Assembly: GCF_001570725.1 (NCBI RefSeq)
Contig: NZ_BCNV01000001.1
Location: 1 to 64,000 of the forward strand
Length of the DNA: 64,000 nt
Reading direction: 5' to 3'
From: Paenibacillus amylolyticus
GTDB lineage: Bacteria; Bacillota; Bacilli; Paenibacillales; Paenibacillaceae
Shown here: piece by piece, positions 1 to 64,000 of the stretch
Numbering within the stretch: the first letter of the stretch is position 1
How the letters are laid out: every line of letters starts with the position of its first letter
Position numbers and translations under genes: made by a program
The notes under the pieces: generated by a model
What the model saw: the letters and a program-made list of their open reading frames with translations, nothing else
Told to the model about the DNA's origin: nothing
Databases searched by the model: none

Positions 1-666
1 GATCAGGGTCAGCGGTGTATGAGCTCCGCGGTGATGAACAAGATCAGCATGAATTTCATCCGAGACGATTAGTACGTTGTATTGCAGACACAGTGACGTA
101 AGTCCTTCAAGCTCCTCACGAGTCCATACCCGTCCAACCGGGTTGTGAGGGCTGCACAGAATAAGCATTTTGACCCGACCCGTCTGCAAGCTGGATTCCA
201 GTTGTTCCAGATCCATCGAGTAATGACCGTTATTCTCTACCAAAGGATTGGTGATCAGTTCACGGCCTTGACCACGTACGACTTCATAAAAGGGAGCATA
301 CACCGGAGTCTGGATGACCACTGCATCTCCCGGCCCCGTGAATCGTTGCACAGCAATGCTGAGTGCAGGCACGATACCTGGAGTGAATACGATCCAGTCA
401 TCGTTAATTTTCCAGTTGTGACGCCGTTCCATCCACCCTGCAACAGCTGCATGATACGCCTCAGTCCGTACTGTATAACCAAAAATTCCGTGCTCCATCC
501 GTGTTTTCAGGGCCTGAATAACGGATGGTGGAGCAGCGAAATCCATATCGGCCACCCACATCGGAAGCGCATCAGCAGCGCCGAAGATATCCTCAAGCGC
601 ATCCCATTTCTCTGATCCTGTAGAAATCCGGTTAATAGATTGGTCAAATGTACTGTTATTGTTCAT
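1..666 (-). CDS. patB: PatB/MalY-type PLP aminotransferase (C-S lyase), 3' end outside window
   Basis: The first 222 residues of a fold-type I PLP enzyme read leftwards and run off the window edge. Residues about 29-36 read MWVADMDF, a hallmark of the MalY/PatB cystathionine beta-lyase-like branch. A PHNPVGRVW motif and VSDEIHADL (the Asp that contacts the PLP ring nitrogen) follow near the edge. The catalytic PLP lysine would lie beyond the window. Family members cleave cystathionine or cysteine conjugates to pyruvate, ammonia and a thiol; some act as transcriptional modulators. The start is the ATG at 666, just after an in-frame-incompatible ATG-CAA-TGA. The upstream Shine-Dalgarno (GGGGGA) is only moderate. 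Assignment to the branch is confident; the substrate is not. Confidence 0.88.
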   Translation of the reverse strand, partial: MNNNSTFDQSINRISTGSEKWDALEDIFGAADALPMWVADMDFAAPPSVIQALKTRMEHGIFGYTVRTEAYHAAVAGWMERRHNWKINDDWIVFTPGIVPALSIAVQRFTGPGDAVVIQTPVYAPFYEVVRGQGRELITNPLVENNGHYSMDLEQLESSLQTGRVKMLILCSPHNPVGRVWTREELEGLTSLCLQYNVLIVSDEIHADLVHHRGAHTPLTLI

Positions 667-890
667 TGCATAAATCCCCCTTGAATTCCGTTCCTTCGAC
701 CACAATCGACAAACAATTATCTAATACATTGGTTATTTTCGCAACTATTATGCGTGTATGAGAGCTTCATATATATGGTCCGAAATTCGGGACTTTATTC
801 ATATAAGAACAAATTAACGAGCCAGGGAACAGCAGGCATACAACAAAGACTATTTTTGTACGCCCCAGGTCCTGTTTTAGCCATTAATCG

Positions 891-918
891 TTTACATCCT
901 CTTACCAGATGCTATTAT
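891..918 (+). promoter_or_regulatory. Candidate sigma-A promoter for the 1079 stalk-protein gene
   Basis: TTTACA at 891-896, 16 bp, then TATTAT at 913-918. It lies about 160 bp upstream of the gene, leaving a long 5' leader that contains the 995-1050 hairpin. The rest of 667-1078 shows no ORF. Confidence 0.45.
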
Positions 919-994
919 ATTGCTAACATTTGATGGAACAACGGGCTGTTATCCGAATAAGCTCGTACCCATACATGATGAGCATAACTACATG

Positions 995-1050
995 AGCCTT
1001 TTGCTTACATCGAGTGATCATCATGAATCGTAAGATGTATGCAAAAGGCT
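995..1050 (+). promoter_or_regulatory. Long hairpin in the 5' leader of the stalk-protein gene
   Basis: AGCCTTTTGCTTACAT (995-1010) pairs with ATGTATGCAAAAGGCT (1035-1050): 16 bp arms with one mismatch and a 24-nt loop. No T-run follows, so it is not an intrinsic terminator. It ends 18 nt before the Shine-Dalgarno, so it could act as an operator, an mRNA-stabilising stem or a translational control element. Confidence 0.5.
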
Positions 1051-1078
1051 GACATTTGAATTCAGGAGGCGTATTGGG

Positions 1079-1768
1079 ATGAAAAACAAGAAGTGGTTAA
1101 TTGCTGCGGGTGTGTTTGGCATGGTGTTGACGGGATCGGCAGGAGTATATGCAGGTACACAACTGGAGACGATCAAAGCTTATCTGAATCATGGGCTCGC
1201 CATCGAAGTGAACGGACAGAAATTCACGCCGACAGGTGATCAGGGCAAAAAGCTTGCGCCAATTACGTATCAAGGCAGTACATATCTTCCCGTTCGTTCC
1301 ATTGCAGATGCGTTGAAGACCGAAGTGAAGTATGATGCTCAAAACAATAAAGTAAGCATCGGCTCTTCAAGCTCTTCTGGTGGGTCAACATCCACAGGCA
1401 ACAGTGGATCGACATCGCCATCCACAGGTACGAACACACAGGCGGCAGGCGTGAAGTCCAAGTATCTGCCAGCAGATTTCCCGTTACCGAAGGATGCGAA
1501 GTCAACCAGCCTCATTGAGAACATAATGGATGGTAACAAAAAAGTAGTGCTCACTTACACAACCAAAGAAACATTACTAACCGTTGGAACATCCTACAAA
1601 GACTACTACCAGACCAAAAATCTGAGTCAGAACACTCAGGATATCCAGGCAGACGGCTTCAGCATCGTGGGTCGTGAAGATGGTAAATATGCCGTAACCA
1701 TCACGGGTTCTGTGTCTGCAACCAACAAGGATCTGAATGAAATCACCGTGGTGTGGGGCGAAGAGTAA
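1079..1768 (+). CDS. Secreted stalk-domain protein (copper amine oxidase N-like domain)
   Basis: A 229-residue protein with a signal peptide (basic MKNKK, hydrophobic core, cleavage near VYAG). It is followed at about residues 30-95 by a copper amine oxidase N-terminal-like 'stalk' domain (AIEVNGQKF, then ITYQGSTYLPVRSIADAL), typical of Bacillota surface proteins and unrelated to oxidase catalysis. A Ser/Gly/Thr-rich linker (about 97-120) leads to a C-terminal domain with no recognised function. AGGAGG lies 6 nt upstream of the ATG. A paralogue with the same leader and stalk but a different C-terminal domain lies at 50885-51592. Likely exported and cell-envelope associated; the role is unknown. 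Confidence 0.85.
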   Translation: MKNKKWLIAAGVFGMVLTGSAGVYAGTQLETIKAYLNHGLAIEVNGQKFTPTGDQGKKLAPITYQGSTYLPVRSIADALKTEVKYDAQNNKVSIGSSSSSGGSTSTGNSGSTSPSTGTNTQAAGVKSKYLPADFPLPKDAKSTSLIENIMDGNKKVVLTYTTKETLLTVGTSYKDYYQTKNLSQNTQDIQADGFSIVGREDGKYAVTITGSVSATNKDLNEITVVWGEE

Positions 1769-1781
1769 TCTTCCCTTCTAT

Positions 1782-1819
1782 AAAAGACGAACAGCGAAAG
1801 AAAAGACGAACAGCGAAAG
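1782..1819 (+). repeat. Perfect 19-bp tandem duplication
   Basis: The 19-mer AAAAGACGAACAGCGAAAG occurs twice without spacer (1782-1800 and 1801-1819), between the stop codon and the terminator stem. It looks like a recent slippage duplication. Confidence 0.95.
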
Positions 1820-1862
1820 CCGCCCGTTGAAATCGTAACAGATTTCATTGGACGGCTTTTTT
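1816..1862 (+). terminator. Intrinsic terminator of the 1079 gene
   Basis: The stem pairs GCCGCCCGTTGAAATC with GATTTCATTGGACGGC (a few mismatches) and is followed by a T-run. Confidence 0.85.
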
Positions 1863-1916
1863 GGTCAAATCCCTATCTGGTTCTATACACTGAATTATTA
1901 GTCTAAATATTAGTCC

Positions 1917-3932
1917 TTACAGGTACTCGTTAAACCATCCGGCAATATGCTCCAGACGGCGTACCCTCAGGTGAGGATGACCTCCCCGAGACAACTCATG
2001 GTTGGCACCTGGGAAACGAACAAGACGGGTGATCTGTTTGCGTCGTTTCAACGCAATGTATAACTGCTCGGCCTGTTCAATCGGACACCGCAGATCCTGT
2101 TCGCCATGTAAAATGAGCAGCGGAGTGCTTACGTTGCCGACATAAGCGAGCGGAGAATGTTTCCACAGCTTTTCCGTGTCATCCCATGCGTTACCGCCAA
2201 TCTGGTCTTCCGTGAAGAAATATCCAATGTCACTTACGCCGTAGAACGATAGCCAGTTAGAGATGGAACGCTGGGTAACAGCGGCCTTAAAGCGGTCCGT
2301 GTGTCCAACAATCCAGTTAGTCATGAAGCCTCCATAACTACCGCCGGTTACACCTAGTCTGGACTCATCGATAAACTCATATTGGGATAGGACGTAATCC
2401 ACGCTCTCCATGAGATCGCGATAATCGCCACCACCGTAATCTCCGCGACAGGCATCTACAAACTGCTGCCCGTATCCGAGGCCACCGCGTGGATTGATGT
2501 ATACAACAGCGTAGCCTTGTGCGGTGAGAATCTGGAACTCGTGCATAAATGTAAAACCATACATCATGTGCGGGCCGCCATGAATCTCCAGAATGGTCGG
2601 GATTTTGACCCCGTCGACCATGCCATGAGGTTTCATGATCCATCCTTGCAGCCGTAGGCCATCCGAGGAATTAAACCAGAAGGTTTCCGGTGTACTAAGG
2701 TGGATCTCATCCTCAAGTTGCGGATTGCTCCGGGTGAGCTGAATAGGTTCTACTTCGGAATTTTCCGGTTGCTCATATACATAGAGATCACCAGGACTTC
2801 GTGTATCCGCAACAGCGGCAACGATCTGCCCGTTTTTCAACTCGGCAAATTGATAAATCTCCCGTTCGTCAGGCCATATATAGTCGGCACTGCTGCCGTC
2901 TCGTGCGAATTTGGCGATGCGTACACTACCATGGATCGTCGCTAGACAGAGGATGGACGAACCATCCTGACTGAATACAGGCCCCGTGGTTGTCAGATGT
3001 GAACGCATGTCTCCGACAATGCTGTGATTCAACTGTACATCCCAATCGGTAATCAGACATACGAGTTCACCACCTGATATCTGAAGGGTGTACAGCTTCA
3101 CAAGTGTGGCATTTCCATAGGAACGGTCACTGGCGAGCAGTGCCAAGGATTTTCCATCCGGTGCGAAAGTCAGTCGGCTGAACGTATATCCTTCCGGAGT
3201 TATCTGCTGCACATCTGATCCGTCTGCCTTGGCAAGGTAAATATGATTGGTCAGGGTGTAATCGTTATGCTCCTCGCCTTCTTCGGGCATCTGTGCGATC
3301 CATGCGATGGATGTTCCGTCCGGTGACCAGGCATAGTCTCCAACGTCATAATGACCTGTAGTTACCGGGGTTGCTTCCGCGTCCGAGTCGATCGATGGAA
3401 TGGTGAACAGATGTGCACGTCTTCCGTTCCATAATCCGCCGGCATCTGATTTCATGCGAATCCGGTCTACAACATGTTCTTGCGGTAGTTTATGTTCATC
3501 GTCTTTAGGATCTGTAGTTTCTAAGTCTTCTTGTCCGCTCATATCCACGGATGATTTCACAAGTAAGGTATGACCATCCGGTGACCATAGCAGGGAACTG
3601 ACGCCATGTTTCAGGTGACTGATTTGCTGTGCTTCTCCGCCATCTGATGCGATAATCCACACTTGGGATCTACCATCAACCTCTCGTATAAAAGCAAGCT
3701 GAGTCCCATCTGGCGACCAGGCAGGGGAAAGATCCTTCTCTCCATAAGTAAAAGGCCTGTCCTTTTGACTCCCCAGATGCAGCAGTCTTAGGTGAGAACA
3801 ATAACCGTCACGTGCTTCATTCGTTTTCCGGCTTACATATACCAGTTGTCCGCCTTGAGGAGACGGAGTTGGATCGTTAACCCATGTAATCTGATAAAGA
3901 TCTTCCGATGTTATGCCGCGCTGACTCATCAT
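1917..3932 (-). CDS. S9-family (prolyl oligopeptidase-like) serine peptidase
   Basis: A 671-residue protein. The N-terminal half carries repeated SPDG-type beta-propeller blades (AWSPDGTQLAF, LWSPDGHTLL, AWSPDGTSIAW). The C-terminal alpha/beta-hydrolase domain has the nucleophile in GGSYGG (Ser532), an Asp in HGEQDLRCP (about 613) and His645 in GANHELS, giving a complete triad. This is the architecture of acylaminoacyl/dipeptidyl S9 peptidases that trim short peptides in the cytoplasm; there is no signal peptide. The start is placed at the ATG at 3932 (MMSQRG) because GGGAGG sits 7 nt upstream. An earlier in-frame ATG at 3950 would put that Shine-Dalgarno inside the gene. Confidence 0.92.
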   Translation of the reverse strand: MMSQRGITSEDLYQITWVNDPTPSPQGGQLVYVSRKTNEARDGYCSHLRLLHLGSQKDRPFTYGEKDLSPAWSPDGTQLAFIREVDGRSQVWIIASDGGEAQQISHLKHGVSSLLWSPDGHTLLVKSSVDMSGQEDLETTDPKDDEHKLPQEHVVDRIRMKSDAGGLWNGRRAHLFTIPSIDSDAEATPVTTGHYDVGDYAWSPDGTSIAWIAQMPEEGEEHNDYTLTNHIYLAKADGSDVQQITPEGYTFSRLTFAPDGKSLALLASDRSYGNATLVKLYTLQISGGELVCLITDWDVQLNHSIVGDMRSHLTTTGPVFSQDGSSILCLATIHGSVRIAKFARDGSSADYIWPDEREIYQFAELKNGQIVAAVADTRSPGDLYVYEQPENSEVEPIQLTRSNPQLEDEIHLSTPETFWFNSSDGLRLQGWIMKPHGMVDGVKIPTILEIHGGPHMMYGFTFMHEFQILTAQGYAVVYINPRGGLGYGQQFVDACRGDYGGGDYRDLMESVDYVLSQYEFIDESRLGVTGGSYGGFMTNWIVGHTDRFKAAVTQRSISNWLSFYGVSDIGYFFTEDQIGGNAWDDTEKLWKHSPLAYVGNVSTPLLILHGEQDLRCPIEQAEQLYIALKRRKQITRLVRFPGANHELSRGGHPHLRVRRLEHIAGWFNEYL

Positions 3933-4060
3933 TGTTTGTCCTCCCACCATGAATTAGAATTGGTTAATTTCCTAACCTTTCCATTTATATTAACGGAAAG
4001 CTAGGGACAGGACAATAAGGGTAATGAAGGAGGGGCAAGACATTTAACAATGTATATTAA

Positions 4061-4236
4061 TTGAATTAAATATTTGCACGTAACGTAGAGGACAGAAATA
4101 ACCTGAAGAAGCGGAGCGTTCGCCTTTATCCCCGGATTTTCACTTTGAAAAAGTGGAATCGAAAAATCTGGGGATAACAGCGAGCGGAAGGTTGTTCTGT
4201 CATCGGAGTGGCAAGTGTAAATATTCTTTGTTCAAT
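4061..4236 (+). repeat. Dispersed palindromic repeat, copy 1
   Basis: A 176-bp imperfect palindrome bounded by TTGAA / TTCAA, with inner GCACG...AGTGTAAAT ends. The core has TTCGCCTTTATCCCCGGATT on one arm and CTGGGGATAACAGCG on the other. It is closely similar to copies at 52712-52887 (inverted) and 62700-62891, and to a diverged copy at 25620-25855. It lies between the divergent S9 peptidase and STM3941 genes. Confidence 0.88.
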
Positions 4237-4456
4237 TCATACAGGTGTGTTAAAAGGATTTGCTCGAAGGATGACGAATCCTAATGTTGAATAAGCGCAG
4301 AAATGATGAAAAATGGTCTTAATCTAAATGTTTAACATGGGTGAATTTGGTTTAATGGACAATGCAATTCCTGTTCTATATTCAGGTATTCGATTCATAG
4401 CAATTCGTTTATATATAACACTTATGATTCAGTCGCAATGGAGGAGGAACGTCACG

Positions 4457-5014
4457 TTGAGCACATCCTATGAGCAGCATGTGGAATATCCAAACCGAAA
4501 ACGAATGGCGTGGCTTACGGCAGGGGCAGCACTTTTTGTGGCAGCCGGATTTTTTTTGATTTTTGATGGTTCCTCAGTTACGAATGATTCCATCCTTTCG
4601 GGTGTGATTGGTGTTCTTTCCATTTTGTTTTTCGGTCTATGTTTCTGCTACAGTCTGGTAAAGATGATCAAGAAGGAACCTTCTTTTGTGATCGATGAGG
4701 ATGGGTTCGTGGATGCATCTTCTTATACCGCAGGAGGAGCCGTGGCCTGGAGAGACGTTGAAAATATTTTTATGTATGAATTAATGGGTCAGAAAATGAT
4801 CGGGGTCAAACTGCGAGATGAGAAAGCCTATTTGGATCGCCAGAATGGGATGAAACGCAAGTTGATGACGGTCAACAGCAATATGGTCGATGCGACTATC
4901 AGCGTTGCCCAAAGTAGCCTCACATTGCCACTTGATCAATTGTATATCATGATGATGAGCCATTGGAGACATGTAAATGATAGCATGATTCATGATTCGT
5001 ATAGTCGTCATTAG
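4457..5014 (+). CDS. STM3941-family membrane protein
   Basis: A 185-residue protein starting at TTG 4457, chosen because GGAGGAGG ends about 8 nt upstream. Earlier ATGs have no ribosome site. Two hydrophobic segments (about residues 20-37 and 45-68) precede a soluble C-terminal half with IDEDGFVDASSY, VAWRDVENIFMYE and IGVKLRDEKAYL. This pattern matches the STM3941/YkoY-like PH-domain-type membrane proteins of unknown function. Expected in the cytoplasmic membrane with the C-terminus in the cytoplasm. It precedes the aldo/keto reductase by 44 bp on the same strand, so the two may be co-transcribed. Confidence 0.7.
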   Translation: MSTSYEQHVEYPNRKRMAWLTAGAALFVAAGFFLIFDGSSVTNDSILSGVIGVLSILFFGLCFCYSLVKMIKKEPSFVIDEDGFVDASSYTAGGAVAWRDVENIFMYELMGQKMIGVKLRDEKAYLDRQNGMKRKLMTVNSNMVDATISVAQSSLTLPLDQLYIMMMSHWRHVNDSMIHDSYSRH

Positions 5015-5058
5015 AGAGATCACACTGTCCATAGAGTCTTCAGAATGGAGGAATATAG

Positions 5059-5925
5059 ATGATGCATGGTAATGCAACTCGCACGATTCTACTTCCAGAT
5101 GGAACTGCCCTGCCTGCGATAGGACAAGGCACATGGAACATGGGAGAGAAGCAATCCAGCCGGGAAGAAGAAGTACGGGCACTGCGTTCCGGTATTGAAC
5201 AGGGACTGACCGTGATTGATACAGCGGAGATGTATGCAGAAGGCGGGGCAGAAGTTGTTACGGGAAAGGCTATATCGGGCTATCGTGACGAAGTCTTTCT
5301 CGTATCCAAAGTGTATCCCCATCACGCGGATCGCAAGCAGATGATTACAGCATGTGAGCGAAGTCTCAAGCGCTTAGGAACAGATCGCCTGGATCTGTAT
5401 CTGCTCCATTGGCGCGGAGGAGTGCCACTTGAAGAGACGGTTCAGGCTTTGGAACAATTGAAGCAATCCGGTAAAATTCTGCGTTGGGGTGTATCGAACC
5501 TGGATACAAGGGATATGCAGGAGTTATGGGGCCTGCCGGAGGGTGCTCAATGTATGGTGAATCAGGTGTTGTACCATACAGCCTCGCGTGGTATCGAACA
5601 TGAGCTGCTTCCCTGGATGCGGGAACGACGTGTTCCGGTCATGGCGTATTGTCCACTGGCCCAAGGTGGCAGACTTCGAAGTGAATTGTTGGAGCATCCG
5701 GTCATTCGAGAGATTGCACAGGGTCGAGGAGTCACGACTTCGCAGATCGCATTAGCCTGGGTAATCAGAGACGGAGACGTAATGGCGATTCCCAAGGCGG
5801 TACAACTGAATCATGTGGCAGACAATGCGGCAGCAGTGAACATCGTTTTGACAAAAGAGGAACTGACCCGGTTGAATGAGGCATTCCCTGCGCCTAATGG
5901 CAAGGTACCTTTAGATATCGTGTGA
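5059..5925 (+). CDS. Aldo/keto reductase
   Basis: A 288-residue NADPH-dependent oxidoreductase with an (alpha/beta)8 barrel. The catalytic tetrad is visible: Asp and Tyr in VIDTAEMYAEGGAE, Lys in FLVSKVYP and His in LYLLHWRG. The cofactor-binding end includes IPKAVQLNHVADNA. Length and motifs fit the YqkF/YvgN-type bacterial AKRs acting on small carbonyls; the actual substrate cannot be read. GGAGG lies 9 nt before ATG-ATG at 5059, so initiation at 5059 or 5062 is possible. A strong terminator follows. Confidence 0.92.
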   Translation: MMHGNATRTILLPDGTALPAIGQGTWNMGEKQSSREEEVRALRSGIEQGLTVIDTAEMYAEGGAEVVTGKAISGYRDEVFLVSKVYPHHADRKQMITACERSLKRLGTDRLDLYLLHWRGGVPLEETVQALEQLKQSGKILRWGVSNLDTRDMQELWGLPEGAQCMVNQVLYHTASRGIEHELLPWMRERRVPVMAYCPLAQGGRLRSELLEHPVIREIAQGRGVTTSQIALAWVIRDGDVMAIPKAVQLNHVADNAAAVNIVLTKEELTRLNEAFPAPNGKVPLDIV

Positions 5926-5947
5926 AATAAAACTAATTAAGTTATGC

Positions 5948-5979
5948 AGAGCAGATCTTCACGATCTGCTCTTTTTTTT
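5948..5979 (+). terminator. Intrinsic terminator after the aldo/keto reductase
   Basis: Perfect 10-bp stem AGAGCAGATC / GATCTGCTCT, 5-nt loop, then eight T. Confidence 0.95.
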
Positions 5980-6039
5980 GTGCATCAATAGCCGAAGCTT
6001 GCCCAACCATTGAGTGAATCTAAATTTTAACAATTGGGC

Positions 6040-6084
6040 TTTACAACACTATATCACTAGTGTACTATGTAACTAACACACCAG
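6040..6084 (+). promoter_or_regulatory. Sigma-A promoter overlapped by a palindromic operator (GntR/ABC operon)
   Basis: TTTACA (6040-6045), 17 bp, TACTAT (6063-6068). A 28-bp imperfect palindrome (6057-6084, core AGTGTA...ACACCA) covers the -10 and start region. This position suits autorepression by the YtrA-type regulator encoded 23 bp downstream. Confidence 0.6.
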
Positions 6085-6106
6085 TACAGAGAGGAGCGAG
6101 AGCTTT

Positions 6107-6493
6107 GTGACTATGGAATTTGATAACAACTTACCGATCTACCTGCAGATCATGCAGTACATCAAGAGACAGATTGTAACCGGGACACTTCAGGCAGGTG
6201 ACAAAATTCCTTCGGTTCGTGAACTCGCGGCTGAATTACAGATCAATCCAAATACAGTACAACGGACATTTCAGGAGCTTGAGCGGGAAGAAGTGGTCGA
6301 AACCAAACGTGGTTTGGGCAGATACGTGACCAGTGAGGAGCGGAAGATAATGACGATCAAAAAAGAAATGGCCAGTGAATTGCTGGAACGTTTTCTGACC
6401 GGAATGCAGGAACTGGGGATTGAAGAGCAGGATATCTTATCCATCGTAGCCGATGCCGTTGCGGAAGGAAAGGGAGGATCAACGCATGAGTAA
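6107..6493 (+). CDS. GntR-family transcriptional regulator, YtrA subfamily
   Basis: A 128-residue regulator. The winged HTH occupies residues about 10-75 (PIYLQIMQYIKRQI, DKIPSVRELAAELQINPNTV, then the GRYVT wing). The short C-terminal helix pair of about 40 residues, in place of an effector domain, is diagnostic of the YtrA subgroup, which represses its own ABC-transporter operon. The start is GTG 6107, with AGGAG 10 nt upstream; ATG 6113 is 16 nt away. The stop overlaps the start of the ABC gene by 8 bp (ATGAGTAA), indicating translational coupling. The likely operator is at 6057-6084. Confidence 0.92.
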   Translation: MTMEFDNNLPIYLQIMQYIKRQIVTGTLQAGDKIPSVRELAAELQINPNTVQRTFQELEREEVVETKRGLGRYVTSEERKIMTIKKEMASELLERFLTGMQELGIEEQDILSIVADAVAEGKGGSTHE

Positions 6494-7184
6494 CATCCTT
6501 GAACTGAACCAGATTAACAAGACATATGGCAATAAGAAAGCGCTCAGTAATATCACATTGGATATTGCTCCTGGCCGAATCGTAGGTCTGCTGGGTAGCA
6601 ACGGCAGTGGCAAGAGTACGCTCATGAAGCTGGTTGCAGGTTTGCTGCATCCTACCAGTGGAACGATTCAAGTCACAGGCAAGCCTGTTGGTCTGGAGAC
6701 GAAGTCATTGGTTTCATTCATGCCGGATCGCCCATTGACCGAGAAGTGGATGAGAGTGCGGGATGCGATTGCGTACTATCGCGATTTCTATGCTGATTTT
6801 GATGAGGAGAAGGCGCGGGAGATGCTGGACTTCATGAACCTTGTCGAGAGTGACCGGGTACGGCATCTGTCGAAAGGGATGAATGAACGACTACAACTAA
6901 CACTGGCGCTCTCTCGTAAGGCTCGTCTGTATTTGCTGGATGAACCGATTGGCGGAGTAGACCCGGTTGCGCGAGGCAAGATTCTGGATGCGATCGTCAA
7001 ATTCTATGATGAAGAGAGCAGTCTGATCATCTCCACGCATCTGGTGAATGATATCGAACGGATTTTTGATGAAGTTGTCTTTATTCGCGAGGGCGAACTG
7101 GTGATGCGGGAAGAAGTGGAAACGCTCCGGCTGAAATATGGAAAAAGTGTGGATGAGATGTTCAAGGAGGTCTATGCGGAATGA
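6486..7184 (+). CDS. ABC transporter ATP-binding protein
   Basis: A 232-residue nucleotide-binding domain with Walker A GSNGSGKST (about residues 38-46), a degenerate signature LSKGMNERLQL, Walker B LYLLDEPIGGVDP and an H-loop in ISTHLV. The LSKGM signature and small size are typical of YtrB/EcsA-like two-component exporters or membrane-stress ABC systems. The ATG at 6486 follows GGGAGG. It is coupled to the upstream regulator (8-bp overlap) and the downstream permease (4-bp overlap). The substrate is unknown; antibiotic or cell-wall stress response is an inference from the YtrA context. Confidence 0.93.
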   Translation: MSNILELNQINKTYGNKKALSNITLDIAPGRIVGLLGSNGSGKSTLMKLVAGLLHPTSGTIQVTGKPVGLETKSLVSFMPDRPLTEKWMRVRDAIAYYRDFYADFDEEKAREMLDFMNLVESDRVRHLSKGMNERLQLTLALSRKARLYLLDEPIGGVDPVARGKILDAIVKFYDEESSLIISTHLVNDIERIFDEVVFIREGELVMREEVETLRLKYGKSVDEMFKEVYAE

Positions 7185-7921
7185 TGACATTATTGAAGTA
7201 TGACTTTAGAAGGAACTGGAATACACTGCTGGCTGGGCTAGTTATTTTGATTATCGCTCAAGTGGGGCTTTCCCTTTTCGTGTCTGAGGTCACAGGGATT
7301 GTACTTGGCATGATGGGGTATGTTGGAGTTGGTGTGGCTATTTATGTGAAAATGATCAAAACATATACGTCCAATATCCGCTCTTATAATCGCCGTCTGT
7401 TACCCGTAACGGGCCTGTCACATGTGTTGTCTCCTTTGATCTTTGGACTACTTTGTGGGTTGGGGTTAGTGATTATTTTTACGACTCATGCCTACATCTA
7501 TATTTCAATGAAGCTCAGAATGAACATGGCTAGCAATATTGATCTTTCGGGTCTGCATGTTTCGGATTATATTAGTTTGTTGCTGTTTGGCGCATGGGTT
7601 ATGGTATTCATGACCGTCATTATCTTCCTTTCAATCTCGATTGCAGGCAGCTTCCGCTGGAGAACGGGACCATGGATCGGAATCGTTACATTCTTTGTCC
7701 TCGTTAATCTGATTGGCTGGTTGGAGAATATTATTACGACTGGACGCTTCAGTCCAAATGAGATGTTCCGGTATACGGAAGAAAGTACAGGTATTGCAAT
7801 CACAGCCAATGGTGTATTATGGTCGGACGGCATGTGGGGAAGCATTGTATTTGAAGTCATTGTGGCGGTCATCTTGGTGTGGGCTACCATTTATCTGAAC
7901 AACAAAAAAGTTGAAGTCTGA
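7181..7921 (+). CDS. ABC transporter permease subunit
   Basis: A 246-residue integral membrane protein with about six hydrophobic segments (near 18-35, 40-58, 88-108, 134-155, 165-185 and 218-238). There is no recognisable substrate domain. It overlaps the ATPase gene by 4 bp at ATGATG, with AAGGAGG inside the ATPase C-terminus as ribosome site. As last gene of the regulator-ATPase-permease operon it should homodimerise to form the membrane channel. A terminator follows at 7947. Confidence 0.88.
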   Translation: MMTLLKYDFRRNWNTLLAGLVILIIAQVGLSLFVSEVTGIVLGMMGYVGVGVAIYVKMIKTYTSNIRSYNRRLLPVTGLSHVLSPLIFGLLCGLGLVIIFTTHAYIYISMKLRMNMASNIDLSGLHVSDYISLLLFGAWVMVFMTVIIFLSISIAGSFRWRTGPWIGIVTFFVLVNLIGWLENIITTGRFSPNEMFRYTEESTGIAITANGVLWSDGMWGSIVFEVIVAVILVWATIYLNNKKVEV

Positions 7922-7946
7922 TGACAGGATAACTTGAACAATAACG

Positions 7947-7972
7947 CGAGCAACCAGGGTTGCTCGTTTTTT
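7947..7972 (+). terminator. Intrinsic terminator of the GntR/ABC operon
   Basis: CGAGCAAC / GTTGCTCG stem with a 4-nt loop, followed by six T. Confidence 0.92.
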
Positions 7973-8100
7973 ATATCCGGAAATGTTCCACTTTTTGAAT
8001 CCAATTCCATTAATTATACGTAAATAAAGATATAGTGTGCACTGGGTGTGAGATGAGGTTAAGAGAACGAAAGGGCACTTGAGGGAAAGGGGAAATCGTT

Positions 8101-8604
8101 ATGGAATTATATTTCAGGGATAACTTTTTTAACGCAGGTTACACCGAGATTATGAATCCGAACCAGGAACAGGCCGGGCATCTGGATCTGAAAAGTATCT
8201 TTGGCTCTTCGCTCGATGTATCGGATAACTCAGGATTGGTCTGCAGCGGCAAATTTCGCATGTTAACGAATCGTTGGGATATCACGGCAGCAGATGGGAG
8301 ACACCTGGGTGTATTACGGGCGAGGTTCAGTTTCTTTAGCAAAAAGTATGAATATGACGCAGGATCACGAGGAACGTATGATGTGTCTGCTCCAGCATTT
8401 TCGCAGGAATATGATATAAGTGGCAGTGGTGGACGCATCGTAGCCAGTTTCCGTCGTACCAGTGGATGGTTTAGTTCAGGCGCATTTGTATTAGACAACC
8501 AGTCGGAACAACTGGACACGTATGAATTAATTGCAGTGGTCATGGGTGTGCATGCGATAAACAAAAGACGGAACTCGGCAGCTAGCAGTGGTGGAGCAAC
8601 GTAG
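8101..8604 (+). CDS. LURP-one/tubby-C-like protein (YxjI-type), probable
   Basis: A 167-residue soluble protein without signal or membrane segment. It is rich in alternating beta-strand patterns (YLEYF-type start, SGKFRMLTNRWDIT, HLGVLRARFSFFSKKYEYD, GRIVASFRRTSGWFSSGAFVL), with a terminal hydrophobic helix YELIAVVMGVHAINKRR. This layout resembles the LURP-one-related/tubby C-terminal beta-barrel proteins of Bacillota (YxjI-like), whose role is unclear. The family assignment rests on pattern only. A purine-rich ribosome site (AAAGGGGAAA) precedes the ATG, and the gene is monocistronic, with a terminator at 8630. Confidence 0.5.
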   Translation: MELYFRDNFFNAGYTEIMNPNQEQAGHLDLKSIFGSSLDVSDNSGLVCSGKFRMLTNRWDITAADGRHLGVLRARFSFFSKKYEYDAGSRGTYDVSAPAFSQEYDISGSGGRIVASFRRTSGWFSSGAFVLDNQSEQLDTYELIAVVMGVHAINKRRNSAASSGGAT

Positions 8605-8629
8605 TAGAAGAGCGCATGTTTACAAAAAA

Positions 8630-8661
8630 AGGTTTGGATGAGATTATCCAGACCTTTTTTT
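8630..8661 (+). terminator. Intrinsic terminator after the 8101 gene
   Basis: 10-bp stem AGGTTTGGAT / ATCCAGACCT, 6-nt loop, seven T. Confidence 0.92.
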
Positions 8662-8717
8662 GTATATGAGTTTGCTTCTGGAGCAATGGGATATGGTTTT
8701 AACCCACTCTTACATGA

Positions 8718-9602
8718 TCAGTGACCATCGGCTTTCGGGAAAGGTCCCTCTTCGCGTTGATGGTGCTGAACTTTATTGGAGCGTTGGGAAAGCATATCAG
8801 GATCTTTTTCCGCATAACGGGCCAATGCCTTGGCAGCTGTCTCAGACATCCGCTCCCGCAGCACCGTGTGGTCAGCAATTTGAACCCGTTTGCCCAGAAA
8901 ACGCATTTTGGATAAGACATAATCCATCTCATTCCGTGGAACGGTCAGCTCGATCCGATATGTCTGCTGGGCTTCCATGTACTCGACCTGTTTCTCGAAG
9001 CAGGAGAAGGCATAGAGGATTCGGGACAGCTCCTGATTGAACTCGGGCAGTACTTCGATGGTGATGGTCGTCTTACGTTTCTCCGTTATCGCAGCAATTC
9101 GGGCAGTGTAGCCCGAAGCGGTATCCGGATCAACCGGTTGGGCTTCCACGGTAACGATGCTGTGCAATTTGGTGGACATGAGCTTGTCGAAGCGAGGAGC
9201 ATACCATAGCACGTACCATTCTTTTTTGACCATGGAATACTCCAGTTTGTACGGGAAGCCAAATTCATCATGGCTCGTTCGTCCATTGCGGACGCGACCC
9301 GTCATGCGAAATCCTTCGTGATGCAAAATGATTAGCCGTAATTGTCTAAGCAGTGGGTGAGATACGCTATTTTCTTCGCTTTTGGCTTTTTCAGTCAGGT
9401 AATCCTGAAGGTTCAGGTCCTGCTCACCATTCAGCATGTTTTGCATTTTGTCCAACGTTACAGGGCTAAGTGCTTCTCTCGCAGCAGGGTGATTCAGCAT
9501 CATGCGAAGCCAGGCCCGTTCCTGTGAGGTCCAGGTGAACAGTCCAGTTTCATTCAGTCGGGTCATCATCTGGTAATTGAACATCTTCTCGAACAGGCTC
9601 AT
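8718..9602 (-). CDS. WYL-domain regulator, second of a tandem pair
   Basis: About 294 residues. The middle (GFPYKLEYSMVKKEWYVLWYAPRF) is a WYL-domain Sm-like core, followed by a WCX-type C-terminal extension (TITIEVLPEF..., YRIELTVPRNEMDYVLSKMRFLG). WYL domains bind nucleic acid or nucleotide ligands in many defence and DNA-damage regulators. The N-terminal 90 residues are helical but show no clear winged HTH, so this protein may act with its partner. Translation most likely starts at ATG 9602 (AAGGAG 13 nt upstream); an in-frame TTG at 9614 is too close to that site. The gene begins 53 bp inside the upstream WYL gene, so it is translationally coupled. Confidence 0.85.
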   Translation of the reverse strand: MSLFEKMFNYQMMTRLNETGLFTWTSQERAWLRMMLNHPAAREALSPVTLDKMQNMLNGEQDLNLQDYLTEKAKSEENSVSHPLLRQLRLIILHHEGFRMTGRVRNGRTSHDEFGFPYKLEYSMVKKEWYVLWYAPRFDKLMSTKLHSIVTVEAQPVDPDTASGYTARIAAITEKRKTTITIEVLPEFNQELSRILYAFSCFEKQVEYMEAQQTYRIELTVPRNEMDYVLSKMRFLGKRVQIADHTVLRERMSETAAKALARYAEKDPDMLSQRSNKVQHHQREEGPFPKADGH

Positions 9603-10905
9603 AGTATTCCGCAATCTCCTTCCATTCCTTGATCATCTCTAGGCGTAATCGCTGAGGTGCGATTACTTCGCAGCTTGAGCCAAAACTCCGTAACCACGGT
9701 TTGATCTCAGTGGTACCGTTGACCTGGATTTCATAGAGAAAAGTGTGATCCGTTTCGGGTGTAATCTTGCCCCATTGACCTTGCAGACGAACCCGATCCA
9801 GAATGAAGTTACGCTGACCACGCTCCGGGTGGAAAAAACGAGCTTGAACCGTCACGGTATTCCCCGTATCCACGAGCCAACTGTAGCGACTAATGTCGGT
9901 CCACTGCTGCTTTAGCTTGAGCATGTATTGCTCTTCTACTGAATCCTGTTCCTCCAACTGTGTTATGCCTTCCATCCGAAATTTCACAAAGCCGCGCCGG
10001 CCCTGATATCCAATCACATACCAACGACCATACTGATGGTCATAGATCACTTCAAGGGGCACGATCCGGTTGGATCGTCCGCCTGCTTCCCGTTCAAAGC
10101 GTGGATTCGTATTCTGTGAACTGTAGCTGGATGGTTTTTTCGGTGAATAGTATAGGAACTGCACACGTTTGCGCTGACGAATCGCACTAAGCAGCGTGTA
10201 GAGATGAGCTTCGTCCAGGATACGAGAATAATAGTGGTACTTATAAATGTAGGGCTCGGTAGCTTCTTCTTGCGGAAAACTTGCCGTAATGGCTTTTTTC
10301 AAACTGTCCCGCAATAAGTACCCCTGTACGGAAGGAACCTGAGTGTTTGCCATCATATCCACAAAATCATATAACTCCAGCTGTTCCTCCACCGTTAATT
10401 CGGTAAGGATATCCTGTTGCAAAGCATATCGATAGGGTCTGCCACCGGGCTCTTTCCGGATAACCCCAACCTCTTCCAGATACTTCAGATCGGAACGGAT
10501 AGTTTTCTCGTCAGGTAACGCGAGTTCTTCCGGAAGATCAGCGCAGCAGGCGTCCAGCAGTTCCATCGCGGTCAGTGCTTTATGTTGTAAGGTATGCAAA
10601 AGGACAGAAAGACGCTGAACTTCAGTCTCTTTCATCGACTTGGCGCGGAAGAGGAAGAGCAGCAAGGGCTCAGCAGATTCTCCGTACTGGAAGCGGACGA
10701 GATCGGCCATTTCCCGGCTTGCTTCGGCACCTGAACGCTGGTCAGTGACGGTCTGCATGATTTCTTTTAGTCTGCGATTGGTTTTATCAAAGGTATGTAC
10801 GGATATGCCAAGCCGCTCGGCATACTGTTTACGGTTATATGCACCGCTTGTTAGGGATAACATGCGTAAGAACTGAATTTCTTTGTCGAAGCTCTCTCTT
10901 GCCAT
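9550..10905 (-). CDS. HTH-WYL transcriptional regulator, first of a tandem pair
   Basis: A 451-residue protein. The N-terminus has an HTH (NRKQYAERLGISVHTFDKTNRRL, about residues 22-44). A second DNA-binding-like region follows (PDEKTIRSDLKYLEEVGVIRKE, about 165-190). The WYL core is at about 240-330 (RKRVQFLYYSPKK, RIVPLEVIYDHQYGRWYVIGY), then a WCX-like extension. The start is ATG 10905 with AAGGAG 9 nt upstream; GTG 10911 is too close to that site. It is divergent from the Y RNA/Ro operon, and the 21-bp palindrome at 10980-11000 lies 75 bp upstream. That makes it the leading candidate regulator of the RNA-repair genes. Confidence 0.88.
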   Translation of the reverse strand: MARESFDKEIQFLRMLSLTSGAYNRKQYAERLGISVHTFDKTNRRLKEIMQTVTDQRSGAEASREMADLVRFQYGESAEPLLLFLFRAKSMKETEVQRLSVLLHTLQHKALTAMELLDACCADLPEELALPDEKTIRSDLKYLEEVGVIRKEPGGRPYRYALQQDILTELTVEEQLELYDFVDMMANTQVPSVQGYLLRDSLKKAITASFPQEEATEPYIYKYHYYSRILDEAHLYTLLSAIRQRKRVQFLYYSPKKPSSYSSQNTNPRFEREAGGRSNRIVPLEVIYDHQYGRWYVIGYQGRRGFVKFRMEGITQLEEQDSVEEQYMLKLKQQWTDISRYSWLVDTGNTVTVQARFFHPERGQRNFILDRVRLQGQWGKITPETDHTFLYEIQVNGTTEIKPWLRSFGSSCEVIAPQRLRLEMIKEWKEIAEYYEPVREDVQLPDDDPTE

Positions 10906-10979
10906 GAACACTCACTCCTTGTTATCCCTTCATTGTAGCAGGATGAGTGGCAGGTTTCATTTTAAACTTATGAAGATTG

Positions 10980-11000
10980 ACTCCATTTCAGAAATGGAGT
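10980..11000. promoter_or_regulatory. Perfect 21-bp palindrome, candidate WYL operator
   Basis: ACTCCATTTC-A-GAAATGGAGT: two perfect 10-bp arms around one base, in the 184-bp gap between the WYL gene start and the Y RNA. A TTGACT (10977-10982) overlaps its left edge on the + strand, but I find no convincing -10 at 17 bp. Confidence 0.65.
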
Positions 11001-11089
11001 TGTCGTCATACTTCTACCATGTTCGTGTGCAGATGTGTGAGGCATAATGAGGTTGTGAAGCGGGGCGGCAACAAGCACTGTGGATCAAG

Positions 11090-11224
11090 GTTCCGAGGCG
11101 CCAGGGAGGGTTACTTCGACTGTTAATCGACCAGGTCGTTGGTTCGAATCCAATCGCCGCCGTTCATGGCGGTGTAGCTCAGCGGTAGAGCGGGTATAAA
11201 CCTTCCCACCTTTTTCCTCGGAAC
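11090..11224 (+). ncRNA. Y RNA with circularly permuted tRNA-like domain (YrlA-like)
   Basis: The outer helix pairs GTTCCGAGG (11090-11098) with CCTCGGAAC (11216-11224), 9 perfect bp. After an internal loop, GGGAGGGTT (11104-11112) pairs with AACCTTCCC (11199-11207). These two helices would be the Ro-binding stem of a Y RNA. Inside lies a tRNA in permuted order. First comes an anticodon arm (TCGA / TCGA around 7-nt loop CTGTTAA, GTT 'anticodon', 11116-11130). Next is a T arm with loop TTCGAAT (11138-11154), then the 3' acceptor strand CGCCGCC (11155-11161). A 6-nt linker GTTCAT leads to the 5' acceptor strand GGCGGTG (11168-11174, 7 bp), then U8-A9 and a D arm GCTC-AGCGGTA-GAGC (11177-11191). 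Y RNAs with tRNA-mimic modules next to Ro60 genes are an established class; the intact Asn-like anticodon arm is notable. RNA ends are inferred. The 3' helix is followed by a T-rich stretch. Confidence 0.82.
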
Positions 11225-11275
11225 ATTTTATTATAAAAGAGCAGCAAATAGACTCACACCGGGAGGTCATGAGTG

Positions 11276-12769
11276 ATGAGCAGAGCGAAACAATTATTTA
11301 ATCAACCTCAGCCAACGACACGTAATCATGGGGGGTACCGAGCCTATGAGCGATTGGTGGAGGAACAATATATACAGATGTTGATGACCAATACATTGAA
11401 CAATACGTTCTATGCAGATACACAGCAACTGATGGACGATGCGATAGTCAGTCATCAGGAGATGGCTGAGGTCGATGCAGGGTTTATGGCGCGGGCGCTG
11501 GTTTATGCTCGTAATGAAGGTTTGATGCGGTTACAACCTCTATACGGGCTGGCACTGTTGTCCAAAGTGGACCCCGATCAGTTTGCAAAGGTGTTCTCTC
11601 AAGTCGTACAGACACCGGCTGATTTGGCTGATTTTCTGACCATCCTAAGAGGATTGGGACGTGGGCAGGGCGGCCGAGCGGTGAAGCGCCAGGTGAGTCT
11701 CTTTTTGAACGGAATCAGCGAATACTGGGCTATCAAATACAACGGACGTGGACGTGGATATAGTCTGGGCGATATGATCGCTACAGCACACCCTAAGCCG
11801 ATAAATATGAAGCAGCAAGCCTTGTTTCGTTATTTGCGCGGGCATGAGACGGATCTTGCGGAACTGCCGCAGTTGCAGGCGCTGGAAAAGCTGAAAACTA
11901 CCCGCAACCCGGCAAGCCGGATGCATCTGATCGAGAAAGGCAAACTCCCATATTCAGTGGTCACATCGATCATGCAACCGACACGTACGGTTTGGGAGGC
12001 GTTAATGTTTCAGATGCCGACTTTTGCGTTGTTACGCCATCTGAATGCAATGGATCGGGCGGGTGTTTTTGAAAAATCGAAAAATATCGATTACGTAACG
12101 GGCCGTCTAACGGATGCAGAAGCCCTGCGCAAGTCGCGCATCTTACCTTTCCGATTCGCCAGTGCGTATGAAATGATTGCGAGAGAAGAGTTGCGGGATG
12201 CTTTGCGGCAAGCAGTGGAGTTATCCATTGGCAACCTGCCAACGCTACCTGGAAGAACGGCTATTTTCCTGGATCGGTCGGGTTCCATGCAAGGGGATTA
12301 TTTACGGATTGGTTCGGTGCTGGCACTGGCGCTTTATAAACAAACGAGAGGTAATGCCCTGTTCTGGTTATTCGACCATATGGTTGAGGATGCTCGCCCG
12401 AAGATGAATGAAAGCATTCTTTCCCAAGCTCACCGTATTCGCGCACAAGGTGGAACAGACACAGGTCGACCAGTGCGGGAACTTCGGGATAACGGAGAGA
12501 AAGTGGATCAGATCATTATGATCACCGATGAACAGCAGAATGAAGGCAGCCCGTTATATGTCGAGCTTGAGCGATATCGTCGGATGATGAATCCGGAGTT
12601 GAAGGCATTTATTGTGGATATAGCACCTTATCGGCAGGCCATGGTACCGCCACGGGATGGCAAAACCTTTTACATCTACGGTTGGAGTGAAACGGTACTG
12701 ACGTATATTGCTGAGACTGTGGCAGGATATGATACACTCGCAGACCGGGTGAGAGCGATAGATATTTAA
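11276..12769 (+). CDS. rsr: Ro60 orthologue: TROVE domain plus vWA domain (Rsr)
   Basis: A 497-residue protein. The TROVE HEAT-repeat ring spans about residues 15-325 (GFMARALVYARNEGLMRLQPLYGLALL; LRGLGRGQGGRAVKRQV). It is followed by a vWA domain with a MIDAS motif DRSGSM (Asp333, Ser335, Ser337) and the GGTDTGRPV loop. Ro proteins bind misfolded or damaged RNA ends in the ring and Y RNA on the outer surface. In bacteria they act with exonucleases or RNA-repair enzymes. The start is ATG 11276 (GGGAGG 9 nt upstream); GTG 11273 is also possible. It directly follows the Y RNA and opens the RlaP-Hen1-Pnkp gene run (26-bp gap to the next gene). Confidence 0.95.
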   Translation: MSRAKQLFNQPQPTTRNHGGYRAYERLVEEQYIQMLMTNTLNNTFYADTQQLMDDAIVSHQEMAEVDAGFMARALVYARNEGLMRLQPLYGLALLSKVDPDQFAKVFSQVVQTPADLADFLTILRGLGRGQGGRAVKRQVSLFLNGISEYWAIKYNGRGRGYSLGDMIATAHPKPINMKQQALFRYLRGHETDLAELPQLQALEKLKTTRNPASRMHLIEKGKLPYSVVTSIMQPTRTVWEALMFQMPTFALLRHLNAMDRAGVFEKSKNIDYVTGRLTDAEALRKSRILPFRFASAYEMIAREELRDALRQAVELSIGNLPTLPGRTAIFLDRSGSMQGDYLRIGSVLALALYKQTRGNALFWLFDHMVEDARPKMNESILSQAHRIRAQGGTDTGRPVRELRDNGEKVDQIIMITDEQQNEGSPLYVELERYRRMMNPELKAFIVDIAPYRQAMVPPRDGKTFYIYGWSETVLTYIAETVAGYDTLADRVRAIDI

Positions 12770-12795
12770 TTTGGGGAATTCGGAGGCAACTGACC

Positions 12796-13590
12796 ATGAC
12801 CTATGTTCATGAAGAAATGAGAGATACGATCAGACAACAGCTGAAGCAGATTGAACAGGAGGAGCAGGTACGGATCATCTATGCCTGTGAATCCGGCAGC
12901 CGGGCGTGGGGGTTTCCTTCCCAGGATAGCGATTATGATGTGCGTTTCTTATATGTAAGATCGCTGGAGTGGTACTTGTCGATTGAGGATAAAAGGGATG
13001 TTATTGAACGCCCGATCAGTGATCAGCTCGACATTAATGGTTGGGATCTACGCAAGGCGTTGAAGCTGTTTCGCAAATCCAATCCACCACTGTTGGAGTG
13101 GCTACAATCCCCCATTCAGTATGATGAACAATATAGCGTGGCACAGCATATCCGTGCACTGTCGCCTTTGACCTTCTCGCCCAAGTCCTGCATGTATCAT
13201 TATCTGAATATGGCAAAGGGCAATTTTCGGGATTATTTACAAGGTGAGAGGGTCAAGATTAAAAAGTATTTCTATGTGCTTCGCCCCTTACTCGCTTGTG
13301 GTTGGATCGAACGTTATGATGCAATGCCACCGATGGCATTCGAAGAGCTGGTGCAAGAACTTGTACCTGCGACTACACCGCTGTATACGGAGATTCATGA
13401 GTTGCTACGCCGGAAAAAGGCGGGCGAGGAACTGGATCTGGAGCCGCAGTTGCTGGCAATACAGGCTTTTTTGGCGGAGAGAATCGAGCATTTTGACAGA
13501 CTGGCCGGACAGATGAAGAATGAGCAGATTATTGAATTTGAAGAATTGGACCGGATTTTCCGTTTTGCATTGCAAGAGGTATGGAACTGA
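12796..13590 (+). CDS. RlaP-family nucleotidyltransferase (RNA repair-associated)
   Basis: A 264-residue DNA polymerase beta-fold nucleotidyltransferase. GSRAWGF (about residue 33) and SDYDVRFLYV (about residue 44) supply the catalytic Gly-Ser and paired Asp residues. LDINGWDLRKALKLFRKSNP and YHYLNMAKGNFRDYL are typical of the RlaP family (formerly a YcgL-like DUF), described by comparative genomics as tied to RNA-repair operons. It probably adds or removes nucleotides at RNA ends, perhaps restoring 3' ends before ligation; this is inference. ATG 12796 follows GGAGG by 9 nt. It sits between Ro60 and Hen1 (19-bp gap). Confidence 0.88.
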   Translation: MTYVHEEMRDTIRQQLKQIEQEEQVRIIYACESGSRAWGFPSQDSDYDVRFLYVRSLEWYLSIEDKRDVIERPISDQLDINGWDLRKALKLFRKSNPPLLEWLQSPIQYDEQYSVAQHIRALSPLTFSPKSCMYHYLNMAKGNFRDYLQGERVKIKKYFYVLRPLLACGWIERYDAMPPMAFEELVQELVPATTPLYTEIHELLRRKKAGEELDLEPQLLAIQAFLAERIEHFDRLAGQMKNEQIIEFEELDRIFRFALQEVWN

Positions 13591-13609
13591 ATCAAAAGGA
13601 GGAGAACCG

Positions 13610-15088
13610 ATGCATCTGATCTTAAAAGCAAGCGGCGCTGACGCGGGGGCTGTATCCCATTTGTTAGCGAAAAATCCGCTGAATATATATGACCGGGTAG
13701 ACAAAGGCGTACGTGTAAGAATGGTGTACACTACGGCTACAGAGAACGAAACAGAAGTGCTGATTCATGCTGATCCTGATCCTGTGGATCTGGTCAGAGG
13801 CACACCCGACGGGTATGACATTACGCAATATATCAATGATCGTGAGTTCGTGACCAGCAGCCTGTTCTGCTCCTACATACGTGCGGCGCTCGGGACGGCC
13901 CTGAATGGTAAGCCGAAGGAAGACTATGTGCAATGGGTAGGACACGCTTTCGAGTTGGAACTGACCTTTGGCCCGGTGGCGTCCGATCTGCCGGATCGGG
14001 TTGTAGAGGAATTATTCTCGCCATTAGGTTACGCCGTTTCGGTGGAACGTGGAGAGCTATCGTATTCATTTGATCTGAAAAATAGAAGCACGGTTCGCCA
14101 TATCATCCTGCGTGGACGTAACACAGTACAACATGCACTGCGCCAGCTCTTTCTGCTGATTCCAGTACTGGATAATTACAAACATTATTTCATCAGTGAA
14201 GATGAGATCGATAAAATCAAACGATATGGTGAAGGGTGGCTGGATGCTCACCCACTGAAAGAACTCATTGTGAAGCGCACGCTGCGTTTTGCCGAATTGA
14301 TCCGGCAGTATGAGCGTCAAGAAGGTGCTTTGTCTGCGTCTCTTGGACAGGAGAGCGGAATAGCTCAAGTCTTGGATACGGTTATTCAGGAGAATAACGT
14401 GGAACATCAGGAAGAAGGAGAACAAGAGCATCCTGGGGTCGAGTCCGATAGCGGACAATCTGAACCCCCTGTACGGTTAAACGAGTTGCGTTATCGTGCG
14501 ATTACGGATGTGGTTGCAGCGTTGCCAGTCAAACGGCGCATTGTGGATATGGGAGCGGGTGAAGGCAAGCTGTCCGCTCGCTTATCCTACATTCCCGGTG
14601 TGGAGTCGATTCTGGCAGTCGAACCTTCAAGCCAGTCAAGACTTCGGGCCATGGAGCGCTTCGCGAAGCTGGAGGGTCGTTCTGGAGTGGTGGCTATGCC
14701 GGAGCCGATCATTGGTTCACTTTTTTATTTTGACGAGCAGATGCAAAACCAGGACGTCATGATCCTGTGCGAAGTCATTGAGCATATCGAGGAATATCGT
14801 CTGAACGGAATTATGGATACAATCATGAACGATTATCAGCCAGAAGTGCTGCTGGTCACTACACCGAACAAGGAATATAACGATGTGTATGCAATGGAGC
14901 AGGAAAGTTTCCGTCACCATGATCATCGCTTTGAGTGGACTCGTGCAGAGCTTGCTTCCCGGTGTGAGGAATGGACGCAGCACGGGAACTATGGCTATGA
15001 AATTAAGGGTATCGGTGAGCATGTAGAAGGCTATGGACAGCCTACCCAACTGGTCATTTTTGAGCGGAGAAAGGAGAGTCTATCATGA
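13610..15088 (+). CDS. hen1: Hen1, 3'-terminal RNA ribose 2'-O-methyltransferase
   Basis: A 492-residue protein. The N-terminal Hen1-specific domain (about 1-240) starts MHLILKASGADAGAVSHLL. The C-terminal methyltransferase has the SAM site DMGAGEGKLS (Asp313 on) and the metal site of the Hen1 family: Glu388-x-x-Glu391-His392 in CEVIEHIEE, with His436-His439 in RHHDHRFEW. Bacterial Hen1 methylates the 2'-OH of the cut 3' end in complex with Pnkp, so that the repaired RNA resists renewed cleavage. The start is ATG 13610 with AGGAGG 6 nt upstream; the open frame extends further back into rlaP without a ribosome site. It overlaps pnkp by 4 bp (ATGA). Confidence 0.96.
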   Translation: MHLILKASGADAGAVSHLLAKNPLNIYDRVDKGVRVRMVYTTATENETEVLIHADPDPVDLVRGTPDGYDITQYINDREFVTSSLFCSYIRAALGTALNGKPKEDYVQWVGHAFELELTFGPVASDLPDRVVEELFSPLGYAVSVERGELSYSFDLKNRSTVRHIILRGRNTVQHALRQLFLLIPVLDNYKHYFISEDEIDKIKRYGEGWLDAHPLKELIVKRTLRFAELIRQYERQEGALSASLGQESGIAQVLDTVIQENNVEHQEEGEQEHPGVESDSGQSEPPVRLNELRYRAITDVVAALPVKRRIVDMGAGEGKLSARLSYIPGVESILAVEPSSQSRLRAMERFAKLEGRSGVVAMPEPIIGSLFYFDEQMQNQDVMILCEVIEHIEEYRLNGIMDTIMNDYQPEVLLVTTPNKEYNDVYAMEQESFRHHDHRFEWTRAELASRCEEWTQHGNYGYEIKGIGEHVEGYGQPTQLVIFERRKESLS

Positions 15089-17763
15089 GGAAAGAAACGG
15101 AATCTAACGAAGTAGCGGGTGCAGGTAAAGGCCGGCAGAATCGGGAAAGTGGTTCGGAGGGAAGACAGCGGGAGATTCGTCTGCCCCATGCAGGTATCAT
15201 CGTTCTCGTCGGCCCGTCCAACAGTGGTAAAAGTACGTTGTTGGATCGTCTCGTCGCAGAGAGCGTCATTCGCCGCACGGAAGCCGTCTCATCCGATCAA
15301 TTCCGCATGCTGGTTGGAGATGATGAGTATGTGGATTGGAAACAACGTCCCCGTAGCGAAGCGGATGTGATCTATGCAGAGTATCAGCAAGTATCGGCCA
15401 AAGCATTTGAAGCGATGGAGGCGATGCTGGCAACCCGCTGCCGTCTGAACAAGCTGACCTGGGTGGATGCGACACATCTGTATCCCGAGGATCGCGAGCG
15501 TCTGATTCAGGTGGCAAGGAAAGCTCATGTGCCTGTAATTGCTGTGGTGCTGGATATCCCGGAAAAAGAACTGCTGGAACGTGATGCCCAGCGGGAGTAT
15601 CCGCGTGGACGTCAACGGGTGAAGCAACAGGTGCAGCAGTTCAAGCGTACATTACGCTCGATCCGTGAGGATGGCTTTGATGCCAGTTATGTGCTGAAGC
15701 AGCCGGATGAGATTACGTTTGTCCGCACATCCAATCCGCTAGTGACCGACATGGGTACAGGTATTGATATCATCGGAGATATTCACGGTTGTTATGATGA
15801 AATGATGGAATTAATCGTGCGCCTCGGATATGTGGACGAGGACGGAAGTGGCCTGTACCGTCACCCTGAAGGACGTAAATTGGTCTCCGTTGGTGACGTA
15901 ACGAGCCGTGGTCCAGAGTCGTTACAATGTCTGTTGTTCTGGCAACGTCATTGTGCCGCCGAGCTCGCCTACATGATTGACAGTAATCACGGCTGGAAGA
16001 TCGCACGTTATCTGGATGGTCGTGACGTTACGCTGAGTCATGGTGACGAACGGGTGGAGATGGAACTGCTACAGCTTGAGCAGGAGCAAGGTCAGGAGAC
16101 AGCAAAGCGAGTACGTGCGGAGCTTAAGACCTTTCTGCTTGATGCACCATCTCATTTGGTCTTTTCTCGCAATGGGGTAAGACAAGTGGTTGTTGCACAC
16201 GCAGGGATTCGAGATCATTTTATCGGAAAACAGTCCAAACGCATTCAGGATTACTGCCGGTATGGCGATGTGGAAGGCACGGATGAGCAAGGTCGGCCTG
16301 TACGCAAGGATTGGTACGTGGATCACATTTCAGGTGAATGCATCGTTTGGGGGCATGATCCCCGTCCATATCCTACGATTGTGAATGATACGGTCAACAT
16401 TGATCAAGGTGTCGTTTTTGGTGGTATGCTTACTGCTTGGCGAATGCCAGAACGTGAGGCAGTCAGTGTTCCGGCCAAGCAAGATTATGCGGCAGATCCG
16501 GATAGTCCTTTAAAGCGCTGGGAACAGCGGCGTTTTGCTCCACCCAACATACGTAAGTTCAAGGAGGGTTTCACGGTTCAGACAGCATCCAAACTTGATG
16601 TGACTGTGCATGGTGAGGTGGCGAAGACGGCGATTGATACGTTTTCCCATTATACTGTTCCGCTGGAAGAACTGATCTACATCCCGCCTACGATGAGTCC
16701 TCCGCCTGGTGTATGTTCTATAGAGGGATACCTGGAGCATCCACAGGATGCATTCCAGTATTATCGCTCACAGGGCGCTACCCGTATGGTTGCCGAGAAG
16801 AAACACATGGGCAGCCGGGCCATTTTGCTTCTTTTCCGCAATGAGCAAGCTGCGGTGCAGCGAGTGGGCCGACCGATGCTGGGGAACATTGTGACCCGGA
16901 CGGGCCGATCCTTTTTTGACCCTTCGACAGAGCAGGATGTGCTCTTAAGGTTACATGCGGACTTGACCGCAGATGGTTATTTTGATCGTCATCGGACGGA
17001 GTTCGTACTGCTCGATGCGGAGATTGTACCTTGGAATCTGAAGGCGCGTGAGCTGATTGCTTCACAATATGCACACGTGGCCGAAGCCTCGCTCTTGGAT
17101 CGCTCTACGGTGCTGGACAAACTTCGTGAAGCTGAAGCGGCAGGTCGGAATGTAGATGAGTGGTTGCAGGAGACAGCAGGTAAACTTGCCAATGCCGAGA
17201 CGTTCCGCGATGTATTCCAGAAATACTGCTGGGATGTGGAGGATATCGGGGACATTCGGATTGCACCGTTCCACACACTTGCACATAGCACGGGAGCATT
17301 TTGGCAGCAAACACATGAATGGCATATGGAGCAGAACCGTGAGTTCGCTCGCATGTCGACCCTGATGATGGAGACGGAATATCGTGTGATCGCAAGTGAG
17401 GCAGATGAAGCAGATGTCATTCGTTGGTGGGATGAAATTACGGTGGAAGGGCATGAGGGGATTGTGATCAAACCGGAAACGTTCCGCGCCTGGAATAACA
17501 ACAAAATCATTCAGCCTGCGATTAAAGTACGAGGGCGTGCATATTTGCACATCATCTATGGGATGGATTACCTGGCACCCGAGAATCTGTCCCGACTTCG
17601 TAAACGCAAAACATCCAAAAAAGAACGCCACGCCTTAATGGAGAGTGCATTGGGGATGGAGGGGATTGAGCGCTTTATACGTAGAGAGCCAGTGGAACGA
17701 ATTCATGAATGCGTGCTGGCAACGCTATCGCTGGAGTCGGAGAGAGTGGACCCGCGTTTGTAG
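15085..17763 (+). CDS. pnkp: Polynucleotide kinase-phosphatase-ligase Pnkp
   Basis: An 892-residue three-domain RNA-repair enzyme. The N-terminal P-loop kinase has GPSNSGKST at 43-51. The central binuclear metallophosphatase has DIHGCYDE from Asp232, then GDVTSRGPES, SNHGWK and HAGIRDH. The C-terminal nucleotidyltransferase (ligase) domain has KKHMGSR at 572-578, where Lys572 is the expected AMP-accepting residue, and EGIVIKP near the end. Family length is about 850-870 residues, so it is complete. It heals 5'-OH and 2',3'-cyclic phosphate ends and needs Hen1 for efficient ligation. It is the last gene of the island and is translationally coupled to hen1. Confidence 0.96.
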   Translation: MRKETESNEVAGAGKGRQNRESGSEGRQREIRLPHAGIIVLVGPSNSGKSTLLDRLVAESVIRRTEAVSSDQFRMLVGDDEYVDWKQRPRSEADVIYAEYQQVSAKAFEAMEAMLATRCRLNKLTWVDATHLYPEDRERLIQVARKAHVPVIAVVLDIPEKELLERDAQREYPRGRQRVKQQVQQFKRTLRSIREDGFDASYVLKQPDEITFVRTSNPLVTDMGTGIDIIGDIHGCYDEMMELIVRLGYVDEDGSGLYRHPEGRKLVSVGDVTSRGPESLQCLLFWQRHCAAELAYMIDSNHGWKIARYLDGRDVTLSHGDERVEMELLQLEQEQGQETAKRVRAELKTFLLDAPSHLVFSRNGVRQVVVAHAGIRDHFIGKQSKRIQDYCRYGDVEGTDEQGRPVRKDWYVDHISGECIVWGHDPRPYPTIVNDTVNIDQGVVFGGMLTAWRMPEREAVSVPAKQDYAADPDSPLKRWEQRRFAPPNIRKFKEGFTVQTASKLDVTVHGEVAKTAIDTFSHYTVPLEELIYIPPTMSPPPGVCSIEGYLEHPQDAFQYYRSQGATRMVAEKKHMGSRAILLLFRNEQAAVQRVGRPMLGNIVTRTGRSFFDPSTEQDVLLRLHADLTADGYFDRHRTEFVLLDAEIVPWNLKARELIASQYAHVAEASLLDRSTVLDKLREAEAAGRNVDEWLQETAGKLANAETFRDVFQKYCWDVEDIGDIRIAPFHTLAHSTGAFWQQTHEWHMEQNREFARMSTLMMETEYRVIASEADEADVIRWWDEITVEGHEGIVIKPETFRAWNNNKIIQPAIKVRGRAYLHIIYGMDYLAPENLSRLRKRKTSKKERHALMESALGMEGIERFIRREPVERIHECVLATLSLESERVDPRL

Positions 17764-17796
17764 ATTGGTAAAGTAAAAGAATAAGAAATGAATATG

Positions 17797-17832
17797 AAGC
17801 TGGTTCGGAGTTAATCCGAACCGGCTTATTTG
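17797..17832 (+). terminator. Intrinsic terminator of the RNA-repair operon
   Basis: 13-bp stem AAGCTGGTTCGGA / TCCGAACCGGCTT with a 5-nt loop. The T-tract is short (ATTT). Confidence 0.8.
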
Positions 17833-17907
17833 GCATATAAAATTCGTTAAAGCAAGTTTCTTATCAGGCCTGTGTGCTTTGTACTGCAACGTTTGACATG
17901 ATCTGGA

Positions 17908-18300
17908 TCAGTTCGTATGTGCAACCGCACGAATCTCAATCAGTTGATGAGGGAAGGCGAGTCCTGACGTCCCGACCATCGTGACAGCCGGACGATGTGT
18001 ACCAATATACCCTTTGTACACGGCGACACACGCCTCAAGATGCTCCTGCGGGTGAACCAGAAAAATCTCCAGTTCAGCAATGTTCGACTTGGTCACATCG
18101 AATCCTGCGAGCACACGATCCAAGTTATCCAGTGTCTGGCGAACCTGTGCTTCAATATCATCCACACCAATAAACGTCCCCTGCATATCATGCGAAAATT
18201 GTCCTGCAATGTAGATCATACCGTTAACGCTGTATCCCTGTGCGACGCTAAATGCTTCTTCCCACGGTACACCGTGGCTATAGATTTGAGCTGCAGTCAT
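17908..18300 (-). CDS. RidA/YjgF-family protein
   Basis: A 130-residue member of the RidA/YER057c/UK114 fold, which forms trimers and in the RidA branch hydrolyses reactive enamines/imines. Visible features are an N-terminal GVPWEEAFSVAQGYSVNGMIYIAGQ strand block, LDNLDRVLAGFDVTKSNIAELEIFL, and a C-terminal LIEIRAVA. The conserved Arg of archetypal RidA (RPARS-type) is not clearly present; the segment reads HRPAVTMVGTSGLAFP, so it may belong to a divergent subfamily. The start is ATG 18300 with AAAGGAGAG 6 nt upstream; an earlier in-frame ATG lacks a ribosome site. Monocistronic. Confidence 0.88.
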   Translation of the reverse strand: MTAAQIYSHGVPWEEAFSVAQGYSVNGMIYIAGQFSHDMQGTFIGVDDIEAQVRQTLDNLDRVLAGFDVTKSNIAELEIFLVHPQEHLEACVAVYKGYIGTHRPAVTMVGTSGLAFPHQLIEIRAVAHTN

Positions 18301-18581
18301 ATGTTTCTCTCCTTTGGAATTCAAAATAAGGTTAGGGTAAGCATAAACGGAGAAAAACGATTTGGGCAGTACGCACTTTCATGACAGTGACTATCCAGAA
18401 GGATAGCGTCAATAAGGTGTTTGTGAGCCTAACGACTCATTGAAGAGAATCTTTACATTAGGATATTTAATTTAGGTATAACTAACTTAAGTCCTATATC
18501 CTTCCACTAGAATCTGGGTAATAATTATAGTAGGCAAGTGATTAATGGAATCTCATCACGTAACGATAGGGGGTAACCTGT

Positions 18582-18833
18582 ATGGCATCTATGATTCTGC
18601 TGGTGAAACAGACGGAGGACGATGAGAAGGTTATTTATCGATTCGGACCGAATGAGCGTAAGATGGGGCTCATTGAGATGAATAAGATCAAGGAAAGTGT
18701 GAAGGAGCTGGAACCTGTCCAGGTGGATGGGGTAAGCCCGAGTTTTTTCTTTAACCGAGCCGCGCAGCGACTGGTACGATGTTTATTCAGGGAAGGCGGC
18801 AAGTTCCCGGAACGAACGACGTTTGAATCATAG
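18582..18833 (+). CDS. Small conserved-type hypothetical protein (83 aa)
   Basis: An 83-residue soluble protein with a beta-strand start (MASMILLVKQTEDDEKVIYRF) and a basic C-terminus (AAQRLVRCLFREGG). There is no signal peptide or membrane segment. An AGGGGGT ribosome site lies about 9 nt before the ATG and an intrinsic terminator follows at once, so it looks like a real single-gene unit. I do not recognise the family. Confidence 0.7.
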   Translation: MASMILLVKQTEDDEKVIYRFGPNERKMGLIEMNKIKESVKELEPVQVDGVSPSFFFNRAAQRLVRCLFREGGKFPERTTFES

Positions 18834-18847
18834 CTTTAACACTCAAA

Positions 18848-18893
18848 AAACAAGCCCACAACCCTGCTCATGGGTCATGGACTTGTTTTTTTA
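18848..18893. terminator. Intrinsic terminator, probably bidirectional
   Basis: AAACAAGcCCA...AACCC / GGGT...TGGacTTGTTTTTTT stem-loop between the convergent 18582 and AEC transporter genes. A-runs and T-runs lie on both sides. Confidence 0.85.
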
Positions 18894-18895
18894 TT

Positions 18896-19816
18896 TTAGA
18901 ACGTTTTGGCATAAGAGATCAGTGCCGTAATCGTAATGATATTAAGCAACGTTGAGATCAGCACCGTCTGGGCTGCAAAATCGGGTTCGTTATCGTATTC
19001 TTCCGCCAGGATGGATGCATTAACACCAGTAGGCATACCCGAAGCGATAATGAGTGCCTGTGCAGCGATGCCTTCCAGTCCAAGCAGTAGCACAATTGAA
19101 ATCCCGATGGCGGGGCCAATCAGGAGACGCAAAAATGTGCTAATATACACATCAAGACGGTACAGTCGGATTGGATATTTTACAATCTGTGCTCCGAGAG
19201 TCAACAGTGCCACGGCAACCATACTTTGTTGCGCATAGGTCAGCGGCATGGATAGGAACGTAGGCAAGGGAACCTTCCACATGTGGAACAGAATCCCCAG
19301 TAAGAGTGCATACGGAACGGGCATTTTAAGAAATCCAATAATCACCGCACGGTAATTACCTTTGAGCTTCGCGCCCTGAATGGACAACACACCATAGGTG
19401 AATGTCAGCAATGCCTGTAAAGACATAACCAGCGCCTGGATGGAAGAGGCGAGTGGGTCGCCGCGAAATACCAGTGCATTGATGGGCAGTCCATAGTTGC
19501 CTGCGTTATCCAGCATAATGCTGTTGTTGAAGGCAGCTTTCATGCCTTTATTCATCTTAAGTGAGCGCGCAAATACAGAACCTACAATATAGAGAATTAA
19601 TACATATATTGCGTAAAAGAGTGTCACGGTCCCGAGCAGTTCGCCCGACATATCCGAGTGATACATGCTCATAAAGACGGCTGCGGGGGTAATACAATAG
19701 AAATTGATTTTGGCGAGCGTGTACAAGTCCAGCTTGAACACCTTTTGCATCCAGGACCCGACGGCGATAAGGAGAAAGACGGGCAGGACGACTTCAAGCA
19801 TGATGTCTGCAATCAT
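18896..19816 (-). CDS. AEC (auxin efflux carrier) family transporter
   Basis: A 306-residue membrane protein with about ten hydrophobic segments in two repeats of five. It has typical AEC landmarks: FYCITPAAVFMSMYHS near the N-terminus, NAGNYGLPINALVF (about residue 104, the crossover Asn/Gly region) and IASGMPTGVNASILAEEY near the C-terminus (second crossover). Bacterial AEC members export or import small organic acids such as malate; the substrate is not readable here. ATG 19816 follows AAAGGAAG. The gene is divergent from the glycosylase gene. Confidence 0.9.
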   Translation of the reverse strand: MIADIMLEVVLPVFLLIAVGSWMQKVFKLDLYTLAKINFYCITPAAVFMSMYHSDMSGELLGTVTLFYAIYVLILYIVGSVFARSLKMNKGMKAAFNNSIMLDNAGNYGLPINALVFRGDPLASSIQALVMSLQALLTFTYGVLSIQGAKLKGNYRAVIIGFLKMPVPYALLLGILFHMWKVPLPTFLSMPLTYAQQSMVAVALLTLGAQIVKYPIRLYRLDVYISTFLRLLIGPAIGISIVLLLGLEGIAAQALIIASGMPTGVNASILAEEYDNEPDFAAQTVLISTLLNIITITALISYAKTF

Positions 19817-19938
19817 CAGTTTCAGCTTCCTTTTTCATGAAAATTTCAATCCGATTTCGAAAATGCTTTGCTTATTATATCATTTTATACACAGTTGAAA
19901 GTGTGAATTGGCTAAAAAAGATAAGGGGGCTTCCCATT

Positions 19939-20457
19939 ATGATTCCAGATCATCTGGATGTTGGTTTATCGATATTGTTTATCGGATTTAATCCGAGTAT
20001 TACGTCTGGAGAGACAGGTCATCATTATGCTTACAAAGGAAACCGGTTCTGGCGCATTCTTGAACGGTCGGGATTAACCCCGCGTTTATACGATGCACAG
20101 GAGGATGGAGAGTTGCTAAAGCTGGGGTATGGATTCACGAATATTGTGGCCCGGCCCACCAGAGGCGTGGAAGATATTTCGAAGGAAGAGTATGCAGAAG
20201 GGCGCCAGATTTTACGGAAAAAGCTGGAGGATTACCGACCAGACATCGCCTGTTTTGTTGGAAAAGGCGTATACACCCAGTACAGCAAGCGCGCCAAAGT
20301 GCAATGGGGATTCCAGGACGACCCGGTCGTCAAGGAAATTCAGGAGTTCGTCGCTCCATCGTCCAGTGGACTCGTGCGTATGTCGATGGATGAGATTGTG
20401 GCGATCTATTCGCAGCTTGCTGATTTTGTTGCGGAGAAGAACGGGGAAAATGATTAG
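19939..20457 (+). CDS. mug: Mismatch-specific (G:T/U) DNA glycosylase, Mug family
   Basis: A 172-residue uracil/thymine-DNA glycosylase of the UDG superfamily. Motif 1 is GFNPSITSGETGHHYAYKGNRFW (about 17-39), equivalent to E. coli Mug GINPG...NRFW with Asn as catalytic residue. Motif 2 is SSSGLVR (Mug NPSGLSR), a slight variant in which Asn is replaced by Ser. It starts base-excision repair by removing U or T opposite G. The start is ATG 19939 with AAGGGGG upstream; the open frame extends further back but lacks a ribosome site. Confidence 0.9.
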   Translation: MIPDHLDVGLSILFIGFNPSITSGETGHHYAYKGNRFWRILERSGLTPRLYDAQEDGELLKLGYGFTNIVARPTRGVEDISKEEYAEGRQILRKKLEDYRPDIACFVGKGVYTQYSKRAKVQWGFQDDPVVKEIQEFVAPSSSGLVRMSMDEIVAIYSQLADFVAEKNGEND

Positions 20458-20713
20458 GTAAGAAAGACAGGAGGGATAAGAGGTAGCAGGAAGAGGGTTA
20501 TGACCGAATGTGTGATCGGATTGCCAAAAAGATTCACTACGAAACCTGTAGAGAATGTGCTGCGGTAATAATATATGTGTATGCAGAGTTCACCCAGTCG
20601 GCTTTGTCGATAGGGCGAATTCTTTTTTTTTGGATAAAGTGAGAGGTTTCGGGAACGGCTTCCGTCTATATAGTACAGAACCATGCATGGAAGCTGTAGA
20701 GAAGGGGGATTAC

Positions 20714-21289
20714 ATGACTCAACAGATACCGGAGGAGGAGCTTATTCAGCGCATTGTTGCAGGGGATAAGCAGTTGTTCTCCGTGCTTGTGGATCGATAT
20801 AAAAATAAAGTCTACGGCATCATGCGCGGAATGGGCGCGAGTCATCCGGATGCACAGGATCTCGCTCAGGATACGTTCATTCGTATCTATCGTTATCTTC
20901 CGTCGCGGCGGGAGGGAAGCAGTTTCTCGTCGTGGGTATACACCATTGCGGTGAATCGGATGCGGGATTTTATACGGGAAAAGAAACCTGTCATGTCTCC
21001 GGTCGATCAAGGGATCGAACCTGTCAGTAATGAAACACCGGAAAAACGTGTGCTGCATAAAGAGATGCAGCGTGAAATATATCGCCAACTCGAACAGTTA
21101 CCTGAATCGTATCGCCTGGTGTTATTACTGAAGTATACAAACGAGTTGAGCTATGAAGAGATTGCAGACATTACAGGCATGAGTTCAACCAAAGTGCGCA
21201 ACGCCCTTTACCGCGGGAAAAAAACGCTGAGGAAGCAAATGGAACGCAAAGGAGGTTTAGCTACGTATGAAGCCTATTTCAAAGGATGA
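20714..21289 (+). CDS. ECF-type RNA polymerase sigma factor (SigW-like)
   Basis: A 191-residue ECF sigma factor. Region 2 is visible at about 20-85 (DRYKNKVYGIMRGMG, DAQDLAQDTFIRIYRYLP, FSSWVYTIAVNRMRDFIRE). Region 4 lies at about 125-180 (LEQLPESYRLVLLLKYTNELSYEEIADITGMSSTKVRNALYRGKKTLR). The ATG at 20714 has GAAGGGGG 5 nt upstream; the open frame runs back another 53 codons with no ribosome site. It overlaps the next gene by 23 bp, so it is coupled to the putative anti-sigma/effector membrane protein. Envelope-stress control is inferred from this arrangement. Confidence 0.92.
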   Translation: MTQQIPEEELIQRIVAGDKQLFSVLVDRYKNKVYGIMRGMGASHPDAQDLAQDTFIRIYRYLPSRREGSSFSSWVYTIAVNRMRDFIREKKPVMSPVDQGIEPVSNETPEKRVLHKEMQREIYRQLEQLPESYRLVLLLKYTNELSYEEIADITGMSSTKVRNALYRGKKTLRKQMERKGGLATYEAYFKG

Positions 21290-22886
21290 GGATCGGTTGT
21301 GGGAGGATCATTTGTATCGAGAGGAACCAGATGCGGATTTCACGCTTAAGGTCATGCAGAAGCTGGATGGCGTGTCTATTGAAAGTGGCGAAGAAGAGCA
21401 TTCATTCGTGAAAAAATCCATGAGAGCGCATTGGATGCGCCGGACTGGAATCGCTGCAGCGGCTGTTGTGATCCTTGCCGGAGGGGCTTGGTTTGTTTTT
21501 GACCGAACAGCAGAGCCAGCACAACCCGTTGTAAATGCTGTGGATCAGCGGCTTCCCGACATACCCGTACCAGAAGAGATAAGATCTGCTTATCTGACGG
21601 ACGATTTTAAACGTCTGAAACCACTTGATCTTGTAATTAATCCGAATATTCAAATTGTAGATCAGGGGTATACGCTCAAGATTAGCGATGTCCTAGTGGA
21701 TCGTTCACAAATTATTATTATAACAGAACAAAGCGACCCTAAAGGCAGCGTGATACCGGCTATTTATCTGGATGCGGGAAGAATTCATGTTACAGATGAA
21801 AAAGGGAACAGTGTTGCTTCCATGGCTGTAGATACGAGACTTAGCAGTGGGAAGTATCAAAGGTTTGTATTCCAACTGAAAGATGATATTCCAGATCACG
21901 TATTTGTACGGGGGGAATTAAGTTATTTAAAAATCCCTGATTATTATAATGCTGCTACTGGGGAAATTACAGCAAGTAATACAACGGTGGATTGGAGTTT
22001 CCAATTCAACATCGATATGACCAAAGCCAAATTAATGGCTATTGAGGCTCCCATGAACAACACCTACACCACTCCTGAGGGCTTGAAACTGGATATGACA
22101 CAGCTTGTACGTACGCCAAACGGGACCCGCCTTGACATGAACATCAGTCTGGATGATCAACTTCGTGCCAAAGTCGGAGAGAATTGGGCGGATGATATGG
22201 ACTTAATGTATCATATCGAAATTCCGGAAACGAATGAGTATCGAATCTTTAATGAGAACAGACCCAATGCCCGTCAAGCCAAATTTCGGTTCCGAGATAT
22301 GAGTAGACTGAGTGAGGATAATGATGGTCAGATGAGGCTTTCTGAGACATGGGATCCTGCTTATGTTACGGTGGATGCGAAGAAGATTCGCTTTGTCCTG
22401 GATGGCTATACCATCCCGGTGCGGGAGGAGAAGTCCGTGGAAGTGGATTTAGAAAAGATGCGTAAGGATGCTGAATTTTACACCTACGTACTACAGCTTG
22501 AACAATTTGGAGATAAAATTTTATTTTCCAAATATAATTATTGGCCAGTGCAGCAATCATTAAAGTTACCAGAAGGAAACTTTGAAGGGAACTCTTCTCT
22601 TGTTTTGGAGGGAGTAGGGACTTTCCAAAATGATATTAATGGAGATCAATGGGTGGCTATAGATCATGAAGGAAAGGAGTATCCCGTTGAAGTGATGGGA
22701 ACTACGAATCAGCCAAATAAAAACGAAGAATACATCGTAAGTGATCTCAGGTTGATTATCCAAGGTTATAAAAAAGAAAATGGAACGAAATTCATTTTGA
22801 AACGAACCGCAGTTAACCGTGAGTATCGTGATGTGAATTGGGAAGTGGACCTTCCATCGTACAGTAGTCTGCCTTGGCTGAAATAA
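21267..22886 (+). CDS. DUF4179-type membrane protein, probable anti-sigma partner
   Basis: A 539-residue protein. A cytoplasmic N-terminus of about 55 residues (DRLWEDHLYREEPDADFTLKVMQKLD) resembles the short anti-sigma tail of such proteins. One transmembrane helix follows at about 60-78 (GIAAAAVVILAGGAWFVF), then a large outer domain rich in beta strands with DUF4179-like features (LKISDVLVDRSQIIIITEQ, YVTVDAKKIRFVLDGYTIPV). In Bacillota these genes follow ECF sigma genes and sequester the sigma at the membrane. AAAGGAGG lies 10 nt upstream of the ATG, inside the sigma gene. A terminator follows at 23004. Confidence 0.82.
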   Translation: MKPISKDEDRLWEDHLYREEPDADFTLKVMQKLDGVSIESGEEEHSFVKKSMRAHWMRRTGIAAAAVVILAGGAWFVFDRTAEPAQPVVNAVDQRLPDIPVPEEIRSAYLTDDFKRLKPLDLVINPNIQIVDQGYTLKISDVLVDRSQIIIITEQSDPKGSVIPAIYLDAGRIHVTDEKGNSVASMAVDTRLSSGKYQRFVFQLKDDIPDHVFVRGELSYLKIPDYYNAATGEITASNTTVDWSFQFNIDMTKAKLMAIEAPMNNTYTTPEGLKLDMTQLVRTPNGTRLDMNISLDDQLRAKVGENWADDMDLMYHIEIPETNEYRIFNENRPNARQAKFRFRDMSRLSEDNDGQMRLSETWDPAYVTVDAKKIRFVLDGYTIPVREEKSVEVDLEKMRKDAEFYTYVLQLEQFGDKILFSKYNYWPVQQSLKLPEGNFEGNSSLVLEGVGTFQNDINGDQWVAIDHEGKEYPVEVMGTTNQPNKNEEYIVSDLRLIIQGYKKENGTKFILKRTAVNREYRDVNWEVDLPSYSSLPWLK

Positions 22887-23003
22887 TCACTAGTACAATT
22901 CTCAGCCATGAAGTAAATGAAGCTTCGAATGGATGGCATAAGTATGGATCAAGAGATTTAAGTGTGGATGTATAGATATATAAGTATATAAGCTTAATAT
23001 ACG

Positions 23004-23039
23004 AAAAGGCCCTGCATAATGTTATGCGGGGCCTCTTTC
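23004..23039 (+). terminator. Intrinsic terminator of the sigma/anti-sigma operon
   Basis: GGCCCTGCATAA / TTATGCGGGGCC stem with a 2-nt loop, flanked by AAAA and TCTTT. Confidence 0.9.
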
Positions 23040-23114
23040 GTATGCACCAGACTCACAGGGACAGCAAGTATCTAAGAAATCATCCTTCAGAAAAGAGAGG
23101 TTACCCTTTCCGAG

Positions 23115-24176
23115 TTACGCCGATTCCCTTGGAATCAACGTAGTCGATAACATAACCGTCTCTTTCGGTGTTCCCGGTCGTTCGATCCGGCGTTGTAACG
23201 CCTCGACGGCGCGCTGTCCAAGCTCCTCTTTGCACAGATTAACCGTGGTCAGGGGCGGGGAGGACGTAACCGCAGAGTGTACATTGTCGATACCGATCAC
23301 AAGGCAATCTTTAGGCGTGGAGATGCCCATCTCCTGTAATTTGTACATCCACTGCAAGGCAATATCATCATTAACACCAATCCAGGCATCGGGACGTTCG
23401 TCCTCTGGCATGTTTTGAATTGTTGCAGCCAACTGGTTAACCCATTCCCCATTTTCATACGGAATATTCCATTCTCTGAAGCTGGTTGTATGACTGGTTT
23501 CCACATGGAAATGGTTCAGAGCCAACTCAATCCCGATCCTCCGCTGGGCGAAGCTCGCAGCACGACCATCATCTGTGATGAGGCCGATTCTTCGGCAATT
23601 CATAGACATTAGATATCTAGCCACGGTGATGCCAGCTTCCAGATTATCATGGCTGATCGTATCACAATTCAGCAGGGGCTCCTGATGATCTACCAGAATA
23701 ATAGGACGACCGGTCTGAGAGAGCCGTTGCAGAACCGTATGAGGAAAAGCTCCCATGACAATAATTCCGGCACAACGTTCCCAATCCAAGTGAGGGGCAA
23801 TGGCTTTTTCGGGAGAGGTGTTCTCGTCTGTCACTCCGAGTGAGGGAGATACAATGGCATGATGCCAACCACGCTCATTACAGGCGGATATCATGCCGGA
23901 CAGGACACGTTGCCAGTAGTGGGGTTCACCGCGGTTGAGCTGATTCATGCATATGAGAGCAAACGGTGGATCGGACGGATCTGCATGGTTTGCAGCAGCA
24001 GGACTATTACTAGCCCCCGGAGTACTTTGGCGATATCCCAAAGCCCGAGCGAGTTCCAGTACCCGTGCTCGTGTTGCTTCACTAACGCCCGTCTTGCCAC
24101 TGAGTGCGCGGGAGACGGCATATTTGGATAATCCGAGCTGGTCAGCCAGCGTCTGAATGGATACTTTGCGTGACAT
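23115..24176 (-). CDS. LacI-family transcriptional regulator
   Basis: A 353-residue regulator. The N-terminal HTH (IQTLADQLGLSKYAVSRALSG) and hinge (ARALGYR) are followed by a periplasmic-binding-protein-like effector domain from about residue 75 (FALICMNQLNRG..., IIVMGAFPHT, IGLITDDGRAASFAQRRIGIE, VIGIDNVHSA). AAGGAG lies 7 nt upstream of ATG 24176. It is divergent from the GH125 gene, with a 21-bp near-perfect palindrome between them, so it most likely controls GH125 and possibly itself. A sugar ligand related to alpha-mannosides is inferred from that neighbour. Confidence 0.93.
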   Translation of the reverse strand: MSRKVSIQTLADQLGLSKYAVSRALSGKTGVSEATRARVLELARALGYRQSTPGASNSPAAANHADPSDPPFALICMNQLNRGEPHYWQRVLSGMISACNERGWHHAIVSPSLGVTDENTSPEKAIAPHLDWERCAGIIVMGAFPHTVLQRLSQTGRPIILVDHQEPLLNCDTISHDNLEAGITVARYLMSMNCRRIGLITDDGRAASFAQRRIGIELALNHFHVETSHTTSFREWNIPYENGEWVNQLAATIQNMPEDERPDAWIGVNDDIALQWMYKLQEMGISTPKDCLVIGIDNVHSAVTSSPPLTTVNLCKEELGQRAVEALQRRIERPGTPKETVMLSTTLIPRESA

Positions 24177-24192
24177 ATCATTACTCCTTCAT

Positions 24193-24255
24193 TTGACGAT
24201 CATCTTCTGACACAGTACACTTACAGATAATAATGTTATTATAATTTATCATAAC
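24193..24255 (+). promoter_or_regulatory. GH125 promoter with downstream LacI-type operator
   Basis: TTGACG (24193-24198), 17 bp, TACACT (24216-24221). Downstream at 24235-24255 is GTTATtATAA-T-TTATcATAAC, a 21-bp palindrome with one mismatch pair. An operator just after the start point would act as a roadblock. It lacks the usual central CG of LacI operators. Confidence 0.55.
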
Positions 24256-24290
24256 AAAAATAACAATAGAGTTATAAGGAGACGACATCC

Positions 24291-25610
24291 ATGGAACAGT
24301 TCAGATTACCGAAAATCCCTATGCCACAACTGGAATTGCCGCAAGCTGTGCAGGATATTCTGACTGAGGCGGACGAGCGTTTGCAACATCGGCCGAGATT
24401 GCTGGCTCAGTTTCGCAATTGTTTTCTAAATACACTAGAAACGACTACGAAGCTATTGGAGGATGGGACAACCTTTGTAATTACAGGGGATATTCCCGCG
24501 ATGTGGTTAAGAGATTCGGTAGAGCAGGTCATGCATTATGTTCCGCTTGCGAAGGATGACGAGAAGTTGCAGCGTATCATCGGAGGACTGATCAAAAGGC
24601 ATACATTCTATGCTGATAAGGATATCTATGCTAATGCATTCAATGAAACGGCGAATGGATGGCATTGGGATGCCAATGATGAGACGGAGATGTCACCGTG
24701 GGTGTGGGAACGGAAGTTTGAACTGGATTCCCTCTGTTTCTCCATGAAGCTGGCTTATACATATTGGCGGGAGACGGAACTGACGGATATATTCGATGAG
24801 CGCTTCAAGAAAGTGATGGAGAATATCGTACAACTATGGGAGACAGAACAGCATCACGCAGAGCAATCACCTTACCGGTTCATGCGGCGTAATTGTCCAG
24901 TTCATGATACCCTGCGTAATGAAGGATTGGGTATGCCAGTGAATTATACGGGCATGATCTGGTCTGGATTCCGTCCGAGCGATGATGCATGTGATTTTCA
25001 TTATAATATTCCGGCGAATATGTTCGCAGCGGTAACCTTGCGCCAGATGGGGGAGATCGCGAAGTGGGTGTTCCGGGATGAACAGCTGGTGAGTCGAATG
25101 GCTCGTTTGGAAGAAGACATACGACACGGTATTGCTCTGTATGGTACTTACCGTCATCCAGAGTATGGGCAGATTTATGCTTATGAGACGGACGGTTACG
25201 GCAACTTTTGTCTGATGGATGATGCAGGCACACCTGGGCTGATGTCCATTCCGTATATGGAATATGCTTCGATTGAAGACATGGTGTATCAGAACACACG
25301 TCGATTCATTTTGAGTAAGGAAAATCCGTTCTACTATGAGGGGAAGGTAGCCAAAGGAATAGGTAGCCCCCACACCCCTCCGGGATACATCTGGCACATG
25401 GCGCTATCCATGCAGGGGCTCACCGCAGATAATGACGAGGAGATGCTGGCAATGATTGAATTGCTGGAGAACACGGATGCGGGTACCGGATATATGCATG
25501 AGGGCTTCCACGCTGATGATCCAAACACGTTCACCAGACCATGGTTTGCTTGGTCCAACAGCCTGTTCTCGCAGTTGGTGTATAAGGCAATGAAGAAAGG
25601 AATTCTATAA
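24291..25610 (+). CDS. Glycoside hydrolase family 125 (exo-alpha-1,6-mannosidase)
   Basis: A 439-residue (alpha/alpha)6 enzyme without signal peptide. MWLRDSVEQV (about 69-78), NAFNETANGWHWDANDET (about 118-135), WERKFELDSLCF and GMIWSGFRPSDDAC are hallmark GH125 blocks; the conserved acidic residues in them include the catalytic acid region. GH125 enzymes release non-reducing alpha-1,6-mannose from glycans without a metal. The cytoplasmic location implies imported manno-oligosaccharides. It is divergently transcribed from the LacI regulator. The ATG follows AAGGAGA by 9 nt. Confidence 0.93.
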   Translation: MEQFRLPKIPMPQLELPQAVQDILTEADERLQHRPRLLAQFRNCFLNTLETTTKLLEDGTTFVITGDIPAMWLRDSVEQVMHYVPLAKDDEKLQRIIGGLIKRHTFYADKDIYANAFNETANGWHWDANDETEMSPWVWERKFELDSLCFSMKLAYTYWRETELTDIFDERFKKVMENIVQLWETEQHHAEQSPYRFMRRNCPVHDTLRNEGLGMPVNYTGMIWSGFRPSDDACDFHYNIPANMFAAVTLRQMGEIAKWVFRDEQLVSRMARLEEDIRHGIALYGTYRHPEYGQIYAYETDGYGNFCLMDDAGTPGLMSIPYMEYASIEDMVYQNTRRFILSKENPFYYEGKVAKGIGSPHTPPGYIWHMALSMQGLTADNDEEMLAMIELLENTDAGTGYMHEGFHADDPNTFTRPWFAWSNSLFSQLVYKAMKKGIL

Positions 25611-25619
25611 GTGATGTAA

Positions 25620-25855
25620 TTCAAAAAAATAATTGCTCACTGCCTGCAAAGTGGCCGTTCCGGTTACGAATCGTTCTTTTGATCGCTGTTATCCCCGGAT
25701 TTCTTGATCGACTTTTGTAAAGTCGAAATCCGGGGATAAGCGTATGCTTCCGATGCAGCTTTCTTTCAGAAAGCTTTTAGGCGACCGCTTCGTTTCTTCA
25801 GAATCGATTTCGTTCCCTGCACTACTTCTGCTATTTGGCATGACTGTTTTTTGAA
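25620..25855 (-). repeat. Dispersed palindromic repeat, diverged copy 2
   Basis: This copy shares TTATCCCCGGATTTC / GAAATCCGGGGATAA core arms, the GATCGCTG flank and the CTGAAGAA...GCGGTCGCC block with the other copies. It contains about 40 extra bases with their own stem (AGCTTTC / GAAAGCT) between the arms. It is bounded by TTCAAAA / TTTTGAA. It lies in the gap between the convergent GH125 and Gfo/Idh genes. Confidence 0.7.
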
Positions 25856-25898
25856 CGACATCATTTTTTAGAATAGGGGAGTAGGTAAAAAAACAAGA

Positions 25899-25935
25899 AA
25901 GCCCAAACTGCTGAACTTTGCAGTTTGGGCTTTGT
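25899..25935. terminator. Bidirectional intrinsic terminator
   Basis: Perfect 13-bp stem AAGCCCAAACTGC / GCAGTTTGGGCTT with an 8-nt loop. A long A-run on the left serves as T-tract for the leftward Gfo/Idh gene. Confidence 0.92.
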
Positions 25936-25961
25936 TAATGATGAGATACACAGGCGCTTTG

Positions 25962-27017
25962 CTATGTGTTTTTCAGTAGATCGGCGATGAACACTTTCTG
26001 TCCTGTGCGTGCGCTTTCCAGGGAAGCGAGGACCATGGCCATGCTGAACTGGTTATCACTGCAATCGGTCTCAGGCAATCGTCCGGATTCCAGTGCAGCG
26101 AACATGTCTTCTAGACAGCCATGGTGTCCTGTTTTGTCCATGATCGGCAGTTCCGCTTCAATCCGCTCACTTGGCTGGAAAAAGGATGGTTTGCCGTCGG
26201 CATCCAGATTTTGTGTAGTAACCACCTCGGCATAGATGTCGTCATGACCATCCCAGATGGCAGTACCCTTTTCACCCGTTACGCGCCAGCTTGCTTCCCA
26301 TGATGTGGGTACACCTTCAGCGCACCAGGATCCGCGATAGTTGAATACGGAACCGTCAGACATCTCAAATATACATAACGCCATCGCATTGCCCTGATAC
26401 CAGGACCCCGGAGGGTTGAATTCATGGCAGTACACTGAGATCGGGTTGGCTCCGAGAATGTACCGTGCCTGATCGAACGTATGTATTGCCATATCGAGCA
26501 GCAGTGGACTATCCATCAGATCCCGGAATCCGCCGAAGTGTGGCCCGAGGAAGAAGTCGGCCCCTGCGTAACCTACCTGCCCTATAGCTCCACCGGAAAT
26601 GAGGTGCTGGTAGGCGCGGATACGCGGATCGAAACGACGATTCTGCATGACGGCTTGAATATGTCCTGTGCTGCGAGCGGTTTGCACAATATCTGTGCAA
26701 TCGGAGAAGGACTCAGCCAGTGGTTTTTCACCAAATACATGACACCCTTCCTTCAGCGCTGTCATGGCAATGCCGTAATGACTCGCCGGAATCGTGACAT
26801 CGAATACAACATTCGCACCAGTCGCTTGAATGGCCTCACGGATATCGGTGAACGTGGGGCAGTTGAGGCCATGTCTTGTAGCAAAAGCACTGGCAGTCTG
26901 TTCATACAGATCAACTAGCCCGACGATTTCTGTATCCGGCCTTTGCAAGGCGTAATCGGCCCATGTGTTCGCCATGGCACCGCAGCCAGCGATAATTACC
27001 CGATAAGGATGACTCAT
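25962..27017 (-). CDS. Gfo/Idh/MocA-family oxidoreductase
   Basis: A 351-residue NAD(P)-dependent dehydrogenase. The Rossmann motif is VIIAGCGAMANTWADYAL (GxGxxA, about 8-24). The family-specific EKP lysine is in GEKPLAES (about 94-101), and the C-terminal GFO_IDH domain includes DMAIHTFDQARYILG, with the conserved His. Such enzymes oxidise or epimerise sugars or inositols. It is downstream of the TIM-barrel isomerase gene on the same strand (78-bp gap), suggesting one small catabolic operon. AAGGAGATG precedes ATG 27017 by about 5 nt. Confidence 0.92.
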   Translation of the reverse strand: MSHPYRVIIAGCGAMANTWADYALQRPDTEIVGLVDLYEQTASAFATRHGLNCPTFTDIREAIQATGANVVFDVTIPASHYGIAMTALKEGCHVFGEKPLAESFSDCTDIVQTARSTGHIQAVMQNRRFDPRIRAYQHLISGGAIGQVGYAGADFFLGPHFGGFRDLMDSPLLLDMAIHTFDQARYILGANPISVYCHEFNPPGSWYQGNAMALCIFEMSDGSVFNYRGSWCAEGVPTSWEASWRVTGEKGTAIWDGHDDIYAEVVTTQNLDADGKPSFFQPSERIEAELPIMDKTGHHGCLEDMFAALESGRLPETDCSDNQFSMAMVLASLESARTGQKVFIADLLKNT

Positions 27018-27095
27018 ATTCTCATCTCCTTCGCATGGATTCTGTTATACAGCTCAAATGGTTTCTTCCTAGGAGTCTTCAAATAATGAGGTTAT

Positions 27096-27983
27096 CTATA
27101 CCGGATTGGGTACGAAGTCGCCACCGCGGCATTGTTTCAAATATCGTAATGCATGCACCTGTCCGGTCATTTCGAGTTCATCTTTGTACACCGGATCATG
27201 CCAGCCTTCAATATCAATCGTGCCCTTATAACCGTTCTGACGCAAAATGGTGATGATGTCTGCCCAGTTGCTATCTCCGAAGCCCGGGGTGCGGTGCCAT
27301 ACAAATTCACGTGGTCCATGCACGCCATATTCCTTGACAATATCCCAGGCAATCGTGGCATCTTTGCCATGCACGTGAAATACTTTGTGAGCCCATTTGC
27401 GCAGCTGTGGAATAGGATCAATCAGGCTGGACATTTGATGGCAAGGCTCCCATTCCAGGCCTACATTTTCATCCGGAACAGCGTCGAACATCATCTCCCA
27501 GGCCGTCGGGTTATGGGCGATGTTCCAGTCGCCTGTCTGCCAGGTTCCACCCATATCACAGTTTTCAAAAGCAATGCGTATACCCCGGTCTGCTGCCCGG
27601 CGTGCCAGTTCACCAAATACTTCCTTGAACCGGGGGATAGACTCGTTAATGGGTTGATCGGTCAGACGTCCGGTGAACCCGGAGACGATATCTGCACCGA
27701 AGAGTTGTGCGTGATCGATTACTCGCTCCCAGCTTGCCAGCGTATCAGCGTTGTCTCCGGCTCCCGTGAGAGGGTTACCAAATACACTCACCGCGGAGAT
27801 GACAATACCCTGTTCGTCCACGATTTCACGGACACGTTTGGCTGTCTCAGCCAAATCCAGATCGCCTGTCGTTTGCCAGAAGGTCAGGTTAAAAGATTCG
27901 AAACCGTGTTGCATGATCTGCGGGATAACGCGGACGGCGTCCTGCCCGCCTACAAGGGTACCGATGCGTAATGATTTATTCAT
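27096..27983 (-). CDS. Sugar phosphate isomerase/epimerase (AP endonuclease 2-like TIM barrel)
   Basis: A 295-residue xylose-isomerase-like TIM-barrel enzyme. Metal-site strands are visible: AFENCDMGG (about 141), VGLEWEPCHQ (about 179), VFHVHGKDA (about 205), and IDIEGWHDP near residue 258 with the last acidic ligand. It probably interconverts ketose/aldose or inositol-type substrates with the neighbouring Gfo/Idh dehydrogenase. ATG 27983 is preceded by GGAGTGA at about 9-12 nt. It is divergent from an AraC regulator at 28111, which is a plausible activator. Confidence 0.9.
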   Translation of the reverse strand: MNKSLRIGTLVGGQDAVRVIPQIMQHGFESFNLTFWQTTGDLDLAETAKRVREIVDEQGIVISAVSVFGNPLTGAGDNADTLASWERVIDHAQLFGADIVSGFTGRLTDQPINESIPRFKEVFGELARRAADRGIRIAFENCDMGGTWQTGDWNIAHNPTAWEMMFDAVPDENVGLEWEPCHQMSSLIDPIPQLRKWAHKVFHVHGKDATIAWDIVKEYGVHGPREFVWHRTPGFGDSNWADIITILRQNGYKGTIDIEGWHDPVYKDELEMTGQVHALRYLKQCRGGDFVPNPV

Positions 27984-28110
27984 GGTTGTAATTCACTCCA
28001 ATATTGGCTTATAGTACTTCGTGACACTCATTATAGACGTGGATTAACGGGATGGCTCTAAACAATCTTGTGTAATATTAGTCGGATCTTGTGAAGAGGG
28101 GGAAGAAGTC

Positions 28111-29022
28111 GTGCTGGATCTGAAAGCGCTTCACGAAAACACCCGAATTGATCATAAATCACATCCATTTCAGTTGTTCCGAAATCGGTGTTTGGATATG
28201 AAAAAGGAAGAATGTATTCTGTATTTGCATTGGCATGAACATTTTGAACTGATTGTTATGCGTAAAGGAAGTGCGCTGTTCCATATCGATAGCAAACCTT
28301 ATGTGGTTCAAGCGGGTGAGGTCATCATCATTCCCGGAGGCACGTTGCATGTCGGGTATGCTCTGGATGATGGGGATGTGGATTATGATTCCGTCGTGGT
28401 TAACCGTGCACTGTTTCATGATTTCACTCATGATCCCGTGCATGAGCAATATGTCGCGCCGTATCTGGAAGGCAGGGTGAGGTTTCCGGTCAAACCGGCA
28501 GAGGAAAATGCAGCCTGTTCAGGCTATTATTCTTTGCTAAATGAAGCCGTAGAGGAAATGGCTTTACAGCCCCCGGCTTATCAGCTCGTGGTGAAGTCCA
28601 AACTGCATGCTTTGTTCACCTTGCTTGCGCGTACCTTTATGCCACATCAGCTACCGGATAAATCAGTCGGATCGTATTTTCCCAACCGCGAACGCTTCAA
28701 ACAGTTGATTGCACAGATTGAAGCGAACCCCACAGGAAAGATGTCTGTTACCGAAGCGGCAAGCCATGTGGGACTGAATGCGTATCACTTCTGCAAAATG
28801 TTCAAAAAGCTGACCGGACGTACCTTCGTGGAATACGTGAACGGATGCAGAATGAGTGAGGCAGAACAACTCCTGCAAGGTAGCAGTCTGACCATTACGG
28901 AGATCGCCGCCAGAGTAGGCTGCGACAATGCGAACTATTTTACGAAGTTATACAAACAGTATAAGGGCATGACCCCCTCGCAGGGGCGGGGGAGGAAAGA
29001 AGGTGGAGCACAGCAAGTATAG
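28111..29022 (+). CDS. AraC-family transcriptional regulator with cupin sensor
   Basis: A 303-residue regulator. The N-terminal cupin (about 20-110) has HWHEHFELIVMRKGSALFHI and AGEVIIIPGGTLH, the metal/sugar-binding jellyroll. The C-terminal double HTH (about 200-297) has MSVTEAASHVGLNAYHFCKMFKKLTG and LTITEIAARVGCDNANYFTKLYKQYKGMTPSQ. The start is GTG 28111 with GAGGGGG 8 nt upstream. Its divergence from the isomerase/dehydrogenase pair suggests it controls those genes in response to a carbohydrate. Confidence 0.93.
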   Translation: MLDLKALHENTRIDHKSHPFQLFRNRCLDMKKEECILYLHWHEHFELIVMRKGSALFHIDSKPYVVQAGEVIIIPGGTLHVGYALDDGDVDYDSVVVNRALFHDFTHDPVHEQYVAPYLEGRVRFPVKPAEENAACSGYYSLLNEAVEEMALQPPAYQLVVKSKLHALFTLLARTFMPHQLPDKSVGSYFPNRERFKQLIAQIEANPTGKMSVTEAASHVGLNAYHFCKMFKKLTGRTFVEYVNGCRMSEAEQLLQGSSLTITEIAARVGCDNANYFTKLYKQYKGMTPSQGRGRKEGGAQQV

Positions 29023-29157
29023 CCGTAGTTACGACTAAAATGTCCATAACGAAGGCTATGTCTACGGAGAATAACCCGGATAAAGGCCAATTCAAGGCGT
29101 TCATCCGGGTGGTTTGGATTCAATAAAACAAGACAATCATCTATGTGTACAACGTGC

Positions 29158-29841
29158 TCATTTCATAAATCTGGAGAACAGACGATTGGCTTTCTTGGAG
29201 AGGTCGTCCATTTTGACATTGGCATGATCGAGCTGATTGTATCCCCATTTGATCGTTTGTAGCATGCGTGGAGAGATGGGCGTACCTTTGATCCGCGGGT
29301 AGATGTTGTGATAGGCCCAGACAAGATGCTCCCAGCGATTGTCATTGCCGTCCTGAATGTACTCGGATACGTCGATCACTTTGCCGCGTCCGTTCTGAAG
29401 AAGTACATTTTTCAGGTGAATGTCGCGGGGGTTCAGCCCACGGCTGCGAACGGCTTCTCGCGCTGCATCCACATCGAGCATCACCTGCTCGGGGACGGGA
29501 ATCCCTTTTTCCAAACATTCCAGCAGGGTATCCCCAGGTTCAAAACTAATCACAAGAACATTCCGGCCGCTGCCGTAATAGGTAGGGAAATATGGCAGGC
29601 CTTTGAGTTGCTCGTATACCTGTTTTTCGTTTTCTAGTTTGTCCAAGGCATGATCCGAGTACATCTTGAAGGCATACTGCGGCAAGCCATCATACGTAAA
29701 TACCGCCGCATCCGTACCTGTGCCAATGCAATTCAATCCTTCTACATCGCCGATGATGTTCACGAGCTCATTCCGGTCGCTTCCGATGACTTGGATCTGT
29801 TGTAATGCTTCTTCCGCCTGGAACCAATCCGGTCGATTCAT
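29158..29841 (-). CDS. Protein-kinase-fold protein (Ser/Thr kinase or APH-like)
   Basis: A 227-residue single-domain kinase fold. The glycine-rich start is CIGTGTDAAVFTYDG (about 36-50), with the ATP-binding Lys in YAFKMYSDHAL and a Glu in the following helix (LENEKQVYEQL). The catalytic loop is NPRDIHLKNVLL (about 137-148) and the metal Asp is in VIDVSEYI. There is no transmembrane segment or sensor. Similar short kinases are common in Paenibacillus and Bacillus with unknown targets. ATG 29841 follows AAAGGAGG. Monocistronic. Confidence 0.85.
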   Translation of the reverse strand: MNRPDWFQAEEALQQIQVIGSDRNELVNIIGDVEGLNCIGTGTDAAVFTYDGLPQYAFKMYSDHALDKLENEKQVYEQLKGLPYFPTYYGSGRNVLVISFEPGDTLLECLEKGIPVPEQVMLDVDAAREAVRSRGLNPRDIHLKNVLLQNGRGKVIDVSEYIQDGNDNRWEHLVWAYHNIYPRIKGTPISPRMLQTIKWGYNQLDHANVKMDDLSKKANRLFSRFMK

Positions 29842-29871
29842 GGGTGGTGCCTCCTTTTAGGATATGCCTGT

Positions 29872-30209
29872 ACGATTTTTTTACATATAAACATTTTCTA
29901 ACGAACCGAGTAAGTCTTATTTCACGTTCGTGTGTGAGATTCGTTAGCGCCGGCCCGCACTGGCCCCGGGCTAGACCCGTACTAGCATCGAGGTCCCGAA
30001 TTCGTGCCCTCTATAGAGTATATTATGCGTTCTGCTCCGCCATTTCATCTTTTGGTGATGTTACTATATAAACGATACGGATCGAATCGGAAACGGTTGC
30101 GTCAGAAGAAAATAACGGAAGCGCGCTTGCGGCAATGTTACCCGGGCTTTATACTGTGAGCATTAAGGGATCTCATGCAGATCCGGCATACAGAAAGGCA
30201 GAAGTTCTT
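29872..30209. other. Gene-free gap with a GC-rich pocket
   Basis: 338 bp between the kinase-fold gene and the nuclease. 29946-29990 is markedly GC-rich, unlike its AT-rich flanks. A short perfect inverted repeat GGATCT-CATGC-AGATCC lies at 30168-30184. The nuclease reading frame stays open back to 30135, but no ribosome site supports a start before 30210. Confidence 0.5.
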
Positions 30210-31127
30210 ATGGCACAATACCCGCAATGGTCTTATTCGCAGTCGCGGGCGAGTATGTTCGATGAGTGCCTGCGCAAATATTATTATCATTATTACGGTG
30301 CCCATAACGGCTGGAAGACAGACTCTGCCGATGAGATGCAGGTTCGTCTGTATCGTCTGAAGCAGCTAAGCAATCTGTACCTTGTCTTCGGGGATCTCGC
30401 GCATCGGATGTGTGAGTCAGCGGTACGCAGCAGGGAAGAGGGCAAAGATAAACCGCGTGAATCTTTTCTGGAACAGACGATACGCAAGCTGCTGAATCAG
30501 GCGTATGTGGAATCGATGGACGCGGATCAGTGGCGGTTGAACCCCAAGAATCGCACGATGCTGTCCGAGATTTATTACGGGGACGATACGTTGAATGACC
30601 GGATCGCCACGATTAGGGAGCGGGCTTCGGCCTGTGTCAATAACCTGTATCAGACGCTTACGTGGGAGGACTTGTCCCGGGCAAGTACGGACATTCTGGA
30701 GATCGAGAAATGGGATACCATGATGCTGCACGATACACGCGTGTATGTGAAGATGGACTTATTGTATCGGCGCAGTAACGGCAATATTGTCATTGTGGAC
30801 TGGAAGACGGGCAAGGAAGATGACTTCTCGGATCAGTTAATGCTGTACGCATCCTATGTGAGAGAGCATTACCGGGTTCCCTTGGAGCAGATTGAGCTGC
30901 GAGTGGAGTACCTGTTAACCGGGAAGCATCGAGAGTTTAACGCAACGGAAGAGGATATCCGGAAGGTGGAGGAGAACGTGGGTCGTTACATCGAGGAGAT
31001 GCGATCCTGCGTGGAGGATGAGTATTACAACCGTCCCAAGGACGTCAATTACTTCACGGCGATGCCATCGCACCGGTCCTGTCGGGATTGCAACTTCCGC
31101 GAAGTGTGCAGCGAACGGGCGGTCTAG
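30210..31127 (+). CDS. RecB-family PD-(D/E)XK nuclease with Fe-S-type cysteines
   Basis: About 305 residues. The N-terminus WSYSQSRASMFDECLRKYYY places a Cys at residue 20. The nuclease core shows VYVKMDLLYRR and VIVDWKTGKEDDFSDQLMLY, with the Asp and Lys of the PD-(D/E)XK motif and QxxLY helix. The C-terminus has C-x2-C-x5-C (CRDCNFREVC). One N-terminal plus three C-terminal Cys is the 4Fe-4S layout of AddB, Cas4 and Dna2. No helicase or cas gene is adjacent, so it is an orphan. The start is ATG 30210 (GAAAGGCAGAAG upstream); an earlier in-frame ATG at 30135 is possible. Confidence 0.83.
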   Translation: MAQYPQWSYSQSRASMFDECLRKYYYHYYGAHNGWKTDSADEMQVRLYRLKQLSNLYLVFGDLAHRMCESAVRSREEGKDKPRESFLEQTIRKLLNQAYVESMDADQWRLNPKNRTMLSEIYYGDDTLNDRIATIRERASACVNNLYQTLTWEDLSRASTDILEIEKWDTMMLHDTRVYVKMDLLYRRSNGNIVIVDWKTGKEDDFSDQLMLYASYVREHYRVPLEQIELRVEYLLTGKHREFNATEEDIRKVEENVGRYIEEMRSCVEDEYYNRPKDVNYFTAMPSHRSCRDCNFREVCSERAV

Positions 31128-31186
31128 AACGCCAAAACCTGAGGAGCATAAGGCCTTATACCAACTAACGAGCTATTTCTTATGCG

Positions 31187-31240
31187 AAAAAAATCAAGAA
31201 GCGCAAGCCGGGAACATTCATCTGCCCGACTCGCGCTTCT
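31187..31240 (-). terminator. Intrinsic terminator of ald
   Basis: 16-nt arms AGAAGCGCAAGCCGGG / CCCGACTCGCGCTTCT with few mismatches. The A-run at 31187-31193 is the T-tract on the minus strand. Confidence 0.85.
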
Positions 31241-31294
31241 ATTGCGTTCTACAGGCCTGGCGACAAGGCGCCGGGTGGAACGATCATATCAAGA

Positions 31295-32428
31295 TCACTG
31301 GACAGCGGCGATGTTCTCCAGCGCCTGTCCTGCAGGAACATAGGCGTGCCCGAGGTCCCGGGCAACCGCCTCATACGTGATGTGTCCATTCAGCACGTTA
31401 ACCGCGCTGCGAATGGACGAACTGCCGCGAATCGCGGCGGCTGCACCGTGGTTGGCCAGCTGCAGCGCATAAGGCATGGTGGCGTTGGTCAGCGCCACCG
31501 TGGACGTACGCGGCACGGCGCCCGGCATGTTCGCCACCGCGTAGTGCACGACACCATGTTTCACATAGGTCGGTTCATCGTGGGTTGTGATATGATCAAT
31601 GGTCTCAACGATCCCACCTTGATCAATCGCCACATCCACAATGACCGAACCCGGTGCCATCGTCTTCACCACTTGCTCGCTGACAAGCGTTGGCGCCTTG
31701 GCGCCCGGAATCAGCACCGCACAGATCAACAAATCTGCCGCCGCAACAGCTGCTGCAATGTTGGATGGGCTGGATACCAATGTGTGGATCTGATTGCCGA
31801 AGATATCATCCAATTGGCGCAGACGATTGAGATTCAGGTCAAGAATGGTTACATCTGCTCCGAGACCAATGGCAATTTTGGCTGCATTTGTTCCGACCGT
31901 ACCGCCACCAATAATGGCTACTTTCCCCCGACTAACGCCTGGCACACCAGACAACAGAATACCCTTGCCACCTTCGGTCTTCTCCAGTAACTGTGCTCCA
32001 ATCTGAGATGCCATGCGTCCTGCGACTTCACTCATGGGTGTGAGCAGCGGGAGGGTATTGTTGACCTCCAGCGTCTCATACGCGATGGCCGTTACCCGAC
32101 TTGCAATAAGCGCTTTAGCAAGCTCAGGTTCCGCTGCGAGGTGCAGGTAGGTGAACAGAATCAGTCCCGGACGAAAATATCCATATTCACTGGCAAGCGG
32201 TTCTTTCACCTTGATGATCATTTCGGCCTCTGTCCAAACTGACTTGGCATCATTCCGAATGTCAGCGCCCGCAACTTGATATTCATGATCCGTGAACCCG
32301 CTGCCGTTCCCCGCGCCTTGTTCAATTATCACCTGGTGACCGGCTCTGATGAAATCAGCAGCCCCGGCCGGAGTCATTGCTACACGATTCTCATTGTTTT
32401 TGATTTCTTTGGGAATTCCGATTCTCAT
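31295..32428 (-). CDS. ald: Alanine dehydrogenase
   Basis: About 377 residues, full length for the family. The N-terminus is [22 protein letters not shown] (substrate Arg and Lys region), then [15 protein letters not shown]. Catalytic blocks are MIIKVKEPL and the NAD-binding Rossmann motif [20 protein letters not shown] (about 173-192). It catalyses NAD-dependent oxidative deamination of L-alanine to pyruvate and is used during sporulation and growth on alanine. The start is ATG 32428 with GAGGTG about 7 nt upstream; the more distal ATG 32434 overlaps that site. It is divergent from a PucR-type regulator, as with adeR/ald in Bacillus. Confidence 0.96.
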
Positions 32429-32617
32429 CACCATGCACCTCGTCCATTTATTGGTTGTTAGCTTATACTACAAGTTTATGACTTGCATAATCGTTTTGCA
32501 CCTTACCTCATGTCTAATTTTTAGAGGACCAACTCAACATATTGTCGAAAAAGACTGTTCAGGACATTTGTCCATGGATTATAATGTAAGAAATAATAAC
32601 ACGAAGAGGGATCGCCA

Positions 32618-34288
32618 TTGCAAAATGACCGCGTGTTTACGATCAAAGATATCCTTGCACGTCCGATATTTGGCCGAGCAAGACTTGCGGCAGGGAAGGA
32701 TGGGGTGAACCGTCAGGTTGGCTGGGTTCATGTATTGGAGATTACGAATGTGTCTCCATTTGTAAGCCCCCATGATCTTATTTTATCCACCGGACTGTGG
32801 CTTCAATCGGAAGAAGGGCGCGAAGAGTATCTGCTTCAGCTGATTGGCAGTGAGGCAGCGGGGCTGTGTGTGGAGTTTGGTACCAGCATATATGGAATCC
32901 CGGAAGAACTGATTGAACTGGCCGATAGACACCAGTTCCCGCTGATCGTATTTGAACAACCAGTTCGTTTTGTCGAGATCACGCAGGATATTCACTCTCT
33001 GCTCATTAATCATCAGCACCAGCTGCTGAAAAGTCTGGAAGCTTACTCCCGTCAGCTTCAGCAACGAACATTGCAGAGTACGGATATGTCCGCTGTGCTG
33101 AACCTGCTGCATGAGTACGCTGCAAAACCGGTGGTGTACATCTCGTCCATGGAGCCGGGCAGTTTTGTCCCCGAACTTGCTCCAGAGATGGAACAGGCCA
33201 TCTATACCTGGTATGAACAGGAGGTAGAGCACCTGGACCTGAATGATTCGGATACCGAATTATGGTTCCATATGGACGAAGAGAAGGTTCTGCTCTGCCA
33301 TCCGGTCGTCTGTTTCGGTCAAGTATTCTCTGCTGTGGGCATGATTGTACATCCGTCCGCTCCAGTAGAGTATCTCAAGCTGTTACTCGACTATACGGCT
33401 AAGGCGGCGGCAGCGCTCACGCTTCGTTCCCAGTTTCTTGAAGAGAAGATGGTCCGCAATCAGAACGAGCTGATCCAGGATTTAATGAATGGCAACATTC
33501 TTCAGGAGGAACAAGCCCAGACCCGAATGGGACTTCGTTTGCTGGTGAAGGGACAGTACTGGTTTGCGGGAGGGGTTATAGAGATTGAGCATCGATTGAA
33601 GGGTACAGGCCGGGAGCGGATGGAAGCGAATCATCAGGATATTCTTGTCCTGCTTCGATCCCTGCTCAAGAAGAACAATCTGCCCAGCCTAATCATGCTG
33701 AAGAACAATCAGGTGTATCTGTGCTGTGCGAAGGAAGCAGTCTCGGCTGCTACGCGTCATCAGCTGCTCCGATTGCTGGAAGGAATCGCTCTGGACGTGA
33801 AGCGGTTTGCGAGCCGTAACTTGAAGCAGGTCGCCATTCATGCCGGATTTGGCAAGTTACGCAGCCGTTTGACCAGCCTGCCAGACAGCCTTCAGGAGGC
33901 CTATCAGGTGATCGAAGTGTCCAGATCGGTAGATCAGATGGAACATGTTCATTTTTACGAACGTATGGGTATATATCAAATGTTAAAAGCTTTACCCCAA
34001 TCCTTCCTGCAACCTTTTGTCCAGGATCACCTGGGTGTGCTGATTGAACATGACCAAACGCATCATCTGCGATTGGTAGAGACGCTGGATGCTTACCTGC
34101 AGAACTTTGGTTCCAAACGGGATGCAGCGGCACAGTTGTTTGTTCATCGGCAAACGTTGTACAACAGACTGGAGAAGCTGGAAGAACTGATGGGGCCTGA
34201 TTACATGAACCAAGGGAGAAGAATCTGTCTGGAGATGGCGCTGCTCGCGCACGCAATGATTGAGAATGGACAGTGGAAATCCTCTTGA
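32618..34288 (+). CDS. PucR-family regulator, probable activator of ald (AdeR-like)
   Basis: A 556-residue regulator. The N-terminal PucR domain (about 8-125) is followed by a GGDEF-like middle region. The C-terminal PucR HTH (about 490-545) reads YLQNFGSKRDAAAQLFVHRQTLYNRLEKLEEL. The start is TTG 32618 with GAGGGA 7 nt upstream; no ATG is in frame nearby. In B. subtilis the related AdeR activates ald, and the divergent position here supports the same role. Effector identity (alanine?) is inference. A perfect-stem terminator follows. Confidence 0.9.
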   Translation: MQNDRVFTIKDILARPIFGRARLAAGKDGVNRQVGWVHVLEITNVSPFVSPHDLILSTGLWLQSEEGREEYLLQLIGSEAAGLCVEFGTSIYGIPEELIELADRHQFPLIVFEQPVRFVEITQDIHSLLINHQHQLLKSLEAYSRQLQQRTLQSTDMSAVLNLLHEYAAKPVVYISSMEPGSFVPELAPEMEQAIYTWYEQEVEHLDLNDSDTELWFHMDEEKVLLCHPVVCFGQVFSAVGMIVHPSAPVEYLKLLLDYTAKAAAALTLRSQFLEEKMVRNQNELIQDLMNGNILQEEQAQTRMGLRLLVKGQYWFAGGVIEIEHRLKGTGRERMEANHQDILVLLRSLLKKNNLPSLIMLKNNQVYLCCAKEAVSAATRHQLLRLLEGIALDVKRFASRNLKQVAIHAGFGKLRSRLTSLPDSLQEAYQVIEVSRSVDQMEHVHFYERMGIYQMLKALPQSFLQPFVQDHLGVLIEHDQTHHLRLVETLDAYLQNFGSKRDAAAQLFVHRQTLYNRLEKLEELMGPDYMNQGRRICLEMALLAHAMIENGQWKSS

Positions 34289-34310
34289 TGAGGTGAAGGC
34301 GATACGAGAC

Positions 34311-34357
34311 AGACTGTGCATCTGTCTTACACGACCTCCTGCACAGTCTAACAGTTT
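34311..34357 (+). terminator. Intrinsic terminator of the PucR gene
   Basis: Perfect 10-bp stem AGACTGTGCA / TGCACAGTCT with a 19-nt loop, then AACAGTTTTT. Confidence 0.85.
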
Positions 34358-34638
34358 TTACTGATTCGCCGAATATGTTGTAATGAAGCAGTCAGGTGTT
34401 GAAAGGTGGGAGTGGAGCGGCGCCCCCGATAAAGTTTCGTTTCACCGGAGGATGGTGCCAAAGATAAAGAGGTAGGAGCAGCCAGCCGATACGGGGGTGA
34501 TGACCGGTCGGGACGTTCTTCCGGTTCTGCCTCATGGGCTGCCATTGAAATACCGCTTTGGTGCAGCCATTCATTAAGTCGCTTGGGATTGATTCCGAGT
34601 TGTCCGCTCAGATTACAGATATCGAGGTTTATTCTCAC
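34348..34638 (-). CDS. Possible small hypothetical protein (96 aa)
   Basis: The reading frame from GTG 34638 has an AGGAAAGGCGG-type ribosome site 4 nt or more upstream. The first 30 residues (INLDICNLSGQLGINPKRLNEWLHQ) look HTH- or helix-like, but the rest is basic and low in structure. The 3' end lies inside the PucR terminator, and no terminator of its own is visible. It may be spurious. The rest of the gap (34639-34955) holds only the STAND-gene promoter. Confidence 0.3.
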   Translation of the reverse strand: MRINLDICNLSGQLGINPKRLNEWLHQSGISMAAHEAEPEERPDRSSPPYRLAAPTSLSLAPSSGETKLYRGRRSTPTFQHLTASLQHIRRISKNC

Positions 34639-34864
34639 ACAAATCCGCCTTTCCTGGAATATCGGGCTGGTAGTAGGGTTTGAAAGGGAAGCATGAATTC
34701 GAGATCGGTAAATGCTCATGTACATGTTGGCTGTGCTTGATCGGCGGAATGATTCATTATGTTAAGAAGTAGCGCGGAGTCGTCTATGTATATCGTGTAA
34801 AACGTTTCCATGTCCGCTGGTTTGAATATTTCCAATAAATTGGCTTTTAACAAGATTCTATCAC

Positions 34865-34900
34865 TTCACATGCAATTGCGCGTCTCAATATAGTCTCAAT
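34865..34900 (+). promoter_or_regulatory. Candidate promoter with GTCTCAAT direct repeats (STAND gene)
   Basis: TTCACA (34865-34870), 18 bp, TATAGT (34889-34894). Two GTCTCAAT octamers at 34882-34889 and 34893-34900, 11 bp apart (one helical turn), overlap the -10. Confidence 0.45.
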
Positions 34901-34955
34901 TTTGTGAGAAAATAAAGTATATTAAAAGTACCAGTATCTAGTACGGAGGACATAT

Positions 34956-37025
34956 ATGGGAAATAGTAGTGAGGCTCAATACGACAAATATGTTAAGGAT
35001 GGCAAACGTTTCGTTGGTCGAGCCAAGGAACTGACGACACTGGAGCAGTGGTTCGAACATCCGGAAGCCCCATTAACCATATTTTCAATTACGGGCATGG
35101 GAGGCATCGGTAAATCATCCTTGCTTTCAGAAATGCTATCCATATCTCGGGATCAAGGTGCAACGGCAATATGGATGGACGGGCGATCATGCGGAGCGAC
35201 CCCTTCCGTATTTATGGATTATTTATCGTCGACATTGGGATTGGAAACACTGGATAGTGAAGGGTACCCGCGACCACTGAGCTTGCTGAAAGACACTTCG
35301 GTCGATAAACGATTGGTCCTGGCAGTGGATAATTATGAAGAACTCGCACTGCTGGAAAGTTGGTTCATGGAAGTCTTCATATCCAAACTTCCGTTAAGAG
35401 GGATACTTGTGATTCTTGCATCACGCCCGGAAATGGCATCTGCTTGGCGAACACATCCGCGATTGCATAGGCGCTTTGTACAGATGCGGCTTCAACATTT
35501 TACAGTCGATGAGATTACAGAGTATATCACGGTCGCAGGCTCTCTGGATAAGGGTGTGGCAGGTACCATTACGAGGATGACCGACGGGCATCCGCTGGGT
35601 CTGGCCCTTGCTGTGGAAGCTGCGGATCAGAGACGTAATCTTCCGCATGCCGAATGGGCTGAGCTGTCGCATATGATTAGTGCCCGATTACTATTGGAAC
35701 TTACATTTCCCCGATTACATCCCATGGTGGAGGTACTAACACTGCTTGAGACAGCAAATCAGGAGTTGTTATCATCTGTACTGGATATGACCGTGACGAC
35801 AGAAGAGTTTCATATGCTGAGACAGATGTCTTTTATCCGTTCCGGCCCGGATGGTCTTGCCCTGCATGATATAGCCAGGGTGCACCTGCTGCGAGATTTT
35901 CGCCAACGGGAGCCACATCGGTTGCAGACGATGCGGATCAAAATCGCGAAGTTGCTGAAACCGCTGCATGAACAGGCGGGGTCTCATGAGCGTCGCCAGA
36001 TCGCCCGAAAGATGCTGCTGCTCTGTCAGGAATCCATGCTTCAACACCGCAAGTACGCGGACGTATCTCGTGATTCCTTGTTCTCGCCTCTCGAAACGAT
36101 GAGAAGAGAGGATCTGCCTGCTCTGCACATCTTGTTACAGCAATGGTGTGAGTACAGTGTGGAACCATGGCAGGCTGTATCCTATGGATGCTTCCTGGAT
36201 GAATTGGCACAACGTTATCCTGAAGGGATCGTATTGATGCGTGACAGGCTTGGGGAGACGATCGCGATGTTCATTACCGTACTTGTACATAGGGATAGTA
36301 GCCAGCTGCTTCTGAAATATTTTCCAAATGAAATGCATGAATGCTTCACACCACAAGAGCTGGCGAATGACCCGGATCAGAGTGACACGCACTTTGCTTT
36401 GCTGGCTGCGGCAAGAGATGATGTGCCTGGTTATACACGAGAAGAACTGGTAGGATACATGGCACTGGACCGGCTGTCTCTGTTGGGTGATGGTGCGCGT
36501 GCGATGCTCGTTGCAACGAATCCTCACCTGAAACTATTTTTGCAAAGCATTGGATTCCAGATGCGAAGAACCCACACTCGTGTCTGCGACAGATTTGAGG
36601 ATCAGGCGGACGTACTTGATTTGGATTTGCGTAGTGGGCAATTCGGAGAGTGGGTCATGTCTCTGCTTGATCCAAAATCAATAGAGGATCGTATACAGCC
36701 GGAAACAACGGAAGTGGATGGAGTAATCTGGACTGAACATGATGTTCGCAAGATGTTGGGGGATCTTCGTTCCCCGGGAGAATTGCATGAATATGCTGAC
36801 AGGGTTAGAGGAGTAAAGGATGGGATCCAGTTACAGCTGTATGTTATGGATCTGTTGGAGGGCAGAGTACATGGTCTATCTCCACAGGATCAGATGCTGT
36901 TACACGCGGCCTACTGGACGCATGCTGGCAATCCAACTGCCGCAGCCCAGAAGTGTTCCATGAGTCGGGCAACATTCTATCGCCATCTTCGAACAGCGCT
37001 GACTCGCTTGGCGCGAATTTTGTAG
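34956..37025 (+). CDS. STAND-class ATPase with C-terminal HTH-like segment
   Basis: A 689-residue protein. FVGRAKELTTLEQWF (about 19-33) is the entry helix of STAND/NB-ARC-type NTPases. The P-loop is GMGGIGKSS (about 47-55), Walker B is RLVLAVDNYEEL (about 118), and there is a sensor-like ILVILASRPEM and a winged-helix LHDIARVHLLR. The middle is helical without clear repeats. The last 40 residues (NPTAAAQKCSMSRATFYRHLRTAL) resemble a Fis- or PucR-type HTH, suggesting a signal-responsive regulator rather than an effector. GGAGG lies 8 nt before the ATG. No toxin or partner gene is adjacent. The target is unknown. Confidence 0.78.
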   Translation: MGNSSEAQYDKYVKDGKRFVGRAKELTTLEQWFEHPEAPLTIFSITGMGGIGKSSLLSEMLSISRDQGATAIWMDGRSCGATPSVFMDYLSSTLGLETLDSEGYPRPLSLLKDTSVDKRLVLAVDNYEELALLESWFMEVFISKLPLRGILVILASRPEMASAWRTHPRLHRRFVQMRLQHFTVDEITEYITVAGSLDKGVAGTITRMTDGHPLGLALAVEAADQRRNLPHAEWAELSHMISARLLLELTFPRLHPMVEVLTLLETANQELLSSVLDMTVTTEEFHMLRQMSFIRSGPDGLALHDIARVHLLRDFRQREPHRLQTMRIKIAKLLKPLHEQAGSHERRQIARKMLLLCQESMLQHRKYADVSRDSLFSPLETMRREDLPALHILLQQWCEYSVEPWQAVSYGCFLDELAQRYPEGIVLMRDRLGETIAMFITVLVHRDSSQLLLKYFPNEMHECFTPQELANDPDQSDTHFALLAAARDDVPGYTREELVGYMALDRLSLLGDGARAMLVATNPHLKLFLQSIGFQMRRTHTRVCDRFEDQADVLDLDLRSGQFGEWVMSLLDPKSIEDRIQPETTEVDGVIWTEHDVRKMLGDLRSPGELHEYADRVRGVKDGIQLQLYVMDLLEGRVHGLSPQDQMLLHAAYWTHAGNPTAAAQKCSMSRATFYRHLRTALTRLARIL

Positions 37026-37103
37026 CCAGAACGGCACATTACAGGACGAATAAACTTGCTGGAACAGGCAGATGTTACAACCTATAGCTCAAGAATGTTG
37101 CAA

Positions 37104-37153
37104 CCAAAAACACGCAGTCGCGAGTGGTTCGGCCCGCTAATGCGTGTTTTTGG
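37104..37153. terminator. Bidirectional intrinsic terminator
   Basis: Perfect 13-bp inverted repeat CCAAAAACACGCA / TGCGTGTTTTTGG around a 24-nt loop, between convergent genes. Confidence 0.88.
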
Positions 37154-37208
37154 TGTCCGGTTTATCAGGGAATCTTATTTCTACTAACTTGATGATGCAG
37201 ACCAACAA

Positions 37209-39179
37209 CTATTGCTTGGTTTGCACTAGCCAGTCTGCAAGTTCTTCGGTTTGTATGAGAATGGCGATGGGGTCCCAATACCAGGAACGATCTGCTCCCC
37301 AGATGTATACATGATCATTTTTGACAGCGTCCAGACCACCCCAGATCGGGTCTGCTTTCAGGGTGTCCATCGTCTGATTATCCGTAGTCAAGATGATATA
37401 ATCTCCGGCATATTTTGGTAGCACCTCAGCCGAGAGACTTGCCCAGCCTGGATCTTGTAACTCGGCCATGACTGCAGCGGGAGGTTTGAAGCCGAGCACG
37501 TTATATATCGGTTGACCGCCTTTGCCATAGTTGGAACCAACGGTGGAGATATCTTTACCCATATACTCCAATATGGAGAATGTGCTGTCAGCAGGAATGA
37601 CGTTCAGTACTTTTTCTTTGGCAGCAGCTGTACGACGGTCGTATTCGGCAAGCCAGGATGCAGCTTCCGTTTCTTTTCCTAGCAGTTCTCCGAAGTAAGT
37701 AATCTCCTCATGCACACTTTTGAACGAAGCATACGGTACGATGACGGTGGGAGCAATCTTAACGAGTTGCTCATTCATCTCGGCATAGGTGTCATCCATA
37801 ATGATGAGATCCGACTCCATGGAAGCAATTTTCTCCAGATTGCCGTTTCCATCCCCCAAATCTTCAACATCTTTCAGCACATCGTTCAAGTAAGGATTAA
37901 TAATATGGTGACTGGATGTACCGACAGGGGTTACCCCCAAAGCGATCAAGCTGCCCAGATATTCACCGGCTACAATTCGTTTCGGATATACAGGAACTTT
38001 GACGTCTCCGGTAACGGTGGATACGGTTTTGGTCTGTGGCTGTTCAGATGTTGACGTACCGGCAGCTTGTTCTTGATTGGTGCCCGTCGATGCAGTTCCG
38101 TTTTCGTTTGCAGCAGAGGTATTGTTTGCTACATTCCCCGTTCCGCAAGCACTGAGTAGTAACATGAGACTGAATAATAATACGATGGCTGTTGATGGCC
38201 TTGACCCGCTATACATGTTGATTTCGTCCTCTCCATCACGATCTGGTTGATAATCATTATCATCTATACCAGTATAACGGAGCGGTTTGGGAGGGCCAAT
38301 GGATAATCTCATGGTTGTAGAAGGACAATCTTCCAGTCCGGGGCGCTTCGCCTGTTGTGCCCGATAATGAGAGGGAGAGACACCTTTATATTTTTTGAAT
38401 AACCTGCCCAAATAAAAGGGATCCTGATACCCGATACTGGATGCAATTTCTTTTAACGTGGCATCTGTCTCCAGCAGTAACGCTGCGGCCTTGTCGATCC
38501 TGACTTTAATGAGATAATCAATGGGACTAAGGCCTGTCCGGCTTTTGAAATAGGAAGACAGATGTGCGACACTGTAGTTCAGACTCTCGGAGAGGGATTC
38601 CAGCGTTATCGCATCTGCATATCGTGTTTGAATGATCGTAATGATCTGTGCCGCCAAATCACGCTTGTGTGAACGTGTACCTTGTGTCTGCATCTGATTC
38701 AATAACTCACTGATCAATTGCAGTAACAGGCTTTTGGCACGCAATGGTGCAACTGGATCTGCTTTCTCCCATTCCTCGTACATGTCGGTGAACAGGCGAT
38801 ACATCATGACAGGATCGGAAGGAAGCAGGCTATATGTGGTGTCAAAAGGGCGCAGCTGACTGGCAACATCCTTGAGTGTCTGACTTGTACCAGGTGACAG
38901 TGTTGCTTTATAGTAAACGGCGTAATATTCGTAGCCTTCGGCTTCCGGCTCTATCGTAAGGTTGCTGCCTTTGCCGGTATGGAATACCTGGAATCTTCGG
39001 GTGCTGTGCGCCGTCCCATTTAGCATGATTTGTGCACTTCCGCGGACCGACAGGATCAGGAGGCTGGCAGGCACAACGTAAGAGCGTGGGGAGTGCTCTG
39101 CTCTCAGTATCACGCGGCGAACATCAAATATTTTGCAATAAGCGTGATTCCATAACAACATGTGATTCGGGATATCCAT
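37209..39179 (-). CDS. AraC regulator fused in frame to a siderophore-binding lipoprotein (FeuA-like)
   Basis: About 656 residues in one frame. The N-terminal cupin-like region is followed by an AraC double HTH at about 165-265 (ITLESLSESLNYSVAHLSSYFKS; ATLKEIASSIGYQDPFYLGRLFKKYKG). A linker then leads to a second start-like segment MYSGSRPSTAIVLLFSLML with a lipobox LLSAC, a Thr/Ser/Asn-rich tether and a Fe-siderophore-binding domain (YPKRIVAGEYLGSLIALG; LEKIASMESDLIIMDD). Bacillus Btr is an AraC plus FeuA-like fusion, but without the signal peptide. Either a membrane-spanning sensor or two products is possible; ATG 38216 can start a free 335-residue lipoprotein (see the embedded promoter). 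The start ATG 39179 has AGGTGA upstream. Confidence 0.88.
   Translation of the reverse strand: MDIPNHMLLWNHAYCKIFDVRRVILRAEHSPRSYVVPASLLILSVRGSAQIMLNGTAHSTRRFQVFHTGKGSNLTIEPEAEGYEYYAVYYKATLSPGTSQTLKDVASQLRPFDTTYSLLPSDPVMMYRLFTDMYEEWEKADPVAPLRAKSLLLQLISELLNQMQTQGTRSHKRDLAAQIITIIQTRYADAITLESLSESLNYSVAHLSSYFKSRTGLSPIDYLIKVRIDKAAALLLETDATLKEIASSIGYQDPFYLGRLFKKYKGVSPSHYRAQQAKRPGLEDCPSTTMRLSIGPPKPLRYTGIDDNDYQPDRDGEDEINMYSGSRPSTAIVLLFSLMLLLSACGTGNVANNTSAANENGTASTGTNQEQAAGTSTSEQPQTKTVSTVTGDVKVPVYPKRIVAGEYLGSLIALGVTPVGTSSHHIINPYLNDVLKDVEDLGDGNGNLEKIASMESDLIIMDDTYAEMNEQLVKIAPTVIVPYASFKSVHEEITYFGELLGKETEAASWLAEYDRRTAAAKEKVLNVIPADSTFSILEYMGKDISTVGSNYGKGGQPIYNVLGFKPPAAVMAELQDPGWASLSAEVLPKYAGDYIILTTDNQTMDTLKADPIWGGLDAVKNDHVYIWGADRSWYWDPIAILIQTEELADWLVQTKQ
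38216..38299 (-). promoter_or_regulatory. Promoter, Fur box and ribosome site embedded inside the AraC-lipoprotein ORF
   Basis: Read on the minus strand: TTGGCC (38299-38294), exactly 17 bp, TATACT (38276-38271). A perfect 7-1-7 Fur box TGATAATgATTATCA follows at 38262-38248, then GGAGAGG (38234-38228) and ATG at 38216, which starts the lipoprotein signal peptide. All of it is also translated in frame as the linker between the two domains. Confidence 0.8.
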
Positions 39180-39252
39180 CCTTTGCAACTCACCTTCTTA
39201 TTGAAGCTAACGATATTTCATTTTATCCATTATAACGACAAGAAGAGGCTGG

Positions 39253-40950
39253 TCATAGACCAAGCCTCTTCATGCGATTATAGAGCGTTGCCCTGGAGAT
39301 ACCGAGCTGCTTCGCGAGTGTTCGTTTGTTGCCGCCTGCCGCTTCCAGATATTGAAGTAGAAGTTCAGCCTCATAGGTGTCCAATTTTTGCTGATAGGTG
39401 TCATTGGAGACGAGCTTGGAATCATCGGAATGATCCACATTCGCAGAAGTTCGAGCTTCTTGTTCCCTCGCCAAATGCTGAGGTTGCCCGTGTTCACTGT
39501 TGATATGTGGATGAATTCCCGATGTCAGCTGCATTTCGGACTGATCTTGTGCGGTCAGGGAGATAAGGGTATCGGGCAGGTATTCCGGCTTGACCTCACC
39601 ATCTGTCGTCAGAATGGTCAAACGTTCTATCACATTTCTTAATTCACGAATATTGCCTGGCCAATCATACTGGAAAAGCAACTTAAACACTTCAGGCGGA
39701 ACCAGCTCAATATGACGGTTGTAGAGCAAGGAGAACTCTTGCAGGAACGTCTGGGTTAATTCATATATATCTTCCTTGCGCATGCGCAGGGGAGGGATGA
39801 CAAGGTTAATGACGTTAAGTCGATAATACAGATCTTCCCGGAATTCATTGCGGGCAATCATGCTGAGCAGATTCTGGTTGGTTGCTGCGATAATCCGGCA
39901 ATCGGCCTGTTTCATACGCGTTCCCCCCACAGGAAAGTAACTCTTCTCCTGCAATACCCGAAGCAGCTTCACTTGCAGTTCCAATGGCATCTCACCGATC
40001 TCATCCAGAAAAAGAGTACCCCCCTCGGCAAGCTCGATCTTGCCTTTTTTGCCTTTGGGGTCAGCTCCGGAGAATGCACCCTTCTCATAGCCGAATAACT
40101 CACTTTCGAACAAGGAAGCGGGGATTGCCCCACAGTTAATGGCGATAAATGGTGCAGTCTGCAATTCACGAAGATCATGAATGGCTTTGGCGAATAACTC
40201 CTTACCTGTGCCACTCTCTCCGAGGATGAGCACGGTTGCTGAGGTGGTGCTGATCTTGCGGATGGTATCCAGACACTGGCGAATGACCGGGCTGCTACCT
40301 TTGATACGAGCAAATGGATCCGTGTCGGGACGCAGTCTGGCGACGGCTTTCTCCAGATGTTGGACTTTGGATGTCATATGTAATAGTTCCTGATGTAATC
40401 GAATTTCGGTTGTGATATCTACTTCCGCAGCTACTGCGCCCACAATGCGTCCATCCAGCTGAACCGGACGGGCGTTAATCAGAGCGAACAGATCTGGTCT
40501 CGGCTGATGCTGTTTGCGATAGACGGTTTCGCCGGTATATAACGTCTTGAGGGACTGGAGGCGATCAGGCGGAAAAAAGTCTGCGGCAGGCTTTCCGATA
40601 ATGTCATTTTTGCTAATTGAAAATACATGCTCCGCACCAGATGTCCAGTAGGCCACCTTAGCTTCTTCATTGATTAATGTCAAGGCAGAACCGGCTGTTT
40701 CCAATGTGGTCTCAAAGTAGGCCTCCATCAGCCGATGTGCATGCATCATCGCATACAGGACATCGGATACGGCGATATAACCCAATATGGGCCCATCATC
40801 CTGAATGAACAAATAAGAAGATGTGTCGAATAAGGAGATGGTATCTACCAGAGATGTTGTTGATGGAATGGTGGGCTTGGAGAGACCTGTATCCAGAGTA
40901 CCCGTATCCGTACGCAATAAAGACATTAAATCAGGAAGTAAATGTTTCAT
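39253..40950 (-). CDS. Sigma-54-dependent activator, RocR-like (PAS-AAA+-Fis)
   Basis: About 565 residues. An N-terminal sensing segment with a PAS-like domain at about 95-205 (TLINEEAKVAYWTSGAEHVF) precedes the AAA+ core at about 235-465. The core has Walker A GESGTGKE, the sigma-54-contacting loop ESELFGYEKGAFSGA (GAFTGA variant GAFSGA), Walker B GGTLFLDEIGE and WPGNIRELRNV. The C-terminal Fis HTH is NKRTLAKQLGISRATLYNRM. ATG 40950 follows GAGGTG by 6 nt. It probably activates the divergent proline genes at 42394-45110, which carry sigma-54 promoters; RocR in Bacillus controls arginine/ornithine/proline catabolism in this manner. Confidence 0.92.
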   Translation of the reverse strand: MKHLLPDLMSLLRTDTGTLDTGLSKPTIPSTTSLVDTISLFDTSSYLFIQDDGPILGYIAVSDVLYAMMHAHRLMEAYFETTLETAGSALTLINEEAKVAYWTSGAEHVFSISKNDIIGKPAADFFPPDRLQSLKTLYTGETVYRKQHQPRPDLFALINARPVQLDGRIVGAVAAEVDITTEIRLHQELLHMTSKVQHLEKAVARLRPDTDPFARIKGSSPVIRQCLDTIRKISTTSATVLILGESGTGKELFAKAIHDLRELQTAPFIAINCGAIPASLFESELFGYEKGAFSGADPKGKKGKIELAEGGTLFLDEIGEMPLELQVKLLRVLQEKSYFPVGGTRMKQADCRIIAATNQNLLSMIARNEFREDLYYRLNVINLVIPPLRMRKEDIYELTQTFLQEFSLLYNRHIELVPPEVFKLLFQYDWPGNIRELRNVIERLTILTTDGEVKPEYLPDTLISLTAQDQSEMQLTSGIHPHINSEHGQPQHLAREQEARTSANVDHSDDSKLVSNDTYQQKLDTYEAELLLQYLEAAGGNKRTLAKQLGISRATLYNRMKRLGL

Positions 40951-41377
40951 CGGTATCACCTCAGTTGGGGTATAACGTTCAGAACTATACCTGTTACAAG
41001 CAAGGAATTCTTGCGATTTGAGTAAATGGAAAAATTTGAGTGGAGATATTTATTCATATTATAGCTTTCAAAATGAACTGTGTATAGATTTTTTGACATG
41101 AAGCATACATAATGCGATCGAAAATAGTAGTTGAGTTTGCTGTGTATATTTATAATGCGCTTTCAATTCTATTATTTGAGTTTGGTTGCTGAAAAATAAT
41201 AATAAAATGGAATTTAGAGTTAGGTACGAGTCATTAAATATGACATTTATTTTAAATGAACGGTTATTTTTAAAGGTTAAGTGATTCTATGTACTGCCCT
41301 TCAATTTGTCCACACCATTAAGAATCTTCTGAATAATACTATAAGAAGGACTGAATGAATCAAAGGAGGGTGATGAA
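40951..41377. other. AT-rich gap, no gene seen
   Basis: 427 bp of AT-rich sequence between the leftward RocR-like gene and the rightward exosporium-type gene. It should hold both promoters. I could not identify a convincing sigma-A or sigma-K promoter, repeat or RNA. Confidence 0.5.
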
Positions 41378-42166
41378 ATGGCTATTCTATCAACTGGCCC
41401 CATAGAGAATAATATTTCAGGGATAACGGGTATCCGACCTACTCAATCCGTCACGGTCAAAATTGATAACCGGAATGAGACAGAAATGTTCACGGTGCTT
41501 CTTCGGGGCTATTACCTTAATGGAGTCAGAACATTATATGTAGAAGAACTGCTCAATGTATCACCTAATCAGGTCATAACCAAAGATTATGATGGGAATT
41601 TTGACGCTTTCGAGTTTGTATTTTCAACCTCAGACACGGCTACTGAGGAAGCCCAAATATCCGTATGGGGCAAAGGTACTGATGACGAGTTAGTCGCAGC
41701 TCACCGATTGGTGTCTCAGGAGTTGTTGGGAGAGACACAGAGTACAACGGGAAAAGGTTTATCCTCATATGCATATATTTTTAATACATCAGCTCAGACT
41801 GTTGCTACCGAAGCAGACATAACCTTTGACAGTAACCAAAATCTTACGAATATTATTCATACACCTAATACCGCTGAGATTATTATTGGCAATGCCGGGG
41901 ACTACGCGGTATTTTTCATCGTTGCAGGTGTACAGGCGAACCAATTCACCCTTTATCAAAACGGAGCCCCTGTAGGGGGCAGTGTCTATGGTAGCGGTGC
42001 TGGTACCCAACCCAATCCGGGAATGGTCATTATCACTGCTGCATCAAGTGATGTACTGACATTACGGAATCATTCCAGTGCATCAGAAGTTGATCTGCAA
42101 ACCCTGGCAGGCGGAACACAGATCAATGCCAATGCCTCTATACTAATTCAACAATTAAGTGGTTAA
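41378..42166 (+). CDS. Exosporium-type protein with BclA-C-like domain
   Basis: A 262-residue protein without a classical signal peptide. The C-terminal ~135 residues (SYAYIFNTSAQTVATEADITF, AGDYAVFFIVAGVQANQFTLY, SSDVLTLRNHSSASEVDLQT, NASILIQQLSG) form a C1q/TNF-like jellyroll, as at the end of BclA-type exosporium glycoproteins. The N-terminal ~120 residues form a separate beta-rich domain (VTVKIDNRNETEMFTVLLRGYY). Collagen-like GXX repeats, normally joined to this domain, are absent. AAAGGAGG lies 9 nt upstream. Spore-surface location is inferred from the domain. Confidence 0.75.
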   Translation: MAILSTGPIENNISGITGIRPTQSVTVKIDNRNETEMFTVLLRGYYLNGVRTLYVEELLNVSPNQVITKDYDGNFDAFEFVFSTSDTATEEAQISVWGKGTDDELVAAHRLVSQELLGETQSTTGKGLSSYAYIFNTSAQTVATEADITFDSNQNLTNIIHTPNTAEIIIGNAGDYAVFFIVAGVQANQFTLYQNGAPVGGSVYGSGAGTQPNPGMVIITAASSDVLTLRNHSSASEVDLQTLAGGTQINANASILIQQLSG

Positions 42167-42309
42167 ACTTTTCGTGCTTGTAATTGTAATTAATAAATGG
42201 ATGTGTCCAGAAAAATAGATATTTAAAATTGAGGATGCTAATTTTTTAGACATTAAGAGATGAATCGGAGCGAAGAAAAATAGGATGCTCTGATATGGTG
42301 TTCGTCCAG

Positions 42310-42356
42310 AAAAAACCATGTGCCCTGAAAGAAAGTGGCAGCATGGTTTTTATTTT
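42310..42356 (+). terminator. Intrinsic terminator, probably shared with the proline dehydrogenase gene
   Basis: AAAAACCATG-TGCC / GGCA-CATGGTTTTT stem-loop, flanked by A and T runs. Confidence 0.88.
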
Positions 42357-42393
42357 GTCTTTGTTCATTTATATATTGATTCAGCTGAGGTAA

Positions 42394-43317
42394 CTAGCGG
42401 AACATATTCTTAACGACCATCCAGAGATTAGCCGGTTTTTCGGCCAAACGGCGGGTATAGTACGGATACCACATGGTGCCATATGGCACGTAACAGCGAA
42501 TCCGATAGCCTTCTTTAGCGAGACGTTCCTGTTCGCTCATGCGCAGACCATATAACATCTGAAATTCAAAGGCATCCGGCGAGATTCCACGGTCTTTGGC
42601 GTATTGTTTGGTCCAGTTAATAATGTGATCGTCATGCGAGGCAACCGCTGTGTATACTCCCTGATCGAGATGATTGCGAATCATTGTTTTGAATTGATGA
42701 ATGACTTCAGAAGCATTCTGATAGGCAACAGATCCGGGTTCTTTGTAAGCTCCTTTGACCAGACGAAGCCGGATACCTTCCCGAATCATATCGCGCGTAT
42801 CTTCCTCGGTGCGATGCAGATAGGCCTGCAATACTGTACCTGTATTGTGCAGTCCTTCCGAGTGCAGTCTTCTCACAATGTCCAGCGTAGCTTGTGTAAA
42901 TGGACTATCCTCCATATCAATTCGGACAAACAAATCATGCAGCTTGGCTTGTGCAGCAACGGTACGGATATTTCGATAACCCTCTTCCGGGTCGAGTGCA
43001 AGGCCCATCTGGGTTGGTTTCAGCGAGACGTTGGAGTCTGCCTTCTCACGTGCAATGCCTTCTACCAGTCGTACATACTCATCTCTGTATAATGCCGCTT
43101 CGCTCAGGCGGGTGATACCTTCGCCCAGATGATCGAGCGTAGCCATGATGCCTTTGTTGTTGAGGATGCGGATCTCTTTGAGAGCTTCTTCCAAGGTGTT
43201 TCCTGCAATAAATTTGCCTGCCAGCTTCTTACCATATCTAATGGACAGGTTCTCTACAGCTTTGTTGCCTGCCACGGTTAATAAGGTTTTACGATATATT
43301 TCCGTTCCCACACTCAT
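42394..43317 (-). CDS. putB: Proline dehydrogenase
   Basis: A 307-residue FAD-linked monofunctional enzyme that oxidises L-proline to pyrroline-5-carboxylate at the membrane. Typical blocks are LDHLGEGITR, VRIDMEDSPFT (about 135), LRLVKGAYKEP (about 190), FEFQMLYGLR and VPYGTMWYPYYTRRLAE, with the substrate-binding paired Arg. The start is ATG 43317 with AAGGAGG about 9 nt upstream; the more distal ATG 43338 has no site. It is divergent from the P5C dehydrogenase gene, with its own sigma-54 promoter at 43391-43407. The symbol follows Bacillus usage. Confidence 0.94.
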   Translation of the reverse strand: MSVGTEIYRKTLLTVAGNKAVENLSIRYGKKLAGKFIAGNTLEEALKEIRILNNKGIMATLDHLGEGITRLSEAALYRDEYVRLVEGIAREKADSNVSLKPTQMGLALDPEEGYRNIRTVAAQAKLHDLFVRIDMEDSPFTQATLDIVRRLHSEGLHNTGTVLQAYLHRTEEDTRDMIREGIRLRLVKGAYKEPGSVAYQNASEVIHQFKTMIRNHLDQGVYTAVASHDDHIINWTKQYAKDRGISPDAFEFQMLYGLRMSEQERLAKEGYRIRCYVPYGTMWYPYYTRRLAEKPANLWMVVKNMFR

Positions 43318-43390
43318 TTTCGTTTCCTCCTTCAGCATTGCATATCATTCGATCCAACTCAGTTGAATCGTGCTTTTTATCCCTTTTAGA

Positions 43391-43407
43391 AGCAAGAAGT
43401 GTGCCAG
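43391..43407 (-). promoter_or_regulatory. Sigma-54 promoter of proline dehydrogenase
   Basis: On the minus strand: CTGGCAC-ACTTC-TTGCT, matching the -24/-12 consensus (GG and GC 10 bp apart), 74 bp upstream of the ATG. Confidence 0.85.
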
Positions 43408-43427
43408 AATAGCGAAGACTCCGATTT

Positions 43428-43445
43428 TATTTTCCGAAGAAAATA
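43428..43445. promoter_or_regulatory. Candidate enhancer (UAS) between the divergent sigma-54 promoters
   Basis: TATTTTC-CGAA-GAAAATA: perfect 7-bp arms around 4 nt, midway between the two -24/-12 elements. One activator dimer site could serve both genes, presumably bound by the RocR-like protein at 39253. Confidence 0.55.
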
Positions 43446-43463
43446 TTTCATTTCCAACCGGAG

Positions 43464-43480
43464 TTGGCACGGATTTTGCT
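43464..43480 (+). promoter_or_regulatory. Sigma-54 promoter of P5C dehydrogenase
   Basis: TTGGCAC-GGATT-TTGCT: near-perfect -24/-12 sequence, 83 bp before the ATG at 43563. Confidence 0.88.
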
Positions 43481-43562
43481 ACATATATTGGGTGATGAGT
43501 ACCATGCAAATCAATTCAGGCGAGCAGCCAGTGAATCCCACATCCTGAAGGAGGAATCATTT

Positions 43563-45110
43563 ATGAATATCCCTTTTGTTAACGAACCATTCACACCCTT
43601 TACGGTCCCGGCGAACCAGGAAGCATTTGAAGACGCACTTCGTCAGGTAGAAGCTGAACTGGGGCGGGAATACCCGATTATTATTGGTGGTCAAAAAATA
43701 ACAAGTAACCGCACGTTAACTTCCGTGAACCCCGCAGCCAAAAATCAGGTTGTCGGAACGATTCATCAGGCAGATCAGGAATTGGCCGAAAAGGCCATTC
43801 AGACAGCAGCGGAGACATTCCACACCTGGAAACATACTGACCCGAATGAACGGGCCCGTTATCTGTACAAAGCAGCGGCCATTATGCGCCGTCGCAAGCA
43901 TGAGTTCTCCGCATGGATGGTGTATGAAGCTGGCAAGACTTGGCCTGAAGCCGATGCGGATACAGCGGAAGCTATTGATTTTATGGAATTCTATGCACGA
44001 GATATGCAGCGACTGAGTGAACCACAGCCTCTCGTACGGATTGCAGGGGAAGATAATGAACTGAGTTATATTCCACTGGGCGTTGGCATTGTCATTCCAC
44101 CTTGGAATTTCCCGCTGGCGATTATGGCTGGCATGACTTCGGCTGCACTGGTATCAGGCAACACAGTGGTCTTGAAGCCTGCCAGCACAACGCCGGTGAT
44201 TGCGGCTAAATTCATGGAGCTGCTCGCAGAAGTTGGCTTGCCAGATGGCGTCGTGAACTTTTTACCAGGACCAGGCAGTGAAGTGGGCGATTATCTCGTG
44301 GATCATGCGCTTACCCGTTTTATCAGCTTCACCGGTTCCAGAGATGTAGGACTGCGGATTAATGAACGTGCAGCCCGTACTGCTCCGGGTCAGAAGTGGA
44401 TCAAGCGGGTTATTGCAGAGATGGGTGGCAAGGATTCCATCGTTGTAGATAGTGACAGTGATTTGGAACTGGCGGCAGAGTCCATTACCGCTTCGGCATT
44501 TGGTTTCTCAGGACAGAAATGTTCGGCGTGTTCCCGTGCCATTATTCATAAGGATGTATATGATGAAGTATTACAAAAAGTGATTGAACGGACACAGAAA
44601 CTGACGATGGGCAGTCCGCTTGAAGTGGGAAGTCAGATTGGGCCGGTTATTGATGACAAGGCTTATGAGAAGATTACGGAATATATTGAAATTGGCAAGA
44701 CTGAGGGACGTCTTGTGCATGGTGGGGGTACCGGGAATGTCGAGGGTTATTTCATTGAACCAACCATTATTGCGGATGTGGACCCAAAAGCCCGGATTGC
44801 TCAGGATGAGATTTTTGGACCCGTGCTTGCGTTTATCAAAGCAGAATCCTTCCAGGACGCATTGGATATCGCCAACAATACCGACTATGGTCTGACTGGA
44901 GCAGTGATCTCACGTAATCGTGAACATCTGGAACAGGCAAGACGCGAGTACTTCGCGGGTAATCTGTACTTCAACCGGAAATGTACCGGGGCATTGGTAG
45001 GCACGCATCCATTTGGCGGGTTTAACATGTCAGGTACGGATTCCAAGGCAGGTGGAAGAGACTATCTGCTGCTGTTTACCCAGGCGAAGCTGGTATCCGA
45101 GAAATACTAA
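43563..45110 (+). CDS. rocA: L-glutamate gamma-semialdehyde (P5C) dehydrogenase
   Basis: A 515-residue aldehyde dehydrogenase of the RocA/PutC type. It has the NAD-binding [13 protein letters not shown] (about 195), [11 protein letters not shown], the general-base Glu in [10 protein letters not shown] (about 285) and the nucleophilic Cys in [13 protein letters not shown] (about 320). It completes proline breakdown to glutamate. The ATG at 43563 follows GAAGGAGG; the frame stays open upstream to the promoter without another site. It is driven by the sigma-54 promoter at 43464. rpoN follows 87 bp downstream with its own sigma-A promoter. Confidence 0.95.
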
Positions 45111-45141
45111 ACAGATTATCCATGATCCGACTAAAGTCTGC

Positions 45142-45170
45142 TTACAATCGTTTGAATAGTATGCTATTAT
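45142..45170 (+). promoter_or_regulatory. Sigma-A promoter of rpoN
   Basis: TTACAA (45142-45147), 17 bp, TATTAT (45165-45170), ending 27 bp before the rpoN start. The sigma-54 gene can therefore be expressed independently of the upstream sigma-54-dependent gene. Confidence 0.65.
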
Positions 45171-45197
45171 CCCTGCAACGCATAAGGAGGGAAACGG

Positions 45198-46502
45198 ATG
45201 TTAGGTGTTCAGTTGGTACAGGAACAACGTATTCGGCTGTCCATCACGCCGGAGATGAAACAATCCTTTCATTTGCTAACCATGTCTGGTCAGGATCTGA
45301 CTCGTTACTTGCAAGATGTAGCGGAGGAAAATCCCGTGCTTGAGCTAGAAGAAGAAACTGCGCCCCTCGCCCGGATTCCACGGCGAGTGGATCAGCGCAG
45401 TTATGCTTCCTATGATCCGCTGCTTCAGGCAAAAGGTGCCGAACCTACATTGGAACAATTGCTGATTGCGCAAATTCGAGTGATGATACTTCCAGACAAA
45501 TTGGAAAATATGGCTGTATATTTGGCAGGGTGTGTTAATGATGATGGATATCTGACGGTTGAACTGGCAGAGGTGCAAGCAGTGCTAAAGGTGTCCATGA
45601 ATGAGATTGCAACAGGACTGGAACTTCTCCAGTCTCTGGACCCCGCTGGTGTAGGTGCTCGGAATCTGCAGGAATGTCTGTTGCTCCAGATCAGACGCGA
45701 TCCATCGGCTGTTTTGTACGCTGAACGCATGGTGGAAGCGGGATTGGAAGCACTGGTTCCTTTTCATCCAGGAAGAACAGGGAGTCGATTAGGTATGACT
45801 TCGCGGGAAGCTCAGACTGCCTATGACTATATTACACGCCTGGACCCCAAGCCTTGCCGATCCATCGGATGTACGGAACGACCGCATTACATTATCCCCG
45901 ATGCCATTGTCGGGTTGCATAACGGCGAGGCCCATTTCAGTCTGCATGCGGCAGGTAACCCTCGTGTATCCATGAATGAAGCATGTTTCCGCTGGATCAG
46001 GGATGAGGCTCCGGACGAAATCTGGTCTAACCGAGCGGCAGAGGCGAGGGCTATCATTCGCAGTCTGCACCTGCGACGCAGAACGTTAATGCGTGTGTTG
46101 ACGGCCGTGATGGAAGAGCAGGAGCCCTTTTTGGTTAAAGGACCATCCGCGCTAAAACCGCTTAATCTCGCTATTATTGCAGAGAAAATTGGCATGCATG
46201 AATCAACCATAAGTCGTGCCGTGAACGGTAAATATATAGAAACCCCGCATGGTGTATATGAACTCAGAGCTTTTTTTGCCTCGGGAATCGGTACAACGTC
46301 AGGGGATAAAACATCAGCGTCAGCAGTGAAACAGAGATTAAAAGAAATCGTTCGCGCGGAACAGAGCCATCGGCCACACTCGGACAGTCAATTGGCGACA
46401 CTGCTCGCCGAGGACGGAATTATCATCTCCCGGAGAACGGTCGCCAAGTACCGGGAGGAGCTTCACATTTTGCCTTCCCTTGAGCGTAAACGGTGGGCTT
46501 AA
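45198..46502 (+). CDS. sigL: RNA polymerase sigma-54 factor (RpoN/SigL)
   Basis: A 434-residue protein. Region I is Gln/Leu-rich (EQRIRLSITPEMKQSFHLL), then comes an acidic short region II and the core-binding domain (LDPAGVGARNLQECLLLQI). The HTH is LAIIAEKIGMHESTISRAVNGKY, and the C-terminal RpoN box is SRRTVAKYREEL (near residues 412-423). The length equals Bacillus SigL. It directs transcription from -24/-12 promoters with AAA+ activators. AAGGAGG lies 8 nt upstream. Its position beside proline catabolism genes bearing sigma-54 promoters suggests a functional cluster. Confidence 0.96.
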   Translation: MLGVQLVQEQRIRLSITPEMKQSFHLLTMSGQDLTRYLQDVAEENPVLELEEETAPLARIPRRVDQRSYASYDPLLQAKGAEPTLEQLLIAQIRVMILPDKLENMAVYLAGCVNDDGYLTVELAEVQAVLKVSMNEIATGLELLQSLDPAGVGARNLQECLLLQIRRDPSAVLYAERMVEAGLEALVPFHPGRTGSRLGMTSREAQTAYDYITRLDPKPCRSIGCTERPHYIIPDAIVGLHNGEAHFSLHAAGNPRVSMNEACFRWIRDEAPDEIWSNRAAEARAIIRSLHLRRRTLMRVLTAVMEEQEPFLVKGPSALKPLNLAIIAEKIGMHESTISRAVNGKYIETPHGVYELRAFFASGIGTTSGDKTSASAVKQRLKEIVRAEQSHRPHSDSQLATLLAEDGIIISRRTVAKYREELHILPSLERKRWA

Positions 46503-46536
46503 CGGAGTATCAGGCATATTATCATCTCCGAATAGA

Positions 46537-46579
46537 AGAACCCCCGCGAACCGGATGAACGGTCTGCGGGGGTTCTTTG
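46537..46579. terminator. Strong intrinsic terminator between rpoN and aspA
   Basis: AGAACCCCCGC / GCGGGGGTTCT perfect 11-bp stem with an inner CCG/CGG extension. Convergent genes on both sides. Confidence 0.9.
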
Positions 46580-46590
46580 TGATCTCAGTC

Positions 46591-48024
46591 CTACAAACGT
46601 TCCATATTACGCAGGAAGTGTTCTCCGGCAATACCTGGCGTGGTCATCTGCTCCGGATGAAGAATCTCTTCCAGTTCTTCCGGTGTCAGCAGTCCGCGTT
46701 CCAGAATAATCTCCTGCAAGGTAAGTCCAGTCTTGAGCGCTTCCTTCACGATGGAAGCTGCCACATTATAACCTAAGTGCGGGTTCAACGCCGTTACCAC
46801 ACTGAAACTTTGCTTCATGATTAATTCACAGCGCTCACGGTTGGCTTCCATCTCTTCCACCGCATAACGCGTGAAGACATCAATACCGTTATTCATGATT
46901 TTCAGCGATTGCAGCAAGTTGAACGCAATAACTGGGCCCATAACATTCAGCTCGAATTGACCGGCTTCACACGCCATACAGATCGTATGGTCGTTCCCCA
47001 TCACCTGGAAGGATACCTGGTTAATGACTTCGGCCATAACGGGGTTTACTTTACCTGGCATGATAGAGGAACCTGGCTGACGCGGTGGCAAGCGTAATTC
47101 ATTGAATCCAGCACGCGGACCTGAAGCCATCATGCGAATATCATTACAGATTTTGGACAGGCTGACTGCACATACCTTGAGCGCCGCTGAAAGTTCCAGA
47201 TAGGCATCCGTGTTCTGCGTCGCATCCACAAGATCTTCTGCTGTCTGTAGTGGTAGTCCAGTAACATCAGACAGGTGTTCCGTAACCTTGACGATATATT
47301 CGGGTTTCGCATTGAGCCCTGTACCTACCGCAGTTGCACCCATGTTAATCGTAAGCAGGCGACGATTGGCGAATTCAAGACGCTCGATATCCCGTCCGAT
47401 GACGCGGGCATATGCTCCGAATTCTTGTCCAAGGCGAATAGGCACGGCATCCTGAAGATGGGTACGGCCTACTTTGACCACATCGTTGAATTCCTCTTCT
47501 TTTTTACGGAACGCATCCTGTAGCCTTTTCATCGTAGCCAGTAACGTCTCGGACAGTCGATACGCGGCAATACGCAGTGCTGTAGGCACCACGTCATTGG
47601 TGGATTGGGACATGTTCACATGATTATTGGGATTGCAGTGGAAGTAATCTCCCTTGCTCTGCAATAACAGTTCAAGTCCGCGATTGGCGAGAATTTCGTT
47701 CATATTCATATTCATGGAGGTGCCTGCACCGCCCTGAATGGAGTCCACAATAAAATGATCCAGATGATGGCCTTTCATCATTTCTTCAGCAGCCATGACG
47801 ATGACATCGCCAATTTTGCTTGGTAGCATTTTCAGTTCCATATTCGTAATTGCCGCAGCTTTTTTCACCGCAGCCAGAGCTGTGATCAGCTCCCGGTGTA
47901 CCGGAACGCCGGTAATCGGGAAGTTCTCCACGGCCCGCACCGTCTGAATGCCGTAATAGGCATAAGCAGGTATTTCTTTTTCACCGATAAAATCTTTCTC
48001 CGTCCTTGTGGACATAGTAGACAT
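46591..48024 (-). CDS. aspA: Aspartate ammonia-lyase
   Basis: A 477-residue aspartase/fumarase superfamily member. It has QGGAGTSMNMNMNEILANR (about 100-118), VGRTHLQDAVPIRLGQEF (about 190), and the signature GSSIMPGKVNP (about 320-330), whose flexible loop holds the catalytic Ser. It converts L-aspartate to fumarate plus ammonia. The start is ATG 48024 with TGGAGGCG about 7 nt upstream; the distal ATG 48045 lies before that site. Aspartase and fumarase differ little by motif; NMNMNEIL and the overall pattern favour aspartase. Confidence 0.93.
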   Translation of the reverse strand: MSTMSTRTEKDFIGEKEIPAYAYYGIQTVRAVENFPITGVPVHRELITALAAVKKAAAITNMELKMLPSKIGDVIVMAAEEMMKGHHLDHFIVDSIQGGAGTSMNMNMNEILANRGLELLLQSKGDYFHCNPNNHVNMSQSTNDVVPTALRIAAYRLSETLLATMKRLQDAFRKKEEEFNDVVKVGRTHLQDAVPIRLGQEFGAYARVIGRDIERLEFANRRLLTINMGATAVGTGLNAKPEYIVKVTEHLSDVTGLPLQTAEDLVDATQNTDAYLELSAALKVCAVSLSKICNDIRMMASGPRAGFNELRLPPRQPGSSIMPGKVNPVMAEVINQVSFQVMGNDHTICMACEAGQFELNVMGPVIAFNLLQSLKIMNNGIDVFTRYAVEEMEANRERCELIMKQSFSVVTALNPHLGYNVAASIVKEALKTGLTLQEIILERGLLTPEELEEILHPEQMTTPGIAGEHFLRNMERL

Positions 48025-48280
48025 TTCGTTCGCCTCCAGTGGCATCCAATAAATAGGTCAGCTCCGGCATTGCCGAAGCGCACTCAGTATATCATTTAAG
48101 CAAAATGGATGCCAAGCTAAATCATTTCGCCTGATTTGCCGATAATAATTTAAATTAGGGATTTGTTTTATACGTAGTTAATCATTAAAGGGGGCTGAAA
48201 AGCTTGTCTTATTCATTATGCACTACATGATAGAGAAGTCATGCATGAACCATAAACAGGGAGTGGACAGAACGTTTTCA

Positions 48281-48322
48281 GTGATGTATATCACATGATA
48301 TTTAGTACATGATTGGTAAAAT
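48281..48322 (+). promoter_or_regulatory. Candidate Fnr/CRP-type site and activated promoter (chemoreceptor)
   Basis: AGTGA-TGTATA-TCACA (48280-48295) matches TGTGA-N6-TCACA at 9 of 10 positions. A TAAAAT -10 lies at 48317-48322 with no -35. A start near 48329 puts the site centre at about -41.5, the class II activator position. Confidence 0.5.
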
Positions 48323-48343
48323 AGGAAAAAAGGACTACGGGGT

Positions 48344-49627
48344 GTGAATATGAAATGGACTTTAGGCGCAAAGACAGTCGCGGGTTTGGTACTGATTTCT
48401 ATTATTACGTACGGAACTAGCGGCTTTTTTATATTTTTCCTCCAGGACTGGCTCTCATTTAACATGCCAAGCTGGTTGTATATCTCCATCATCCTTGTTA
48501 TGGGGGTGTGTTGGAACGGAATTCTCGGATGGTTCGCCTCTCGCTGGCTGACTCGTCCCATTGTTCAGCTTTCTCGTGCGGCACAACAAGTTTCATCCGG
48601 GGATCTGACAACGGAGATTCCACAGCGACGTGCGCAGGATGAACTTACTGTATTATATGATGCTTTTCGTGTAATGGTTTCTAATCTCAGAAGTATTGTA
48701 AACGATATCGCAGACAGTACACGTACCACATCACAGAACGCCCAGTCGCTTAGTGAAGCGATTACCCAAGCCGCGGAGCAGATCGAGATGATGTCGGAAG
48801 CGGTGGATCATATTGCGGTGGGAGTAGAAGAGCAGAAAGTTACTTCTCATCAGTCTCTGATTACTGCGGATGAGATGTTGAACGACTTCCAGCGTATGCA
48901 TAGCCAGTCGATGGGCATGACAGAGATGTCTGGTCAGATGGAACGATCGGTGGATCATACGAAACAGACCTTCTCATCCCTGATGAAAGGAATGGACGAG
49001 CTGGCCGAGTCTCACAATCGTTCTCGTGACATTATGCTGTTGCTGGAGAAGGAAGCCTCCGATATCGAGGTAATTACCCAGTCTGTCAAAAATATTGCTG
49101 AGGAAACAGGGCTGCTTGCCCTGAATGCTTCCATTGAGGCAGCACGAGCTGGCGAAGAAGGTTCTGGTTTTGCTGTCGTGGCACAGCAGATCCGCAAGCT
49201 GGCAGACGAGAGTAAGGAATCGGTTCATCGTATTAATGAGCTGATCAGTCGCGTGCAGCAGCGGATAAGGGAGACGGCACAGCTGTCTCATGAGCAGCAT
49301 GGTCTGGTGGTTAATGAATCCGAACGGACCATCTCTGTGGATCAGACGTTGCATGAACTGACAGGTACGGTGGAAGTATTTATGAAGGGTGCACATGATA
49401 TCGGTTCCAAGATTGCAGAACAGACAGGCCGCGTGGAGCAAACGCACGGTCATGTGAAGAAGATCCAGGGGAAAGCCGGATCGTTCTCTGATGAGGCAAG
49501 ACGAATCATGGATGCCGCACACGAAGAGACAGCCATTATGGAGGAGATTTCCTCCTCGGCTGAAGAACTGAGACAGTTAACGGATCGATTAATGGACAAA
49601 ACCAAAGCATTCCGGATGCAGCCTTGA
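48344..49627 (+). CDS. Methyl-accepting chemotaxis protein without large sensor domain
   Basis: About 427 residues. Two transmembrane helices (about 8-30 and 42-62) are separated by only about a dozen residues, so there is no extracellular ligand domain. A HAMP-like region follows ([22 protein letters not shown]), then a long coiled-coil signalling domain with the hairpin tip containing [25 protein letters not shown] (about 256-280). Signals probably enter through the membrane or an accessory protein. The start is GTG 48344 (AAGGA 9 nt upstream) or ATG 48350. A possible Fnr-type site lies upstream. Confidence 0.92.
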
Positions 49628-49824
49628 GCTGTGTTCGGATTTTTTTTTGCTATTTGAGAATAATTTGCCCTTGGAAATTTGCTTATTCTGGTTAAAGCCG
49701 AACGTTCTTTCGTGAAAAGAGAAATATGTAAAGAATTTTTTTGAAAGATTAACAAATTCGCAACTTGCAGGCGATAAATGAAGATATAATAGGATTATCA
49801 CAACAGAAGAAGGAGCCCAGTATA

Positions 49825-50670
49825 TTGAAAACTTGGACAGGTATCCTGCTGATGATTATTTTGGCGGTAGCTACGATTAGTACAACTTCAGCTGCCAGAA
49901 CCATGAATGAATCGCAAAAACAGCTTAACATAGATGATCAATCCAGCCAGACCGAAGCGGTTGAGGCTTCCAATATAGATAAAATGCATGACACAGCGAA
50001 TACAATGCAAGAATCGATTCCCGTTAAAGAGCAGTACGTTTCGGTTGCACCAGAGAATGAAAACATCAGATTATACCCTATGAAAGTCGAGGGTTCAGGA
50101 TATATATATAATGGAATGATTTTGGAAGTGGACGGCAAGACGCAAGAATTTAGTGATTGGCAGGGAGAAGGCGGGTCTTACAAGCCCGAAGTGCACGAGC
50201 TGGATCTAAATGGAGACGGCCAGAAAGAGATTGTTGTTTTGTACACGGAAGGACATGGAACAGGTATTTATTTGGGACAAGCCCGTATTATTGATCCGGT
50301 GACGCTGGAAGAGATGAAGATGCAATCTTTGGATGAGATCGTGAAGCAGCATGTGCAGTCGAAGGTTACGGTTAGATCAGACCGTGTGGATGTTGCCGTT
50401 GCCGTTGATGGCGTTCAAGCAGAGCCTTCACAGATCGAGGAAGACACGAGTGGTGGCGTATATAACGAAGAATTGGGATTCGGCGGAGTGACGTATTACA
50501 GTGTGGAGGATGGTCAACTTGTCGTATCAGCAGCAGGAGCTTACGGTTTGGGCCTATACGCTGGTGATCTGACATTTGCTTATGAATATGTGGATGGCGA
50601 GTGGAAGGCTACGGATTTGAAGTACAGCATGGAAATATATGAAGAAGAATATTACGAATCCTTTGATTGA
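49825..50670 (+). CDS. Secreted/membrane-anchored protein with calcium-loop-like motif
   Basis: A 281-residue protein starting at TTG 49825 (AAGGAG 9 nt upstream; the earlier ATG at 49765 has no site). It has an N-terminal signal/anchor (LLMIILAVATISTT), a low-complexity linker, then a beta-rich domain. That domain contains LDLNGDGQKEIVVLY (about residue 110), an EF-hand-like/FG-GAP-type calcium loop with DxNxDGxxE spacing. The C-terminus is acidic (EIYEEEYYESFD). I do not recognise the family beyond VCBS/FG-GAP resemblance. A terminator follows. Confidence 0.7.
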   Translation: MKTWTGILLMIILAVATISTTSAARTMNESQKQLNIDDQSSQTEAVEASNIDKMHDTANTMQESIPVKEQYVSVAPENENIRLYPMKVEGSGYIYNGMILEVDGKTQEFSDWQGEGGSYKPEVHELDLNGDGQKEIVVLYTEGHGTGIYLGQARIIDPVTLEEMKMQSLDEIVKQHVQSKVTVRSDRVDVAVAVDGVQAEPSQIEEDTSGGVYNEELGFGGVTYYSVEDGQLVVSAAGAYGLGLYAGDLTFAYEYVDGEWKATDLKYSMEIYEEEYYESFD

Positions 50671-50733
50671 TATTTAGTGAACAGTTGAACAAAATATCTC
50701 CCTTTCTGCCTTTACGGACAGTGGGGAAAAGGG

Positions 50734-50770
50734 CGAGGCTGAAAAAAATCGTGACATACAGCCTCGTTTT
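50734..50770 (+). terminator. Intrinsic terminator after the 49825 gene
   Basis: CGAGGCTG / CAGCCTCG 8-bp stem with a 17-nt A-rich loop, then TTTT. Confidence 0.8.
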
Positions 50771-50884
50771 GTGCTGCCCAAAGATAGGAAATGTGTACTA
50801 AAAATGCAGGAAACAATTGACATGATCACTTTAGTCGTTTAATTGTATAAAGGATAACTCATTTAACGTTCAGGAGGGATTTTG

Positions 50885-51592
50885 ATGAAGAAGAAGGTTG
50901 TACTGGGTTTAATGGTAGGCACATTAACGCTTGGGATCGGAACAGGTGCACTCGCAGCAACAGGGCTAGAACCAATTAAAGCTTATTTGAACAGCAAGAT
51001 TACGCTGAAAATGAATGGTGCTACGGTGACAGCCAAAGATGCAAATGGTAAAACGGTGTTGCCCATTACGTACGATGGAACAACTTATTTGCCTGTGCGT
51101 GCCGTGGGTTCATTACTCGGGACAGAGATTACTTATGACAGTGCAACCTCTTCGGTGTTGATCGGCGGTACTAACGGATCAGCACCATCTGAAACGAATA
51201 AACTGACACTCAGTTCACTCGGAACATCCGTACTGGGGACATCCGCATGGCATACCAAAGATCCTGCGGAGACCACTTATAAAGGCAAGGATTACAAAGA
51301 TGTATATCTGCATACGGATTCCGTGAAGCAAGGAGATGACTTCCAGATCATGACGGGTAAAACGTACTCTTCCCTGCATCTGGAACTGGCCGCTCTTCAA
51401 GGTAATCAGGAGATACAGGTAATCAACCAGGACAATACGGTTCTCAAAAAGCTGAGTATTTCGCCAGGAAGCGGCTTGGTAAGCCTGGACGTGGATGTAT
51501 CAGGCACTGAAGCTGTTTTTGTGGAGATTGTTTCAGAAGATCCAGGTTCATCGCTGTTTGTACCGCTTACAACATCGTATTTGGTTAATTAA
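50885..51592 (+). CDS. Secreted stalk-domain protein, paralogue of the 1079 gene
   Basis: A 235-residue protein with a signal peptide (MKKKVVLGLMVGTLTLGIG, cleavage near ALAA). The stalk/copper amine oxidase N-like domain at about 25-95 (ITLKMNGATVTA, LPITYDGTTYLPVRAVGSLLG) is nearly parallel to the protein encoded at 1079-1768. The C-terminal domain (TTYKGKDYKDVYLHTDS, YSSLHLELAAL) resembles an NPCBM-type carbohydrate-binding jellyroll, so cell-wall or glycan binding is plausible. ATG 50885 follows AGGAGG by about 7 nt; the in-frame TTG 50882 is less likely. It ends at a long-stem terminator. Confidence 0.85.
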   Translation: MKKKVVLGLMVGTLTLGIGTGALAATGLEPIKAYLNSKITLKMNGATVTAKDANGKTVLPITYDGTTYLPVRAVGSLLGTEITYDSATSSVLIGGTNGSAPSETNKLTLSSLGTSVLGTSAWHTKDPAETTYKGKDYKDVYLHTDSVKQGDDFQIMTGKTYSSLHLELAALQGNQEIQVINQDNTVLKKLSISPGSGLVSLDVDVSGTEAVFVEIVSEDPGSSLFVPLTTSYLVN

Positions 51593-51607
51593 AATAGATG
51601 TAATCAA

Positions 51608-51673
51608 AAAAACGATTATCAACGATGGTGTCACTGGATCAAATCCATTACACACATTGTGATAATCGTTTTT
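51608..51673. terminator. Long-stem terminator with A/T-symmetrical ends
   Basis: Perfect 14-bp arms AAAAACGATTATCA / TGATAATCGTTTTT around a 38-nt loop. Suited to termination in both directions. Confidence 0.85.
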
Positions 51674-51710
51674 ATGTTTATTCAGTGCATACCACGTTGA
51701 TCATGCGAAA

Positions 51711-52685
51711 TTAGCGGATGACGGTGTCCAGCGGTTTAAGATTGGCTTCAATCTCGGCACGGCGACCTTCGAGGAATGGCGGCAAGGCAAGGGATTCTCC
51801 CAGATGTGCCAATTCTTCGTCTGTATCAAATCCCGGACCATCGGTTGCCAGCTCGAACAGAATACCGTTCGCTTCACGGAAATACAGGGAGCGGAAGTAG
51901 AAGCGGTCTACAAAACCGGAATTTGGGAATTGGAAATTATGAACCCGTTCCACCCATTGTCTCAGCTCTTCTTCATTATCCACACGGAACGCAACATGGT
52001 GCACGCTGCCACGTCCAGGACGTTCTTGGGCAAGATCATTTCGCTCTTCAACATGCACCTCGGAGCCGCTACCACCTTCGCCTGACTCAAAGACCAGTAC
52101 ATCAGGTTGACCTGGAGTAAAGGCAGGGTAGCTTCCTTTTGCTCTGAAACCAAGCAGTTGGGTAAGAACTGGAGCAGTAAGAGAGGCGTCTTTTACCGTA
52201 AGATGGATGGGGCCGAGACCTACAATGCCATACTCGGCAGGTACAGGGCTCTGATCCCATGGTTTACCACCAGCGACACCTGTATTGTTTTCATCCGAAA
52301 CCAGAATCAGACGTTGTCCTTCAAAGTCCGTGAATGAGAGCGTGGCGCGACCGCCCCGTTCAACAATCTCTCCATGATCAACTTCGAATTCGTCAAAACG
52401 CTGCTGCCAGTACGTAAGTGCCGCATCACTTGGCACACGCAGTGACGTTGCTGAGATGCTGTTCACGCCTTCACGAGTCTGTCCTGCCATCGGAATTTCG
52501 AAGAAGGTAAGCTCGGTACCCGGATTGCCTTTCTCATCGCCATAGAAAAGATGGTAGACGGATACGTCATCCTGGTTGACTGTTTTCTTAATCAAGCGCA
52601 GACCCATGATATTGGTGTAGAAACGATAGTTCTGATCGGCATGGGCTGTCAGGGCAGATACGTGGTGAAGTCCTTTGATTTGCAT
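51711..52685 (-). CDS. Ring-cleaving dioxygenase, VOC family (MhqA/MhqO-like)
   Basis: A 324-residue protein with tandem glyoxalase/VOC modules. It has MQIKGLHHVSALTAHADQN (first metal His), an internal SVHHVAFRV (second His, about 217) and GILFELATDGPGF (metal Glu, about 285). Bacillus MhqA/MhqO enzymes of this shape cleave hydroquinone-type rings and are induced by quinones. ATG 52685 follows AGGAGG. The upstream gap holds repeat copy 3 and two palindromes that could be operators. Confidence 0.9.
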   Translation of the reverse strand: MQIKGLHHVSALTAHADQNYRFYTNIMGLRLIKKTVNQDDVSVYHLFYGDEKGNPGTELTFFEIPMAGQTREGVNSISATSLRVPSDAALTYWQQRFDEFEVDHGEIVERGGRATLSFTDFEGQRLILVSDENNTGVAGGKPWDQSPVPAEYGIVGLGPIHLTVKDASLTAPVLTQLLGFRAKGSYPAFTPGQPDVLVFESGEGGSGSEVHVEERNDLAQERPGRGSVHHVAFRVDNEEELRQWVERVHNFQFPNSGFVDRFYFRSLYFREANGILFELATDGPGFDTDEELAHLGESLALPPFLEGRRAEIEANLKPLDTVIR

Positions 52686-52711
52686 AATAATTCCTCCTAG
52701 TTAGGTTATAC

Positions 52712-52887
52712 GTTCAACAAAGGATTATTTACACTGGCACTTCGATGACAGAACAACCTTCCGATCGCTGTTATCCCCAGATTTTTTGATTCCTTTTTTA
52801 AAGGGGAAATTCGGGGATAAAGGCGAACGCTCTGCTTCTTCAGGTTATTTCTGTCCTCTCCGTTATCGTGTAAAAGTTCAGTTGAAC
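52712..52887 (-). repeat. Dispersed palindromic repeat, copy 3 (inverted)
   Basis: A 176-bp imperfect palindrome, the same length as copy 1 and in inverted orientation. It is bounded by GTTCAAC / GTTGAAC with inner ATTTACAC / GTGTAAA. Core arms read CGCTGTTATCCCCAG and ATTCGGGGATAAAGGCGAA. It lies between the divergent dioxygenase and YwaF-like genes. Confidence 0.88.
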
Positions 52888-52923
52888 ATTTTTTGAGTTT
52901 ATTTTAATTTATTCCTTATTAAG

Positions 52924-52978
52924 AAAGTTACTAACTTTTAGTTTGTTTTGGTTCTGAAATTATCTTAACATAAAGATA
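52924..52978. promoter_or_regulatory. Two operator-like palindromes upstream of the YwaF-like gene
   Basis: AAAGTTA-C-TAACTTT (52924-52938, perfect) and TATCTT-N6-AAGATA (52961-52978, perfect arms). Such A/T-rich palindromes are typical of MarR/DUF24 operators. No such regulator gene lies in the window, so the role is open. Confidence 0.4.
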
Positions 52979-53102
52979 TTTAAATTACAATGCTTATTTA
53001 GAATTCCAACTGGACAGCTCTTTCATTCAATGGCAAAATGAAAAAGTTAACATTAAAGAGAGATAATGTTGGTGAGATGATCGCAAAGGAGAGAAGAGAG
53101 GT

Positions 53103-53864
53103 ATGGCGTATCCACCATGGCTGGACCCTTATGATGCAGAGCCGTTTATCCTGTTCTCCACTTCACATATCGTTTCCATTTGCTTAATTACAGCAATGAT
53201 TCTCCTGATGTTTTTGCTTCGACACCATCTTCAATCATGGTCAGAGAGGGCACGCCGCACACTGCGGATTGTTCTAGCCTGTATCATGTTCGCTTGTGAA
53301 ATCGTGTTGCAACTCTGGTATGTGTATGGCGGGATATGGAGCCTGCAGACATCACTGCCACTTGAACTGTGTAGCCTGTCTCTACTATTATCGGCGTTGT
53401 TATTATTGACACGCAGTCGACTTTTACATTCTGCACTGTTATTCGCAGGCATCGCAGGAGCCCTTATGGCGATTCTGACGCCTAATCTGGGCTATGGTTA
53501 TGCTCATTTTCGATTCATTCAATTTTTCGTCGCTCATGCCTGTATCATACTGGCTTTGCTCTACATGACCTGGGTGGAGCAGCTGCGACCTAGCTGGAGA
53601 TCTGTAGCAGGTTCGATGATATTTGTGAATGTAGCGGCACTAATTGTATACGTTGTAGATGTCATGCTTGATGCGAATTACATGTTCTTGAGATACAAAC
53701 CGAGTACACCCTCAGTGCTGGATATGCTAGGTCCTTATCCCATGTACATCCTTGGGGAAGAGATACTGGCGCTAGTCTTGTTTTCGCTGATGTACGTTTT
53801 GCTCTTTGCCATTCCAGACTGGTTGAACCATCGTGTGAAAAAAGGTAAAAGCTCCACGGTATAG
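53103..53864 (+). CDS. YwaF/TIGR02206-family membrane protein
   Basis: A 253-residue protein with about seven hydrophobic helices. The N-terminus FILFSTSHIVSICLITAMI carries the conserved His. The segment SLQTSLPLELCSLSLLLSALLLL and the LGYGYAHFRFIQFFVAHACI block are typical of the TIGR02206/YwaF family of integral membrane proteins. The function is unknown. AAAGGAGAG precedes the ATG. Monocistronic, with a strong terminator. Confidence 0.85.
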   Translation: MAYPPWLDPYDAEPFILFSTSHIVSICLITAMILLMFLLRHHLQSWSERARRTLRIVLACIMFACEIVLQLWYVYGGIWSLQTSLPLELCSLSLLLSALLLLTRSRLLHSALLFAGIAGALMAILTPNLGYGYAHFRFIQFFVAHACIILALLYMTWVEQLRPSWRSVAGSMIFVNVAALIVYVVDVMLDANYMFLRYKPSTPSVLDMLGPYPMYILGEEILALVLFSLMYVLLFAIPDWLNHRVKKGKSSTV

Positions 53865-53915
53865 TGATAATCCTTGTACTTGCGCCTGCGTTGTATCATA
53901 AGCTTTTTATAAATA

Positions 53916-53964
53916 AAACATCCCGCAGTAATCTGACCGGATCAGATCGCTTGCGGGATGTTTG
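53916..53964. terminator. Bidirectional intrinsic terminator
   Basis: AACATCCCGCA / TGCGGGATGTT stem with an inner ATCTGA / TCAGAT stem, between convergent genes. Confidence 0.9.
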
Positions 53965-54003
53965 GGCGTTGTCCCTGAACTGGGGCCAACTTATATTATA
54001 AGT

Positions 54004-54798
54004 TTATCCACGGAGCAGAGATTCCGCACCATCCACGTAGATTCGTGTACCTGTAACATGAGAGGCTTCATCGGAAGCGAGGAATAGAACGAGGTTAGCC
54101 ACTTGCTTCGACGTTCCAGGTTCACCCTTGAGCGGATGTTCATGACCCTCAGGGAATTCAACAGGGATCTGTACTTCTTTCAGATCATCCGACGGGTAGG
54201 TGTTATCATCAATGTTGGTATCGATGGCTCCTGGGCAGACGGCGTTAACACGGATCTTGTAACGAGCCAGCTCCAGTGCAGCCATCTTGGTAAACGCGGT
54301 TTGTCCCGCTTTGCTGGAAGCGTATGCAGAGAACCCAATACCTGAGAAGACCCGGTTACCGTTGATGGAACTAGTGATAATGATGCTGCCGCCATGTTCT
54401 TTCAGATGGGGGATGGCATATTTGACGGTTGCGAAGGTTCCGCGCATATTGATCTCCATCGTCTGATCCCAGTCCTCGATTTCCATCGTTTCAATGGGAG
54501 CCATCGTTCCGTTGATGCCAGCATTCGCAAATATGATATCCAGTTTACCGGCTTCAGCCGCGGCCTGATTAATCGCCTTCTGCACATTATCCGGTTTGGA
54601 GATATCACATTCGATCACATACGCTTCTCCGCCAGCCTTTTCAATCGTTTGCTTGGTTTCCTCTGCATTTTCGGGTGTGCGATCCAGCATGTATACTTTG
54701 GCACCATGCTCGGCGAAACGAATAGCAGTAGCCTGACCAATACCCGATCCACCTCCAGTTACAATCGCCACTTTACCTTCCAAACGTTGTTCAGTCAT
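54004..54798 (-). CDS. Short-chain dehydrogenase/reductase
   Basis: A 264-residue classical SDR. The NAD(P)-binding TGGGSGIGQA is at about 15-24, then an NAG motif in FANAGINGT and the catalytic Ser in IITSSINGN. YASSKAG (Tyr-x3-Lys, about 162) and VNAVCPGAIDTNI follow. The substrate is unknown. The gene reads leftwards from ATG 54798 (GGAGGGATC upstream). The bidirectional terminator at 53916 ends it. Confidence 0.92.
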   Translation of the reverse strand: MTEQRLEGKVAIVTGGGSGIGQATAIRFAEHGAKVYMLDRTPENAEETKQTIEKAGGEAYVIECDISKPDNVQKAINQAAAEAGKLDIIFANAGINGTMAPIETMEIEDWDQTMEINMRGTFATVKYAIPHLKEHGGSIIITSSINGNRVFSGIGFSAYASSKAGQTAFTKMAALELARYKIRVNAVCPGAIDTNIDDNTYPSDDLKEVQIPVEFPEGHEHPLKGEPGTSKQVANLVLFLASDEASHVTGTRIYVDGAESLLRG

Positions 54799-54889
54799 CT
54801 CTGATCCCTCCGTATGGTTATAGATTATCGTTGTACGCTCTACTTCTACATACCCGGCTCAAGACTGGTGAATCATATGTGTCTATATC

Positions 54890-54918
54890 AAAAAAACAGG
54901 ACCGCAACGCGGCCCTGT
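54890..54918 (-). terminator. Intrinsic terminator of the YqkE-like gene
   Basis: ACAGGACCGC / GCGGCCCTGT stem with a 3-nt loop; the A-run at 54890-54896 is the minus-strand T-tract. Confidence 0.88.
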
Positions 54919-55008
54919 TCTGGGAGCAGATCATCTTCAGGATCTGTCTGCTGTAATATTATTTTGGCATGTGGATGGTCAGAGATTCCCTCAGGTCATG
55001 CCCGAAAC

Positions 55009-55272
55009 TTACTTATGTTTCTTCCAGTCCATTGCGCTGTTATTGAGCAAATATTCGAAGTCGTTATCCCGGCGCTTTTGCTCCGCTTGGCGAGCTTCTT
55101 CTGCTTGCTGACGTTCCTGCTCTTTAAGTGCCGCCTCGGCAGCCTTTGCCTCATCTGCCTGAGCTTTCAGCTTCTCCAGCACATCACTGCTAAGCAGATC
55201 TTTCAGTGTTGTGGGTTTATCCTGTGCTACTGCTGCTTTGGGAGCAGGAGTGCGTTTTTTGGATTTTGCCAT
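55009..55272 (-). CDS. DUF3886 / YqkE-like small coiled-coil protein
   Basis: An 87-residue, highly charged Ala/Glu/Lys-rich protein predicted to be one long helix (about 28-70), with a C-terminal FEYLLNNSAMDWKKHK block characteristic of the YqkE/DUF3886 family. The function is unknown. AAAGGAG lies 7 nt upstream of ATG 55272 and a terminator follows at 54890. Confidence 0.85.
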   Translation of the reverse strand: MAKSKKRTPAPKAAVAQDKPTTLKDLLSSDVLEKLKAQADEAKAAEAALKEQERQQAEEARQAEQKRRDNDFEYLLNNSAMDWKKHK

Positions 55273-55472
55273 AGGAAAATCTCCTTTCCAAACATGAATC
55301 AGGTTCCATTTATCATACAGTAGTCATAGTATATCAGGTTCCCGGAATTCATTCCATGAATCTGCGGAACAAAAGCAGGAAAACGGGGCATGCGTGACGA
55401 ATGAAAACGGGTATAAAATCATATACTATTACCGATACTGCGACTATTCCCTGGAGAAAGGAGTCGTTGTTC

Positions 55473-55583
55473 GTGGAAGTAAACCGTGGTTTACTGAAAG
55501 GGCTTGCATGGGGCGTTGCCTTTAGCTGCCCGTTATGGATTGCGATTATCGGCTGGTTACGTTTGATGGGATGGATGTATTGA
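55473..55583 (+). CDS. Small membrane protein (36 aa)
   Basis: GTG 55473 with AAAGGAG 9 nt upstream starts a 36-residue peptide: a short basic N-terminus, one hydrophobic helix with a Trp/Pro pattern (GLAWGVAFSCPLWIAIIGW), then LRLMGWMY. The open frame reaches further back but has no ribosome site. A terminator follows about 70 bp downstream. Likely an expressed membrane miniprotein of unknown role. Confidence 0.55.
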   Translation: MEVNRGLLKGLAWGVAFSCPLWIAIIGWLRLMGWMY

Positions 55584-55652
55584 GGATGATGCCGGAAGAG
55601 GTCCTTTTTTATAAAGTCAGTTATGTAACCGTTATCATTAAATTCAATAAAT

Positions 55653-55692
55653 AAAGCTCTGCCTTGCGAATTTCGCATAGGACAGAGCTTTT
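55653..55692. terminator. Intrinsic terminator between 55473 and the cyclophilin gene
   Basis: AAAGCTCTG / CAGAGCTTTT outer stem plus an inner TGCG/CGCA stem. Confidence 0.88.
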
Positions 55693-55757
55693 GTTTGTTT
55701 AGCAGTTCATTAACGAACCATGACTATAAATTATTATCTGTTTGGCATAGCCACTGA

Positions 55758-56405
55758 TTAAGGCATTTTTACCGGTTCTGGATACTCCAGACCATGGGTA
55801 TCTACCGTAACTTTTTTCATAACTTGATCGGTAACCGGTTTGTCAGCTTCACCTATTTCCTGAGCTGCAATACCATCAACAACTTCCATACCTTCTGTTA
55901 CCTTGCCGAAGGTGGCATATGCATTATCCAGGTAATCTGCGTCAGCTAGCATGATGAAGAATTGGGAGCCAGCAGAATCCAAATCATTTGTACGCGCCAT
56001 GGAGATAACCCCACGCGTATGATTCAGGTGGTTTTTGTGACCATTGGATGTAAATTCACCCTTAATGGTGTATCCAGGGCCTCCTGAACCGTTGCCATCC
56101 GGATCACCACCCTGAATCATGAAACCAGGAATGACCCGGTGAAAGATCAGGCCGTCATAGAAACCTTGATTGGCCAGTGAAATAAAATTGTTCACCGTAT
56201 TGGGTGCAATTTCAGGATAGAGCTCAATGACGATTTTCTGTCCATCTGCCATCTCAATGGTAGCTACCGGATTAGGGCCTGTTGGTTCAACTGGAGCTGG
56301 TGTTTCCGTAGCACCACTGGAAGGGCGTCCACAACCACTAATGACGATAAGCAGCATCGCGAGAACCAGCGAAACCACAGTGTTTTTTTTCCACCGTAAA
56401 GACAT
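55758..56405 (-). CDS. Cyclophilin-type peptidyl-prolyl isomerase lipoprotein
   Basis: A 215-residue protein. The signal peptide ends in lipobox ISGC (Cys about 25), followed by a Pro/Thr tether and a compact cyclophilin domain from about 45. The domain has GLIFHRVIPGFMIQGGDP (catalytic Arg and Phe), GVISMARTNDLDSAGSQFFI (Gln/Phe pocket) and YATFGKVTEGMEVVD. It would assist folding of exported proteins at the outer face of the membrane. AAGGAGG lies 9 nt upstream of ATG 56405. Confidence 0.93.
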   Translation of the reverse strand: MSLRWKKNTVVSLVLAMLLIVISGCGRPSSGATETPAPVEPTGPNPVATIEMADGQKIVIELYPEIAPNTVNNFISLANQGFYDGLIFHRVIPGFMIQGGDPDGNGSGGPGYTIKGEFTSNGHKNHLNHTRGVISMARTNDLDSAGSQFFIMLADADYLDNAYATFGKVTEGMEVVDGIAAQEIGEADKPVTDQVMKKVTVDTHGLEYPEPVKMP

Positions 56406-56660
56406 GAAAATGTTCCTCCTTGCATCTCTGCATTATATATTTTCTCCAAATCTTATTTGGATATTTACCCAACTATCATACCGTTTTTATGGACAGGATG
56501 GCAATGCAATACATGTGTTTGTGGTGAACAAGGGATGGCCTTCGTGGAATCATGGGTGTAAAATAAGGAAAATGCTTCCGCATAGGGACGTACGGGTCTG
56601 TTCCGTCCGCTCTAATACACGGCAGTCCCGGCGTCAGTAACGGAAAGGGCGTGCGGGTAT

Positions 56661-57875
56661 ATGAACTTCTCGTGGAAGCGTAATTTAGTGATATTGTGGA
56701 TTGGTGTATTTTTTTGCAGCACCGCATATTCGATCTCCATTCCATTTCTGCCCCTGTTCCTAAGTGCTGATCTGGGGGTTCGTGATCATCTGGAGTTATG
56801 GTCAGGACTGGCTTTTGGTATTACGTTTCTTGCGAGTGCGCTTGTATCACCGTTCTGGGGCTCGCTGGCTGACAAATACGGGCGCAAGCCCATGCTCATC
56901 CGGTCAGGATACAGCCTTGCCGTCTTGTATTTAATCAATTATTTCGTGCAGGACCCTTATTCGCTGATTGTTGTTCGATTGTTCCAAGGCTTGCTTGCAG
57001 GATTCGTTCCAGCAGCGATTGCTCTTGTGGGTACGAATACACCTGAAGAGAAGACAGGATATGCACTGGGCATTATGTCTACTGCGGGAGCCACAGGTGG
57101 GATTATCGGGCCGTTAATCGGTGGTGTGGTGAGCCATTATTATGGGAACCGGAATGCATTTTTGTTTTCGGCTATTGTAGTGCTAGTCTCCGCGATCATC
57201 GCAACCTTCTGGGTAAAAGAAGAGAACTTCAACCGGAACAAAGCGCGTTCTCATGTCATGGATGACATTCGTGAAGCGAGAGCGAATCGTTTGTTTATGA
57301 CGGTGCTTGGCATGATGGGAATATGTACGTTCTCTGTCATGATTCTGGAGCCACTATTGACGGTCTATGTGATGGAAATGGGCGTTCAGCCTGATCGCGC
57401 CTCACTTAGCTCGGGTATTATTTTCTCGGCGGTGGGTGTAGCAACAGTTATTATGGCACCGCGTTGGGGCAAGATTGGTTCAAGGATTGGATACGGTAAA
57501 GTGTTGATCATTGGACTGGTTGGTGGGGCTGTAGGCAATCTTCTACAGTTCTTTACAACAGGTTATATCGGATTTGGCATATTGCGATTTGTATATGGTT
57601 TATTCTTTGCGGCTGTATTTCCGGCGATTAACGCCATGATTGTACAGGCTACTGCATCTAGTTTTAGAGGAAGAGCCTTTAGTTTGAATCAGTCCGCTGC
57701 CCAGATCGGGACGATGGCGGGGCCAATCATTGGTGGTGTTCTTGGTGGCTGGCTGCCGATTCGCTGGATTTTTATCATTAACGGAGTTGCGCTGTTAATC
57801 ACTGCGATTGTAGCCAAGTGGTCGGGCTTGGATCACAAGTTGCCCGTGGCAAGTAAGGTTTCCGCTAAGCGGTGA
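56661..57875 (+). CDS. MFS transporter (DHA1-type drug efflux)
   Basis: A 404-residue protein with 12 hydrophobic segments. Motif A is GSLADKYGRKPMLI (about 70-83). Antiporter motif C lies in GGIIGPLIGGVVSHYYG (about 154). A second A-like repeat (PRWGKIGSRIGYGKVLIIG) follows the central loop. This is the pattern of YfmO/multidrug or tetracycline-type proton antiporters; no substrate can be named. An AAAGGG-type ribosome site lies upstream of the ATG. It is divergent from the cyclophilin gene. Confidence 0.92.
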   Translation: MNFSWKRNLVILWIGVFFCSTAYSISIPFLPLFLSADLGVRDHLELWSGLAFGITFLASALVSPFWGSLADKYGRKPMLIRSGYSLAVLYLINYFVQDPYSLIVVRLFQGLLAGFVPAAIALVGTNTPEEKTGYALGIMSTAGATGGIIGPLIGGVVSHYYGNRNAFLFSAIVVLVSAIIATFWVKEENFNRNKARSHVMDDIREARANRLFMTVLGMMGICTFSVMILEPLLTVYVMEMGVQPDRASLSSGIIFSAVGVATVIMAPRWGKIGSRIGYGKVLIIGLVGGAVGNLLQFFTTGYIGFGILRFVYGLFFAAVFPAINAMIVQATASSFRGRAFSLNQSAAQIGTMAGPIIGGVLGGWLPIRWIFIINGVALLITAIVAKWSGLDHKLPVASKVSAKR

Positions 57876-57912
57876 AGCTGGATTGCGAGTAGAAAGTGAA
57901 CTAAAAAGAACG

Positions 57913-57950
57913 AAAAAGATGACGCTGTTGTTACAGACGTCATCTTTTTT
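57913..57950. terminator. Bidirectional intrinsic terminator
   Basis: AAAAAGATGACG / CGTCATCTTTTTT stem with a 13-nt loop. Confidence 0.92.
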
Positions 57951-57965
57951 AAGTCTACTACGGAT

Positions 57966-58166
57966 CTATTTAAGTTGATCATCCAAAGAGTGCTTGCGAG
58001 AAGCCTTCTCTTTAGGAATGGCATGCTCCACCGCATCACGTTGATCCTCATCCTCAAGCGCTTCGGGGAAGGAGTCCTCAGTGAACAGTCCGAAGTCCGG
58101 GTCAATATCCCGTTCCGTCACGAGATTATCTGGTTCATGCACATGCTTTTGGTGATCTTCCTTCAT
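57966..58166 (-). CDS. Small acidic hypothetical protein (66 aa)
   Basis: A 66-residue, strongly charged, His-containing protein (HVHEPDNLV, EALEDEDQRDAVEHAIP) without membrane segment. GAGGAGG lies about 11 nt upstream of ATG 58166. It belongs to a run of three small leftward genes (with 58206 and 58699). The family is not recognised. Confidence 0.65.
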   Translation of the reverse strand: MKEDHQKHVHEPDNLVTERDIDPDFGLFTEDSFPEALEDEDQRDAVEHAIPKEKASRKHSLDDQLK

Positions 58167-58205
58167 CGTATATGCACCTCCTCATTCAGGATGACATCAC
58201 GGCCG

Positions 58206-58577
58206 TTAGCGTCGCGGTGGAATGTCGTTCTCCGGCTTGGCACCCGCACCAGCACCATTGAGCAGATCGGTACCATGCAATGCATCCGGATCGGGTGCAG
58301 CAGGATCAACCGGACTGTTGGGTTGCAGAAGATCTGCATCCGGTACGGATTCGAGCGGTGTCTCAGCCAAACGTGAATCCAATTCCGGCTCGTCTACAGC
58401 GGTTGCGGCTACGGGTGCAAGATCCGAATCTTCCGTTACAATCCGTCTGCCGGAAACTTCGTCAAAGGTATCCATATCGCCTTCCGGAACTTCCGTCTCT
58501 GGTGGAATATCGCGGGACCTCTGATAACGGTCATAATAGCGGTCGCTCTCTTCGTTACTGATCGGTTTGTCAGACAT
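58206..58577 (-). CDS. Acidic, probably disordered hypothetical protein (123 aa)
   Basis: A 123-residue protein, rich in Asp/Glu/Pro/Ala and low in hydrophobics. It starts MSDKPISNEESDRYYDRYQRSRD, and the remainder is likely disordered. The start is ATG 58577 with AAAGGAAG 7 nt upstream; the distal ATG 58586 lies inside that ribosome-site region. It lies 39 bp before the 57966 gene on the same strand. The function is unknown. Confidence 0.65.
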   Translation of the reverse strand: MSDKPISNEESDRYYDRYQRSRDIPPETEVPEGDMDTFDEVSGRRIVTEDSDLAPVAATAVDEPELDSRLAETPLESVPDADLLQPNSPVDPAAPDPDALHGTDLLNGAGAGAKPENDIPPRR

Positions 58578-58698
58578 GAGTAGCACTTCCTTTCATCTCG
58601 GTTTCTCAAAAGCTTCTTACCCCGTAGTTACCCAAAGCGCTAACGTTGTAATCTTGCACAGGTTATTATCCCCGGGTGTTTGCTACGATATGAATGCC

Positions 58699-58860
58699 TT
58701 AAAATTTGGGGAATACATACTTGACCAAGAAGTATAAGAATCCAAAAAAGATAATGATATACGCGGCATATTTAATAAATGTGGAGGCGACCATACTTGA
58801 ATCCGATTTATGCTGAACATCCTTATGTTCCACCTCAACCGTACGATGTGGCTCATTCAT
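58699..58860 (-). CDS. Small single-span membrane protein (53 aa)
   Basis: ATG 58860 (GGAGATGA about 6 nt upstream) to TAA at 58699. A charged N-terminal 25 residues (MNEPHRTVEVEHKDVQHKSD) are followed by one transmembrane helix (YAAYIIIFFGFLYFLVKYVF) and a terminal PKF. It is too short for common ORF cut-offs. It is first in the run of small leftward genes. The role is unknown. Confidence 0.7.
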   Translation of the reverse strand: MNEPHRTVEVEHKDVQHKSDSSMVASTFIKYAAYIIIFFGFLYFLVKYVFPKF

Positions 58861-59005
58861 TGGAATCATCTCCTTAGGGTGTGTGTTTGCTTTGAGAAAC
58901 CATTACACCCGAAGCAACGGATTGAATCGCAGTCACCGTTTTTACAGCTTTTCCTGTTTTCCCTATGTTATGATGAAGCTTGAATATGTAAGGGAGGGAT
59001 TTCAA

Positions 59006-59287
59006 GTGGACTGGTTCACACTGGGCAATATGATCACACGCATCCGTATCGGGCAAAAGGCGTCCACACCTGGGTTCTCCCGCACCGTCATCCGTCGTCC
59101 GGATGGGTTGTTTTGGGTAGGCGGGATATGGTCCGGGCAAGTTGTCCAGCTGCGGGATTTCCTTTTTTCCGATATATGGACCATCTATGATGATGAAGAA
59201 ACAGAGCAGTGGCTTGAATTCCGCAGTCAAGTTGAACAGAAGGAACGTGAAATGATAGAAAATCAGTTCGAAGATCTGCGTGATTGA
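59006..59287 (+). CDS. Hypothetical protein (93 aa)
   Basis: A 93-residue soluble protein starting at GTG 59006 (GGGAGGG 7 nt upstream). It has a compact alpha/beta pattern (VDWFTLGNMITRIRIGQKAS, GLFWVGGIWSGQVVQL) and a charged C-terminal helix (EQKEREMIENQFEDLRD). The open frame extends upstream with no ribosome site. The family is not recognised. Confidence 0.6.
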   Translation: MDWFTLGNMITRIRIGQKASTPGFSRTVIRRPDGLFWVGGIWSGQVVQLRDFLFSDIWTIYDDEETEQWLEFRSQVEQKEREMIENQFEDLRD

Positions 59288-59439
59288 TCGGATGACTTTA
59301 ACAATAAAATGGAAATAAAACTATAAATCGACTTAAATGTGAATTTCATTTTGTCTCAAGAAGGTGACGTGACAAACGGTGGCGAATGATAGATGAGAGA
59401 ATCTAAGATAGGGAAAATTAGAACTTTGAGGTGCTGTGA

Positions 59440-61338
59440 ATGAAAAATGTGCCCAAAGCTATCGTCATCTTATGGATGAGTGTATTGATTATTCTAGGTA
59501 TGCCGCACGGGATAGTCTTTGCAACTACAGGAGAGGTTCAGCAGCCTGTATCCATTGCAGGATGGGAAGTAAAATGGGGGAACGTTGACGATCAGGGGTT
59601 CATCAGTGAAGTTAAGGGAGCAGATGAGATATGGGAAAGACAGGGTGTCGATAAGTTAGAGTATAGCAATACAGATCGATCGAGTTCCTTATGGACTCGC
59701 CTGACCATCCCTGAATTGACTGAGGAAAGTTCAGCCATTCGATTTGAGAACATTAAAGGCAATCATATTGTGATCTATCTGGAGGACCGCAAGGTCTACG
59801 AGAACTACCATTACAATTATGATAATAATGCTGTCTTGCTGCCCTTATCCAGTGAGAATTCAGGTGACACGCTCTATGTATGGTCACAAAATGAGAAAGG
59901 CCGTCTGGGCATACAAGGTACCGTTCAGGTTGGACCGTATGCCGCTTTACAGGAGAAATATATTCATAACGGGCTTATTGATGTAATCTTGGGCGCAACG
60001 TTTGTCTTCACAGCGATTACGATGCTGAGTTGTACGTTTTTCCTGGGCAAATTCCACAAGGGATTATGGATCTCGCTATGCATCGTGATGGGTTCCATCG
60101 GCACGATGATCATCACGTACTCGCAATTTTTGTATACATTCTATCAAGTATATGGTGACCTGTATTCGGTAATATTTGATCTGGCGATGCTGCTGGGTAT
60201 GCCAGCGCTCTGTTATTTCTTTGAGCAGATTATCGGGCCAGGACTGCATGGAATCTTCACCAAACTACGAAAAATACAATTCATATATTCAGTTATCGCG
60301 GTATTCTCTCTATTTATCTATGTTACATCAGGCGGGCAATGGGAGTTCCTCTACAATCTGCTCGTACAGCGTGTAGTTGGCATGGTGCTGGTCATCCTGC
60401 TTACAATCCTCTTGGTGGGTACCATCGCCAAAGCGCTGCAACGAAACCGGGAAGCAATGCTGCTTGCGACAGGATTCGGTACATTTGCCTTGATCAGTGT
60501 GGCTGAATTGTTGTGGTACTATCAGCGGAGTGGTTCGTATCATCTGTTATGGTGGAAATGGTCAATGGTTGCATTTGTGATCTCGTTGATTGCCATTCTC
60601 GGTAGTCGTTTTGCTGAAAAACATACCAAAGTGTTAGAGTACTCCAAAGAACTGGAGTTGTTCAACAATGAGTTGCAGCGATCTGAAAAGATGGAGATTA
60701 TTAGCGAACTGGCTGCATCCGTTGCTCATGAGGTACGTAATCCGCTTCAGGTGACAAGAGGGTTCCTGCAACTCATGACAGAACAGGAAGACAACAAAAA
60801 TAAGGGGTATGTTCGAATTGCATTGGAGGAACTTGATCGGGCTTCCGGCATCATTACGGACTTTCTTACCTTTGCCAAACCTGAGTTTGACCATATTATC
60901 TCGCTCAATATCTCGGATGAATTCAATCATATCGAAGGTATTCTTGTACCGATGGCTAATCTCGAAGGTGGCAAAATCACCACCGACATCCCGCCAGATC
61001 TATATATTCGGGGCAATTCCTCGAAGTTCAAGCAGGCTTTTATCAATATTATCAAGAACAGTATTGAAGCTTTGCAGGGACAAGGCCAGATTGATATCTG
61101 GGCATATAAGCAGGATGGCATGATTAAGGTGCATGTCAGGGATAACGGAGAAGGAATGGACGAGGAAGCACTCTCCCGGTTGGGCGAGCCTTATTTCTCC
61201 AATAAAATCAAAGGCACAGGCCTGGGCATGATGGTGACTTTCCGCATTGTTGAAGCGATGCAAGGACAGATTAGCTTTACAAGCACCAAAGGGGTAGGAA
61301 CAGAAGCGGTTGTATCTTTCACCGAGTTCGTCGAATGA
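59440..61338 (+). CDS. 7TM sensor histidine kinase (7TMR-DISM type)
   Basis: A 632-residue kinase. The signal peptide is followed by an extracellular beta-rich domain (about 30-165). Seven transmembrane helices (about 180-395) follow, as in 7TMR-DISM receptors. A linker helix leads to a HisKA H-box ASVAHEVRNPLQVTRGFLQL (His about 429) and a HATPase with IKNSIEALQGQG (N box), DNGEGMDEE (G1) and GTGLGMMVTF (G2). The HEVRNP H-box is of the sporulation-kinase/HPK4 type, not the ComP/NarX type. There is no response regulator next to it. It converges on the peptide/prenyl-synthase unit and could sense its product; that is inference. GAGGTG lies 7 nt upstream of the ATG. Confidence 0.92.
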   Translation: MKNVPKAIVILWMSVLIILGMPHGIVFATTGEVQQPVSIAGWEVKWGNVDDQGFISEVKGADEIWERQGVDKLEYSNTDRSSSLWTRLTIPELTEESSAIRFENIKGNHIVIYLEDRKVYENYHYNYDNNAVLLPLSSENSGDTLYVWSQNEKGRLGIQGTVQVGPYAALQEKYIHNGLIDVILGATFVFTAITMLSCTFFLGKFHKGLWISLCIVMGSIGTMIITYSQFLYTFYQVYGDLYSVIFDLAMLLGMPALCYFFEQIIGPGLHGIFTKLRKIQFIYSVIAVFSLFIYVTSGGQWEFLYNLLVQRVVGMVLVILLTILLVGTIAKALQRNREAMLLATGFGTFALISVAELLWYYQRSGSYHLLWWKWSMVAFVISLIAILGSRFAEKHTKVLEYSKELELFNNELQRSEKMEIISELAASVAHEVRNPLQVTRGFLQLMTEQEDNKNKGYVRIALEELDRASGIITDFLTFAKPEFDHIISLNISDEFNHIEGILVPMANLEGGKITTDIPPDLYIRGNSSKFKQAFINIIKNSIEALQGQGQIDIWAYKQDGMIKVHVRDNGEGMDEEALSRLGEPYFSNKIKGTGLGMMVTFRIVEAMQGQISFTSTKGVGTEAVVSFTEFVE

Positions 61339-61346
61339 CGAACTCA
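61325..61346. terminator. Hairpin overlapping the kinase stop codon
   Basis: GAGTTCGTC-GAAT-GACGAACTC: perfect 9-bp stem with a 4-nt loop spanning the stop codon. There is no adjacent T-run in either direction, so terminator function is uncertain. Confidence 0.4.
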
Positions 61347-61412
61347 GAAGGATACAGCGGCTTTTTTGTTCCTACCCCTGATTTCTTACACTACAAGATT
61401 AGCTCGCCCGAC

Positions 61413-61655
61413 TTAACTTCTCCAAGGTCCGCAATTCACATCATAATTTACTTTGGAAGGGTTGGGAGGTATGACAAGAACATAGTCATTCTGCTGCTCC
61501 TCAACGGTACGTACCTGAATGTGCTCCGGGATTATGATACCGAAAGCTTCACGAAGCGCCTGCTTCGGATTGGAGTGCAATTGTTGTCTGAAGTGCTCAT
61601 CACTCCAAGCCTTTTCAATAATATCCTCATGCAACGTTTTCTCTGATACCATCAT
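61413..61655 (-). CDS. NHLP-leader peptide precursor (RiPP or ComX-like pheromone)
   Basis: An 80-residue precursor. The first ~63 residues form a nitrile-hydratase-like leader (NHLP): EKAWSDEHFRQQLHSNPKQA, LREAFGIIIPEHIQVRTVEE, then DYVLVIPPNP, the usual end of such leaders. The remaining core is short, SKVNYDVNCGPWRS, with one Cys and a Trp three residues from the end. NHLP leaders guide RiPP modification. A Trp near the C-terminus beside a ComQ-like synthase recalls ComX, whose Trp is prenylated. The start is ATG 61655 with GAAGGGAA 8 nt upstream; the distal ATG 61673 precedes that site. It is 54 nt downstream of the synthase gene. Confidence 0.82.
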   Translation of the reverse strand: MMVSEKTLHEDIIEKAWSDEHFRQQLHSNPKQALREAFGIIIPEHIQVRTVEEQQNDYVLVIPPNPSKVNYDVNCGPWRS

Positions 61656-61709
61656 CGTCAACATTCCCTTCATATTTAAAATTAAACTGAATCAGCTTCA
61701 TCCTTATGT

Positions 61710-62657
61710 TCAGGATTGCAACTGTTGCTCGCTGATCCAGTGATGAAACCCGCCTTGGAGGAGCCGTTTCTTCCGTTGTATAATGTCCTGAACAGCTTGT
61801 ACCAATGTGCTGCATAAGTAAGAATTAAACGCCTCAAGATGCGACATTCCTAAGTTAGACGATGTTAATGTACGATGATATTGATAAGCAATGTCTACGT
61901 AAGAGTTCATGAGTTGTGTATTATATACATTGTCATGTATACGTTCGCTAAGAGGATGAGCGGGATAGTTGTGATTCAGTGCTGCGGATATGTGGGAGAG
62001 GTAGCTGTTGTAGTTTCCATGCACAGCATCTTGTTGCGTGTCTGTGAAGTCATCGGTCATCTGGAGTGTCATGAGTGTGATGTTGATGCCAGAACACACC
62101 GGGATGATCCGGTCGGACTCTTTCAGCATAAGCATTGCACCTGTAGCTCCAATGAGCAGAGGGGCAGCCTTTTGCGCAATCAACAAGGGACTCTTTTGAA
62201 AATAATCAATGGATTGCTCACCCGTAACACTCACGGCCCAATCCACTACATATTGTCTGAAATAGATCCAGAACGCGGAGGAAGGATCGAATAATTCCGA
62301 GTAAGATTGAATTGCATCCATGTAATATAGATTACCCACGGATAATTTCCGTGTGGCATCCTCAGGTTGTTCATCCATCACGTCGTCCTGATTCAGAAAA
62401 TATAACATGTGAATGAGGCAGGCTGTGCTTAATTGGAGTGCTTTCTCTTGGGGTAGTTTGTCTGAGTGTTGCATCCAAAGTGGAATGATGTATCCGATGT
62501 AACTATGTCCCGAATCTCGTAACAGGGGATTAACTGAATGAAGTTGTTCTAATGCATATCCTGACAAGGGTTCGGGATATTTCCGTACGAGTTGTTCCGC
62601 TGAAGCAAACACGACCTCCAGATCGGATCTAAACGGATCTAACCATTCTCTCCGCAT
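61710..62657 (-). CDS. ComQ-like class I isoprenoid (polyprenyl) synthase
   Basis: A 315-residue all-helical protein with two Asp-rich motifs at the spacing of trans-prenyl synthases: DDVMD at 91-95 (in FLNQDDVMDEQPED) and DDFTD at 202-206 (in LQMTDDFTDTQQD). Ordinary prenyl-synthase substrate blocks (GGKRxRP) are missing, as in ComQ and in terpene synthases of this clan. With the precursor gene 54 bp downstream it probably prenylates the peptide or supplies an isoprenoid for it; an unrelated terpene product is the alternative. ATG 62657 has GGAAGGAC about 11 nt upstream. Repeat copy 4 lies just upstream. Confidence 0.8.
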   Translation of the reverse strand: MRREWLDPFRSDLEVVFASAEQLVRKYPEPLSGYALEQLHSVNPLLRDSGHSYIGYIIPLWMQHSDKLPQEKALQLSTACLIHMLYFLNQDDVMDEQPEDATRKLSVGNLYYMDAIQSYSELFDPSSAFWIYFRQYVVDWAVSVTGEQSIDYFQKSPLLIAQKAAPLLIGATGAMLMLKESDRIIPVCSGINITLMTLQMTDDFTDTQQDAVHGNYNSYLSHISAALNHNYPAHPLSERIHDNVYNTQLMNSYVDIAYQYHRTLTSSNLGMSHLEAFNSYLCSTLVQAVQDIIQRKKRLLQGGFHHWISEQQLQS

Positions 62658-62699
62658 TATTACATATCGTCCTTCCTGCGATAAGGTGATTCAGGACTG

Positions 62700-62891
62700 T
62701 TCAACTATATTAGTTGAAATAATCATTTACACGTATAACGGAGAGGACAGAAGAAACCTGAAAAAGCGAAGCGTTCGCCTTTATCACCGGATTTTCCCTT
62801 TAGGGAAATAATCAAAAAAATCTGGGGATAACAGCGATTGGAAGCTTGTTCTGTCAGCGTAGTGTCAGTGTAAATAATATGTAGTTCAACT
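62700..62891 (+). repeat. Dispersed palindromic repeat, copy 4
   Basis: About 192 bp including TTCAACT / AGTTCAAC ends, with inner ATTTACACG / GTGTAAATA. Core arms TTCGCCTTTATCACCGGATT and CTGGGGATAACAGCG match copies 1 and 3 closely. It lies between the divergent synthase and 63067 genes. The remaining gap to 63066 shows no gene. Confidence 0.86.
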
Positions 62892-63066
62892 GATATAGAT
62901 CATGAAGTTACACTCAGTATAGCGGAAATAAACTGAAAAAAATAGGATTTTTTGTGATCAATTGTGAGAAAAATGATGACTTTTTGTATTTTATGGCATA
63001 AAAAAGTGGATTTTAGGCTCAAACTAGGGAGGCACAGGATTTCGACATCGGAAAGGCGGAAGAAAA

Positions 63067-63804
63067 ATGAACATGAAATGGAAAACATGGATGGCAGCCG
63101 GATTGGCAGCCATAGTCATAACAGCAGGAACTGGGCATGTGGCATTTGCTGATCCAGCACTACGGGTTGAGGAACATAACGATGCATCTAGACCTTCTTC
63201 CTCCGGCAAACAAACGAAGCCATGCATGCAGGCAGGACACGGTTTATTTATGATCGGTGAAACGGCAGACTTGCTTGGTATCGGCCTGCGGGATCTGAAA
63301 GCACAGATGGAGCTGGGCAAGACGTTGTCCCAGATTGCCAAAGAGCGCAAGGGTCTTAGTGAGGAACAGTTATTGCAGAAGTTGAAGCCTACATTGGCGC
63401 AGCGTGTGGATCAAGCTGTAGAAGAAGGTTGTCTCACCAAGGAACAAGCAGCAGCCACGAAGGCGGACATGGATACCAAGTTGAAAAAGGTCATCAATAC
63501 CCCGCTTCGTGATTTGCGGCGTGAGTTTGCCCACCATGGCAAACGTTCCATGGTAGATAAGGGCGAAATCGCCCGTTTTATTGGAGTCACACCGGCTCAA
63601 CTGCACGAGCAGCTTCAGGGAGGGAAATCCCTGGCTGAGATTGCTCAGGCAAAAGGTATTAGCGAAACGCAGCTGGTGGACAAGCTGAAGGAACAATTGA
63701 CGGGTGATCTGAAGAGGTTTGTGAATCAGAAGGGCAATGGGCATCCAGCCCCAGGTCACCAAGAGCCTGTTCCCGGACGATCAACTTCAACCGAAGTAAA
63801 ATAA
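63067..63804 (+). CDS. Secreted protein with two helical repeats (DUF2680-like)
   Basis: A 245-residue protein with a signal peptide (about 1-29, cleavage near AFA-DP). Two tandem copies of a ~45-residue repeat follow: ADLLGIGLRDLKAQMELGKT with LSQIAKERKGLSEEQLLQKL (about 72-118), and ARFIGVTPAQLHEQLQGGKS with LAEIAQAKGISETQLVDKL (about 172-217). A helical spacer separates them. The repeats resemble those of secreted DUF2680/YckD-type proteins. The N-terminal mature part holds Cys-Met and His residues (PCMQAGHG). The function is unknown. GGCGGAAGAAAA precedes the ATG. Confidence 0.72.
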   Translation: MNMKWKTWMAAGLAAIVITAGTGHVAFADPALRVEEHNDASRPSSSGKQTKPCMQAGHGLFMIGETADLLGIGLRDLKAQMELGKTLSQIAKERKGLSEEQLLQKLKPTLAQRVDQAVEEGCLTKEQAAATKADMDTKLKKVINTPLRDLRREFAHHGKRSMVDKGEIARFIGVTPAQLHEQLQGGKSLAEIAQAKGISETQLVDKLKEQLTGDLKRFVNQKGNGHPAPGHQEPVPGRSTSTEVK

Positions 63805-63839
63805 AGAAGAGCGTCTCCACCAACGGGGACGCTCTTCTT
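63804..63839. terminator. Bidirectional intrinsic terminator
   Basis: AAGAAGAGCGTC / GACGCTCTTCTT perfect 12-bp stem with A/T runs on the left side. Confidence 0.9.
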
Positions 63840-63842
63840 GGT

Positions 63843-64000
63843 TCATAATGTCTCACTCGTTCCCGGACTACGAGTGTGGCCGGGTGACGGAGTTCGGTCA
63901 GGTGAATCTCTTTTGTCCGCAGCAGCAGATGGATGAGTACTTAAACGTGGTTTACGCATTAACCCTACCGTGAAGCGGGAGCCAGGAAGTTTGGATAATG
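63843..64000 (-). CDS. C-terminal end of a protein, possibly a sensor histidine kinase
   Basis: Read leftwards to TGA at 63843. The visible 52 residues begin LSKLPGSRFTVGLM, which resembles the last strand of a HATPase domain (GSxFTVxLP). A basic, Pro/Ser-rich tail follows (RTPSPGHTRSPGTSETL). The start is outside the window. The kinase identity is a guess from this short match. It shares the terminator at 63804. Confidence 0.45.
   Translation of the reverse strand, partial: LSKLPGSRFTVGLMRKPRLSTHPSAAADKRDSPDRTPSPGHTRSPGTSETL

Follow-up and report, generated by a model that had tools for sequence, protein, structure and literature searches.

What does an isoprenoid-synthase-like enzyme do when its gene lies beside that of a small peptide with an NHLP leader? 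This question is raised by a locus in the window, the 64,000-nucleotide stretch of DNA from the soil bacterium Paenibacillus amylolyticus. The synthase gene (61710-62657, minus strand) encodes a protein of 315 aa, and the precursor ORF follows on the same strand (61413-61673 at full length, 86 aa from the first ATG). An inner ATG at 61655 opens with MMVSEK and gives 80 aa (61413-61655, minus strand). Since an in-frame TGA precedes the inner ATG in five relatives (G030, G012, G027, G035 and G003), the longer start is ruled out in these five, and judging from the reading frames the inner ATG is the likely start of the window's precursor. With this start, the synthase and precursor genes are 54 bp apart, the spacing given in the original prediction for this locus. 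The pair described there as a two-gene leftward unit is real, but a third part was missed: a histidine kinase gene (59440-61338, plus strand; 632 aa) that is convergent with the precursor gene across a gap of 74 bp. We put at roughly three in four the probability that these genes form a palQ-palX-palP locus making a prenyl-Trp peptide that is read by PalP, with all four steps of the explanation set out below.

The motifs predicted for the synthase, DDVMD and DDFTD, were found in the 315-aa ORF as DDVMD (D91, D95) and QMTDDFTD (Q199, D202, D206), and these five residues were present in 104 of 104 aligned loci. In five example relatives without a two-residue N-terminal extension, the signature residues are D89 and Q197. 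According to a 2026 review (PMC13290415), of which we used part, Trp-prenylating members share a Gln before the second Asp-rich motif as their mark. Searches of Pfam and NCBIfam with the window synthase gave no family up to E 1, and 25 synthase members gave weak, scattered matches at most to curated family models. Its predicted structure (pLDDT 91.0, pTM 0.88) matched 4jyx_H with Z 23.5 and rmsd 3.1 over 276 aligned residues, and the best Foldseek E value was 2.1e-4; in the model, the fold is that of polyprenyl diphosphate synthases. Neither Ord1 nor ComQ chains were among the 50 fold-search matches listed, which excludes nothing. Fold and Asp-rich motifs would suit an enzyme that makes a terpene or prenyl diphosphate as a small molecule, with the NHLP gene belonging to a separate RiPP, but we regard this as very improbable given that the pair is kept in nearly all loci, that no curated synthase family was reached, that the Gln implicated in Trp recognition is invariant, and that the published relative PalQ prenylates its own precursor (PMC10853753).

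The NHLP leader proposed for the precursor was recovered by model TIGR03793 (E 6.9e-18; 64.3 bits, cut-off 50.9). The peptide ends in NCGPWRS, with a single Cys and with Trp third from the end, as had been predicted; the core YDVNCGPWR, with its last residue S, is encoded at 61416-61442 (minus strand; coordinates accurate to about one codon). The five near ORFs that were scanned include no genes for lanthionine, radical-SAM or azoline enzymes, and they also fit the predicted absence of an adjacent protease, transporter or cyclase. This supports the view that a RiPP-type leader is paired with an isoprenoid-synthase-type enzyme and that no other tailoring enzyme is adjacent.

The pairing is not the new class that it had been taken for, since PalQ and PalX of the PalQ-PalX-PalP system of Paenibacillus alvei were published by Miyata, Ito and Fujinami in 2023 (PMC10853753, used here in part). 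There, a histidine kinase, PalP, an NHLP precursor, PalX, and a prenyltransferase, PalQ, form a cluster. In vitro, PalQ adds C5, C10 or C15 to C3 of the C-terminal Trp of PalX with formation of a pyrroloindole, modified Trp only among the acceptors tested, and is aided by the PalX leader, which is not essential (PMC10853753). The chemistry put forward in the original prediction is probably right, and we propose four steps. First, as homology and the signature residues suggest, the NHLP leader of the window's PalX would dock on the PalQ-type enzyme, a prenyl diphosphate would donate a C5-C15 prenyl group to C3 of the indole in the single core Trp, and the pyrroloindole ring would close after prenylation, as for P. 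alvei PalQ in vitro. Second, the enzyme of the window's clade would accept the internal Trp in YDVNCGPWRS, like ComQ, or act after tail trimming. Third, a general protease would cut off the leader, no dedicated protease or transporter being linked. Fourth, and with less weight, the lipidated peptide would sit in the membrane and be sensed by PalP, a HisKA kinase of orphan type, through its 7TM part, which would make the cassette a pheromone-like signal system of Paenibacillales. Both the prenylation of the window's peptide and its sensing by the window's kinase are what we infer here.

The cassette is widespread and its parts are tightly linked. Synthase and precursor were found in the same 61 of 99 genomes of relatives, adjacent to each other and with the kinase alongside, next to the precursor, in 61/61 loci. 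A profile search found the synthase in 272/392 genomes of the order, which places palQXP among the more frequent RiPP-type loci of a large genus, whereas in the literature that we found the enzyme has been characterised from one species only. Across the class, the 26 genomes with a synthase among 299 sampled all belong to the window's own family. One plasmid record carried a relative (26% identity), no relative was confirmed on viral contigs, and the published P. alvei core occurred in none of 394 genomes of the family.

Further loci were collected from two sources. Dereplication of 141 loci (60 regions, L027 and 80 named loci) on the last 250 residues left 110 unique synthase loci, and 40 further loci were hand-picked among the places listed by the profile search, 8 of them repeating loci already among the 110. 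Synthases regularly found without the precursor would have spoken against the original prediction; instead, besides the 61 loci above, the trio was complete in 78 of the 80 named loci (the best 80 of 113) and present in all of the 40. In the two exceptions the trio is split on one contig: precursor and kinase lie ~33 kb from the synthase in P. alkaliterrae and 13-18 kb from it in P. nasutitermitis, which has one synthase and two precursor-kinase pairs. At L280, L282 and L283, from two species, genes that by eye resemble sugar uptake and metabolism genes part the synthase from the precursor-kinase pairs.

The kinase gene lay within the locus in 108/110 cases and beside the precursor in 105, including five loci (L193, L194, L195, L198 and L200) where the convergent reading frames overlap. 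It stands upstream of the synthase at L184, L186 and L187, and its frame is cut or broken at L027, L070 and L102. Two kinases flank the synthase-precursor pair at L147, L150, L152 and L155. Two tandem precursors occur at L156 and L175, and L261 has a second, weak NHLP-like frame without Trp. At L071 (6001-7239, G059), synthase and precursor share one open frame, through either a natural fusion or a sequencing frameshift; in the model of this fused protein the leader helices were confident and the core was unplaced (pLDDT 37-55).

A Trp is present within the last five residues of 110/110 precursors, supporting the view that the Trp of the C-terminal region is the likely prenylation target. Its distance from the end varies: it is the last residue in 54 precursors and is followed by one residue in 16, two in 36, three in 3 and four in 1, giving a tail in 56/110 loci. 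Two-residue tails (TP, GM, GN and GD) were also seen in other lineages among the further 40 loci. Since so many precursors carry residues after Trp, the family as a whole is unlikely to follow the strict C-terminal-Trp rule of PalQ. Appending Ala after Trp abolished all PalQ activity (PMC10853753), and therefore the window's enzyme cannot obey that rule on the full precursor.

The core YDVNCGPWR is identical in 39/39 loci of the window's clade, with synonymous changes at 7/9 codons and zero amino-acid changes, and the residue that follows it is S, D, T or N. Within the clade, synthases diverge by up to 49%, and ten synthase changes are fixed in it compared with the other loci, including N52S, C55G, N80C and W204F. 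One locus with the clade core, L123, comes from a record titled Paenibacillus polymyxa ISL-58; in this it is unlike other P. polymyxa-like genomes, and the label may be wrong.

If an exo- or endopeptidase first removed Arg and Ser, Trp would become C-terminal and the requirement of PalQ for such a Trp (PMC10853753) would hold after all; the free variation of the last residue and the different tail lengths elsewhere fit such trimming. We consider it unlikely, however, since the Arg after Trp is fixed in 39/39 loci despite being written with four synonymous codons, which indicates that it is under selection. The site equivalent to K39 of PalQ, which sometimes contacts the C-terminal carboxylate in simulations and is not well conserved (PMC10853753), also bears on this point. 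It is basic in 28/51 loci with C-terminal Trp and in 0/38 clade loci, which argues against trimming, yet it is basic in 11/14 loci with a one-residue tail too. Because the clade is a single lineage, its contrast at this site counts as one event.

Conservation of Trp and Cys had been named as a test of the original prediction; Trp passed it throughout, whereas Cys turned out to be a property of the clade. It is found in 39/39 precursors there and in the last 25 residues of 0/71 others, three residues before Trp in the clade core. Such fixation and spacing would suit a part for Cys in the chemistry, either by its own prenylation or by thiol attack on prenyl-Trp to give a Cys-Trp ring. This is hardly probable, since Trp was the only one of the tested acceptors that PalQ modified (PMC10853753) and ring closure can proceed through a backbone N, with no need of Cys. 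Direct prenylation of Trp as in the first step above, with the Trp internal, is the reading with which we continue.

The DNA around the genes contains several further elements. The end of palP and the palP-palX gap are spanned by a long inverted repeat of ~90 nt (61290-61379, no strand assigned), with arms at 61290-61305/61364-61379 (94%) and 61304-61320/61347-61363 (82%). It is likely a two-way terminator for palP and palX, and it was absent from the output of a consensus terminator scan. Upstream of the synthase lies a conserved palQX promoter region (62916-62967, minus strand) composed of the direct repeat TCACAA-N4-TCACAA (62952-62967, minus strand) and TATACT (62916-62921, minus strand), which was absent from the output of a sigma-70 consensus scan. 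The direct repeat precedes the synthase in 38/39 loci of the window's clade and is otherwise absent from the 1.4 Mb that the 110 loci make up; it is private to this clade. A regulon sharing the repeat was looked for and dropped, the sole exact site in the genome being that of palQX. Between the promoter region and the synthase start lies a MITE-like repeated insert of 189 bp (62708-62896, minus strand), which has at least 40 matches genome-wide at 80-100% identity and is missing at palQX in most aligned relatives. A palindrome near the start codon, considered as an operator, proved to be the end of this insert and is missing in most relatives. Rfam gave zero matches at gathering score in 59000-64000 of the window. 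Beside the cassette, an exported-looking protein is encoded at 63067-63804 (plus strand).

PalP consists of an extracytoplasmic part, a 7TMR-DISM-like membrane part, HisKA and HATPase_c; the window kinase carries HisKA (PF00512) and HATPase_c, and the 7TMR-DISM domain was matched by 10/24 kinases of relatives and not by the window protein itself. Its kinase domain resembles many HisKA kinases, with the model of the sporulation kinase KinD among the better matches, far below cut-off. No response regulator was found within the conserved trio or among the near ORFs examined. In P. polymyxa-like genomes palP lies at ~1.1-1.3 Mb, about where gene 1038 would presumably lie by gene density. Kin1038 of P. 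polymyxa E681 is reported to substitute in part for sporulation kinases of B. subtilis. That Kin1038 is PalP is a lead only, resting on gene number against position.

Does PalP read the peptide? Outside the window's clade, 66 loci contain 51 different eight-residue cores. We looked in 104 loci, those whose kinase fragments did not exceed 550 aa being left out here and in the rate work, for co-variation of core and kinase sensor beyond shared descent, and saw none. With the core, the extracytoplasmic part gave a partial rank correlation of 0.010 and the membrane part one of 0.083, compared with 0.255 for the synthase and 0.322 for the leader. Pherotype-like co-variation was dropped on these two sensor values.

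The genomes that have lost the peptide give a second view. Synthase and precursor are both missing in 10/60 sampled genomes of the genus, which form two separate lineages of eight and two genomes; one of these lineages nests within the window's clade. A full-length PalP is retained in each of the ten, scoring 729-1013 bits compared with 240 bits for the next best kinase. It occupies its usual site, between orthologues of the genes that flank the locus in the window; a relative of the 63067-63804 protein directly follows palP in 10/10, and no remnant of synthase or precursor was matched at the palP site up to E 1. Since PalP is kept in all ten with its catalytic motifs intact, it must be useful to some extent without the peptide. 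Both this retention and the lack of core-sensor co-variation count against peptide and kinase being a simple dedicated pair.

Were PalP the receptor of the peptide, the kinase would be expected to bear a mark of palQX loss. An effect on the membrane part was first seen in binned distances and then tested with branch lengths on a fixed tree, with the TM borders of PalP set by hand. The rate ratio of membrane to extracytoplasmic part was 1.06 and 1.01 in the two palQX-less lineages and 0.52-0.82 in 19 overlapping palQX-bearing subclades; the permutation p of 0.043 is post hoc, because this ratio was chosen after earlier rate results. The ratio of membrane to kinase part was 4.26 without palQX and 2.35 with it (borderline, p 0.053), a palQX-bearing group of 14 P. 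polymyxa-like genomes coming near the former value with 4.08, and the ratio of extracytoplasmic to kinase part showed no clear contrast (p 0.27). Conserved membrane sites had changed at 9/22 positions in the eight-genome lineage and at none in the two-genome one, compared with 1/20, 2/24 and 3/24 in palQX-bearing controls and 11/30 in a deep Cohnella-like group. We take this as a hint, post hoc, that PalP detects the lipidated peptide inside the membrane.

The peptide might instead be an antimicrobial or other effector, with PalP merely regulating it or sensing something else in an old synteny. The persistence of palP without palQX between kept flanks, the core and sensor that do not co-vary, and the many different cores, which suggest fast diversification, would all fit, and prenylated peptides can be antimicrobial (PMC13290415). 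On the other side, we noted no gene for a transporter or for immunity next to the trio, the precursor remains with the kinase where the synthase is split away, and the membrane part of PalP changes faster after loss of palQX. A non-signalling role is thus a real possibility, though one that we doubt. Continuing with the signalling reading, we suggest tentatively, at somewhat less than even odds, that palQXP serves as a lipopeptide pheromone system throughout Paenibacillales. The 7TM part of PalP would read the prenyl-Trp peptide inside the membrane and pass the signal to the pathway of an orphan kinase, which may be the sporulation phosphorelay; lineages without palQX would keep the receptor while its membrane part drifts, and the window's clade would hold a frozen private variant with internal Trp and Cys.

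New here are a clearly marked variant, the wide distribution of the cassette, its third gene and a first, weak test of the role of PalP; in the main texts of open-licence literature we found no description of the YDVNCGPWR variant or of the role of PalP. The clade breaks the C-terminal-Trp rule, and its enzyme would therefore broaden the tools for PalQ-type peptide lipidation. Should PalP be the receptor, Paenibacillus would possess an equivalent of ComX signalling of its own, with a leader and a kinase unrelated to those of the ComX system.

How does the locus compare with known systems? ComQXPA is defined by a ComP-type kinase and an adjacent ComA-type response regulator, and ComP belongs to another kinase group than HisKA. 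This hallmark is lacking from the conserved trio: the window kinase is of HisKA type, unlike ComP, and no response regulator lies among the near ORFs looked at. The precursor, unlike ComX, has an NHLP leader. The likeness to ComQ-ComX-ComP-ComA of Bacillus lies in an isoprenoid-synthase-fold Trp prenyltransferase, a small precursor and a sensor kinase nearby, and ComQ acts on an internal Trp (PMC10853753, PMC13290415), as the Trp of the window core is. The second Asp-rich motif of the window synthase is absent from ComQ as the part of the P. alvei paper used here describes it (PMC10853753). "ComQ-like", the term of the original prediction, thus fits the fold and the chemistry but not the membership. 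ChrPC, in its P domain, Ord1 and other trans-IDS-like Trp prenyltransferases share the Gln before the second Asp-rich motif; compared by description, ChrPC carries a fused cyclase domain and the substrate of Ord1 is free Trp (PMC13290415).

The closest likeness is to PalQ-PalX-PalP, with the same three kinds of genes, an NHLP precursor beside the synthase, both Asp-rich motifs, the same signature residues, a conserved Trp near the precursor end and a kinase in the cluster, to which the part of the P. alvei paper used here gives no role (PMC10853753). The D89 and Q197 numbering of PalQ is shared by the five relatives mentioned above, a likeness of anatomy and numbering and not of alignment with PalQ (K4ZRG6). 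Unlike P. alvei PalX, the window's precursor has an internal Trp, a fixed YDVNCGPWR core and a Cys, and it carries two residues after Trp, whereas P. alvei PalQ rejects C-terminal extensions. Therefore, we conclude that the window locus is a variant of the PalQ/PalX/PalP type that lies outside the substrate class of PalQ, because its Trp is third from the end.
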